Source: Callaeas wilsoni | Lineage: Eukaryota > Chordata > Aves > Passeriformes > Callaeidae | Direction: 5' to 3' | DNA length: 64,000 nt | Assembly: GCA_013398955.1 (NCBI GenBank) | Contig: VWPU01011642.1 | Location: 62,001 to 126,000 of the forward strand | Shown here: in pieces, positions 1 to 64,000 of the stretch | How the letters are laid out: every line of letters starts with the position of its first letter | How positions within the stretch are numbered: the stretch's first letter is position 1 | The notes under the pieces: model-generated | Database searches by the model: none | Told to the model about the DNA's origin: nothing | Seen by the model: only the letters and a program-made list of their open reading frames with translations | Translations under genes and position numbers: made by a program

Positions 1-683
1 AGGTTGCTTTTATCTAAGTCAAGCAGGACTGGATCCAGCTACCAAAATAAGGGAGTGGAGGATGTTCCCTGGCAGGGAAGCTCCCCAGAGGAAAGAGGTG
101 GCCTTTACTCCAGGAAGAGTGGGAAGCTGGATATTCTGCTTGTCCTCCTGGCAAGCACTAGGGCCCAACAGGGTGTCACCCAAGGTGACAGCAACAAGCC
201 TGGGTGTCACAAGCACAGCCACAGAGACCCTCTCCAGCCTCAGCAGCAGCTCTCTCCAAAACAAGGCTGGTGAAGAAACCACTTTAGGCTTTGATGAACC
301 CAATGCACTCAGTGTTACCATCCTGGTGACCCTTGGAAATGGCTCTGTGCAAACCTTAAGACACCCCTGAAGTCAAGTTCAACAAATCCTCAGAGACAAG
401 AGTCACTTGGAGCTGGGGGTAAAGAACACAAAATAGTCTGTAGGAGTGGCAGGACATCGAAGCAAAGCCTGTGCATAGACTGCAGCATTAACAGGAGTCA
501 GCATCCCCCCTTGGAGCACCTGAGCCAGTGTGGCAGGACACATCCTCCCCCTCTCTAGCACAGATGGTTGGTGCAGCTAGGGAAGGGATAGCCCAGGGGC
601 TGAAAGGCCCAGCAAGGGCTCATCTCTGGGCCAAAAGGACTAAAGCCCAAGCTAAGAATCCACATCTTAGTCTGGAGAGCAGA
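1..683. other. Unassigned non-coding DNA
   Basis: No gene or known repeat is recognised. Overlapping short open frames of up to about 102 codons occur on both strands between positions 4 and 370. They are mutually overlapping, rich in S, P, Q and G, and look like chance frames. The stretch precedes the plus-strand LTR-like sequence and may include part of its flank. I see no promoter, tRNA or tandem repeat in it. Confidence 0.5.
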
Positions 684-1112
684 TGTAGGAAGAGATAACA
701 GAGATATTCTTGACTGAGAGTCACTGTTTTACAAACTATAAAAGACACACGAGTTATCACGGAGGCAGAAGCCTTCTACACACACACCCTGAGAGTGTGG
801 GGGACTTCTCCCCGGAGTTTGGACGCAGATTCCGCGGTTACTTTCCTGGGAATTGAGGGAAAGGATCTCGATGTGTGCCCCACCAACAATTGGATGGTGA
901 GATACACTGGACCCTAAGTTATACTATTTCTTCGCTAGCTGTAAAATTAATGGTACCTTTAACCTCGTGCTGTATATACCTACCAGGCGGGTTTTTTTTA
1001 TCCTTATTCTTGAGTAGTATATAGTTTGTTTTAAGTCTTATGTCTATTAGTTTTGTGTCTGTTAAATAACTAATACATTCTATAATAGACCGAATCAGCC
1101 ATTATTAAAGAA
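684..1112 (+). mobile_element. Probable ERV LTR, plus strand (ERV-L/serine-primer type)
   Basis: I call this an LTR for three reasons. There is a good TATA box (TATAAAAG, 737-744). A long AT-rich segment without coding character follows it. And it is followed at 1113-1134 by sequence resembling the primer-binding site complementary to serine tRNA. The left edge at 684 (a TGT) is only a plausible LTR start: the region upstream of the TATA box has no diagnostic motif. The right edge is set by the primer-binding site. No clear poly(A) signal is seen at the expected place, the nearest being a weak TAAATAA-like string near 1063. No gag-like frame follows, so the provirus is truncated soon after the leader. 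Family assignment is inference; a consensus search is needed. Confidence 0.45.
737..744 (+). promoter_or_regulatory. TATA box of the plus-strand LTR
   Basis: TATAAAAG lies in an otherwise AT-mixed context about 370 bases before the primer-binding-site-like sequence. In an LTR it would set the U3/R border some 25-30 bases downstream, near 765-770. Current activity is unknown. Confidence 0.45.
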
Positions 1113-1134
1113 TTTGCCAACGAAAGTGGGTTTT
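1113..1134 (+). other. Primer-binding-site-like sequence (serine tRNA type)
   Basis: The string TTGCCAACGAAAGTGGG followed by TTTTGA aligns with the complement of the 3' end of vertebrate tRNA-Ser(GCU), which in retroviruses reads TTTGGCGACGAGGATGGG and then ATTCGA. By hand I count about 17 of 25 matching positions, and most differences are transitions. That fits an old, decayed primer-binding site just 3' of an LTR. The tRNA sequence is from general knowledge. A decayed site of another tRNA, or coincidence, remains possible. Confidence 0.4.
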
Positions 1135-1675
1135 GAGGTCCTGGCCACCCCAATAAAGCTCCTGCCTGCTGCCAGAGGCCTGGGCAAAAGGCAGTGACTC
1201 AGCTAAACCCTCACATCCATTCGTAACAGCCTGCTCTAGCATTCCCTTCTGCCTGGCAGTGTAAGAGCGAGGAGGGAGCTGGAGCAAGCGGCCTGCACCT
1301 GCCTGGAGAGGAATTCCAGGCACCACACAGCACCTTCACAGATCCTGGGGTATAAAATGCCACGGCACGTTCTGCCACTTGCTTGGTAGGTCCTCAGTTG
1401 TTTAGGCTTGGAAATTCCGTGCTGGGAACTTTCTGCAGCACAGCAGCAGGGCAGGCAAGGGTGGCTCCGAGCTGCTCTGGGCTGCACGTGGGGAAGAGCA
1501 CTGGTGCTCCCGCGGGTGGAATGATGGAGCAGGAGGTGGCTGTTACGGTGTGCCGGCGTTGTGTGGCAGTGCCCAGGTCAGCAGGGCTGCAGTGGTGCTC
1601 CCAGGCACATGCACAGTGCAAGGACTCGCAGCCTGGATGCGGCTCTGGCTCTGAGTCTGTGGAGAGCTGCCCAGA
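1135..1675. other. Non-coding spacer between two LTRs, with a consensus TATA box
   Basis: This is the DNA between the plus-strand LTR/leader and the minus-strand LTR. It holds an AATAAA at 1152-1157 and a well-formed TATA box in a G-rich setting (GGGGTATAAAATGC, TATA at 1351-1357), both on the + strand. No retroviral gag, pol or env frame is recognised. An open frame of 124 codons at 1383-1757 runs into the neighbouring LTR and is judged spurious. The stretch could be the remains of an ERV leader or an unrelated host segment. Confidence 0.4.
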
Positions 1676-2065
1676 TGAACCACACGTACTCATAGAGTTA
1701 TTGGTGGAACTCCTAACTTCGTTTATTCATTACCATAGGCCTGGTTATATACGATAGTCAGCTGTTCACGTGCTGCTTAGTAACTTAGGATTGGATAATA
1801 GCTATTATCATGCATATAACAGCTAATACAGATTGGCTATAGCTAAACAATCATGCTTTTTCTTTATTCTTTCTTGTGGTTACATGCTCCTGTTTTCTCA
1901 TCCTGTCTTCCCAGCTTGTTACTGTCCTACCAGTGACTTTGTTTCTTCTTTCTTGCTTATTCAGGATAGTCAGGGTTGCTGAGGCCTGGGTTGTGCACAT
2001 TCCAATGAGCAGCTCCCGTGAGAAACTGCTCCCAGTATCCATTTTCTCTGAGAAACTGCTCAACA
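1676..2065 (-). mobile_element. Probable solo LTR, minus strand, alpharetrovirus-like layout
   Basis: Read on the minus strand, the sequence has two CCAAT boxes (1832-1836 and 1790-1794), a TATA box (1745-1751), and an AATAAACG poly(A) signal only about 18 bases further on (1722-1727). This spacing matches avian alpharetrovirus LTRs, where AATAAA sits just downstream of the TATA box and R is very short. The proposed start is TGTTGAGC and the proposed end is GGTTCA, giving about 390 bp. No tRNA-Trp or tRNA-Lys primer site follows, so it is probably a solo or truncated LTR. Flanking 6-bp sequences do not match as a target duplication, and a U3 repeat continues just past 2065, so the right boundary may lie as far out as about 2105. 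Confidence 0.55.
1722..1751 (-). promoter_or_regulatory. Compact TATA box plus poly(A) signal of the minus-strand LTR
   Basis: On the minus strand TATATAA (complement of 1745-1751) is followed after about 18 bases by AATAAA (complement of 1722-1727). Transcript start and RNA 3' end would therefore be separated by a very short R region, as in avian leukosis-type LTRs. The pairing of the two signals is the main reason for calling this LTR. Confidence 0.55.
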
Positions 2066-2089
2066 ATTACTGAAACCTGGGTTGTGCAC
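1975..2089. repeat. U3-type direct repeats at the edge of the minus-strand LTR
   Basis: Two 24-base copies (1975-1998 and 2066-2089) match at about 20 of 24 positions and share CCTGGGTTGTGCAC. Between them AGAAACTGCTC occurs twice, 30 bases apart (2021-2031 and 2051-2061). Repeats of this kind are common in LTR enhancer regions. The second 24-base copy lies just outside the proposed LTR edge, which makes that edge uncertain. Confidence 0.6.
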
Positions 2090-2105
2090 GTAGCTTAGCT
2101 CTGCA

Positions 2106-5100
2106 TGTCCTTGCTCAGAGAGCCATTCTTCTACATGAGTTGGTGCCTGAGAGCCAAAGACGAGCTGCACCTAGGCTAGACTGTTCACAGGGTTTTTTCA
2201 ACCACCTAATTCCAACCCTGTTCCCTGTACCTCTCCAGCCTGCCTGGCAGAGAATGCAGAGCTGTGCTGCTGTGAGGAAACCTCCTGCAGACTGCAAACT
2301 CTTCTATAGGGGATTTGCTCTGTTTGCATCCAGGGTGAGATAAGCAAATACAAGGGATGTGAATCTTGAGACTATTTTACCCACGTGTTTTCGTGGGATC
2401 TGAGCTGGCAAGGGATTTTAATCATGGCACCTTCTAAACATACCTGTGCTACAACCAGAGACTGGCAGCAAATGATGAACTGCAAACATTGCTCCAGCAG
2501 GCTCTTACCAAACAGATTTCAGAGCAACCTCTCTGCTAGAGAAGGACTGGGGAGATGTGTGGGTGGGATTCATAACACGGGAGTCAAGTCTGACCTGGCA
2601 GCTCAGTCCTCACTTGAGGAAGGGCAGGCACCTCCCTCTTCAGCATGATCTGAGCTCTTCTTTACAGCCACTTCTCTCCCTCTGGACTGTAGTAGGAGTT
2701 TGGATAACCGAGCCAGAGCAAGCTGAACTCTTGGATAAATGAAATCTTGTGACATAAATTTAGCTCTCATTTTTTTCCCCTAAGAAAGCCTGCATTTAAA
2801 GGCAAACCAATAAGCACCACAGCTATCACTGACAGGAACATAAAGGCAGTAAAATTAATTGCTAATACTGCCTGTTCCTTTCCAGGTTTACTCAGTAAGA
2901 CCTGAAGGGCTCCATTTCTCCAAGGGTAAAATAAACTCAGAAGTATCTAACAATACTGAGGATCGCTGGCAGTTTTAAAATGTGTGATATACACCCTGGA
3001 TACAGCACACACCTCTGCAGCAAAGGTATTTCTCACTCCAGAAAGAAGTGCTCCTTTACTCCAGCTGAGTGCTGGAGCTGGTGACAAGCTGCAGAGACAT
3101 GGCAGGAATGAGCCAAGCAATGGATCTGCTCGGGATGTGCCCAAGAAGGTTGTCACTTTTCCAGGAACAGCATCCCAAGCAGCCTCACTGAGGCTGAGTT
3201 TGACCTTCTGCCCCTCTCAGCAAGCTCCAGAGAGCTGCACCTTAACCTGCACAACACCTCAGGGTCCTTGCCTTGCTCCCGTACACACTGCTCGAGGCTG
3301 AAAATAATGAAGCCTTTATACATTTCAATACACATATTTCAACTTCTTCCTTACTTATAAAATATACCACGAACCAGTCTGTCACTCAGTCAGGCTCTTG
3401 GCAGTATTATTTTAATTGAGAAAAATATCGGTGAATTATTATCTCTTTAGAATTAAATGTATTTGTCTCTGCAAAAAAAGCAGAGGAAACAACCTCACAG
3501 TTTGTGTCTATTTTTGACACTTTCTGCATTCACAGAGAGACTTGAGCATCCCCATTACATGGTTTTACAGATCAAAACTCCTTGCTGGAGTTTTGCAAAA
3601 GCTGTGGCAGTGAGACAGAACTAACTTTGGCTTTTTATCTTCTTCATTAGTGTTGCCCTCTGCTCAAAATGGCCTCTAGACAAACTATTTATTGTTGGGT
3701 TAATTAGATCATTTGGATCTATGCTTGCCACTGCATTTTCACAGCCTAGAGTATCTAAGACACATGGTCTTTGGATATCTAAGAATCTTGAGTATGTGAC
3801 ACATGGGCTTTCCCAAAGGAAAAAGGAGGATAGAAATTACTGGCTGGGGGAGATAATATTCCAGACAGGCAAACTTCCCCTGTTATTACTGCAGGAGTTT
3901 ATCTAAGGCTGTATAAAGCCCTTAATCTCTAGTTCTCTCTCTTTCAGTGCCTTCAGAAAATAACTTGCCTCTTTATAAAAATATTTTGCTCCCATGGAAG
4001 CAGGATGAAAAGGAGAAATAGGTAGAGATGGCTGTAGACAGCTAGTGTTGAGATGCAACATGAAGAACGCAGCATGTGTGCACCTCTGACAGCCGGCAGT
4101 GGAAAGAATGTACATACAGACAATAACATGCACATCTGTTACTGGAATCATAAACAAATTAGTCTCAATTGCTATCTTAATACAGATGAAATATGGATCT
4201 CTTATATGCAGCTACTCTAAAATGATAGTAAGACATTAGAACACATTTTTAGAAATTAGGAACAGTCAGAAGGATGTGGATAACAAAGCACTCCCTCAGC
4301 CCTTCAGTGCATGGGGAGTATTCTAGGGATAACCACATGGGACTTCTTTCCCCAGGTGCCTGCTTCAAAAGAAGCAAATTTTAGCAACTGTTGAGGAAAA
4401 GAAATTCATGTCCCCTGGCAGATATTACAATAATAAATTCAGTAGCAAATTTTAGTTTCTGCCCTATCTGGCAGCACCCACTCTGTTAAACATTGCTAAC
4501 TTTTCACCTTGTCCAAAGATAAAAATCTAGATAAAGATGGATTTTCAAAAGACCCTGGCACCATTTAACTACTTCTGTTTTGAAACACAAAGTCACTTAA
4601 AAAGCAGTCCTAAAGGGAGATTTAAGGGTAGTTTAGCCAACCTTTTCCTTCGAAGTGTTGTTCTTTTGAAGGTTTCTAGGCATATACTGGCTATAACCAG
4701 ACTGGGCTAAAACCCCTGGGTTCTCTGAGCTTGGGAACCTTGACACCTGAAAGCCACAGGCAGTGCTGGCTGCAGCCAAGGAGAGGTGGCTGATCACTCA
4801 GTGAGTGTTAGATCACAGAAAAGCACCTAAGTAGAAAGACTTCCTTCTAAATGGCTGTATGCAGACGTGGCACCACACCAGTCCTGGCTCGAGTCCTGTC
4901 CCTTGACTTGGTGTCGAAAGCCTCATGAAGAGGATCAGCTCAGAACTAGAATGAGTCAAAACACTGAGACACCACAACCTACAAACACCTCAGTTGTAGC
5001 TGTACTACTGCTGAATTACTACTAGTTGATTTTGCTTAATTTCACTGAGGTAAAAAAAAGATCTTGTCCAGTATTTAGACCTTTTATAATTACGTCTGAA

Positions 5101-8100
5101 TATATTTTCTAACAGACACAAACATATTTTTGTTAGTTTGTGGACTATACACATCACATATTACTGGTTTAATTTATTATGTGTGTATAAGTTGCATCAT
5201 GACTGTGACCAGCATGGAAAATCTGCCACAAAATCGATCTGCTTTGGGAAATTGGCAGTCACCGCCACACTACCAGTGGACATTTAAAACTCATCTGAAC
5301 CTCATCTGGCGGAAATACAATTTTGAAGGCTTGGGAAAGGGTCTGCAAAAAGTTGAGAAATGTCTCCCATCCTCACTAATTCCATTCTGAGGTGTACATG
5401 TAACACATGTATTTAAAATTTGTATCAATCAAATGTAAATCACTTTCAAATCTGAGAGCACGGTAAAACTTTAAAAAGACAACGTGCTTGGGTGCCTTGT
5501 GCCTCTCAGGACTATCAGCTGGATACATCAGTGACTGAGGACAGCTGCATCCACCCTGGCATCCAGCACGGAGATCAAAAATGCACGTGAAAGAAACTAT
5601 TAGCTGGGAACTGGAATGCTTAACTGCACTCTGGCTGCAGCTACACTTGGGAAAAAACAGAGAGGAAACGACACATCTCCTTCTTTTTAAAAATTCATTT
5701 AAAACAACTAAAAAAAGGCTTTGGTTACCCTGAGATGCTGGCACACTCCTCCTGCCTGAGCTGAGGTTTCTGCTGCTTTTGAAGCATCTCTGGCTCTGGT
5801 CCAAATTTGAACGATAGGAGAAATGGATACTTGTTAAAAGCACGTGCTTGATTCACTTACCCAACATAAAACTTTCCTTTTTTTTCCTGTCAGATTTTTA
5901 TCCAAAGTACATTGCACCAGTGAATTGGACATGAGTAATAAATTCTGATCTCCTTAAAATGTCCTCCCATGAATATAGGCTAAAATCCTCATTAAACACC
6001 TTGATAAATTAATGAATTTATAGGGATGCACAGAGAGGTTGACAAGCAGCTGTCATTCACCTTTTCTTCTAGCCACAAATGTTTGAAGCCAATCAAAATA
6101 ATCTCAGATCTGGCAGAAGATTTAGAATAGACAAAAGGAAATACTATTTTAAACAACCAAGTTATGGAAAACCTGACTCCTGTTACAGAATGTCCTGGAT
6201 GCTGAGGACTAAAATAAATGCAGAAGATGATCAAATCAGAAAAAAAGAAAGTCCATTGGGTGGACGTGAAACAAAGCAAACAAGACATCCTGGGTAGCAG
6301 AGGAACCACAAAACATTCATGGGGCAGAAGGCACACAAGATATCTCTGGCACTTTCTCTGTAAGCCAGGGTGCACCTCACTAACTGCCATTATCCTAACT
6401 GCCCCAGGACACTCTCAAGATTGAGGCAAGAATCAGAGTGCATTTCATTCTCTGGGAAAAGAAGACTCAGAGCACAGGCCCACCAAACCCAGCCCAGAGC
6501 CACTGCTGGTCCTGCTTGGCTCAGCGGGGACCGGGCACCTTCAGCCTCCTACGGCCAGGACCTGGGGCTTGGCCAAGCTCTTCTTTCTGGCACTGCCCCC
6601 TTAACCAGAACCCTCTTCCTGATGCAAATACCTTTCTGTGACCTTGTTGTGCCTAAATGTATCCCCAGAGATCTCCCATAACGCAGAGGCTGGGTGATTA
6701 ACTTCATTAGGACAGTAACTTTTGTTCCTCCTGTTAATGAACAGCCGTGTGTGACACCACTGGATGCTGACGTACAGAAGTGCTTTCTGGACAGGAGCTC
6801 ACACTGGGTGAAGCAGATCATGGCACAGCTCAGCTCAGTAACAGCTTGGCCAGGTGACACAGATCCAGCTTTTTCTTTACAAACACACCAGTGAGTGAGA
6901 CCTGAACACCTCCTCTGCCTGTAAGTGAATCCATGGAAACCTACGAAGTTATCTTACACTACCACTGAAATAACAACAATTACAATAAATGCAGCTTAGT
7001 GTCAGCCCTGGGCAGAGGCAGCAGGTAACAAGATAGCCTGAGCAGTGCCCTCATTAAGGCTCTCTGGTAAGGAAAGCCCATCCTACATATTGACTTTTCC
7101 ATGCCTGTTGTGGTGGTGGGTAATTTGACAATTTGCCTTTCATTCCCTTAGGATGCTCCATCTGGGTTCAGATCAATGGCCCACCCAGCTGTTTCAGCTG
7201 AACTCTGCTTTTAGCTTGCTGACTATAAAACAATCATATAAATTCCTGGTGTGCTCAGGAGAAAATACTAGTGGTGGGGTGATGGATATTCCCCAGAGAA
7301 TGTCCTCTGAGTAAGCCAATCTGTGTCTGGAGGAACCCCTTTTTAGGGGTGTGCGAGCTTTTCAAAAGGATGTAAGTACAATTCTGTGCAGTTTAAATAG
7401 CAGAAAGCAACTGAATGACATTTCTCAACATTTGGGGGAGCAGAAGAGCACTCCCAGCCCTAAAAACCATGGATGTGGAAGCAGCACATGACTGGAGGAG
7501 GACCGGCCCCTGACTGGGCACGCTCTCACAGTGCCTTTTCCGAAATCCCCATTTACACCACGGAACTGCTGCACATAACCAACAATTTATGGAGCTGACT
7601 TCCTTCTCTTTTAATTCTCATTTCAGCTGCATGTGTGGCACCTTTGTGTTTAGGCTGCTCTAATCTCTTTGAGGAGAGAAAAAGTGGCTCATGTCTTCAT
7701 TAGCAAATTGAAGGGTAATCTCACTTCACTGCGAGCTCCCATTGTCCCTCTGATACGCTGCAGGGCTCACAGCACCGGGTTCTGCACACAGAAAAGGACA
7801 AGAACTACAAAGAAGGGGTGGCATTTGCATGCCAGTATCAGTGATGCAATGATCTATGAGGAGACACTCCCCTACGCCCATTTCACACCACGGATAACCA
7901 AACCTTCAGCCTTCCAAGCTTTCGGCGCTGTTGCCTTGATCATTTGCTGTTACCATTCTCCTACATAACCAACAGAGCGGTTGCTCTGCATGATCCATCT
8001 GCCCAAGCCTTCCTTCAGCACCACATGGTAGCTCTGCCAGTCATCCAGGGATATTTCCTTTCACTGACTCATATGCACTTGCTTACATTAGACACATGGA

Positions 8101-8641
8101 GGCCTCAAGCTTCAGTCTCCCCTCAATTAATTAAACTAACACGCTACTCTCATGGGACCACCTCCCTGCCCTTTATAACAAATGCCTGGGGAAGGACACC
8201 CCTGGCATTTGGGAGCTTGCTCCTGCTTCAATTCCTTTCATCAGTGTCCTGCAGTGATACAAACCACTGCTGCTTTGTGGTGCTGGAAACAGGGAAGAAG
8301 TCTTTGCAGCTGCTGAGTTGGTGATAGAGGTGCTGATGCTCCTTGGTGAGGTTTTTTGTGTGCAGTCTCACATAGCTGACAGTGTCTGTAACATCTCTGA
8401 AATGAGCCCGTATGTGCACATGGAAATCTGCGCATGTGGACTGAACAAGTTAAAAGAGAGGGAAAAAAGAGAGCAGAGTTTCCTGTCTATGCTAGTCCAT
8501 CCTCTGGGGCAGGGCTGAACGTGCTGGTGGATCAAAGACACTGAATGAGATGGGTATTAACACACTCCCACCAGTCTTGGGAAAGGAGGGAGCGCAGGCC
8601 AGGGAGAAGAGACATCCTCAGTATGCTGTCGTGAGTAATAA
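2106..8641. other. 6.5 kb without recognisable genes or repeats
   Basis: No coding region, tRNA, LTR or CR1 copy is recognised. The longest chance frame is 155 codons on the minus strand (5376-5843). It has no recognisable domain, and a frame of that size is expected in this length. AT-rich stretches occur near 3300-3450, 4140-4260 and 5030-5190. An A/T-rich block at 3360-3480 has no array structure. It is likely intergenic or intronic host DNA. Confidence 0.5.
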
Positions 8642-8854
8642 AATCACAGAATGGTTTGGGTTGAAAGAGACCTAAAACATCATCTAGTTACAAGCCCCCT
8701 GCCATGGATAGGGTTGCCACCCACCAGAGCAGGTCGCTCAGGGCACCATTCAACCTGGCCTCAAACACTTCCAGGGATGGAGCATCCACAGCTTCTCTGG
8801 GCAACCTGTGCCAGGGCCTCAGCACCCTCTGAGTGAAGAACTTCGCATGGGAAA
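8642..8854 (-). mobile_element. CR1 LINE 3'-end fragment
   Basis: The + strand reads as the reverse complement of a chicken-repeat-1 3' region. It starts with the terminal motif AATCACAGAATGGTTTGGG and the words that typically follow (a GTTG-AAAG-GACC string, then TGCCATGG, CCAGGGATGGAGCATCCACA, CTCTGGGCAACCTGTGCCAG and GTGAAGAACTTC). The copy is about 213 bp, strongly 5'-truncated as is usual for CR1, and contains no reverse-transcriptase coding sequence. It keeps only one unit of the octamer-like 3' terminal repeat. Homology ends sharply at GAAGAACTTC near 8854. The short frame across it (8651-8836) is not a gene. Confidence 0.9.
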
Positions 8855-9840
8855 GGCTCAGGCAGCCTTTGTCTCACTGACTCCTGGGAAAAATATGCAG
8901 GGGACAGCCACTACAAACATCCTGAGTTCAGGAACAGCTTCAGTGGGATCGCAGTCAATTGTGCATGAAATACGAAGCCCTAGAAAAACAGATTTCATTA
9001 GTTCTGGAGCTCACACAACCACTTGGACAGTATGTTAAAAAATAATAGAAAAGCTGGTCATAAAATACCAGCAGAATGGAGGTGCACGTCCAGAAGCTAA
9101 AATGAGTTCTGAACAAGAAGCCAAATAGCTGCAACTTATTTATTAGAGATCTATTGAATCAACGACCCTACCGTACCCACGGAAACTACTGTACCAATTC
9201 ATCCTCACCAAATGAGAAAGCAAAAGCTGTTTCCTTAAAGAACTGCCTCAGAATGAACTAATCTGTAACAATATTAAAGCAGAACATATTTGTGCTGATT
9301 TTTTAACAATTTTTTATTACACAGCACTACTTTCTCATGTCTAACAGTCACCCTTGGGAGCTGCGCAGGACCTGTTACACTTTTTCTGACACTTCTCTAA
9401 TCCAGCATATTACAGGGGAAAGCACCTGAGTGCAAGTGGCTGGGAACAAGTCACCTGCATTTGCTTGGGAATAGAATGTGCAGGTGTGAGGCTCCTCTGC
9501 ACCTGAGTATGGGGCAATTGATCCCTGATGGGTCCTTGACCACAGCACCAACAACACAAATCCCGGTGATCGGGTGTGGACCCTTACCCGCTCCAGCAGG
9601 GAGAACCTAGTACAAGCCTAGCTGGTGTTAAGACTTCCCTGCTGAGTGTGGATGGGGAAGGAGTATCTGCTGCATTTTCAACCTTCTCCAGCCACAGCAA
9701 CTGTTTGTGATTCAGCCTGAAGGTGGCAGAGAAAAGTGGGGGTTCAGTTCTAACCGGAGAAAGGCATGCCCTTCCTCTCTGCTCCTCTGCCTCCGGCTGC
9801 AAGGGCTGTGTGACAGATGTTGGGATGGGACCACCTGGAG

Positions 9841-9841
<1 letters not shown>
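8855..9841. other. Unassigned non-coding DNA between CR1 and (CA)n
   Basis: Nothing recognisable is present. AT-rich sequence occurs around 9280-9320, and only short overlapping frames are seen. The minus-strand frames near the end read into the CA repeat and translate as runs of Val-Cys, which marks them as spurious. Confidence 0.5.

Positions 9842-9874
<33 letters not shown>
9842..9874. repeat. (CA)n microsatellite
   Basis: This is an uninterrupted AC/CA dinucleotide run of about 33 bases, ending in a short CAGACAGA transition. Such runs are typically length-polymorphic. The frames crossing it (HTHT or CVCV translations) are artefacts of the repeat. Confidence 0.97.
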
Positions 9875-9878
<4 letters not shown>

Positions 9879-11234
9879 GAGTCAAAGGTGGAGTGTACAC
9901 TTTGGAACTAACTTCAGGTGTGTTACTGAAAGCTTGAACTAAGTCTAATTAACGTTTTAGCTGTCGGCATTTCTATCACTTGGTCTGATCTAACAGCACT
10001 CCTTTTTCTAATCCTCTCAAAATAGGCTGTTTTAAAGGTTTACTCAGGCTGACACTTGGACCATGATGCTGAAGTACTGTTATTAAAAACAAAGCTATTT
10101 GGTGTTCATTAGCAGGGTGACAATTAGCTGCAAGACAAGTGTAGCTGGAATCACAGGACTCATGCCTCTGTACTAATTTTATTGGAAGCTCCTGAGGACA
10201 CCAAGGCATGGGCAGTGCTCACAGAGGAGGCAGAGTGGCTCCTCGGGCTCCCTGGGGCAGCCAGGAGGGCAAAATCCCGCAGATATCCCAGGGAAGCACC
10301 CTGCCTGCCTGGCAATTTCACTTGCACAACCACAGCCACTGTCCTCATTTTGTGGAACTTTCTCCCCAAAATGTTCTTCTTCCTTTCCCCCTCATCTTTT
10401 TCCTTTTCCTAGTGAGGCTCTGATGTATCTGAAGGGCTTCTGCTGTCTGGTTCTAAACCGAGTTAGCTCTATCAGATTTATTTTTGTCTGTCTGTGCCAC
10501 ACGAGGCTTGAATGGCTTTCTGAAATATCACTGTGGCAGACTTTGGGGATAACAATACTGATTTTGGTCTTCAACCAGCTGTCTTCTCAAACATAATCAA
10601 TGTCTTCTTTTCTCTCTCCACAGCAAGCAATAGTTAATTTATATTTGAACTTTTCCATCTTTGAGAACGTGTTTACCACCGCCTCCTTGAAGGACACTGG
10701 ATCTCATTTACTTGGACTTCCTCTGTTCTGCTCTCGCTCTGAAGAAAAGCCCTTTATGTTGATGTGACACTATAAAAATCCATAATCATAAAGTTAAAAA
10801 TAAACCCCTTGCTAGAATAAGATCAGCTGAATATACTTAATTTCTTTATTTGGGTCTGCCTTGTATTTTCACGTTTGACTTCAATTAAATTACTTTTCTT
10901 CAGCAATTCAGAGGCATTTCAGTAACCATGTGCCACTGAATATAAAAATCACATATTTATTGCACAGATAAGAGTGCACACCATCCCAGGGTGTCTCACT
11001 TCAAAGGTCTTATTCCAACACAACATGCTTTTTATCGCTCAGGAACTGCCGCTGAGGGCCCATTAAACCCCAGATCGTGCTGCTCCTGCCTGTGAGTGCT
11101 CTCTGGGCACAGGAGCAGCACTGGGGATGGGGGGGCCCTTCAGCTCGCACATTGTCACAGGGGTGCTGTGCTTGCGAGGGGCTGAGCACAGCACTGCCCA
11201 GCTCACAGCTGCTCACCTGCAGAAATACCACACT
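9875..11234. other. Unassigned non-coding DNA upstream of the tRNA/LTR chimera
   Basis: No gene is recognised. A pyrimidine-rich patch lies near 10375-10412, and an AT-rich segment at 10760-10980. The last part (11077-11234) is GC-richer and forms the host flank next to the retroviral insertion described below. Confidence 0.5.
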
Positions 11235-11264
11235 GCCTGCTGCTTTACTCTGGCTTGGCCTGTC
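11235..11264. repeat. 30-bp direct repeat, distal copy (extra U5 piece)
   Basis: The 30 bases beginning GCCTGCTGCTTTACTCTGGC match 11343-11372, inside the LTR U5, at 29 of 30 positions (one A/G difference). The copy abuts and overlaps the 5' end of the tRNA-like sequence, so the first seven bases of the 'tRNA' (GCCTGTC) are supplied by this repeat and not by a faithful tRNA acceptor. The host flank to its left does not continue the LTR. Confidence 0.9.
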
Positions 11265-11328
11265 TAGCTCAGTCGGTAGAGCATGAGATTTAATCTCAGG
11301 GTCGCGGGTTCAAGCCTCACGTTGGGCG
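11258..11328 (+). pseudogene. tRNA-Lys(CUU)-derived sequence (retro-copied, not a functional tRNA)
   Basis: The 71 bases follow vertebrate tRNA-Lys(CUU) from acceptor to discriminator G: the D-arm string TAGCTCAGTCGGTAGAGC, anticodon stem TGAGA/TCTCA (11284-11288 and 11294-11298), T-arm GGGTTCAAGCC, and 3' end GTTGGGCG. Defects are clear. The anticodon loop is 5 nt instead of 7 because two bases are missing, so the CUU anticodon is lost. The T stem carries a mismatch. The acceptor start GCCTGTC differs from the expected GCCCGGC and matches the neighbouring U5 repeat. CCA follows directly (11329-11331), which vertebrate nuclear tRNA genes do not encode. Together with the adjoining LTR, this shows it is a DNA copy of a mature primer tRNA. 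A- and B-box-like strings remain, but a working tRNA is not expected. Confidence 0.85.
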
Positions 11329-11331
11329 CCA
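11314..11331 (-). other. tRNA-Lys primer-binding site
   Basis: On the minus strand the 18 bases TGGCGCCCAACGTGAGGC are complementary to the 3' end of tRNA-Lys(1,2), CCA included. One base differs from the usual ...CGTGGGGC. It lies two bases after the LTR terminus (…GGCA-AG-TGG), the spacing expected for a retroviral primer-binding site. Lysine primers are typical of betaretrovirus-like (class II) ERVs, among others. Confidence 0.85.
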
Positions 11332-11333
11332 CT

Positions 11334-11910
11334 TGCCGCGCGGCCTGCTGCTTTGCTCTGGCTTGGCCTGTCGACCCCGGCAGCCACCCTCACAGGACAG
11401 CGGTGTCTGGCCCAGACAGGGTCACTTCTGGCCCGAAGCCGTTTGCAACTAGCAGTCTCTGGGCTTTAGTTCGGCAGGAGCAAAGACAAGGAGGAAAGAG
11501 TTGGAATTTCTGTAGCTTTATTCCAAGTTTATTTTCTTGAAGGGGAGCTCACAGCAAGACTCCTGAACTCTTTGGTTACATGTTTTTATAGGGTTACAAA
11601 GTGAGAGAGGTATAACAGAGACAGCCAATCCAAAGGTGACACGCGTGACACAGAACTAATAGAAACATCTCAGGGGAGGAACTTAGCCTAAGTTACAAAT
11701 GGTAATACAGCTAAAGATAATCTTGAAACACCCTGTCCTGTGAGAGGCCTGAATCTCTGAAACAAAGAGAGGAGGCAGGCACAGGTGACCTCAGGGGTTA
11801 AGAACTTAAATGCTGTGGACTCTTCTTTGAACCTATCCTCTGAGGCAGAGTCTGGTGCAGTGAAATGAACCCATTCTGTATCGCCCAAGAGAGTCTGGGT
11901 CACTGCAACA
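11334..11910 (-). mobile_element. ERV LTR with lysine primer site, minus strand
   Basis: This is about 577 bp, with terminal TGTTGCAG (complement of 11903-11910) and …GGCA (complement of 11334-11337). U3 contains an inverted CCAAT box near 11625-11629. A TATA box (TATAAAAA, complement of 11583-11590) is followed by two AATAAA signals (complements of 11528-11533 and 11517-11522), and then about 180 bp of R/U5. Signal order and spacing are those of an LTR, and the primer-binding site follows immediately. The U3 edge at 11910 is the best TG start, but neighbouring CA dinucleotides at 11913 and 11920 cannot be excluded. No target duplication could be matched across the whole insertion. Open frames inside (for example 11688-11921 minus) are not viral genes. 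Confidence 0.8.
11517..11590 (-). promoter_or_regulatory. LTR core promoter and poly(A) signals
   Basis: On the minus strand TATAAAAA (11590 to 11583) is followed 50-70 bases later by AATAAA (11533 to 11528) and a second AATAAA (11522 to 11517). The R/U5 border should lie some 15-25 bases beyond these, around 11495-11505. This arrangement places both RNA initiation and RNA 3'-end formation within one LTR. Confidence 0.75.
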
Positions 11911-14900
11911 CAGAAACACAAATTGTTGTGCTGTTGGGACAGGGACTGGGGCTGGGCTGACTGCAGAGCCCTTCAGCCACCCTGCTACAGACAGGTGTGG
12001 AAAACAGAGCCAAGGTCACCTGGCCCCAGTGTGCGTGAACATCAACCAGCAGCATCTGAACATCCCCCTCACTGCAGGGGTGAGAGATCAGAGCTCCCTG
12101 CACGTTTCCTGGCTTTTTCTACAGCACCCACTGATCCTGAGGAAGCGCTTGACAGATAAGAGGAAGGGATGGAGAACACGTAGTAGAATTCTTCGCCCAG
12201 AGTATTTATTACAATCTTGAGTCATCTGCCACGGTCGAGAGTTGGATTCTCCGATAATTTCACACTACATAAAAATCGAATCTGTGATAATTTAGGTAGG
12301 CTATCAAGTACTGCTGATCTCGACCATAAACAAAGCAAAACCAGTAATTGCTTTTACTGAAAAATTATGTGTGTTTTAGGGTTTTAACACTGGGCTATCC
12401 CAGGGGAAGGAGAAGAAGATTGGAAAGCGGTGGTTTCAACAAACATGAAATTGCACAAAAAGTAGCAAAAATTAGATGACACTGAATTTCCACACATAAA
12501 AGCAAATAAAAATGCTGTAATACTGGCTTCTTCAATTTAATCCAGTCAGCTTTGAGACTTCCATTTGTTTTGGCATGAAAAATATCAATTTGTCACAATG
12601 CTGAGTTTGCAATTACTTCACTGTGTCACCATTAGTAAGAAAAAGCTATTGATTTAAACAATGCACACATAAACATGGCTTTCAAACCACAATTCCGATT
12701 TTTCTTAAAGCTTTTCCTATTAATTACTAGAATTCATCAGCATGACAGCAAAAACCCCCAAACACAGAGGGTTAAATCTCACAGCCCTTGCTGGCAGTGC
12801 CCATGCGTGAACACCGCATTTGTGGCCGTATTTTCTGTGAGCGAGGAAAAAATAATGATTTTATGGCAACAAAAGCTTTCCCTTCCTGCAGCTCACAAGC
12901 TGCATGGCAGCTCCTGGCAGCCTGCCCTCAGAAGTGTTGCAAAATTTAATATTAAGGCTCACGGACTTCTGCAACTTCAGGAGTTAACTCTATAGCTAAG
13001 GTCAGGAAGGTGAGCAGAGGCCTCCAACTAAACTTATTGGATTCAAAGACCTTAAATCTTTTTAGAATTTAAAATATGAAACTTCTCTCCCTATACTGCC
13101 AGAGAGTTTTATTCCCTCCTCTTTGCTGCTTCACAGTCTTACAATTGAGTGCCAGTAATTCCTAAAAGAATTTCAGGGTTATCACACAGGATTTCTACTT
13201 CTACATTTAAAATATTCCATAAACTGCAAAAGGCAGGCCTGGGGCTTGGTGACGCAAAAAATGCTCCCACTAAAATTACCAGAGTGATAGACTTGGCAAT
13301 AGATTGACAGACTGAGCATCCTCAAGGCAAGGAGCAGGGAGGCTGTGACTCCTCCGTGCCTCTCCAGGGCTGCAGAGCCACCACTCCGCTCATGGGGAGC
13401 TCACCTTGAGCCCCACTGCAGTTCAGACTATAAAGCACCCATTATCCTCGCCTGGTGCACATATAGCTTTTCTTTAATTGACACAGATGCCATTTCCTAT
13501 TATAAATAATTTGTTCCACAAATAGACATTTTCAGGAACAACATCTGTGCCTGTGCTTAATTTGCAGCATGCTGATTGTCTTACAGGAGTCAATGGGAGA
13601 GGTCACACAAGTTAAACGAGTTCTGAGAACTGAACTTTGTGGGACTGGGGGGCTTTGTTTGCATTTTGCTTTTGTTTTGCCTTTGCCCGTCGTGGATTTT
13701 GTGCTTGTTCAGTGTCACAACTCCCGTGGGGTGTGTGGGAGTTATTTAGAGGTGATATTGGAAACACCAGCCTTTGTATTTCAGCTGTTGGTTTAACATG
13801 AAAGGCAGTCGTAAACATCTTCTAAATCATTTCAGACAGATTTGGAAGCAGTTTTTTGAAAGCCCATTTTTAGGAGCATTGCCTTTAACTGTCCCATGCT
13901 GCTGGTGCCGGTCTCCATGCCTTCATCAGGGTTCATCCTGCTGAGCCCCAGGCAGGGCTGAACCTCCACCCAGCAAACATCCACTCCCCTGCTGTCAGAG
14001 GGGCGGTGTGTGGCGTGGCTTTGTACACCCAACCTCAGCAACACACAGAAAAGGTTTCTGCTGGCAAGCATGAAAGGTGAGAGGTCTCCAGTGTCTCAAG
14101 GGTCTATTGCTGCTGGCGTACAGCAAACAGTAGATACCAAACTGCCCCCAGGAAAATTCGTATACGTGTAAGATGAGGAGATTTGACAAAAAATTCCTTC
14201 CTCCTTTTCCATTTTTCTGCACACCTATAATCTATAAATTCATGTCCTGTATACACCTGATAGATTGCAGCCCTGTTGATACGCTGCACTAACAAATAAA
14301 CGGTTTTTATTAATGGGACTATAAATCACATGCTCAACCCCTGTGGAGCTAATTGTCCTGCTTTACATGCTACCTGCAACACCATCACTGCCAGTGCAGT
14401 GGAACATGGCATTCCCTGTTGTACCCAGCCAAAAAACCAGAGGGGTGTGGCTGCTCCAGCCATCCAGCAGTGGCTGCCCCTGCAGGCATGAACGAAGGGA
14501 AACTTCTTGCAGCACCACAGCTGTGTGAGAGAGGATCCTGACAGAAAAATGAATGTATTCAGGTCTTTATTTCTAGTTAATTTACTGCTATATGGAAAAC
14601 TGAATGCTAACTGAGCTGCTATGTCTGGGCTTTCATTTCTTTTATCCCCATGAAGGATCGGGCAGCAGGTTTTCCCACCCCACCAAGGGATGCCATTGCA
14701 GCCGAGCTCCATCATTCAGCCCATCCACAATTTGCAGCTTCTCTGATACAAGCCCAGCAGCTTGGCATGTAGCTGCAGGCTGCCGGAGCCCGGCGATGAT
14801 CAGCTGAGGTACTGAATAGAATCATTTCCTCTTCGTGCTGTGAAACTCTTCCAGGCATTCCTTCAGCACCACCTTCCTTGTGCTAAGGCTTAGCTCAGGC

Positions 14901-15284
14901 AGCTTCCTTGGGTCCTCAAAACACAGCAGGGTTGTTATTTTTATGTGTGTTTGACAAATGGGTGAGACAGACTCCAAAGGCCTGTTAACTATCTGGATTT
15001 TTTTAAATTAAAAAACCTCCAAAGGACCAGAATCCCCTGCTGCCAGTTCTGGTGATGTGGTTAAATGAAGTCCTTGTTCTGCTTGCAGTGGGCAAATGGA
15101 ATGGCTGGTGCAGAGGCACCAGCTCAGTGACACCCTTCAGTGATGGAAGGACAGAGGTGCTGTCCTGAGCAAGCGCTTTGTTCCAGGTTTGTCCTGTTCC
15201 TGCCAAGAGGAGAGTGGATCACATTTCCCCAGGGTATCTCCCCATTTCTTCTGCCCTGTGATAATCAGAAGACAGGTGAAAAGA
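11911..15284. other. 3.4 kb unassigned DNA
   Basis: No gene is recognised. An AT-rich block at 12200-12700 has few CpGs and could be conserved regulatory DNA, but nothing in the sequence alone proves it. A T/G-rich patch occurs at 13650-13700. The largest chance frames are 129 codons (14326-14715 minus) and 106 codons (12675-12995 plus), with no recognisable domains. Confidence 0.45.
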
Positions 15285-15324
15285 GAACCGTTAAGGTTGG
15301 AAAAGACCTACAAGATCACTGAGT
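15285..15324 (-). mobile_element. Short CR1-like 3'-end remnant
   Basis: About 40 bases (GTTAAGGTTGGAAAAGACCT, then ACAAGATCACTGAG) resemble the reverse complement of a CR1 3' end, which usually reads GGTTGGAAAAGACCTCCAAGATCAT-GAG. No further CR1 homology extends to either side. The match is short and the call moderate. Confidence 0.5.
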
Positions 15325-18300
15325 GCAAAAAGACTGAATGAGATGAAGGAGGCCAGGGTATCCCCACTGATGCAGCTGCTGCAGGAATGTTTAATTCCTG
15401 GAGAACCTCACCGCTTGCCTTGTGTTTGTGGCAGGAGGCTGCATGTTGGCCCACATCCATTGTTAAAACAGTGCTGCCCAGAGGCTGGTGTCCTCTGCAA
15501 CACTGCAGGATACAGTAATTCCCTTTTTCTGTGTGAGCTGGTGCTTGTCCTTCTGCAAGGCCACAGCTGTGTGGTGACATGCGCTGGCTCATCAGCACCC
15601 AACGGCATCCTCTGCAGGGGATGAAATACCAAAATCACTCGGTAGGAGGGTGCTGGGTGTGTGGAGTTGGGGGAAGGCCTGCACTGATAATGAGAAACAA
15701 AAACACTCACTTCCAAACTTTCTCTCACCAAAAATCAGGCCGTAATAAGCACTTGTCAGCAGAAGAGGAAAAAGTGTTTCAACACCAGCTTTCAGGAGAG
15801 TGAGAAGAGAGCAGAGCAGCAGCAGGAGATGTGTCATCTCATTGTTTCTCGCAGGCTCTCTGCCCCACAGTCAGGAATTCTTCCAAGTCTCCCTTCCAGG
15901 ATGAAATTTCCCCCACCAAGGGCTGTTCTCCTGAGCTTTAATGTGAGTTCATTGCTGAAAGAAAAGAATGTATCTACTACCAAATCTGCTCCTGACTTCT
16001 GGCAGGGCTCGGCTAGGTTCTCCTGGCCTGAAAACATGCTGGATTAATTTGGGCTGAGCAAATACAGGCAGTAAAACATAACACAAGAGCTTATTCTCTA
16101 TTATTTTACATAACAGAAAACTCTCTGCCACTTGAAGACACCTCCCTTCCCCCGGGGAGGTTTTTCAAACAGCGCAAAGCATGGGAACTGTCCAGGTCAG
16201 ACACAGGCTCTTTAATCCCATCAAAAATACATAAACACAGACTTGCCCATCACATAATCCAGCCTCCTCCACCCAGTGGCATGAGGTGAGCAGCTTTAAT
16301 CAGTGCCAGATTCATTATCTTTTCTCCAGTGGATACTGGAGAAGCACCAGTCCACCCAGTGCCTCCCAGCACACTGGAGCTCTGCCCTGCAGAGCTGAGT
16401 GGAGATGGTTATTGACAGCCCAGCTATTCCTGCAGCACTGCTCGCCTCTCCCAGCCCTCTCCCAAGGCTCTGGGGATCCCACCCATGGGCTCACAGGGCT
16501 CCTCTTCCTCTTTCCACCCACCCTGGTACAGACACAAGCCTTGCTCATTCCTCTCAGGCAGGAGAACATGGGGCAGGGGATTCCCATGGAGCTGGAAAAA
16601 GTAGGAGCAGGAGGTTGGCATGAGACCAGACAGGCAGAAAGGAGGACGAGGAGATGCACTGAAGGCAAGAGAGAGAGGCTGAAATGAAAAGACTGTGAAA
16701 ATGCAAGATGGACCCGCTTGGGCTGAGAGCAGGAGCAAGAGCAGAAAAATATGAGACAGAAACTTGTAAGCTAAAGGAAGAAGTTGCCAAGACCACGGCA
16801 AGCCTTTTCTGCTGCACCAGGCAGCTCTAATGGGCTCACGTCTCTGGAACCACCACACTGAGCACAGGGTTGTACTGTCACAGAAAGAAACTGCAAACTG
16901 CAATTGAAGTAATTTAAAGAAAGGGTTAACCAGCATCACTCTGCCTGAGCAGCACATTCCTCTGGCAGTAATCTCTTCTATTTTTAAGAGATTAAAAACT
17001 AAGAGCAGCAGCATCTGGCCTCTAATTTGCAGAAATAACAAATCAAATGCCCCAAAATTGGTAATTTGGTAGATTAAATTATCAAAGCCTACTCTTTTGG
17101 TGTCCACATCTGATAGGGCTTTGATCTTGTCTATATCTTAGAAATTGTTTCATGGACTAACTTTGTTGATTATCTTCAAACTGGGACAGGTTTTATACCA
17201 TCAGCAACTCAGTTGCCTTCTGAGCAGCAGCCCGCTCTTTAAAGTGCAAATTAAGAACCAGGGAAGAGAAGAAAAGATGGAGCTGTTTGAAGGAGCTGCT
17301 GGATGTCAACAGAGGTCAATGCTTTGGTTTCATTTCTTAACTACATATGTACAAATGACCCGACACAATCCAAAACTGGAAGCTCTGACCAAGAGAGGAG
17401 GAACAGCCAAGAACAGCACCTCAGCACCCTGGGCAGTGGCTGGTGGGTCTGGCCATGCCAGCCTCAGCCACCTGGGACAGTTCTGTGGGAGAGATGATGG
17501 AGGCCACAGGAGATTCCCTCCTGGAAAGCCTACACCAGAGGATGTCCCAGTGAGCTAGAGGAGAAGGCAGCCTACTCTTTTGCTAAAACACGTAATAGCA
17601 CATGTAACTGGGGAAACACTAAGCGGAACAGAGCTTATAAAAGTGCATTCAACGAGCTGGCCACAACCCAAATGCAGGAAAATGCAGATGATTCCACTTC
17701 CAACTCCTCTGGGTGCAGAGGAGGCTCAGAGAGGCAGCTCTGAGCTGGTGACTGCTGCAGCTGGCTCTGTGTCCTTGGGAGCTGCCGCTGCACACTCGCT
17801 GTGGCTCATCCTGCAGGAGATGCTAGCCCAGGGCCCTCCTCAGGGCTCTCTCCAGCTGCACAGGGCTCAGGTGGTCTGCCCTGGAGCCCAGCCCTGCTGC
17901 ACCACCGCGACCGCGGCGCTGCTGCCGGTGCCCAGCTCCGCAGGGCAGGGCCGGGAGGTGCCGGAGCTCAGCCGCCTCCCAGAAGGAGAAATGGTCTAAA
18001 TTAATGTGCTCTGTGACGAGCTGCCAGTGTTAGTGTGGCTTTTGAACTAGCCCCAACGCCACAGAGAGATTAAATCTTTATTTTAACAAGATTATTATGG
18101 TTTCCTAGGCAATCCAATGCATACAAACAATGGAGCTAACAAAACATTGGATAAAGACATATCACTTCAATTCCCACATACTGCAAAATATTACTTGCCC
18201 TGAGGGAACTCACTGTGGAGGATGAGAACACTTCAAGCAACTTAACCCTGAAGAAATGGGCTGGAAACTTCAAATCTGACCAGTGTGAACATGTTAGAAA

Positions 18301-20079
18301 CTGTACAAGTGACATATAATCTCCAGCAATAACGAGTAAGATGCTTTACCCCTGAGCCAAGGTTTTGTCTAAATCGTGTGAAAACTTTTTATAGACATAA
18401 AAAGAGAAAATTTACATACACACACCTCTATCTTAAGAAACAAGATTCTGCATCTGAGGGCCTGCTGTATGATCTTTCAAGAAGCTCAACAATAATTTTA
18501 TTGTTAGTCTTTGTGTTACGGTGCTTCCACTCAGCAATAGCTAGAGTCAACTTCAAATTATTCATCAAATAAACATGCACAGAGATCCCAGGGGCAGGAT
18601 GCCAAAAGCCAACAGACAGTTCAGTAAAGGAGTGTGAATTCATCCAGAGTTGAAATTCAAATGAAGGTTACTCTTTCACAAAACCCAAACAGTTCCTTCA
18701 TCCCAAACTTTGCATGAACTGATTGAGTTAAAAATACATGACTTTTATGCCTCTATGCTTGACACTCCATGTCCTCTACTCGATCTGCAGCCAGAGCTCC
18801 TGAGGAGGACTCACAAACCAGCATCACAGCCCGACAAAGCAACCCTTTTTCTGCTCAAAGGGGTTTCCTCCTCTGCAACAGAACCAGCAAAACATGGTTT
18901 GCATCACTCAACAAGCTGCTTCTGCAGAAATACTCAAGAATACTCTCAGTTCTGTTATTAATCATCCCTCATCTATGGAGAACTTTGGTCCCACCAAAAA
19001 CTTAAGAAACACAGAATCAGCTGAGTCACGCCTTGAGACCCTCTCCCACCTGATAAAAAACTGCAGACACACATTTGCAAACAAAACCAAGTAGCTTCTC
19101 CTCCATGGAAGTGAAATCTGCCAGACACACAGAGAAAATGGTCCAACTCAGTCTGACTTGTGGAATTCAGCTCTGCCTTACCAACTCTACCTGTGCACCT
19201 CCTGCTCCTCCTGAAGACCAGCGACAGCCAGGGCACAGTGTCACCCAACTCATGCTGTGCACCTTCACACTGTAGTACACCATAACGAGTCAACGAGGCA
19301 GGAGAATGAGCAAATAGCTTCTTGGGGGTTTGATGGGACCACTCAATGCACTCATTCTCCTGAGTGCTGCCATCTGGTACAGGAGCTAACCACAAGCTGC
19401 TGATAAAGAATTTACACTGCTTTGCTACAGCACATTGCTCATCACACTTTCATAGCTCCACTCCCTTTTCTTAATAAACCTCAGGAGACATCTTCTGCAT
19501 TTCCTAACTCACCTAATCCATGGGGCGCCACTCAGAACAATGCCTTCGTTTCTTCAAAAGCTGATGGCAGTAATAAATTGCATTTTCTGCAGATGAAATC
19601 AATGCATCACAGAAACGCTGCAATGCTGCTTAGAGCAGAAAAGCTTCAAAGAACACCAGTTCATGTGAGCCAAACCCCGCAGGGCCCAGGAGCTGTTGGA
19701 AAGGAGAAGTACCATTTCCCTGACAAACAGGCTTGCATCCACGTATCTCCTTCATGTAGAAACTGATATGGTAAAAGTTGGAGATCCTGTGACTTATTTT
19801 ATAAAGAGCAAAATCTCTTGGATCAGGCTTGCAGCCAGTCCCCCCTGCCGTATCTACAGCATGGGTTTGAACGCTGAAGGCTGTGCAGGAACTGAAACCA
19901 CTAGAGATACCATACTTGCCTCCAAAGCTGTTACAGGAAGGTCTCTCAGAGCATTAATTATGCTTACCCTTCCATACAACTCCCTGAGGCTCAGCCTGTC
20001 TCACGGACTAATCTGGACTCTAGAAAGTACGGCATCTCCAAGAGGAAGATGTTAGCAACAACATGTGTGTCCCTGCTTC
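15325..20079. other. 4.75 kb unassigned DNA
   Basis: No gene is recognised. A 227-codon minus-strand frame (16424-17107) is the second longest in the window. Its translation has hydrophobic Leu runs followed by Pro/Gly/Arg-rich sequence with no family I recognise, and the opposite strand carries overlapping frames, so I treat it as chance. A CpG-richer patch lies near 17900-17960 inside a 139-codon plus frame (17580-17999), also without recognisable homology. Confidence 0.45.
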
Positions 20080-20275
20080 ACAGAATCACGGAACATCCTG
20101 AGCTGGGACCCACAAGGATCATCGAGTTCAACTCCTGGCCCTGCACAGGACATCTCAAGAGGCACACCATGTGCCCAAGAGTATTGTCCAAATGCTCCTC
20201 GAACTCTGTCAGGCTCGGTGCTGCGCCCACTGCTCTGAGCATCCTGTTCCAGTGCCCAGCCAGCCTCTGGGCATG
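20080..20275 (-). mobile_element. CR1 LINE 3'-end fragment
   Basis: The + strand reads as the reverse complement of a CR1 3' region: ACAGAATCACGGAACATCCTG, then GACCCACAAGGATCATCGAG, CAACTCCTGGCCCTGCACAG, ACACCATGTG, GTCCAAATGCTCCTCGAACT and CCTGTTCCAGTGCCCAGCCA. The copy is about 196 bp, 5'-truncated and non-coding. Wording differs from the 8.6 kb copy, so the two are probably different CR1 subfamilies. The frames on both strands here belong to the repeat. Confidence 0.9.
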
Positions 20276-23218
20276 GTACTTCCACAGCTGAGGACACCCT
20301 GAGTCCAGAAGCGCCTGTGGGCCATGCAGGCTGATCAAGGCTTTTTCATGTCAGAGACAGATAAGTTTCATCAGCTGCATCACAAGAAGCACCACAACTT
20401 GCATTTTGGGAATACATATCTTCCAGAAGGGTTTATGAGAAGTAGACTCCATTGCTCCTCTCAGAAATATGTTCCAGCAGTTAATCTTCCTGGGTGCTAA
20501 AACACACGCCTTAGTTTACATCAAGCTGATTTTAGCACCCAGCTTGCCTGCTAGCAAGCTGCGAGTGCAACACAAGCAGGAGCCTTGGAGAGCGGAACCT
20601 CCCAACCAAGCTCATTGAAACCAGACAGGAGCAGCTCCAGTGGCAAAATGCTTGTCCAGGAGTTTAGCAGGAAGCATGGGATTTCTTCCCTCTCTTTAGG
20701 CTACAGTGGAGTATTTCAGACACCAGTGGCAGAGGTGAGGGTCACGACTGTAACTCTGAAGCAATCCCGTGTGAAGCACTTGGGCATCCAGGAGGAACTG
20801 AGGCAAGGCATGTTTTGCACAGGTACCCACCTCACTCCTCTCACGCATGGATGAGCTCTTTTTAAAACATACCAATCCTACAAAAATATCAGTGATTCTG
20901 TGATTTCTGTCTGTCTTTCACATGCTAGGACCTTTAGGGCCAAGGACTGTCTCCTCATCCCCTATTTATACTGCACTCACTGACTCTGAACTGAAGCTTC
21001 CAAAGGTGCTTTATCTGTACCTCTGTCAAGGCATTTCTTCAGTCCTGTTGGTCCAGAGTCTCCCAGCAACAGAGTGACTGTTTACTCAAGTATATTTATT
21101 TTCTTTCAAAAGATATTTATTAATTTTTTTTTAAAGACCATGTGCTTGTGTTGGTTTTTTCTTTTTTTGGCAAGTGGTGCCAAGAAATTAAAAAAACCAC
21201 CAACCCCCCGGCAAATGGTGCCAAGAAATGCAGAAATGTATTTCTTCACCCTACACCTCTTCAACAGTTCTCTGCCCTCCCAAACAAGCTCCTGTTCTCT
21301 CTAAGCCCCGGGAGCACTGGTGCCCGTGGTCATTACAGAAGTATTCACAGTGCCTGCCACAGCTGATGACAGCTCTATAATCGCGGTGCAACTGGATATG
21401 TTGCCATGCTTAACTCAGCTGGTTTGTGTTGGAGGTTTCAGTGTGGCATGCCTTCAAACTGATGTAATTCTCCATGTTTTGTCTGAAAAGTGTGGCTTTT
21501 TTGGCAAGTCCCTCTGGAGCCCAATGAAAGAAACCTGTATTTTCCAGGCCCTCCTTGGCCACAGTGATGGCTGGTGGTAGGCTGACACATGTAATTCCGA
21601 ATCTCTGCTCATCCCTGGGCAGATGCAGAGCGCTTGCCCACAGAAAGACAACCGTCAGCTGAAACCGACCCAAACGCCTGCCTGACTCTAAAAAAAGAGA
21701 TCCAGCTATTCAGAAGCAACAGAGAGATCTGCCAACCCAAACTGAGTCCCTCCAAGAAATTAACTCCCATTTGTTTATTACTGAGTATTTGCCACCTCTA
21801 AGTACCATGAATAGCTGAAACATATTCCAACTGGGGAAGCTGCCAGAGGCTGTTTTCCCGAAAAGGCCGACGCTCATATTCTGGTCTCGCTGATGCCACT
21901 CCTTCCAATCTGTACCCTCTTCTGTCAAACCAAACCCCTCAAACATTATCAGTCTTTTCTGTTTGCAGCTGCTGATGGCACACCGGGCTCGCCCTGCCTG
22001 GCTCTGGGCCACCCTCCTTCAGGGCTGGGTGTTCAGTTCTGTCAGCAGGCCTGGAGAGAAGTGAACACTCTTTTCCCTTCTCCCCAGCAAACAGGTGCAG
22101 GACCCACTGCATCAACTTAGATTTTAACTGGCTGTGCACAGCACCGTGCTCTCTGGGAGCCACAGAGGCAAGTTCCTAAGTTCTACTTGTCCTCTCCAAA
22201 GGATAAAGAAGTGGTGCTGCTTCCAGAAGGTTCCAGAGCCTGGGAGATGGAGAGTACCATGGCAGTACGTGACTATGACACAGCAGTGATTTTCTGGTTA
22301 GGGGGAAAATGGGCTTCTATACAACATCTGTACACTCCAGAACCAGTGGCTAACTTGAATAGAAAATATAAAATGGAAAATAAAGGGCCATTCTTTTTTG
22401 AAACCTCACAAATGTCAGCAAATCAAAATAAGACCTTCCTTGTCTCCTCTCACTGCAGGAAGGTCTGAACAAAATGGTAAGATTCTCTGCAATTAATTGC
22501 TAGTGTATCCAAAACAACAAATCAGCCATTTTCATGTTACCTGTGTGTGTTTTTGTCAAGGGAAATGTAAATTTAGAGCTGATAAGAATAACTTCTGATG
22601 ACTGGGCAACAGTGCTGGAAATTATTCATTCTTTTACCCTACTTTTTAAAGGTACCTCTCTTTATTCCATTTTAACATTGAGCTACAAAACATTGGATAA
22701 GTGATGGAAATGGCCACCTTACTGATATGGCATTAATAGCAATCAGCTCCTACATCACACAGACTTGGCTCTTTCCTGCTAGGTCACTACTACAGAAAGA
22801 CAGTTTCAGAAGGAAAGTAGTGGACTAACCTGTACAAAAAAAGCTTTTTGAGGGCTGACTTTGAGACCCAGCAAACAAAAGCAGAGATGGCAGCAGCTAA
22901 AGGCAGACAGCAAACTTCCTGTGTATCTTTCTTCCTTCAGGCGGATCACTGAATACACAATATACAAACCTGTGTTGGAGACACTCCAAAATCCTGGCTA
23001 CCAACACCACAAAGGCTTCCCAAGCACTCCCCTTTCATACTGACTCACGCCGCCTTCCGCAACCCAGCAAATACACAAAGTTAAAAAAAGAGCAACTGAA
23101 AGTGACCTTTAAAATAGCAAAATGTTAATTTCAGCTATTGTTTTATGTATCCTCAATAATTCATCCCCGACCTGACCCAGGTTCCTCGGGCTCTGCAGCC
23201 TGCCTGGCTGTGACTGTG
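20276..23218. other. 2.9 kb unassigned DNA
   Basis: No gene is recognised. Around 21110-21210 a T-rich run and an A-rich run flank a pair of 20-base near-identical direct repeats (listed separately). The remaining frames are 100 codons or fewer and overlap one another. Confidence 0.45.
21169..21229. repeat. Local 20-bp direct repeat, 41-bp spacing
   Basis: GGCAAGTGGTGCCAAGAAAT (21169-21188) recurs as GGCAAATGGTGCCAAGAAAT (21210-21229), 19 of 20 identical. It contains the dyad TGGTGCCA. The intervening bases are A-rich then C-rich. Function is unknown; it may be a small slippage duplication. Confidence 0.85.
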
Positions 23219-23470
23219 CATGTGTAATGCGCGCTCAGCTCCCGCGGCGCGCAGCACGTCCCGCTGCCGCCACCGCTCCTCCTTGACCCGCTTCCCAGGA
23301 GCACAACTTGATGCTTTTGACAGGCCTACCTTACCTGTCTCTGCAAAGCAGAAACTGGAGAGCCAGGAATAAAAGGCGCTTGGTGAAGGGGGAAAAAAGA
23401 GAGCGATTGAGAACGTACCCAGACATCCCTTACACACAAAGCTGCTCGTGGAGTTTGGCCAAGGTGAGTC
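23219..23470 (+). promoter_or_regulatory. CpG-dense patch, TATA-like box and splice donor: possible promoter/first exon
   Basis: A CpG-dense core at about 23226-23290 (around ten CpGs in 65-70 bases, including CGCGGCGCGC) stands out from the CpG-poor surroundings. About 90 bases further on comes GAATAAAAGGCGC (23367-23379), which resembles a weak TATA box. A textbook 5' splice site, AAG|GTGAGT, lies at 23461-23469. This order would suit a first exon of roughly 23400-23463 of a plus-strand, perhaps non-coding, transcript. No acceptor partner or coding sequence was identified, and each element alone could be chance. Confidence 0.25.
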
Positions 23471-26461
23471 CTTTGGCAGGAGGGCAGCAGTGAAATGACA
23501 GCCCCAGTGCTGGCCTTGCTGGTAACGTTCAGTGAGCTTTGTGCACACACAGAAAGATCTGGCCATGCCAGTAACAGTCATATCTCCCCACACGGTACAT
23601 GCTTTTCATGATGTTTCTTCTTTTTCAAACTTGATATATATCATGCTGCTTGCTTTACTATATACATGCACACAGATACAAAGAGATAAGTAACCAAAGT
23701 ATTTGGGCTTTTAAGAGCCAGAAACTGGGGCTGGTTCCATACATAATGCATATGTTACATACAAAGCCATGACTAAAGCATTGTGGTAACCTTCAGAGGA
23801 GCCTCCAGGTGATGATGCATAATTAAGGGACTTGCTGAGCCTAAAGCTACTGAGAAAAACCAATTAGAGTAAAACCGAACCAAAACAAACCCCTATTATA
23901 CTTAAATCTAGTTTTAGACACCTGTCGTGGGGGATTTATAAAATACTCCTTAAAGCAAGTGATTCATGAGCCACAGGCAAGTGACAGGTCAGAAACAGAA
24001 CCAAGCAAGCTGGTGTGGAGCCTGGCAGTGTGCTGGGAGCCTCACACGAAGCACCCGCCCTGCCACCCTGACACACCCTCTGTGCGCCTTAAAAATGGTA
24101 TGACTCAAAAATCAAACCACAAAAACATGTTTCATAAGAAATAATGTGTGATGGCAAGTTGCCTACAGCAACATTTAGTATTTTTTCTTCTGTCAGCAGG
24201 AAATCTGGAATTTTTTCCCTTGCCAGATGAACGCTGTCCACACTGAACACCAAGGGCACACAGGGCTGCACAGTAGGGAATAACACTTCTTGGTTGCTTT
24301 CATTAAAATGACTTACTTTTCACGGTACCTAATATAATTCAGCTTGTGCATCAGACTTCTCTTTGGAACTCATTCCCTGTACCCAGTCGAGAAAACTAAT
24401 TCTATCTGAACACTTAAAAGAGCTTCTTGGGACTCTAACAGATGATCAGTGAGGTCTAAACCTCAGGAATACTTCTGTGCATGCGAATCTTCCCATGCCA
24501 ACTCAGACCTTTCAATTTTTCAGAAACGTTCTGGGATTTGAGATTTTACTTAAGCCAACATTTTCCACTCTGAACCATTCAAAACAGTTTTTTATAATTA
24601 AACCCAAGCGATGCCACAGCGGGAACCACTTGGATGATGAGCTGCTGTACAAGTCAGTCTGTCGAGATGAATCAGTTTGTTATAGATCAACTCTGTATTC
24701 ATGGCATAACCCATTTAAGTTAACAGCACATTACAGATACTTCCCTCAACACGACATGAACTCTCCAGATAAGGTTATTTTTTACAGCAAAATCTGATTT
24801 TAATTGCAGCACAGGAAAAAATGTTGAAGGAAAATGTTCAACCTGCCCTGAGAAATGAAGAATGCCCACGTGTGAAGCACATGTGTACTCTGCTGAGCAC
24901 ACTCCAGCAGAATTTGAGCTGTGGATGGTGTCTTACACACAGACAACAGGAGGAAACATTCACGAAATCACAACAAACGTCCTTCGTGCACCTCAAGAAA
25001 GGAAAGAAATGCAACAAAGAAATATAGAAGGAAGTGTAACATGTGGAATGAAATTAGTTAGCTACTCAGCATTTTCTGTGAAAAGACAGACCACATTCAC
25101 AGCTCAGGGTCTGACTGAAAGCCCTTTAAAAGAAATGCTCCTACTGACTTCAGTGGGATTCTGGATCACATCCAGCAGATCCCAAATGCTGTCCATTATC
25201 ATACGGTGAGTGTGAATATAGACCTTCATTAATACTCAAAATGTCACCTTTTACAAACTTCATAAACGGACAAACATAGGAGAGTACAAAAAGAGGAGAT
25301 ATGCGAGAGGAACTGATGAGGGCAAAAATCAAGGTTAAAAAAAGGCAAACACACAAATCATTAATGCTCTTGAGACTGATGATGTAATATGGTGATGGGG
25401 AACACACCTCAGAGGCAGATGGAAGCCTGAGCCATGGCTTCGGGTTCCCACACCCTCAGACACTTAAATTCCATCACCAGCTTCCTGGTTTGCACAAAAA
25501 CCTTATTCAAAAGTTTGGGTTCAGAGAAATAGCCAGAAAAATCACTGCTTGCTGCCCATTTATCCAAGCACATCCAGTTTGCTTTCCTTATGTTGTTTAT
25601 ATTTGTGTTCCTACTCACTCTTTTGGGATCTGTTTCTGCATCCCCATGAAGTGTGGCAAGGCAAACAGACACAACATCCGTAAGGGTGTCAGCCCGTTCC
25701 TAACTCTCAGACTTGCCTGTGCTTAGCTTGATTAGGAACTGGGGACGGGTTCTTATATTGCTTGAATTGTTTCTCCTTCTTTTTACTGGAAGTTTTCTCT
25801 GGCACTGTAAACAGTGTTTTAGGCAGGCAGGTAACTAAACGCTCATTAAAACAACTAATTAGTGCAGTACCAAAAGTAAGAGATTTTCATCCAGTGCCTT
25901 AAGGGTCTTCAGAGGGAAAAGAGTTGATTTGAACCAGAGAACTGACAGAGACCCAGGGCCTCTAACAGAGCCTCAAATGAAGCCTAAGCTGCAACTGATG
26001 TACCAGAATTATAACATCTTCTGTGGTCACCAGCAGATGTTGCTGAACAACTTCAAAGCTAAACGCTAAGTACAGAAGAAAATAAATATTCTTCTGTACT
26101 AAGAAAGGGATTAGCACATCACAGCAACGCCTGCAAAATAAATATCTAACTTCTAATTGCAGCTCTCAGCATTCTAATTACTGATTTGCCCCCCTACACA
26201 GACATCCCCTCTGCTGGGAGCGCCAGCCGGGTCTGGGCTCACGGAGGTGCTGCACATGAAGCTGCAGGATCTGGTGACAATGGCCTGATTACAGTCACAG
26301 CACGAGAGCAGCGCTGCTGACAGAGCCCCTTCGGCTCACGTCACAGGCAGGCAGAAAGGGCAGGCTCACGAGCTCTTGATACTTCCAAATTGAAAAAGAA
26401 TGCAGAGCTCTGCCCTCCGTTTGGAAGATGAGACTTACTTTGTCAAACAGTTTTCAACATC
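23471..26461. other. 3.0 kb unassigned DNA
   Basis: No gene or known repeat is recognised. The sequence is moderately AT-rich, with frames of 115 codons or fewer. No tandem array is seen. Confidence 0.45.
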
Positions 26462-26471
26462 ATTTGCAAAT
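26462..26471. promoter_or_regulatory. Palindromic octamer-type site
   Basis: ATTTGCAAAT is a perfect 10-bp palindrome containing two overlapping octamer-like POU-factor half sites. It lies in AT-rich DNA about 115 bases before the inverted repeat below. A binding role is inference only. Confidence 0.3.
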
Positions 26472-26586
26472 AAATGGTTTTATAAAACTGCAGGGACTGC
26501 ATTTATGATCTGATATAAAAATCAACAGATGCCTGCTAAGTTATTACAATGAAGAACTTGTTCGACGGGATTACATTCATTATTGT

Positions 26587-26613
26587 AAGTGATTTACATC
26601 CTATAAATCACTT
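26587..26613. promoter_or_regulatory. Perfect 10-bp inverted repeat (PBX/HOX-like half sites)
   Basis: AAGTGATTTA (26587-26596) and TAAATCACTT (26604-26613) are exact reverse complements separated by 7 bases. The arms present TGATTTAC on one strand and TGATTTAT on the other, resembling composite PBX-HOX9/10 sites known from vertebrate enhancers. The structure is visible in the sequence; its use as an enhancer element is speculative. It could also form a small hairpin. Confidence 0.35.
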
Positions 26614-29600
26614 CTTTGGGGATTTACTTTAATTTTCCTTTGGCTGGCAGTGCTACTCATTCTGTTCCTGCTATTTTGGAGATGAAAGTTTGGAACATCT
26701 CACATATGTAGAATGAATAAATATTACGAGACATGCTGAGAAAAGCTGTCCTGTTTGTCAAGTGCCTTTGGCTAAAGGAAATTCTGAGCTTCATGTACCA
26801 TCTGTGTCCGTACCCACACACCCTCACCACACTGAACCCTCTTCATGCAATTCCAGCCTCAGAGCCAGGTCTCCTGGCTGGGTGCAGCTCGGCAGATCTC
26901 TGCGGATCTTGGCCGATTTCAGGCAAGTGAGAATCTTGCCTTACCCCAGCAATGATTTCTATAACTTTATTCAGATGGTGCAACGCTGGAAGATGAATCA
27001 CAATGACCTGCAAAGAATCTACTGCTACGTCAATGGAGGAGACGAGACACACTAAAAATGTGGCAGCCTGAGACAGAGGGAAGACGGGTTTCATGTGTCC
27101 TGAACCTCCTGCTTGCAGTGCCAGAGAGGGAAAATCCAGGCTAGGCTGGGCTTAGTCATAGGAAAGCACTGCAGGCAGAAACCAGAGACATGCTTGATTT
27201 GCAATCAAGCTAAATCAAAGGGGAAAGGTACCTGTAAAGTCTGGATAAGCAAAATTTGATGCAGTGCAGAACATGAAATCAGAATCAAAAGGAAAATAAT
27301 GTCAGGGAAAGAGACCTGGAAATGGAGAGTTCCACCACAGTCCTAAAGGCTCCAGGTGCCTCTCTGTAAACAAAGCATGTCTCCAGCTGAAGCCATATTC
27401 AGTCTACAGAATGTAATGGGGAGACACAAATGAATAAAAACTATTTCATGTGTGAAATGTTGCAAGACTGGTCCTAATGCCCGAGCTCTTCCCCCAGCAG
27501 CTCCCAGATAACGCTGCTGCTCAGCAGCTCCGTGGGCTCCAGCCTCCTGATCAGGAATGCAAGAGGAAAGCCAGTTGACTTTGAAGATTGGCTGATCACT
27601 GCAAGCTTTGTCTTGCCCTCATCCCTTTCTCTGTGTCTTGGATTTCAGTACAAACTTCACGTACCCAGATGCAAAGGCAGAATTTTGAGCGGAATCTCTT
27701 CTGCCTCTGAGAGCCTCTGAGGAAGGGAGGTCCTGTTCCCAGAAGGTGCTGAGAATGATAACCCAGCGTTAGCCAGCTTGGATACATAGAGCGTGATATA
27801 ACTGTATCAGAGGTCTCTGGTAGAAAGGTTATTATCAGCCTTTGAAATGCAAGCCTTTAACAGGGAAGATTAGAAAGGTAAAAACTGATAGCAAACTCTG
27901 AGGAAGTTTCACCGTGAAATTGGCCCTTTGGGAAGCATAAGGATGAAACAGGATCAAGTTGAAGGGGAACTGCACTCTCTTGGCAAACTGACCGTGACCA
28001 CATGGCTTTGGATGAGCAAGGGAGGCCTGCTGGGCTCTGTGTGCCATGCTGGGTCCCTGATGGAAAGCTAAAACAACAGAAAATGTTCTAGATAAAATAC
28101 CCATCAACTGCCCAGACAGACTGAATCCTATTGACTTCCCCACATCGGAAAACATACTATGGAAAACATGAGCAGCATCTAGGGAAGTTCTCTAGAACTT
28201 TGGTTTCCTTTTTCTTTTTTCAATTTTTTTCTTTTTCTGAAAGCAGCTGGAATACAGAATAACCCAGGGGAGCCAGCAAAAATACTGCGCCTCCAAAAAT
28301 ACCAGCCTGCCAGCTGGGGTTGGGCAGACAGGCACGCTGTCTGAGGGGCTGCACGCCAGGTGTCCAGGGGCTGAGTGACCAGCCTGGCCACCCAGCGGGG
28401 CCTCCGAGTGTCCAGTGGCAGCAAGGGCAGCCCAGCAGCGCCAGGGAGCCCAACCTCGCGTGTGTGCAGCCCAGCAGCTGCGCTGTGGTGCCTCCTGCAT
28501 AATCACTCCCATCCCTCTCCTCGTCCCAGAGGGGGTTGGCAACTGAGCACTTGCCTCCATCTGGAGAAGCAGCTGGACATGACATGCCAAAGGAAAAAAT
28601 TCCAATGGGGCAAAAATAAAAATCTCTCAACAAGACAATTTTTATTCTAGTAAATGTTACCAACCCAAGTCCCATAGGATCTCACTAACCAGTAATTTAA
28701 TCATTCAAATCCCTTTCCAAAGGTGCAGTATTTCCCATGAGGAAAGAAGGAGCTGGTGACTGGCAGCCCTGTAGGGAAAGGAATGTCTGTGCGGTTTTTC
28801 CTCCCTTCCCCTCCCAATTGAAACAGTGTTCCTTTGCTCCATGACCATTTATTTGGCCCCTCAGACCACCTTTCCTACCAGCTGTTCTCTCCCTTTTAAC
28901 CACACACATCCCATGTGTGGTGGGGGTGGTGGAGACCCACATGGCTGTGCCTGTCCAGGGCAAAGCGCCTGGACCTCGGCCTGGCTTTGCTCCCACCACC
29001 CATGTGCAGCCCCAGGGAATGGTGCAGGGGACCCCCACCCCAGGGGACCCCAGGGCTGGCTGGCTGTGAGCCCGGGCAGTGCACCCCAACCTGCTTTTCC
29101 TGAGCCAGAGGGAAGGCCAGCCCCATCCATGCTGTGCCACCTACGGCAAACTGCAGCAGTTTGTCCTGAGTGGTAATATCTGAAAACAACCCCCACAATG
29201 GAAAGGAACAGTCTGTCAGCAAAAATAACCAGGTCTTTAGCCACGAGGTTGACAAGACCCCTTCTTGTTTCAGGAGGCTGCACTGCCCTCTGCTTAAGAA
29301 CCTGGAGTCACCTCACTGAAGTCAGGGCTCCTCTGGGAAGGTTATTCAGGCTTTTAAATACATGGCTTTGCTCTCTAACAAAATGAACAAACACACCAGC
29401 CCTACATTTCTCCTGGAAATGTGCACTGTTATCTTTAGTAAAAAGATATTATTTTTATTTTCAGAAAGAAGCTCCAGGGAACAGTGCTTTAAACCAAAAA
29501 CTATGTTATTTCTCAAGCAGCCAAGAATAGTTGCCTTCATTTGGGCTGGTCTTAAAACTGGGATTTTCCCCCAAATGACCCAGTATCTTTAGAGTGGGAT

Positions 29601-31877
29601 AGACAGAAGTGCCAAGAAAAGCCCTCTCAGGCATGGAAATGAGGAAGAAACACTTGGCCAAATACACAGAGCCCAGCAAGTGTGCAGGCTCCCACACTGC
29701 CCCCGTGGCAGATGCCCATGTGCCCCGTGCCCTGTGGCCGGGTAGCGTGTGGAGAGCCAGCTCCCTGTGCCACAGCCGTGCCCTGGGGAGCCTGAGAGAC
29801 CTCAGTGTCACTGTCACAGCTCAGGGCCACGGCTGGCTCCCAGCGCAGCGCGGGCTTCAGTCACTGCAGAGACGGACAGCGTGTGGCCAGGGCAAACCAA
29901 CCAACCACACATCCTGTGCAAGGAAGAGCTTTCCTCTGCTCCCCTTTCCAACCTCACAGGATGCTCGAGCAACAAAACTGGTTTTATGCTGGAAGTTATT
30001 GTAGAAGTGTGACGTGGCAAAATCAAACGCTTTAAAAGTACAACTTTAAGCAGAGGCTTAAGCTGTTAAGCCATTGTACCACTCCGCAGACGGATAACAA
30101 CTAAGCAAAACTCCTGTAAGTTCTTCCCATGGTGGATTCGCCCTCTCAGATGCAGGCTGCATGCTTGGCAGCATTTCCCTGTCTCGCTGACACATCTGTG
30201 TTCTCATCTCCCCAGAACCAGCTTTCAATGAAAACAAGGTTAGCGAAGCACTCGGACTTGTCAGAGCTCTCTCAGTATTTTACCCGTGTAGATGCTGCTC
30301 GATGAGCAGATGCAGTGCTGTCTGTACACAGCATTTGGGACTACACTTCTCATCCGTGATGCTCAGCCTTCTGTCTTCATACAATGTGCCTGCTTTTACA
30401 CAGACCCCTCACTACCCCAATTCTACCACTTCCTCCCTCAACAATCAAGTGCAGAGGAATCTCATACAGTCATGAGGTGGTGCCCCCTCAACCGTGCAAC
30501 CTCAAACAGGGTGCAGTGTGAAAGGGGAACCCACTTGGTGACCCTGCCTGGGCTACTGCAGGAATACCCTTCTCCTTTCCAATTTGAAAACTGCCTCTGC
30601 AGTATAATTCTCCTTCCATTAAAGTGAGACTCACCAGAACACAAGCTCTTGCAAGCTCTTGCAAATTGCTGTTTTCTGGACACGCTGCTTTTATTTGTGC
30701 AAACATCCCTGCTCCATCTGCTCAGCTTCAGGCACATTATTAATGCTCTGGCACCCTGAAAAGCCCCTGCTCGCTGCACGAAGAGCAATGTGACTTCAAT
30801 GACGAGGTTTTGGAAAGGATCTGGTGCCTGTAGGAGAAATGAGGAGTTTGCCATCGGCTACGCTGTGAGCTGATGAGTAGCCCTGGGGGTGAGGAGATGC
30901 CAAGGACTCACCAAAAGCTGAGAGGAAATGGGAGGCTTCCCAGAGCATAAGAGGCTTGGCAAAAGCAGCTGTTAGTACTGGGGCTGGTTTGAAAACTTAA
31001 GTCCTGAAAGTGCAAATGACAGTAGGGCTACAAATAGAAAAGGGTACAGGGGCACGTCTTGATGACCTTGGGATCCTAGAACTACAGTTAAGAGTGAAGC
31101 TTATAATCCAACTGTTCATAACATGCCCATAAAAATTTAGGAGCAGAGAGAGAGTGAGGACCTCAGCTAGCAGAGATAAGCATGCACGAGCCCGTTTTGG
31201 GCTTATCAAACTGCCTGGCAGCTGCCATGGCTGGCAAGCCCCAGCTTGCTAAAGACCACGGAACATCAGTGGCCATGATGGGAACGGCCCCAGTTTTCCC
31301 CCAGTCCTCTGAGAGACCAGCTGCTGAGGATGGGCCCATGGGAGTGTGCCCAGAGAGACACTGACCCTCTCTCCCCGCTGAGAAAACGGTATCTCTGAGA
31401 AGGGAGGCCTCAGAGGCCTTCTTCCGAGCCACTTCCCCAGCTCTCTGTGCCTTCCCAGCAGCACGAGTAACACGACTGTCTGCTCTGGGCAGCAGCACGA
31501 AGGCAGAAGGCACAGGCACAGCTTTTGCCAGGGGCAGCACAGGTTAATTCCCCTCTGAACAGCCTTGCAACAGCACGGGCTCTCCAGAGGCCATGGCAGA
31601 CACAAAACAGAGAGTATGCCCGAGGTGCTTCTGGTTGACCAAGCCTTCCTGCCTTGCTTAATTTCTGCTTCATCATTCAACCCTCTCTGCTTTTGGGAAG
31701 TTGGAGCAAAATCAAAGCAGCTGGTATTCAGCTGGACGAGACTAAAAATATGCCTTCTTCCCATATGTGTGGAGCAGGAATTTTTGTAGCTGTATGAAAC
31801 TGCTTAGATCAGAGGGTCAACCTTCAGCTTAGCTTTGCTGATGTCCAGTACCTTTGCCAACCTAAGCCAGCTGAAGA
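26614..31877. other. 5.3 kb unassigned DNA
   Basis: No gene is recognised. At 26930-27055 both strands are open and translate to unusually protein-like peptides (listed under findings), but no family is recognised. Between 28190 and 29310 GC-richer DNA yields several overlapping frames of 110-151 codons on both strands, which is typical of chance. At 30641-30663 a 10-base unit (CAAGCTCTTG) is present twice in tandem. A 171-codon minus frame at 31249-31764 has no recognisable domain. Confidence 0.45.
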
Positions 31878-32212
31878 GTTGGTAGAAAACATGTCAGACT
31901 GCTGAAAAACAGAAAATGTTCAATATCATCATATGAAGTCAGAAACAAACACAGCAAAACCAAATAAATCTAATAAAAATACTGTCTGTTGGAAGAAAAC
32001 ATGTCAGACTGCTGAAAAACAGAAAATGTTCAATATCATCATATGAAGTCAGAAACAAACACAGCAAAACCAAATAAATCTAATAAAAATACTGTCTGTT
32101 GGAAGAAAACATGTCAGACTGCTGAAAAACAGAAAATGTTCAATATCATCATATGAAGTCAGAAACAAACACAGCAAAACCAAACAAATCTAATAAAAAT
32201 ACTGTCTCTTGG
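31878..32212. repeat. 110-bp tandem repeat, three copies
   Basis: Three head-to-tail units with an exact 110-base period begin at about 31881, 31991 and 32101. Copies 1 and 2 are almost identical; copy 3 differs by a T-to-C change (CAAATAAATC to CAAACAAATC) and by divergence at its end (CTGTCTCTTGG). The unit is AT-rich, is not a multiple of three, and has no coding potential. It is not CRISPR-like, because there are no spacers. The near identity suggests a recent duplication, or possibly an assembly artefact. Confidence 0.95.
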
Positions 32213-35200
32213 TTGGCTTTCCCTTTCATGTGCATTAAAAGTAAACCAAATTCCTCCAGATGACTCTTGCATGAGTTTTGAAGAGGCTGCAATCAAGGAC
32301 AATTGATTAAAAAGCCTGACTGCTGAATGCGCCCAAACACTTCTACAATCTAGCAAGATGTGGGTAGGATAGAGAACTAATCTCCCTTACTACACCAGCC
32401 TGATGATAAGATCAAAACCTTCCTTTCTGTCGAAGTTCAAGCCTCTATATGGTCATGCTATTAAAAATCCCATCAAATTTCGGTATCAGAACAGGCACAT
32501 CTGAACCAAATTACAGTCTCTTATAACTGAAAGAGATAAGCACAAGAATAAAGCATTTAAAAACCAGACAATTTTAAAGTTTTATGTATTTTTTTCTACT
32601 CTCAGTTTTACAGTTAAATACTCATGTTTGACTTTTTATTTATTACTTTTCCTCCTGGATTCCAGATTGTGACACTGCAAGTAAGCCCATAATAATGGGG
32701 AATATGCATTTTCAGCAGCAGTAGATAAGGAAAGAGCTCAAAGTCCGAGTGACTGGACAGAATACAAACTCAGGAATACAAAACTCTAGCCTGGTTGCTG
32801 TATCCCAGACTTTGAACACTGATAGAAGGGGATTACTGTCAGCTGCCTCAGCCAGACATCACCGCAGAGAAATCAGGTAGAGCAGAGTTATATCATGGGT
32901 TTGGGTTGAAAGGATGGTGGGGAAAAAAAGAGTGACAAGCACTTAGAAAACACAGGAGAAGAGAAGAGATAAAGATGAGTAGGCCAGGAAGAAAACAAAC
33001 TGGAGGGCAAGGAAAGCAGAAGTGCTGACAGCACTAATATAGAAGCAGATGACAGGGAAGACAAGGAAGACAGTTTGTGGTGAAAAGTAGGATTTATCTA
33101 TCACAATTCTGGCACCATTCCTGAACATTTCTGAGGGCAAAACCTCCAAAAAGAACTAAATTTAATGTAATGTATATTCAAAAAAGCTTGTGCCCCTCTA
33201 GCTGCCTCAGCTGCCGACTCCAAGGTTTCCTCTTCCCCAGCTCAGCTCTCCTGCTCCTTTAGTTTGTGTGACCCCAGCTGGGCTCTCATCACACATTAAC
33301 AGGCCTGCTCATTAGCACACGAGGTGATGAACACACCGAATGCCTTCAGCCAGTGCGGGAGCTCTCGTCTACTTGGAGAGAACTGTTCATTTTTTATGGG
33401 AGTCATTTAGAGCTAAATGCCAACCTTTCTGTTCCCACAGCTCCTCTGACACCGAAATGCATGGCAAATCTCTTCAGAGCTTTCAGAGTGGCTTGTGCAA
33501 TAAATCTTAACAGCCTGCTAAAACATGGCCAGTTGCTGAGGTCCCAGTGGATTCACGTGAAATTTGGCCTCCCCCTCTTATAGCCTCCACTAAAGGAAAA
33601 AAATAACACTCCCCCCCGAGCCATGAAGAGTACAGAGAGAGAAACCCTGTACAACAGCGGCCTGCACATCAGAGCAGCATTATTATGGTCTTCTGGGCTA
33701 TTCCGATAGAACAGTGTTTCTTTGTTAAGGCAAATGTCAGCAGCAGACACTGAACACTTCCTCCAGACCTGAGCTTTTCACTGTACAGCAGTCTCCAGTG
33801 ATCAGCCTTGCCCAATTTATGTCATTGAAACATGAGCTCCAGGGCGCTTCAAATGCTCGAAGCAGCTGCCAGCCAAGCTTCAAGCACTACACCAATGTTA
33901 GTTAAAAAAACAAAGAAATAATCATTTTGTTATCTACAGGTACCATTGAATCATCACTTCTGAAACCCTTCCCAGAAGCTCTGAGGATCCAATGTGCAAA
34001 ACAGTCTGCAGGGAAGAGCTTTGCAAGCTGGGGCACTGTCACTCATTCGGCAGCTTTGGCTTTCACCATTCCAGCTATTTTCCGGCAAATATTGAATCAG
34101 TTGCTAAGGGATTTCACTGGACAATATGATATCACTCTGTTATTGCACCAGTGACTATATATCATCCCTTGAAAACAGAACAGCGTTGTTAAACCCAAAC
34201 TTAGTTTCTTGTCAATACAGCTGTGGTGGGAAAGGCTCAAGAATCCATCTGGTGAGCCAGCTCCCCTCAGCTGCTCAGGCTGCCGGGGGTGCCTTCCCCA
34301 ACGTGAAATGCAATACTCCCCACTGCAGTGGGAAATCCTGGAGCAGGTAGGACAGAGATTAGGATAAACCATGTCTTGAACAGCAAATACAATCTCTCCA
34401 CTCTAAGCAAATATACAGAAGTTGATTGCAAAAGGCATGTTGTAATAACACATCACTTCCCAACAACAACAAAAAAAAGCGTATTAATAAGAAAAGCTAA
34501 ACAACAGATTTTATTCCCCTAGAAAATCTGGTTTAAGTTAATAATTCATGATATGAGATGGTTATGCAAGTTACAGGCAAGGAAACAGTAGTCAATTATT
34601 CTATTAATCATTCTTCTCAAGTACCAACCTTTTATCCGAAGGACCCAAATGATTTTCACAGGCTCTTTTCTTTTTATGAGCTTTATCACAAACTGTTTGC
34701 AAGTAACAACTGTTGCTCTGTATCATAAGCTCCAAGGAATGCCAGTCTCTGCGGCACCAGGAACAAGTTTCAGTTTCCTGAGTTGGATGAGAAGGTCTGA
34801 GAACATTCCAGGGCTTTCCCACAGCTCAGTGAAAGGTGGAGAAGCAGCACCACTAGGTAACTGCACTCCTGTCAGGGCAAGCCACATTGGCACAGGCACC
34901 TTTCCAAGGGGAAAAGGAGGAGAGGTGAGAGCCACTGCTTGGATTTAGGCACTGTATTTCAGGATTCTAGGTGATACCACAGCCTGAGCTGCCTGAGGGT
35001 GGGAAACACTGTTCTCGTGCTGCTGGGAAGCAGTGTCCCAACCTTGCAAACACCCATCACCGCCCTGCTCCCTTGCCAAGCAGGACCAGGGGTGCTCCTG
35101 CCTACCCATGGTACTGCTGGGATCCTCTCTCAGCCCCTGCACTGCTCATCAAGCAGAGTATCTCTTGATGCACGGGGAAATGCTAACGCTACTGCAAATG

Positions 35201-35534
35201 CTCAAATGGGCACATTTAGAATTCTCTTCTGCATCAACCTGTTGCAAATTAACCCCTCTTTCTCAGCCACACAAAGGACTCACAGACTGAAAACAGCTGA
35301 AGTGTCATGATTTCAAAACTCAGCCACTCTGGGAGTCACCTGCTGGTATTCATGGTGGGCTGAGGCACATCTGTGCACGTTTCCCAGAGGGTTTACAGTG
35401 CCAAAGTATGCGAAAGTTTGCAAAAGGGTTTCTGGTTCAAATTGGAGCTTTCCCCAGTTCTCCCAGCAGAGCTGGATTCCTCTGGCAAACACTCCCACTC
35501 CCACCCAGGGGCTAGGCTGCCCCAGCCACAGCCC
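32213..35534. other. 3.3 kb unassigned DNA
   Basis: No gene is recognised. A short CR1-reminiscent string near 32893-32915 is too brief to call. AT-rich sequence is common (32520-32660, 34370-34600). The remaining frames are 103 codons or fewer. Confidence 0.45.
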
Positions 35535-35557
35535 TCTTCCTCCTCCTCCTCCTCCTG
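35535..35557. repeat. (TCC)n microsatellite / polypyrimidine tract
   Basis: CTTCC followed by seven or so TCC units forms a pure pyrimidine run of about 23 bases. The Ser-rich and Glu-rich short frames across it arise from the repeat. Confidence 0.9.
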
Positions 35558-38500
35558 CCCATAGGACAGGCAGCCCACACCCCTACAGCTAGGACTGGCC
35601 TTTTCGGAGCATCAGCTTGGACGAGAGTATTTATAGCAAGTCACAGATGAAGGGCACATAATTAGTGAAGAATAACTTCCTAACAGGACCAGCACATTTG
35701 TTCTTAATTAGCCTCTATTCACATTCAATGAATTTACGTTACTGCTGTTATGAAAAATCTTTGCAGAGGACAATCAATACAAAGTTACGGCAGCAAAACG
35801 CTAACAGGCGGCGCGTTATACATGGATGCATTTGAAAATCTCCATGCAGTGTGAAAATGACCTTCAAACCACAGGAAAACAATATCTGCATTTCTAATAT
35901 TCGTTCTTCCTAGCCAAATGGATTTTGCTGTACTTTTCTGGACACAGTCCTCCTCCCTCTGAATCATTTAATGTGATGAAGATGATTAGGATCACTGATC
36001 TGCTCAAGTAACTGAATTTTTCTGACATCATCCTCCAGTGGGAAAAAAAAACCCCAAACAAACCACCACCCCCAAAAATACCACCCAGCCCAAAAAGTAC
36101 CCCATGTTCAGAGGGCATGGGCTCACACTGTGTGACACAGGCAGCAAGGGCAGAAGTGCAGCTGTTTGACTTTTGCAAAATGCAAGGTGTGACCCTATTA
36201 AGATGAAAGCCTTTTTGCCTGGCTCTGTGCTGGAGCAAAGCAGGGAGTTTTGCTGGGTGGGGATGAAAAAAAGCGATCAGAAAGTTCTTGCTACTGAGTC
36301 ATGACACAAGGGATAAAAATAATTTAGCTATTTCACATGCTTGGGAAGAAAATAATTTCAGCCTGTGGAGACAAATAGGGATTATCTAAATCAAACACAG
36401 AGAAAAATCTGACTCTGTCTGGTATTTCTTGTGTTTAAGTACACAATGCTGTGATGGGTTGCTCCTTCAAAATCTCCTAAACTTGATCCAGCTTCTGCGG
36501 GTCTGCATTTCAGCACCTCATCAACAAAATGCATTTGTAACAGTAAGAGTAATCTTCTTCCCCTTCCAAAAGCTTGACCACTGCTCACTTTAATAGTTAT
36601 CTACAAAAATGGGAATTCTTTCTACTGAGCTGAAGGCTGGCCAGTGTTTCAAATCCCTTCCTAGCATGGCCCAAAGCCGAGTGGAGGATACAGAGGCAGA
36701 GCCTGCCCTGCCCCAGGAGCACAGGCAGTGTCCTGTCCTGGTGCAGCACCACCACCCAGCCTGCAGCAAAGGAAAACCCAACACCTGCTCTGGGCTGCGC
36801 TTTATAAAGTGGACAGGGAAAGAACAGGCTACAGTGTCTATCCTGCAGATTAGCAGCATTGAATCCTGCTGTACAGAACACTATTTTAGATCCCAAATTA
36901 GCATACCTTCAAGGGTATTAAACAGCCGTTAATAACTTCTAGATAAACCAAGTAAATTAAATACATATCATCCTTTTTGACACGTCAAGGGCAGTATGGC
37001 AGAATACTGGTGGGCAATGAGGAGTAACATACATAAACTGACTGACTTTAAAAAAAAATCAATAAAAACTTAATCATGGAAGAATATAACCAACATATAT
37101 CTAATCCTCTGAGATGTTCACAGGGGAATTTCAGTTTCAGCAGTAAACCAAATTCATTTCAGGTTAAACTAATATGGACATCTTGAATTCATTAGTGAAA
37201 AATGAAAGTAGCATGAACTTTAAGTTTTCAAAAGCAAAAAGACATTTAATAAAATCTCTCTCTTTTTGCCATGGGACTAAGGGAAAAATCCAATAACATA
37301 TCAGCCAGGCAATTCTGGTAAGTTATGGATTCTTATTTACAACACGTTTTAGCTTGATTTTATCTCAATATACTGTAATGATTTGCTGTCATGATTGAAA
37401 TTTGTCGTATTGTTAATCATTATAATAACAAAGAAAAATTATTTAGTTTATAACTAAGAGAACACAACTAAATATTGCCATTAAAGACAATCTGTGGGTA
37501 TGTTGCCTAAGGCTGGTGTGACCATTACCTTCTATTAAATAACAAGTATGGATTACTTTAATTGGCAAATTGCTTTGATATAGGAAAGAATGATAAACAT
37601 TTTCTATGGAAACTTGTAGGGCTGGAAAAATGTTTTTAACAAAAGCATTTTGGCAAAAGTGTCATTTTCCAAGGAGGGACTGAACCTGAGATATTTCAGT
37701 CTGGACAGCCTGTGAGAGGGACCCCGAGTTCAGCTCACTCATGGCAAACATTCCATTTTGGGTTTGGTCAGAGCACATTCCTGAGGATGCTCCCAGCTCC
37801 CGAGACACAGCAGCGGAGCCTTGCAGCCCCGGCAGGCAGCCCAGCCAGCAAGGATGGAAACAACCCACAGCTGCTGGCACCGCTTCCAAATATCAACACT
37901 GGGTCTTGGCCCAAATGTTTAATTTGCAATTAAATTTGTAATGTTTAATTTGCAGCTGAAAAGATAAATATGTTTACAGAAAACCGAAGCAGGTTTTTCC
38001 CTGTGTTCACCGTAATACTCCACACATTCATGCCTGTTGTCAAGTGACCACCACAAAGCAGTGCTTACAGGCTCAAGGTGCTTACTTCCCAGGTGGGCAG
38101 CTAAAGGGAACAAGGACCTCTGACAAACCAGGCCTGTGCTGCACCTGCCGGGCACGCTCGGAACGCCGAGGGGCTGCAGGCTCCGTGCACCAGGCTTGTC
38201 ACAGCCAGCCTCGTGTCAGCAAAGGCTCCTCAGACCTACTCGTCTGACGTCTCACAGGACTAGGAATTGAAATCAGCATTGTATTTCCAGCTACTAGTAA
38301 TTTTATTTAACTCTGAAAATACATGTAATATCGGGATTTCTTCTTCGGGAGACAGCGTGATGAAGGGCATGAACAGGACACAAGATCAGAGCAGTGAATA
38401 AAGATTGAAAATCCATCTGACAAGGAAAGGGTGCTATGGAACACTAATACTCGGTGATAGCAAATGCTTTCCCGCCCCTGGAGTACTGAAACAATGCTGA

Positions 38501-41500
38501 CACAGCTGAAGGGAACACTGCCTACATCTAAATTTTCTTCTTTCTCAATGGTTTTTGATAAGTAGCTCTAAATTTTAGGGTATATTTATAGTACATGTCT
38601 CTAGAAGTCCTGCCCACTGCTGGAGCACTTGCACAGGACACCTGTGCCTGGCACACAGCGAGCTCCTCTGAACACACCACCACACAGGGATCAAGTCCAT
38701 GCTCTGAAATCCCTCAATAAGAAACTATTTCAACTTCTGAAGCCCACCAGTTGCATCGTAACACCACGTCTGTTTGCTTCAAGACCCAGCACAGCCCCAG
38801 GATGGGGCCAGGACAGTGCACGCAGGCATCCAGTGATCCTGGAAATACCAGGCTGTACAGCCCAGGGCTGCACTCCACAATGGCTCACTGCACGGGCAGG
38901 GTGCCACTGGCTGTCCCAGCCTGTCCACACAGGCACAGGGCTGCCTGCAGCACCCACAGCTCCTTCCTGCTCCAGGGCTGGCCGGCACTGCTCTCAGAAA
39001 CCCCGTGCTGCTCTCAGAGCCATCTGCCATCCCAGAGACCCAGCCCTTCCACGCTTATGCTCTCAAGCCATTTGCTCGGCCCTACTCAGATTGCACATTT
39101 ATCCTTTCTGTGAAAATAACAAGAAACCTCCAAAAGAAGCCATGAAAAAAGCCTTTTCCGTGGCTGCAAGAAGAGCCCTGTGTGAACAGATCCACCAGAC
39201 GTGTAAACAGCAGGTTGTGCACCCAATGTTTGTTTTTCATCTCCAACAAGGAGAGTGTGCTTAGTGATGAAGGAGGCTGAGCAGACTTTTATCCAACCAC
39301 TTCTGATCTCCCGGTTTCTCTTGCACATCCTGAACTGCCTGAAGGCAATGCAGAAAACCCTGCAAAAGGCATAAAGCACAAATCCTCAAAGCAATGTTTG
39401 TTCCTCTCGCAGTTGTCTCGTGCTTTCTTCCCCCACTGCTCCCTTCCTCCGCCCTCTTCTCCTCCCTCTCCCATTGCTCTGCAATTCATTTTATTTCTTC
39501 AAAAACGTGCTCCGTACTGTGTACATGCCTCCGTGGAGCTCCAGTGAGCTACCAGGTTATCTGACAGACACTCATTGTCTCTCTTGCATCCAGCCTGTCT
39601 TCCTGTACTGCTGCAGCACGTTCTTCCAGGTAGGGCAGTACAGCACCACCTCCATGTCGTGAAACGTCTGGCATGTGTCTGGGTACTGTAAGAAATAAGG
39701 AGTTTTAAACACTCCATAGCTGCAAGACAAGCCAATACTTCACATCTTTTCAGACACTTCTCGTGTTTTCATTCCAAAGGTCCCACTTCTTCAAGACAAA
39801 GACTTGCCGAGGACCACAGGGCCACCTGTGCTTGCAGCATCTCTCCACCCAGCTCCTCCCATGAAGCAGTGCTGAGCTTCAGCACAGAGCTGGTATTTAT
39901 AGCCATACCTCTCCCAAATTCTGTGGTCATGCAGTCCTGCAGGCTTTGCTTGGGGCTTGTCTTAACTTCTTACAGCACGAGAACACTAAAACCTTGTTTA
40001 ATATTTCATGCAGGCCTTAAAAGCGAAGGGGAACCTCCCTCCTTCCTGCTCAAGCAGGAAAGCAAGGGGCTTTCTGCAGGGCACAGCAGCCTCTCCCCCC
40101 TGTCAGGCAGGAGGGCTCACTCAGGGATGTCACCTTTGGGAGGCGTTTCCAAGGAGTGTCACGCACAGCCAGTGCTGCAGCATCACAGCTCTGCGCTCCA
40201 GAACCAAAACCCTCTGACAGAACAGGCTTCAAAGTCAGGGTCAAAATGCAGCACTACCTCGGGGTAGGAGAGACCTTAGGAAATCATCTTCTCTGCTCCT
40301 CCTCGAAGCTGATAGGGAGAAATTTCCTTTCCTGTCTCTTCTGTGTGGTTGCTTATTAAAAATACTAATTACCATGGACTTCCTGTAGAAGGAGAAGAAC
40401 ATCACCTGAACAGAACAGCTGTGCTGAAGTGGTCTTTCTGCAGAGTCTCTGAAGAAGACTCCATAGCCCAGACAGACCCAGCTCCAGCACAGAATAAAGC
40501 AAGGAGGGGGCTCTAGAGCCAGAAGCAAAATGGACAAGGGGAAGGATATTAAGAAAAAATTAAGGATACTGCAGAGAGCTTTTACAATTACATGGAGCTG
40601 TTTCTCTGCAGAACTAGCAGACTTGCCAAAGATAACACAAGAGGGAGAGTAATTATATTTCCTCACTATTTAGAAAAAATTCAGATGAATGCGGTGTTAT
40701 CACAGGGTGATGACCAAATTTCTCATTCCAGCAGTAAAGCAGTAACAACTGAAATAGCACATTTAAAAAATCCAAAACCTTCAGCTACTCAGTATCTCTA
40801 AGTGCTAAAACTGCTGTAACTTTTATAGTTACTTTTAGTAACCCATAAAACACTGGACAAATTTCAGATGAAGAAAACTGTGAATGTTGTACAAATTCTG
40901 AAGAAGGTAAATGAGCAGCTGCAGCTCTGCCAGCCTGATCCCGGTGCCCTACCTGACCTGAGGTTTGACTTTTAAAGAAGTATAGGAAGATGGTAACTTA
41001 CGTGCAGTCTGTCAAACCAACAAAGGGAATTGTCTCCAAACAGCTCTTTTGAGAGAAAAAAAAAGTGGTGCCAATAATCACTAACTAGAAGGTAAAGAGG
41101 ATTAAGACACACTTATTAATTGTGAGGGTAAAAACAGCCTGCTCTACAAGCTGCAAGTGAAATCCCCACCACAAGAAGGGTGAGTCCAGTCCAACAATGC
41201 AAAAAAAAAATCTCTCCCTTGCCTCTTAGTCTGGTCATCAGTCACGCCGGAGTGATGGGGTCTGGATCTCATCTTAAAAACTCCTCATGCCCTGCTGCAG
41301 AAAAGAGCCAAGAGCATAGAAACACTCTAGGGCTGGGAAGATGCTGCGGGGGAAAAGCCTTTGGCCTCTTTACACCTTCTTTATTTTTCTAAGCTTCTTC
41401 TGCAATGCCATTTCTTTGTCCTGATTCTCTTACCCATTTACATTCTCTTCCTCATTCTTCACAGTTTAAATTTACTACCCTCTTTTGTTTTTCATGTAGA

Positions 41501-44500
41501 TCTACTTAGAAATTGGCTGTGATACTCTCAAAATACTGCACATTGCTGAGCTAAATCTCACTCTAGACCCTGCAGTCCTTACTACACCTAGATTTGATCC
41601 TAGAAAATCACTCCTATCCTTCTGCAGACCACAGCTGGCCAGGTTCTCACTGTTGCCAGAGGCGGATGCCATTGGTAACGTGTATGTATTACATACAGGC
41701 AAAAATCAATGCTGTGTGCTGTACATCTGGATCAATATCACGGAAATAAAAATGGATTCTGGACATATGAATAAAAAAAATATATATGACAAAGAAGAAA
41801 CCAGAAAATCTTTAAAGAAATCATAAAACGAAAGGCAGGAAAAAGCAGCAACTGCACCACATAAAGGCCTAAATTCATTTGCAGTGTAACTATTTTTAGA
41901 TACCCCATTTTAGTTACTAACCTGCATTTATTCTAACGTGGGGTTTGGTGGTTTTTCTTTTAACTGTCTGTGCAAGCTTTTTGGTCAGATATAGTAACGA
42001 GCACTCACCACAGTAATTTTAATTAACAAGCTCTAATAAATTTGCACATGTTGCAATATAAGCTCTAAAAATACCCATGTGCATCCCCAAACTGTGGCCA
42101 GATTGCTGTGCAGCGAGGTTGCCCAGGAGTTCTTTGAACATCAAACCCAGCCGCAGCATCACTGCCTGTGGCACTCGGGCGATGCCCTCCCACCCAAAAG
42201 CTGCCCCAGCTGCTGCCCAGCCCTGGCACTCACACCCTGTTTCATCCACCAGGGCCAGAGGCTCCTGCAGACCTCCTCCTGCACCCAAGTCTGCAGAGAT
42301 GAGTTCTGCTCATTTTTTTGGGTCAGTCTCAGCCATTTCGGCTGGAGCCAACATGTTAGAGGCCACATTTGGCATTTGGCACCATTGCAGTTAGGCAGCT
42401 GTGCCAAAGAGGGGAACAAATAAATCACACTCTTGTCAAAACCTTCCAGTTTTCACTGAAACTTTTCAGTGCACAGATGTTTGCCCCCATTTTTTTTAAC
42501 CTGTAAAAGGCCATTCACTGTCAGTATGTGACACTGAGCAAGAATGGAGGGAACAGTTATTTTTTTTCACCAACTCGTACAGTTCCCAGCCCAGACTCCT
42601 TTTCCTATGGGAACATTGCACAAGCCAGTCAAGGGCATCAATCCCAGTACAGAAACAACCCCCACCCACTCCTCCCATCCCATGTCCTGTTCCCAGGCAT
42701 GGCCCTGATCTCCTGGGGCTAAAGTGGTCCCACTAACATCAGAAACTGCTGCCAGGAACGGGAGCTTAATCAGGCCAGTGTTGTATTTCCAAGCAAACCA
42801 CACGACAAAGACATGAAGCTATGTGGGGAGCAGCTTTCCTGGGGACAGCCTTTCCAGCTGAGCTTTCTGCAGCTGCCTGCTGGATGCCCAGGCCCTGCCA
42901 GCACAGCCACTTTTACTGTGTGTTCCCCATTCCCACAGCAAGGGTAGAGGTTGGAACCATCTGCACAAAGGCAGCGATGCAGAATCCCACAGTGGAGTGC
43001 GTGTGCAGCCCAGGGAACAGACGTTCCTGACATAGACCAAAAATCCTTAGAAGCACATTTTAGTGCACAATAAAATGGCCTGGGACACACAGATGGTCAG
43101 TGGGGATTGGGTGAGGGCAGTGTGGGTGATCTCTGCTGCATGTGCTGTGCACAGAGCTGGTCACTGCATTCCCCACCGGGACTTGCCTTTCTCAAAGGAC
43201 AGAAAAAATGGTTTCAGATGGCTCACATCTTTCCCATCACAGAGGTGCTGTTGGTCACTCTTCTTTCCTCCTAACAGTAAATCTTTTCTCAGTCAAGGGA
43301 AACGCACAGAAAAGGGTGTAATTTATTTAACACATACCAGAAATATCCAGCCATATCATCATGTTTAAGTGTTTAGAAGAACTAAACTATAAATCGGAGG
43401 GGATCAACATGTGCTGAACAGAAGCAGGAGAGCTGCTGCTAGGTTTTGTGAACCTTTCCACAGTTTGGAGAACTTCAGAGAATTATACCCTGAGCAGACA
43501 CAGCAACAAGCTCACGAAAGCTTTTTCTGTGCTGTACATTGTGCTGGCATATGGGAATGTCATACCAATGCTATTAGCCAGGGCTCTTTTGACATGATGT
43601 AAAGCATATAATAATTATACAGCAAATATGACGAGATGGAATTGAACCTGATCTCAATTAGCAACCAGAAGTATCCTTCCAACTGAGATTAATATTGATT
43701 AAACCATAACAAGACTAGTACCTGCCAATAAGAGCTCTATAAAATCAAGGAAAGGTGAAGCCAACCTCTAAGTTGGGAGCACTTCGTCATGAGCTGTAAA
43801 GACAAGTGATTGTCCTATGGCCCAATTTGTCCTTTTCAAAAATGGAAGTTTGGCTCTGTATAATTCAGGAAATTACAGTCATTTCAGCGGACAGCTAGTC
43901 TGGCCAGGAGCCCAGAGCAGAGATCAACAGCCTTCGGGAGACAGATCTGTCTTCCTTTCAGCTTTCCCCATCCCTGTACACTATTAATCACATCAAATCC
44001 CACTCCTCTCGGCCTTCCCCACTCTTAGAAATGCAAGACATGGTTCCCACGACTGTTGTACTGTACTTCGAAATATAGGCTTGTGCTTTTTAATTTCCCC
44101 CCTTGCACCAAATTAAGGTGGATATTTTGGAGTTGAACAAATATATTGGATTTATTGGCTCTTCCCCTGAGTGAGGTATAAGAGCTCCACCAGTCCAATC
44201 CTACGTTTCCTTTACATGGAAATGATTGGATTTATTGCTAGCCATTTTTAGATTATATTAAGTCAAACCATAACAACTAAGCATCCTTTAGGGCTTAGTG
44301 CAGATTATACAGTGATGCTTGAAAAACGGACATGCAAGGGTATGAGAGGCAACAATAGAAAGCTTACAACAAATCTTATTTTCAAGATTCTTGATCCTAT
44401 TTAAGTAATGTTTTAAAATGTTCAGGCCAACTTCAGAGAGACGATGTACAGCTCAAGAAACACTGAGTGCTAATATTCTTCAAATGTAAAAATACATACA

Positions 44501-45600
44501 CACAGAACATTACTTGGCAAGTACCTGATAAAGCAAACTTCTTTTAATAAGTTTTTGTTAATACCTTTCTGATAAAGAGCTATTTGCAAAGAACAAAGAC
44601 TGATGTGATAATCATTAATTTTCTTAGAATGAGGGTAGGAAGCAAGTGAAGCCTGGAGAACTCTACACCCTAACAAATATTGGGTTGGGAAACAATTCAT
44701 GTCCATGTGCCAAACCCAGAAATGTGCCCCCAAAAAGTGGCTCGTGTGCTTTCTGACACAGTAGCCACATGGCCCTGGCCAGGCAGCACTGCCAGAGCAT
44801 TTCAGTAACACAGGCTGCTCCAAGGTATGTCTGAAAGACAGACCTTGCCTGTCCTGGTGATTTGTCAGTAGTTTGGCACTGAAATAGAAAGAGGCACTGA
44901 GAGTCCAGGAGAAAGAGGCCACAACCTTTCCAAGCTAATACTGGAGAGATCAGCTCTAAATGTAATGCAAGAAATATTACTGCAAAGATACAGCAGGCCC
45001 GTGACTACAGGCACAGCCAAGAAATGTCACCTTGTCAAGGAACTTTTCCAGCCTTTTGAAATTTCACCTATGCACAAAATTACAGTCCTTCACAGCAGGC
45101 AAATATCAGCCTAATATGGTGAGGGTAATAAAATGTAACACAGAAGCTTATTAGGAAATAATCAAGTCTGGCTCCAGCAGCCACAACAAGAGAGCATCAG
45201 GAAGGCAGGAGCACCAAGAAGATTTTTTACTGGGTGCAGCCATTGGGACTTCTGCAGGTTACCTGGGACAATGGCATTTTACCAGCACGCCGACATTCAA
45301 GTACAACAGAGTTGTAAGAGAGCAGTAGCTGCCCAAGGATGTGCTCATGCTTGCTAAGCCTCTAATCCCAGCTTTGATTCCTTCTCCATCCATAATCAGT
45401 TCAAATACAGCTAGAATTAATCACTGCTTGCAAATTTAAAGGCTGCTTTTCTTCTCTCTGCTTAGAATCTGCCTTAGGTCACACACAGAACCAGCATGGG
45501 TGAAGACACGGGCCAGACCCCCTCCAGAGTCTGGCATTCCCCTCTTGCCCAGAACACAATACAGCGTGTTACTGCACAGCAGTGCTCAGAGCAATAAATA
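35558..45600. other. 10 kb unassigned DNA
   Basis: No gene or retroelement is recognised. Low-complexity A/C-rich sequence is present at 36031-36103. AT-rich blocks occur at 36900-37660 and 43600-44300; they have the look of conserved regulatory DNA, but I cannot show conservation. A 14-base direct repeat (ATGTTTAATTTGCA) occurs at 37915-37928 and 37941-37954. The 211-codon plus frame at 38629-39264 has a Cys/Pro/Ser/Arg-rich translation without a recognisable domain and is treated as chance. Confidence 0.45.
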
Positions 45601-45636
45601 ATAACAGCAATGACAATAATAGCAACAACAGCAGCA

Positions 45637-45707
<71 letters not shown>
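45601..45707. repeat. (TAA)n microsatellite with interrupted leader
   Basis: An interrupted AAT/CAA/CAG-type trinucleotide region (45601-45637) passes into about 70 bases of pure TAA/AAT units (45638-45707), around 23 repeats. Uninterrupted runs of this length are normally highly polymorphic. The purity suggests that it is actively mutating. Confidence 0.97.
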
Positions 45708-45708
<1 letters not shown>

Positions 45709-48700
45709 CAATAGTGCTAAACCCTGCAGTACCTACTGACTTGGCAGTCCTGTGACTCTGGAGTCACTCTTGCTCGTTTCCTGGATCCATGGCTGAACAG
45801 ATTCTCACATCCCCTCTACACCACCTCTGCCCACCCTGGCTCTGGTCTAGCCAGGCTCCAGGTCTGTTCTCACTGGCCTCCTCCCTCTTTGGTCAACTGT
45901 TCCTCCACCCAGCCTGTTCTTCCCTCGGTACCAGATGGGTTGAGAAGAGGCAGCTGTGGGCTGGACAGCACAGTACCTTCTCTTGAATGCTGGCCAAGCT
46001 GATCCTCTTTCACACTATGATCCTTGTACCTTGCTCTGGAGCTCCAGTGAGCATTTTGGCCAGCACAATTGCAGCTGATTTCCAGCTCAGGTCACCTTCA
46101 CATCACAGTGACCATCAGCCTTCAGTCCTTAGGTCCCCTAGCTTTAATGACCTCTTTGTAACTCCTCTAGATGTTATTACATTGCACACACCTTTGTTTC
46201 GATTCTCTCAAAGCATCCCTTTTTTTGTTATTATAGGAAGTCAAGAAACATAACATGAGCAGTGCTCCTAAAAATGAGATTTATGCCCAGCTGCACTGTG
46301 CGAGCAGAGTTACAGTGCAGAGAAAATTACAGGCAATAAATAAATGTGTATATAGATAGAGGATGTCTTTTAATACATATCTGAAAAACATTCTTTGGGA
46401 TGCTTAATGAGAAACCGATTTCAGATCCTCTAAAACCATTTTCTTAAGACTTAGTGAGTTCTGTACTTAAAAAGAGGTTAGTGGACCAGCAACCAAAGTG
46501 TTTTTCATTTCCATTTCAAAGGATTCCAGCAGAGGCAGATATTTCCAAATGTTGCACTTGCAAAATACTGATGCTCTTAAACCTGTAAGACAAACTAATT
46601 GCATCACCCATCATAGAAAATCTCAAATGTCATTTGGAACACCACTGGAAGTGCAGAGGGAAAGTGGGCATCCCTCCAAAGTACAGGTTGCATCCATAGA
46701 TCCTCCTTCACTTACCCCATGAGGTTCTTTGATTCTCTGGCATCATGCTACACTTCAGGAGCTGACTTTCAAAAAAATAGACATTGCCAGGAGTCTACAA
46801 TAGTAAAGTTTCTTCATCCTTGCCTTTCATGGTCTTACAAAGATCCACATCTTCTGTGGATAGACTGGGCTCATTTGATAGATCTACCTACTGAAATAAC
46901 AGCTGATACTGAGAGATGATCTGAAGAGTATTATCCAGCAAGGTTCACTCCCCACTGCTGCTTCCTCTTTGCCCAGAAACTGCCCAGGATTAGTGAGCAT
47001 CTCTTCCCCTCACCACTCTCTGCTCAGGCACATCCCCAATCCCATGTGCTCGCTCACCTCCTGGCTCCAGAGCAGGTTGCTATTCCTTTGGCAGCCCTAG
47101 AAACCAAGATAGACAAAGACCAGAATAAAACAGCAAGAGAAGCACTTCCACCTCTTCAGCAGCACATCTGTCCCACAGGAACATCACAGCCTGTTTCCCA
47201 GTGGGCAGATGACCAAACACCTTCGCCCAAGTCCACACCCAGGTCAGAAGAGCACCCTGCAGTCAGGGAACATGGGGAACGTGGACAAAGACCACAGATG
47301 GGGCACAAGAAAGAGTAAAGGATGAGGATACAACATCACACCAGTTTCACAACAAAGAAGAGCTGGGGTTTGAGAGCTAAACCAGGGAACTAATAAAGCC
47401 TGACATATTTAAGTTGAAGGTATGATGATGAAAAGCCTAAAGACTCCCCATGCACCAAGAAAATGAGCTTGAAAAAGCAATGACCGCCTGCACTAGCAAT
47501 TTATAATCTCTCAGCTGCTGAGATTGTGAACAGTGGCACTTTGTAATCTTATAGGAAAAGCAGCTCTAATGCCATCTGGTCATATATTTCTGGCCAAGAT
47601 CATTTAGTGGAGCCTGTAATGAAAAAAGTTGCACATCCTCCTAAAAATCTGAATTATGCCAGCTGTGCCACAGTGTCACTTGTGCTTTCAAGGAGAAGGA
47701 CAGCTGTCATTCCTTTTCTCTGAAGATAGGAAGCACACTGTCTTGCTTAAGAGAAATCATTTTTCTTGGATCACTCTAAATTATCCTACCTTTCGCTGAG
47801 AAAAGAAAGGGTGAAGTCCCTATTAACATTTTTTGCTTGATTTTTGCTGACATATATACAACACTTGGTTCCATACCCACCTTGCTGAGCTAATGTGAAG
47901 AAGGTGATATTAGGACCTTGACTCTAATCTGAACTGAAGCCAGCTCTACAGCCTTGGCATAAAACCAGTTTGAGGGAGGGTGCAGTTAAGCTCGTCATCT
48001 TCACCTCTGCTAACGAATGAGACATTTCATATTTTAGATATTACCTCAGCAACTTCCTGCCAGCTTTAAATTGCTCTGTCATCTCAGATTAGCACTCATC
48101 ATTCATGCTAATGTAAACTAAATGGTACCTCTCCTGAAATATGTGAAAGAATAAATGGGATTACAATGAGGGCTGCAGAGCATAAAATTTCTAATCCGTG
48201 AGCAACTAATTGCTGCAGGTCCTTCTCGGTACTTCCATCCACCAAGCCATCGATTTGAACCCGTATATTTGCTCTTACGTTATTTTAAGGTCAAATCTTG
48301 TTTGCCTCAAGCACACAACTATTCTCACTGGCTCCAAGGGCCTATTTGCCAAAGCAAAGATATGTAACCTCCAACGAGCAGGAGAAGAGATACCTGCACC
48401 AAGCCGCCTGCAGCAAACCCATCCACTCCCAGGACAGCGGGGCTAAGGGCGCGCCTTCAAAACCACGTCCCGTCTAGACTCCTCCGCCTGCTCACAAAGC
48501 ACAGCAGCAGCAGGGAGGAGAATTATAGCCCAATACTCACTGTGACAGGAAGGAAATAGCATTGGGAAATGCTTATTTTAATGACAGAAAAATATTTGCC
48601 AGGCTTGGGCTTACCAGCAGTAGAAATGTTATTACTTTCGAAGCTGGAAGAGGAAATATTTCAAGGGCTATTTTTTGACACCTTCACTATGGCTTGATTT

Positions 48701-51700
48701 CTGCATCTATTAAGAAAAAGTCTATATAGCCTGTGCTGTGGGAGCTTTGCAAATCTTTGCATAAAACTCCATTTTATAAGGCAACAGTGTGATAGAACTG
48801 TATAGAATTTACATCAGTCTGAAGAGCCACAAAAACTAAATGTACATGAAAATACTAAAGTGCCCTTGTTTTGCTTCCGAAATGAATGCTAAATTCCTTG
48901 TCTTCTTCATTTTATTATTTCTCAGAGTACACGGAAACAAGACAGAGAAACGTCCCATGAAGCACTGCTATGTAAAGAGGCCTGGCTGTGTACAGCTTCC
49001 TTCCTAACGTGTAAATTTGTCGTCCTTTAACCCAAAATAACTTTAAAATGTTAGGCACATAGAAAGCTGTACTTCCTAGCAATTTGCAGTTTCATCTTCC
49101 CAGCATGCTTATGTCGAGTGAAATCCATTTAGAAATACCATTGCTGCAAGCACTTCAAAGCCAAGGAAACATCTTTTAATGGTCATTACTGCGCCTACCT
49201 TGGGCCATCCTGAGCCTCCTTCAAATGTCCATTGATTTTGGTGGGAGTGCAAAGCACTGAGCAATGATGCTGGTGAGTACATCAGCTCTGTTACGCTGCC
49301 CTGAAATTAGGCAGAGTAGAACCAATTTCTGTGCTGTAAAGTTCCAGTAACCCAGAAAATCCTGGGAAGTGCAGAAAGGGAACGGTTTTGACGGATGAAC
49401 ATTTGCAAATGTAGGGCCATCTAGCTCTGGAAATTACCTCTCAGAGTTATGATGATGTACTTTGGCGTCTCCCTCATTATGTGCAGCAAGTTTTTAGTCT
49501 AATTTCTGGGTTCAGGGCTTTCTGAAAAGAAAGTCACTTACTTCATTTTGGAAGAAAGAAGAATGAGAGTAAAGAAAGACAAGGTAAAGATTTGTCTACA
49601 AAAATGCTTTTTAGCATGGATTTCTCCTGGATATTGCTTAATTCTCAACTGCTCCTCTTTAATAGAGCCAAACTCTGTTTTTAACACATAACGTTATCCT
49701 TCCTCTATCCTACTCCTTCCATGCATAATAAAGTGCATTTGAGGCACTTACACGGCTGTTGTTACTCAAGGATGTGAGCACCTCCTTAGTCTATCTATCT
49801 TTGTAATACCTGTGGGAGCTGGGAAAGTCCTATTACAGTCTCAGGCTCAGAACATCACAGATATTTAGGGACCTGCCACTGAGATAAATGGGATTAGCTG
49901 CCCCATGGCTTTTCTGGCTCACGGCCTCCACTGTGTCCCTAAAATCACAGAGGACATCTTAAATGAAGCAGGGAACCACTCCTAAGAGCCTGGCTACCTA
50001 GGCTGGGGGGGCTCATTTCTGGACCAGCTTTCCTGTTTTGATTTAGTCTTCTGTTGCTCAAGGATGAAGGTATCAGATAAGGTAAAAGCCCCACCCCTGT
50101 TCTCCTCTGTCTATGAATAACTGAAAAGCTTTCAGTACTGTTGGCATACACAGGCTGCAAAGCACTTCAGTGTGTGCTGCTTTACTCCAGCTCGGCTTTT
50201 TCTCACAAGGCTCTACATAAAACTGCCAAAGTAACTACCAAATCTCCTATTTAGCTCAGCACTCCTGGAGTCTTTCCCTACAGAGCAGCAAACAGACTTT
50301 TATTGCCCTCTGCACCTGACTTTGTTCTGCAGAAGCACCGGTTCTTCTGCATTTGCTCCTGCAAAGCGGAGTATGCTGAGGCCAGGGCTGGGCCCCTCCT
50401 CACCAGCATGGGCACTTACAAAGGAAATTTCCATCGTTCCTGGGGACCCCACCAGTTCCCTGCCCAGTTCTGAGCAAGAGACATCTGAAAACACATCAGC
50501 CACTTACCCGCATGGCACAACAGGAGCAGTGTAGCTCCTGTCCTCCACGCCTAGGAATTTGTCTAAACATAGTCTGCTTCCAAACACGGGTATCTCTTGC
50601 CAGCGTCTAACTTCCCAAAAGCAAACAGCAAACCAGTCTTATACAAGGTAATAGTACACAATTTTCATAATCTCCCAAAAACTCACTGTGTCAAAGCTGG
50701 GCTTTATATGGGAACCTTTGGGTGGTCACACATGTAGCTCCCCATAACTTCTTGCCATGGGGGTGTTACCATGAGCACCTTGGCCTCCAGGTGCAATGGT
50801 ACCGGGACCTTTAGTGGCCAAATATTCATCAGGACAACACAAGTGGGTATTTTTCTCTAACTGCAACCACAGGAAGATGTGATTTTTTCCTCCATGGTCA
50901 CTCAGAAGTCCACAGTAAGCCCAAAATAATGTTCCATCCTAATTGCCACAGACACACTCCTTTGAATAAAGAAGAGACGGTATTTTCCACTTGCTCAAAG
51001 CAATTACCTCTTAAGATATGCGTTAGTTCAATCTTTCCAGGTTTAAATTAAGCCAAGTGTTAAATCATCCAGGGCTAACTACCTGAACATTTTCAATGTC
51101 TTTCAGCATCTTAAAAACAGTCTTTGATGCTCGTTACTTTAAAGGCACAGAATTTTGTCTGAAAATTGACCACTTAAATTCTCTAAAGTGGAAGCTGAGA
51201 AAAAGCATACTATCTATTTCCAGTCTCAAATTAATATTTTAGGTGGATTTTTGTATTACCTTGAAGTACTCTAGAATGTCAAAAATAGGGGATCCTGTAT
51301 AAGGCTAAGAAGCACAACAACCATGTGCATTGGGGGAGGGAGTAATGAAGCTGAGAAGTCCTTTAGGGACAAAGATGAGAACTGCCTCCATAAAGGATTA
51401 TATTGTGTTTTGGGGCTTGCACTGTTCACTTTGCCTTAGATGTTAACATGCTAGCATGGCCATGCCTGCAGTCCCTCGGAGTATGAACACAGGTCTCGTT
51501 CAGCAGATCAGCAATTGCTTTAAATAAGAAATTACAAATTGGTCCTTAGATACCGGTTTTGCTAATCTGACCGTGCTGAAAACTAATTCTATTCCTAATA
51601 GGAGTTCAAAGTACAACTGCTTCCTTGCCCAAATTGCCTGTTTGCAGCAATCTGAAATGGAAGTATTTTATCAGCTTAGCTTGACACAGTGAATTTCTAT

Positions 51701-54700
51701 TATCAGAAGAAAAAGAACTCAAAGTACCTGATTTCAGGTTCCAAATTGTTTCATCCAATTGTGACTCTCTGGAATTATGGAGAATATGTACTCTATTTTC
51801 AGTTTAATACCACTACAAAATACCTAAGCGTGCAACTCTACAGATAAATGTCTGGGCTTACATACAAAGAGGACGAAACTCCAGTGAAATAATTAGCAAG
51901 ATTTACTGCAGTGCTATGACTGAAGAAGAGACCTGAGAAGATTTAACTGTGCTGTTGGTGGCTGCTTCCTTCCTGGGTTGCTTGGGAAGCTTCTGGTACA
52001 GAACACAACAAATATCACAGTCCAATTTCCGAGGTGGAAGTGCTCAGTCAAGGCGCTGTGTCCCATCACTCAGGTATGACTGGGAAGTATTTTATCCCTA
52101 CTGTGGTCTGTGGTTTGTGCAGTATCACCTGCTCTCTCAAGTGCCTGCCTTTTTAAAATATATTGCACTACAGAGACCTGTAAGTTTTATGACAGCGGAG
52201 ATTCCAATCTTTATAGTCCTTTTAATGAAAATTAACCATCATACTTTTTTAATGGAAAAAGACTAAATCTAAACTGTGTCTGCTGACAGTCTTCACTCCT
52301 AGTTCCTCCAAATGTGTTTTTCATGTTGTAAGAAATATCTCTGTTCCCTCTTTACCTCTACATCCCAATCTATCCCCTAGATGCTCAAACACGACCGCTG
52401 CTGATCAGGCTGTTTTGTCTTGACCGCTGTCTGCCCAAATGTCCCTCCTCTGTGCTCAGGAATATGCCCGAATGGAGGGCATGCAAGTTACTGCTTGCCC
52501 ATTACTTATATATTCTCTTGGTGATAAGCTACCCCCATCTTCGAAGCCAGGTCACCTTCCACAGAGATTCTTTCTGCTCTGCAAATGTGGATCGTGCACA
52601 GCAGCAAAATCCTCAGCCCTTACACTCAGGAGGAGGACAGCCTGTTAAAACTCAGCTTCTTCACACCTATGTCTCAGTGTGGTTTTTCACCACACCCACA
52701 CGGGGTCCACTTCAGGGGCCGTGGAAGCGCCCCTCCAGCAACTTCCACAGTCTCTGTGTCAGATCCTTTCCACGTGTACGTTTATTTAAACAGAAAGGCG
52801 GCTTTACACTCCCTAAGAAGAGCCTCAGGACTAGGAGTGTGTCTGTTCATTTTGCAATGAAGAGCAGAGATAGCAGGGAAAGAGCCGCCGTGAGGACAGG
52901 CCAGTTTGTATCAATGGCCTTTTCCTGGTGCTGTCACTCTCTGCCTGTTGCAGAGGGAAGTCAGAGATCCTCCAATAGGGATTTATGGCCATGCCCTTCA
53001 GTGCAGGATGAGGTAAGTGCCTCCTCCTCATCCCTGTGCCCCACCAACTCCCATGTGGAACCCAGAGCACGGGTAACCAGGATCACTGCCCCCCTGCACC
53101 CCAGGCACTTAGAGGCCTTACACATACCCATTCTTTAGAAAGTCTTGGCACAAGGCTTACCTCTGCTCTAATAAAGACATCTATCCCCACAGCTGTACTT
53201 CTGCTACTGCTGTTCTCTCAGCAGTTGGGTTTGATGAGCCGATTTTTTAGGGTGACTCATTCCACCCTCGCTTCACCTGGGCACTCTCCCTGAGGCAGCT
53301 GTTATCTAGGCATGGAGGGCAGGCTTACAGCAAGCTTTTCACATGTCATGTTGCCTACCTCCTCCCTTCCCTCTGAAGATGCCTGAAGCAGGTGCCTAAT
53401 GACAGTCTACTGTGCACACCTCCAGCAAAAGTGTCCCAAACTGCTGCCGCCGACACTGCCAGGTCCTCCAGGAGCATTACTGATCGCAGCATCACTGACC
53501 AAAGGGCTCCCAGCCCTGAGCCTGCACCACCAGCACGTGCGATGAGCCAAGAGAATGATCCCATGGAGCTCAGGAGACTGTGGTGTGCAGCTATGGCACG
53601 GCAGGGCTGAGCCTGACAGGCTCGCTGCGAGCTCAGTGACTACAGACTCAATACATAATCGGATCCTGCAGACTCACTTCCCTTAGCCTGACAGCCACTG
53701 ACTTCTTCCTCTGTTTTACACACAGCAGACAAGGGCTTGCTCTATTTCCTTTGGCCCCAAGAGATAAAATTTATATTTGTTACTGTGTATTTAATTTTCT
53801 GGGTTTCTTTCAGAATGATAGTCTGTCACAGCTATATTCCCCAGTGCAAACCTGAAAATCACTGGGCCATGTCCTAACCCAGTTACATCAACTTATTCAG
53901 TGTCAAAACTTGGCTCAGTTCTACAGAGAAGTCTTTTTGGCGAGTCAGCCTCTCAGTAAATCTTCAGGGATGTTAATCCACAGGCAGATCCTACTCTGGT
54001 ATGATACATATATGGTGTTTCCCTTGGCTAGGAATAAAACAGAACTGCTTCAGACACACTGTGCTTCAGTTGTAAAAAATGTCTTGATTAGCATTTCTTG
54101 TTTTGTTTTCAGAAATAAAAGGAAATAACAATAGACTCCAAATCTCTTTCTCATTCATAGTCAAAGCTGGTCTGCATAATTAAAGATAATTGTTAGCTTC
54201 TAATAGCTTGGCATTTTTCACTGCACCTTCCAGAGAAGAGAAAAATCCAGACAGAAGAACTACTGAATTGTGAATGCTCACTCAACATTCTCAGTAAGCA
54301 TCTGACTCTTGTATTTAAGCCAAAACAGTAAGTAATGCAGGCAAGAAGCACAGAGAGCAATTGCTTACTGGTGACCAAAGGTAAGAAAGGTCAAACGTTT
54401 ATTTCCTATGTTGCCCCTATGGGTGCAGTGCCCAGAATATTTTAATTATATTTCATGGTCCTCTGAACTTGTACAAGGGCATAAAATATATTTATAGCTC
54501 ACTTAAACTCTTCGTAATGAAACAGCCATCCTACGCAGGACCTCTGATAATCAACTGAAGACTTTCTGTGCATTAACTTTAAAAATGTAAAAAATTACTT
54601 GTTCCTTCTCCCGCTGAAATGCTTATCACAGTCTAAAGGCAACAACAAAGAAAAGCTATTTTCTTCTTAGGTAACAGTTTGAGTCTGTATCAGTTCACTC

Positions 54701-57700
54701 GTGATGGCTGAAGTACAATTTCACTGGCAATGCACATTCATTATAACTGTTATTATAGCACTGGAAGCTCTCAACCACACTGTGCCAAACACCAAAGAAA
54801 CATATAATAAAGAGATCACCCCTCTCTAAAGCTTTTCCTGCCTACCTGTGTCATTTTGTCTTTTAGACAACAACAAAAGAGGGGTAATCAAATAAAGAGG
54901 TCTCCACTTAACTAATCATACTTTATGCAAATTCCTGATTGAGCAGACCAAAAAGCTCCCAGTGTAATTATACACCTCACAACAAACTTACCTGGCACAT
55001 CTTGCACCAACCTTCCATGCTGGGAATCTGCTTTGAGATGAATTTTGGGGAAGCAGATCAGCCAAACACGGTACTTGTTTGTGAGGCTGAGATTAAGGAA
55101 AGGAGTTGGTGCTTTACAACAGGACCAGCTGCCCTTGCTTTGCTTTTTCCCCAGAAGCTGCCGGGCCCTGGCACGCTGGAGTGGGCAGTGATGGCAGGGA
55201 GGGAGCCAGGCTGGCACCTCCTGGTGCAAATGGGGCCTTACATTAGATTTTAAAAACTCCAGTCAAGGCTGTCTTATAATTGCAAAGCCAAACACCCCCA
55301 TACTTAGGGATCTGAGAAAATTCAAGCTGCTGGTGAAACCTTAATCCAGCTCCCTGATGCACGTGCTTTATGATACAATCTTTAATTAGCCTATGAGGAA
55401 ATTAATAATTATTTCTGAGTGCAGGATTTGGCTGCTGTACAGTAAATAATGCACCACGCTACCCAACGAATGGTGATGATTCAGCAGACATCATCTCTCA
55501 TGTGTCCTGCAAGAGGCAAGGGGCCTGTGAGGAAAAAATAGCATAGGATCACATCAATGGAGAGTAAATATCAATAGTTTATTTGTGCCAGACAGGGAGG
55601 CCCAAATTAAAACTGCAAAAAGAATCTCGGTTCTAGTCTTTTGCCTTCTGGCTTTTTCAATATGGACTATGGAAACATAAAAATATTTAGTGTTTCTTAT
55701 CTGTTTCACACATGATTAAACAGAAGCTGAACTGTGCACCTGTTCAAGGAGCACCAGGAAGGCAGATGCTCTACTGGGATGGGCTTCACCGTGCCCGGCA
55801 GCGAGCTCGACACGGCGAGGGGATGAGAGGAAAGCTGGGCTGGCTTAGCTCAGCCGTGTCATCTCCAACCTGACTGAAAACTGCACGGCAGACACACAAG
55901 GCAGAGGAAGCCAAATCCTGCAGAAACAAGAACAATTATGTTCCTTTCAAACAGCTCCTCAAGCTGGACAAAGCTCAGCTTTGAAACAGCCGTGGTTTTT
56001 TGGAGCTGTGGCAAATGCACACTGACGTGTAAAATACTGGCTGCGTTTATCATGGGTACAGCCAACTGCTCAGCCTTCCTGTTCACCTGCAGGTGTAGGA
56101 GGAGGACCAGCCTGCGCTCCAGCCAAAGCAGGCAGCACTAGAGAGGAGGAACCCCACCTCTCTCGTTACTACCTGTGAGCCAGAACCGGAGAGCAGACAC
56201 AGACAAGTCCTTATTTACAGCGAACCAAGACAAACAGGATGCTCTGCCTTGCCCTCAGATGTCACAAATAAAGCACAAAGACAGCAAATTGAGGCTATAC
56301 GTTATTCTTGGCTATTTCCACCTAAGGCCTTGCCTTTCCTAATGACCCGGAGGGCAGGAGCAGAGCCGCAGGCATGGATGGGTGCATCAGAAGAGAGCCG
56401 AAATCCTGCTCTCAGAAAAGTCAATTCCAGCCACTTCCTCCACAAGAAGTTTACTACATGCTGCCACACAATACTTTTATTGGCATTCATTACTCCTTGA
56501 GGACTAATTTATTCATTTTTAGCAGCATTAAAACAAGGCTGCATTTTACAAGGGAATCGCTCTACTGCTGGGGCTGTAGGAAGCTGCTCAATTATCTCCA
56601 GAGCTCTAAAAGCTGAATCCAGACTCAATACTCATCTTAAACTGTAACAAACATCATTTCCCCGAGCCTTGATTAACCCACAGGCTTAGACACAGCTCAG
56701 AGCTGTCTAAGGTTTTGGGAGGGAGGTTGGGAGTGCTGGGGTTTGTTTATTTTATCATTGCCACACAGCTTGGGAACCTGCAGAGCAGGGGCAGTCACCA
56801 CTGGGTACCTTTCTTGCTAAAAACTACTGGAAATGAAAACCAAAAGGCTGAATCTCTCCTGTATTCACAGTAAGGTTGCTTCTCTTTTTTGTATCTGATG
56901 TCTCCTTCGTTTGGAGCTTCCTTTCTGTTTGAGAACAGCCGCAGACCCCAATTTAGCATTCACATCTAACTAGATATTTGTGGCATTCCAAAGTCAAATT
57001 AACTTAATTAATTGAAGCTTGTTACCTCTCGACGTGTAAAAATACTGTAATATTCATTCCCAGCAAGACCTATAAAAGAACACAGCAATTCCTGAAATTT
57101 GGGCTTGCCACCTTTCAACTGGAATACACAGACCTATCTACATACACACACATGTATACATATATATATATTCCTTTATATATTTGACTCCCTGCCTTTA
57201 TCAGCATCTCCAAGTCACTGAGTTTAAATGAATTAACGATCTTAACTGTTCTGCTTTGAAAAATACATGGCAGGTATCGTGAACAATGTGGAAATGTACA
57301 GCTTGGAGATGCAGCTATGACAAACGGAAACAAGAGTTCCAGCAGTACATGGAAAAACAAAGCTGGGTAATCAATAAAAAGGTGCTTCAGAGAGAAAAAA
57401 TGAATCCTTTTTCTTTTCTCTACTAATGAACAGCCTCGCTCTTTCTCTACTGGGGCTGCTGCCCTCGTGCTGGCCTCGGGGTGAAGAGTGTGCTGGTGTT
57501 AACCCTTGGTCAGCAGGAATCACTGCTGAGCAGTGGGGAACGACTTCCTGCAAAGGCTAGATCCTGCTGGGAAAGCAGTGCATTAGAAGGAGTATTACTA
57601 AAGACAAATCTTTAATACCCTTCAATCTTTTTTCCATGTACTCTCCTAAAGATCCCAACCAAGCTGAAGTAAAATCCATTGTGTATCCTGCCTGGTTCAC

Positions 57701-60700
57701 CACCTCAGAGCACCTGATGCTGCACTCACATTTTGTAATATCAGGCCTGATGGAAGCTGGGTTTTCTGATTTCTATTTTTCTTTACAATGAAACAAACTT
57801 AGCTCATCGGTGTCTTGGCCAAATCTACAAGTTTAATGAGAATGACTCAACACTACCTGGTTTCCTCAGAAGTAGCTACAAACTGCTGGGTAAAATGACA
57901 GTTTTCTTTCCCTCTATCACGGTTAATTTCAGAAAATACAAGAAATAGAATCAAGATACCCCAACATTGCCTGGACAGGAAATAAAGCACTGGAAAAAGC
58001 TCTGCACACATCACACCATTTTAACTGTGCTTTTAAATGCAAGAAGCTGTGTTGGCCTGAAGAGAGAAAATAAAATGAGAATAGGAAGGAGGGGAGAAGT
58101 GAAACATCCTTAAGCAGCTATAGAAAATACAAAGGTGAAATGTTCATCAGCAAAGGTATTCAGTCTCTTTCTACCACAAAAAGGGATTATCTTTGAGTCT
58201 CCCTGTAGAAAATCAATTCTCAGCCTGTTTTTCATAGGCAGAGATCACCTTCAAGCTCTCATTGGCACTACTGGTACTCATATTACACTCTGAAAACCAG
58301 ACCAACTCCTCTAATCACAACAGGTTACCCAACACCAAAAAACTCTTATACACTTGCCCCCATTTACACAAGTTGTTTGCAGACCTCCCTCATGATTTTG
58401 ATCATTACTTCCACTTCAAAAGGGGCCTTGCACAGAAAAACCACAAATACCAATGACCAAAGAGCATTTGGAGCCAGCGCCTATTCCCTCTTAGGCTGGG
58501 TTGCTGGGAACAGATGCCTGGATAGATCTTGGTTGATAAACCCCTGTAAAACAGGGAATGACATGATGTCTTTTGCTGCCTTACCAGAAGAAGATCACTG
58601 TTTCATGAATAGAGAGACTTGTGGTACTCCTGCACCTCACTCAACAGCCAGGGACTTGAGCTCTGTTCCTATCTGTAGCACAAAACTATCGTATGACCTT
58701 CCACTCATCTCTTCCCTCCATAATCCACTTCTCCAAACCAGATATTTGTTTCTTTGTCTGTTTCTGTTTTCAAACAAAGTCCTTGGGCCACAGGTTGAGG
58801 CTCAGACAGGCAGGATGCCCTGCAGTGCATTACAGCACCTCTTGGTTCTATGGATGTGCTACTTCAATGGCAATAATTAATTAAGCAGACTCAACAGTTT
58901 GCTGCAAGCATTTCGGGTGAGAAAGAACAAAATATTTTTATCATCTCAAATGAGAACAGATACCTTGAAGTACTCAAAATAACCCAAGCTCCTATGTCAG
59001 GACATGCCACATATTTCAGTAGCATATTTTCCAGCTCATTGTGTTTGCTGATCTCTGAGTGGGGACAGCCCCTTGCTGCTGGAGCCCGCCATGCTCCTGA
59101 ATATCCACAGCACCTGGCTTGGAACAGAGACAGGATTCTTGGCAAACATTGAGTTGGAGTAAAAATATCACCTCAAGAGTTGATTCAGCACACTTACACT
59201 TCTTTGCAATAAAAGCAGCCCAGGAAATCCTATTATTTTCCTCTTAGGAGAAACATGGCATCAGAGAGATGAAGGGTGACAACTGCTTCATGTGAAGCCA
59301 GTAAACCAGCTAGAAAATGGCTTAGAATAAAGTGGTTCAAGACACAGGCTCTTCTGCAGAAAAACCTCAGCTGTTCATCTCCCATTCCCTGCCCTGACTT
59401 CCATCCAGCCATCTGGGAATAAGGCTCTGCGGCCACTGAAGGCAACACCCAGCACCTGTGATAAAAGTTAGGCTGCTTTGCTGCTTACTCTGTGAAATCA
59501 GAGGCTTTCAAAGAGATTCATGCACTGTGTCCTGAATGTTAAAATAAACTCTGCCAGCACTTTCTTCTGAAATTACTATCTGGGCATCACTAATTTCTTG
59601 CAAAATATGCCTGTGTTATCCCATATCTCAGAAGAGCAGGTGCTTTCTTTTATGTCCCCAAGCAGATGCACATTTCACTGTTCTCTGAGCACTCAGAGGC
59701 AGCTTTGAGTGTGTGACAAAACATGGTGACAGCTGCTGAAACCGAGATGCCTGATGTACCTTTTCCACCTAACCTGACTTCTGCAGGGGTGAAGCAGCTC
59801 ATTTCTTGGGGTGTGCAGGCCGTTGCAGGAGGCACCCCAGTGCAGTGCTCTCATCCCAGCCACTCCAGCATTTTTGTTCTCTTTTCTTTCAATAAAAGAG
59901 AATATCGTGCCTATGCCATCTGGTAAGCAAAGTGCTGCACGTACATTGCAATACACCCTGCAGCACACAACAGAGCCTTGCAGATTAAATGTGAAGAGAA
60001 GTGGCTGTAAGGGGAGAGAAAACTCCAGGTGCTGGAGCTGTTACAGGTGAGCCTAAGCGTTTGCTTCCCCGAGGCAGCTACCTGTCAGGATTAATCTTGT
60101 CAGCCCAGGAATGCGCCTCGGCAGACACCGCACCCCATTCCAGGAACCCATAAATACCAAAGGAGATGCTCAGCACCACACATGAAAGCATCTCCTTTCT
60201 TCGGACCGTGACTGTGGGGGAGTGACAGCCCGACTAGCATCAATCCTGTCTTGTGCTGGGCCTTTTTTAAGGTGGTTCCTTGGGGGGAACAAGATATGAA
60301 GCGAGCATGGGCGTTTGCTGCCTTCCTCCTATGGATGACTCCAAGGGAACTCTCTTATTTGTTTCTCTGTCCTGGATCCACCCGAGACTCTGCTTTCTTA
60401 TTTCAGCTTAAAGGAGGTGCTCTCTCTGTCCGTATTGTCCCCAAACCAACCCTAAGGGAAGGAAGTCCATGGGAGCCAAAGGAATCATCTTTGATGGTCT
60501 CTAAGTCCTTTGGATAATGCATCCCAGAGGTAAAGCCATGGGACGAATGGGCTTCTTCTGAATGATGCTGCCCAAGCACTGTGCAGAAAGAGGCACAAAA
60601 CAATGCTGTTTTGAGCAGTGCAATTTTACCAAAAAGGTTGCCCCTGGCCTGTCAGAAAAATGCAGTGCAGGTGATGAACACTCAATGAAAGAGATTCAGT

Positions 60701-63700
60701 CCCAGGTTTCTTTTCCTCCTATTCCTTTGTCACGTCACCAGAAAAACAAACATCTTCCTGCCCTTAAGTCCCCCCTCTAACTCAGTCTCCCTGACTCTAC
60801 TAGCTTTTTGTTCAGGAGCTGAAATGTTCTAGGCGCATTCATTCTTTTCCATTTGGAAAAAATGCCCATGCACAGGCATTGTTTCATAGTAGATTTTCAG
60901 TTGGGAGAGAGCAGGCAGCCAATGCAAGACTGATGTTAGGAAAGACAAAGCTCAGGCGAGCTATGGAAGCCATCCCATGTCCCCAGCACATATCCAGAGG
61001 GACAGCTGAGCCTGCTGTCCCACGGGGTGCTGGGGGTCCTGCTGCCTCCCATCTGCCCGAGGACGCCCCAGAGGTCAGTGCTCTCACACAGTGCTGAGCC
61101 CATGGCCACGGCCACCAACTGAGCCACACGCCACAATTTCAGGGCAGAGCCCTGGCCTGGGGAGTCACCACAGCAAAGAGTGCTCCCGGGCAATTAGGGG
61201 TTTCTGGATCAAAAGCAATATATTTGAAGTTCTAACTCAAGTTCCTGGCCCTAGGGAGCAGCCAGTGCTGATGCCAGGGGCAGCGGGAGGCAGGCAGCTC
61301 ACAGAGCGCAGCCTGTGACTGCTGGAGCAACTCTGCTCACTCCACGAGTGCTCCCTTCCACAGCCTCTGAAACAAAGGAATTTATTTCCAAACACAGCAG
61401 CATTTCCACATTTTAAGGCATTATCAGTCCCTTCTTCCCTGTTTCTACATAAACGGTGTCTTTTAGACAGCACCTCACCAAACCCAAACCGTGCGGTGCC
61501 TCCAAGAAACACCCACAGCCGAGAGCAGTGGCAGCAGGACACTGGAAGTGTGGAGCAGTGCTTTTGGGACAGCACATCTGGGGACACAGGCACTGCAGCC
61601 CTTGTGGCCCACATAACCCTTGCTCAGTTCCTGTGTCCATCATTTTCTGCCCAGAAAAGTCCTGCATCTCTGAGAATAGGTCTTTTGGTGCATGGGCCAC
61701 CAAATGCAGATAGCTTAAAATTTCAGGTCATCCAGGCTTGGTTCATGTTCTCATCAATTGAGAAAATGACTTCAAAATTCAGATTCAGGTCTGGATTTTG
61801 TAGTCTAGGTTTAATGCCATCAGAGTAGAATAGAGCTCTGCCTGCTGGGCTTACTCCACAACCTCCTGATCAGCTTCCTGAAGCATTCACAGTACATATG
61901 AATGTAAATAAAAATAATTATATATGCCTCTCTCCAACAGTGCTTTTAGGGGCTGCAGCTCTAGGTACTGAGGGTTATATAACTCAGTTCCTCTGACAAA
62001 GACACATTTGGTTGAACTTTAAACAAGGGACCTTTAGAAATCTGTAAAATTTTAACCATCAGTGTGTAACAGCTTCTAGGACGTTTCCCACCTTGTAACA
62101 TTTAAAACAATGATTCATCTTCATAAGAAATATGTCACTGTCTGAAACTAACTCTCAAATAATGTTAATTATCTGCATGGTCTGTGTTTCTGCATATGTT
62201 CCTGCTACCAAGACTGGACATTATTAAAGCCTTTACATGACATCAGCTTTCCCATGACCCGGCAGTTATAAAACACAAAATTTTTAATCTGCATTTGATT
62301 GTCACAGCTTAAAAATCACAGAATTTATGAGAGCTACAAATCATTTTTAGATCGTGCAGTGTGGACCAAAAGCCAAGGTTTTTTGTTTTGGCTTGTTGAT
62401 ATTTCCTGAAAACATGAAACAATTCTGAAAGGACAGATTTCCTGGCTCACAGCTAAAGGTCAGCAGTCACACAGGGACTGCTTGCTAAGTGTACCAAAAG
62501 GAAAGATTGGTGCAACATTGCAGTATTATTAAAAAGTGATTTAAGTGGGGAAAAAGGGAGAAAACAGAGAGACAGACAAGGATTAGACTCTCAACAACTG
62601 AGCTTTCACCAAGATTAGAAAAACAGCCTTGTTCCTTGCTGCTTGCAGCCCCTCACTGTCACTCCAAGCACCACTTGCTCTTGCTCCCTCTTCGCACCTC
62701 TCTGCAGCCATCCCTGGCTGCATGGCCTTGGAACAGGACTGCACTGACCACAAATCACTGCTAGAGCCTTTCCTGCAAAGTCCAGAAGTTTTTCCAGGCT
62801 CATTGCTGCAACAGACTATGGAAGTGCAAGTTTCACTTGAACTGGGAAGGATAGGAGTTCAGAAGTCCCATGACTGTGAGCAACACTGACATGCAGTTAT
62901 GTGATATGCAAAAAACCCCACATTTTCTGCAGGAATCTCCCCCGGACCTGAGCAATGTTTGTAACTCGCTGTCAGCACAACTGAAGAGCCAAAGCCCTGT
63001 TCTGCAGCTGCCAGAGGGGGCACAGCCAGCTCACATCTGTATCCTGAACCACTGCGTGGACAAAGCTCCTTGTCAATGTATATAATTTTGTAACAATAGA
63101 TACCGAAACTTTCCCATTCACTGACAAGAGACCAGTTTGAAAAGAAGCCCATTCTGCAATCAATGGTGGAAGCACCTTTAAAACAGTATTTAGTACCAGT
63201 CTCAACAGAGACTCTACCCCAGCTCCCTTTAAGACCCCAGCTTTTTATTTTTATTATTCATGTTGTTCTTTCTAAGTATAGGGTATATACAATTTTCTAG
63301 GCAAACAAATGCCAACCAAAACCAACCTAGCAGCCTCTAGTAGGTCTCTACTGCAGGCTGTGCTCCGAGGTAACTACATTTCCCTCCCTGTCTGACCAAG
63401 AGCCCTGGGCCATCAGAATTAACAAAGAATTTGTGCCTATAATCCTGCTAATGAAATACCTCTACTCTGACCACAACATCCTCCCTAGCACTGAGTTATC
63501 AAAAGCATATGCTCCCATCACTCATGATCTGTGCTTCTGGCTCTTTTTCTTTTTTTAAATTAAAACCAATTGGTTGTAGAGCAAAATGCTACCTTTTCAG
63601 TTAAAAGGTCAACAGCAAGCCTATAACCACATGTATAGCTCGAAACTGATGTGCCCAAATTCTGCTAACTACAGAAACATAAAGCGAAACAACAAATATG

Positions 63701-64000
63701 CTGGTAAGCAGCTAATACCATAGGCTGTTTAAATTTAGCAGATCCTGGAGGAAGGGCATTTCAGAGGCCATGTGTCCTCTGCTGAGTGCACAGAGAGCAC
63801 TCAGACCGTAGGATCCTATTCCACATACCTCACTTTTGAATACATGCCATCTGTATCTCACACGTGGATTTTCTCTAAAAGTACTTTGTATGAGATAAAG
63901 GACACTCTGCTCTTGGCCACAAAATGTTTGCCCCAAAAGCAGCCAGGGAGAATGAAACAACAGACTCTGTAATTCCTTGCAACAGGACAAAGCTGCAGCT
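45708..64000. other. 18.3 kb unassigned DNA
   Basis: No gene, tRNA, LTR or CR1 copy is recognised. The longest frame in the window (228 codons, 52452-53138 plus) lies here; its translation has no recognised domain and is overlapped by other frames. A 167-codon plus frame at 58377-58880 is likewise unassigned. Small AT-rich or TA-dinucleotide stretches occur, for example near 57155-57180. It is probably intergenic or intronic host DNA. Confidence 0.45.

Follow-up and report, generated by a model that had tools for sequence, protein, structure and literature searches.

A primer tRNA-Lys copied between two U5 ends of one LTR unit in Callaeas wilsoni, probably an LTR-only product of aberrant reverse transcription

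The window analysed here is a stretch of 64,000 nt from the genome of the bird Callaeas wilsoni. On its minus strand, from 11910 to 11226, lies a single integrated unit of 685 nt that starts with TG, ends with TA (from CA) and consists, in this order, of a 577-nt LTR, the dinucleotide AG, an 18-nt lysine primer-binding site, the complement of tRNA-Lys(CUU) and a second, 39-nt copy of the U5 end (Table 1). Judged by motif only, U3, R and U5 stand in order in the LTR: TATAAA (from 11590), which we take to be the probable promoter element of U3, is followed by AATAAA (from 11533 and again from 11522), presumably the polyadenylation signal, and then by U5. The unit has the ends of an integrated LTR, i.e. 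TG...TA termini that are common to its family and that are flanked by a perfect 6-bp duplication; the chance of a match of CA plus a 6-mer at such a distance, estimated empirically, is 2.4% (1424/59000). The locus has no internal viral region, and no second LTR was detected within the window. At 31878-32212 the window also contains a 110-bp unit in three tandem copies that match at 98%.

Table 1. Features of the integrated unit and its flanks, in minus-strand order (positions in the window)
Feature	Position	Strand	Remark
Target-site duplication CAGAAA, upstream side	11911..11916	.	identical to 11220-11225; abuts TG
LTR, 577 nt, TGTTGCAG...GCGCGGCA	11334..11910	-	ends match those of family relatives; TATAAA and AATAAA in order
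TATAAA, U3	11585..11590	-	motif only
AATAAA	11528..11533	-	motif only; second AATAAA at 11517-11522
U5 end, copy A, 39 nt, ends CA	11334..11372	-	34/39 identical to copy B
2-nt gap AG, U5 to primer site	11332..11333	-	same AG before TGGCGC in L005
18-nt primer-binding site, tRNA-Lys(CUU)	11314..11331	-	1 mismatch in 18
tRNA-Lys(CUU) copy, nt 8 to CCA end	11265..11331	+	nt 7 shared with U5 at 11264; anticodon loop lacks 2 nt
Encoded CCA	11329..11331	+	CCA in 0/30 fetched ordinary tRNA loci
U5 end, copy B, 39 nt, ends TA (from CA)	11226..11264	-	compare family end G[CT]GCGGCA
Target-site duplication CAGAAA, downstream side	11220..11225	.	directly outside element end 11226

Past the primer-binding site, complementarity to tRNA-Lys(CUU) continues for a further 49 nt (11313-11265); it passes nt 59 of the tRNA, the position of the 18-nt stop, and reaches nt 7 or 8. 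Aligned to human tRNA-Lys(CTT), taken from PMC8216282 with CCA appended, the copy matches in 69 of 76 alignment columns with a local alignment score of 113 (elsewhere in the window the score does not exceed 22, and in 20 shuffled sequences it does not exceed 29), and the Rfam tRNA model matches 11258-11328 with 41.9 bits (E 1.7e-5). On the basis of these values a chance match was rejected. A sequence-only reading of this locus had claimed that a whole primer tRNA-Lys, reverse transcribed, lies next to its own LTR behind the normal 2-nt gap and lysine primer site, with its CCA encoded and 2 nt of the anticodon loop deleted, and had called for a covariance-model check. The check, reported above, and the alignment support the join at U5-AG-TGG with an encoded CCA and tRNA body; the gap and the primer site are as claimed except for the single mismatch, and the anticodon loop is indeed reduced to 5 nt. 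The word 'whole' holds for the T, variable, anticodon and D arms and fails for the 5' end. On the plus strand 11258-11264 reads GCCTGTC, which is the U5 sequence found at 11366-11372, whereas the start of the tRNA would be GCCCGGC; at the mismatches C4T and G6T the base is precisely that of U5 copy A, and the first 6-7 nt are therefore U5 and not tRNA. Given that the second U5 copy fills 11226-11264, tRNA nt 1-6 or 1-7 are absent as tRNA sequence. Similarly, the junction of the tRNA with U5 is real, but the tRNA is not beside the LTR unit; rather, the integrated unit encloses it, with a U5 end on either side. This U5-tRNA-U5 order is also not the U5-tRNA-U3 order of the Colicelli-Goff type of circle.

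The anticipated miscall by tRNA annotation does occur: ARAGORN reports a tRNA at 11258-11331 on the plus strand with the anticodon 'tta' (stop). With its 5-nt loop, mismatched acceptor stem and encoded CCA, the copy lacks the features of a functional tRNA gene. None of 30 loci fetched from 50 Rfam tRNA matches in the same genome has CCA after the tRNA; thus, ordinary tRNA genes here do not encode CCA and the copy is unlike them, as the sequence-only reading had argued. The encoded CCA, the loop of 5 nt and the target duplication around the whole unit led us to reject a tRNA gene beside an LTR. Folding the copy as RNA was uninformative (z 0.42).

Relatives of the LTR were sought in the assembly that contains the window (G000; 1.003 Gb, 12,470 contigs) using 11235-11376 as the family query. 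Among the 40 of 160 candidates that were scored and matched, only the window covers the full U5-tRNA-U5 query, and 31 are other matches to the U5 of the window family, all of which were read. This search for LTRs with the same U5, proposed in the sequence-only reading, returned no relative with tRNA beyond 6 nt (0/31, from 40 of 160 candidates scored), and in 29 of the 31 the U5 end is followed directly by DNA other than a primer site. In L005 (G000:C1289, locus 1214-2097) U5 is followed by AG and 6 nt of primer site (U5-AG-TGGCGC) and then by its own U3 in inverted orientation, i.e. a fold-back without tRNA read-through, with a target duplication, read at the two U3 ends, that agrees at 5/6 positions (CAAATA / CCAATA). 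In L007 (G000:C1897) U5 is followed by AGTAGCG, which is AG plus approximately 5 nt resembling the start of a primer site, and there is no matching target duplication. Target duplications are perfect over 6 bp in 22 of 29 scorable window-family LTRs, agree at 5/6 in three and at 4/6 in one, and agree at 0-2/6 in three (L066, L007 and L005), two partial copies (L058 and L082) having been dropped. Because the relatives share LTR ends and 6-bp duplications, the ends and the duplication in the window are those of its family. Among the copies read, no window-family member with an ordinary proviral leader was found, and the tRNA queries, with all 12 and all 14 of their first-look candidates scored, gave no second copy of the window junction.

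The join itself is not unique. With human tRNA-Lys(CTT) plus CCA as query, 14 matches were obtained from 14 candidates, all of them scored, and at least 10 of the 14 are U5-spacer-tRNA joins (the window, L003, L006, L008, L009, L013, L014, L015, L018 and L104); these counts are lower bounds. The join that the sequence-only reading had noticed is one of at least ten in the same genome. The joins involve the window's family, a second LTR family (L006, L008, L014, L015, the more diverged L018 and, by its U5 as read, L104) and three further U5 types (L003, L009 and L013). CCA is present in nine of the ten and decayed in L015. Of the ten copies, L006, L008 and L014 are called tRNA-Lys(CTT) by ARAGORN. 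The remaining matches are an ordinary tRNA-Lys(TTT) gene (L017), a copy of tRNA nt 1-71 without CCA at 99% identity that is separated by 107 nt from a second-family LTR fragment, the initial 111 nt of the LTR (L004), a copy of tRNA nt 6-72 (L105) and a locus at which no second-family LTR was seen (L016). Among the 14 query matches there is no clear ordinary tRNA-Lys(CTT) gene, L004 being the closest; the real genes may be missing from the assembly or may have been skipped by the first look. Scanning viral contigs with GACAGGCCAAGCCAGAG gave one locus (L001) with a match of 17-18 nt and nothing else significant in common, and neither scans of viral contigs with two other patterns nor one prokaryote-genome scan gave a match.

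The joins differ in how far the tRNA was copied and in what follows. In L008, L009 and L014 the tRNA extends to nt 1 and is followed by other DNA, the first few hundred nt of which do not match the loci fetched by then. Where read-through was partial, it ended within the anticodon loop or at its edge (L018, G000:C1326; L104, G000:C3742) or in the D arm (L003 and L013); the anticodon loop and the D arm are modified regions in tRNA. In L003 (G000:C6729, virus sense 998-1693) a 454-nt insert consisting of LTR, AAG, tRNA to nt 13 and 5 nt lies between 121-bp host direct repeats that are identical at 120 of 121 positions, which is not an integrase-type junction. In L006, L008, L014 and L015 a search immediately at the tRNA end gave no duplication of at least 5 nt; when duplications were searched further on in L006, L008, L013, L014 and L015, perfect ones at integrase-type ends were found only in L006 and L015. 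The seven joins other than the window, L006 and L015 may have had their right end joined by repair rather than by integrase.

The second family is large (1582 first-look candidates, 40 of which were scored) and allows the normal leader to be compared with the tRNA joins. Nine of the 40 scored matches, L008, L014 and seven more, all read, reach the primer site within query positions 1-8. In five of the seven (L087-L090 and L092) the primer site leads into one common leader, in L090 for about 35 nt, while L093 follows the primer site for 12 nt and L091 lacks a clear one. The ordinary leader in these five copies means that the tRNA is not the normal leader of the second family, and we rejected a normal tRNA-like leader for this family; the finding that the sequence-only reading had named as fatal to its claim, a tRNA-like leader carried as a rule by related proviruses, was not made here. 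Five solo LTRs of the second family, both ends of which were inspected by eye, have 5-bp duplications, two perfect and three agreeing at 4/5.

Two second-family joins have integrase-type ends. L006 (also L050; G000:C4873, virus sense 827-1943) consists of LTR, spacer, tRNA and LTR positions 378-1 in inverted orientation at 97% identity, and is thus a palindromic LTR with U3 ends on both sides, flanked by a perfect 5-bp duplication (GAGTC). At the turning point the LTR contains GCCCGGC, a 7-nt match to tRNA nt 1-7, as expected if DNA with a tRNA-derived 3' end folded back and was extended on its own LTR; since LTR and tRNA are similar over tRNA nt 1-15, the exit from the tRNA could have been at nt 1 or anywhere over nt 1-15. 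L015 follows a plan similar to that of the unit in the window: LTR, spacer, tRNA to nt 1, 49 nt and finally 27 nt that agree with the U5 end at 89%. It is flanked on either side by CATAG, and its left end is now TA. The tRNA copies have A29/T41 in L006 and G29/C41 in L008 and L014, both arm types also being printed for human tRNA-Lys(CTT), so that the copies within the second family derive from at least two kinds of tRNA.

Combining the architecture of the window with the data on its relatives and on the other joins, we consider it highly probable that the unit is an LTR-only retroviral insertion that arose through aberrant reverse transcription, in which read-through of the primer, a failed transfer and re-priming on U5 were followed by integration. 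Normal plus-strand strong-stop DNA ends after 18 nt of the tRNA because of m1A58. We suggest that (i) reverse transcriptase, while copying U3-R-U5 and the attached primer at the stage of plus-strand strong-stop synthesis, passed tRNA position 58 and would have gone on to copy the T, variable, anticodon and D arms, as far as nt 7 or the 5' end of the tRNA, (ii) the 3' end of a DNA strand ending in tRNA would have remained unpaired in the normal second strand transfer and so would not have been extended, (iii) this end may have re-annealed to U5, where the tRNA end GCCGGGC and the U5 sequence GACAGGC agree at 5/7 positions in register with the last three identical, (iv) the last 39 nt of U5 would then have been copied again, restoring the normal terminus, and (v) integrase would have inserted the unit with a 6-bp target duplication. 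In this scheme the internal region of the virus would never have been part of the integrated unit. In favor of this scheme, both U5 copies belong to a single element, which has TG...TA termini and is flanked by a perfect duplication of 6 bp. L006 would have taken a fold-back route onto its own LTR and the window and L015 a route in which U5 was re-copied; both routes would restore termini usable by integrase, and the duplications of the window, L006 and L015 have the size of those of their families. Passage of position 58 might reflect a primer without the methyl group at A58. This position is an unchanged A in nine of the ten joins and G in L009, which fits an unmethylated primer but does not prove it; with such a primer there would be no misreading signature by which the bypass could be proved.

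Several observations count against this scheme. If the tRNA copy stopped at nt 7, the template switch is left with 1 nt of exact microhomology, and if it was copied to nt 1, two mismatches must be resolved toward U5. The five differences between U5 copies A and B are unevenly distributed, three or four lying in B and one in A when compared with family copies. Of the ten joins, only those of the window, L006 and L015 are fully covered by the scheme, and within L015 the stretch of 49 nt separating the tRNA from the second U5 is unexplained; moreover, L003 lies between host repeats and L008, L013 and L014 have no convincing duplication. For these joins as a group, we offer with some reserve, and leaning slightly against it, the generalization that primer-tRNA read-through is a recurrent side-exit of reverse transcription in which the stalled strong-stop DNA re-primes on U5 (the window and L015) or on its own LTR (L006) and integrates as LTR only.

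Alternatively, the tRNA could have stayed attached to the right end of a linear viral DNA of full length and been copied there, with a U5 end added by template switch or end joining, the complete provirus integrated and its LTRs recombined later; a model with the tRNA at the right end is attributed to Colicelli and Goff. This alternative would give the same sequence and differs from the preferred scheme only in whether a provirus ever existed, and the confidence placed in the two therefore overlaps. We regard it as rather unlikely, yet as the most serious of the alternatives. In its favor, solo LTRs usually arise by LTR-LTR recombination, and birds form them at high frequency (PMC11009239); moreover, a crossover upstream of the insert would keep the insert if this lay in the 3' LTR, and proviral remains of the second family are present. 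However, the window contains no second LTR and no second full copy was seen in the 10-kb stretches L050-L056, and the inverted LTR end of L006 is more simply explained if only one LTR was involved. A different possibility is that the tRNA insert was part of U5 in a replicating viral lineage and was inherited by many copies. A new round of replication would copy a U5 insert into both LTRs, and the 40 candidates scored are only a quarter of the 160 found; against this, the insert occurs in none of the 31 other family LTRs among those scored, the tRNA queries with all candidates scored gave no second copy of the window junction, and the second-family joins differ in their right flanks and in arm type (L006 versus L008 and L014). 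This lineage explanation is disfavored and appears very improbable.

Still less credible are the two remaining explanations. Insertion of processed RNAs with direct repeats is known, and a mature tRNA could have been retroposed by a LINE into an existing LTR with the U5 repeat as target duplication, or a tRNA gene could lie beside the LTR; indeed, the internal promoter boxes look largely present. But retroposition demands that the repeat end exactly at the LTR end, that the insert begin with the AG that separates U5 from the primer site and that the tRNA sit in the exact primer orientation, and either version is at odds with the U5-tRNA arrangement in 10 of 14 matches and with an outer 6-bp duplication that encloses the whole unit; we give it hardly any weight. 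An artefact of assembly or library construction could be entertained for an assembly as fragmented as this one (12,470 contigs for 1.0 Gb), yet in the window, L006 and L015 the target duplications fit at the outer ends, mutations differ among the copies and the join recurs at ten loci in several LTR groups, all of which makes an artefact extremely unlikely.

The joins suggest a second route to solo LTRs. If the generalization of a recurrent side-exit is true, some 'solo LTRs' never were proviruses, and a copied tRNA marks such an origin. Transposable elements reportedly multiplied tRNA genes, as a bird tRNA-gene paper of 2021 by Ottenburghs is said to state. The joins described here explain some false tRNA-Lys calls, i.e. 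those made by ARAGORN at L006, L008 and L014.

Our literature search, which covered accessible parts of the sources, found no report of full primer tRNAs in endogenous LTRs, although they may have been noticed before. Judged by those parts, related products are known from viral DNA. Colicelli and Goff (1986), as described in PMC12220202, found tRNA-Gly in a murine leukaemia virus circle with 4 nt missing, and 2-LTR junctions with tRNA primer sequence are mentioned in PMC5618025. The circle resembles the unit described here in that a primer tRNA was copied next to an LTR and lacks 5' nucleotides, 4 there and 6-7 here. It was, however, unintegrated and made from a spurious non-cognate primer, whereas the present unit belongs to a genome assembly and has a cognate lysine primer, a second U5 end and a target duplication. 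PMC12220202 itself describes reverse-transcribed tRNA-Gly with CCA beside an integrated HIV provirus, with 5 nt of the 5' end missing. As in the present unit, viral DNA is integrated and its 3' end is joined to the CCA side of a tRNA that lacks 5' nucleotides; in the HIV case, however, the tRNA is non-cognate, lies outside the provirus and was linked by the authors to a deletion in proviral DNA, whereas here the unit encloses the tRNA and seems to have been integrated normally.

A parallel of another kind is the hairpin-induced tRNA-mediated recombination in HIV-1 of Konstantinova (2006; as described in PMC12220202), in which 63-65 nt of tRNA likewise entered viral genomes, in that case by non-homologous recombination; there the tRNAs were non-primer tRNAs (Asp and Glu) and the hairpin was placed in the nef region by the experimenters. 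Comparable with the proposed first step is the extension of plus-strand strong-stop DNA past A58 and the over-extension of the primer reported in PMC13191261, which cites Fukuda 2021 and Muthuswami 2002. In those products, too, reverse transcriptase passes the methylated A58, but they were obtained in assays or from infected cells, whereas the insertions described here are heritable and reach the 5' end of the tRNA or nearly so. In total, the precedents in these sources consist of one viral circle, one cultured infected cell clone and assay products, and the ten joins in one assembly provide a countable record of how often the A58 stop is bypassed, of other stops in the tRNA and of the next step taken by the strand.
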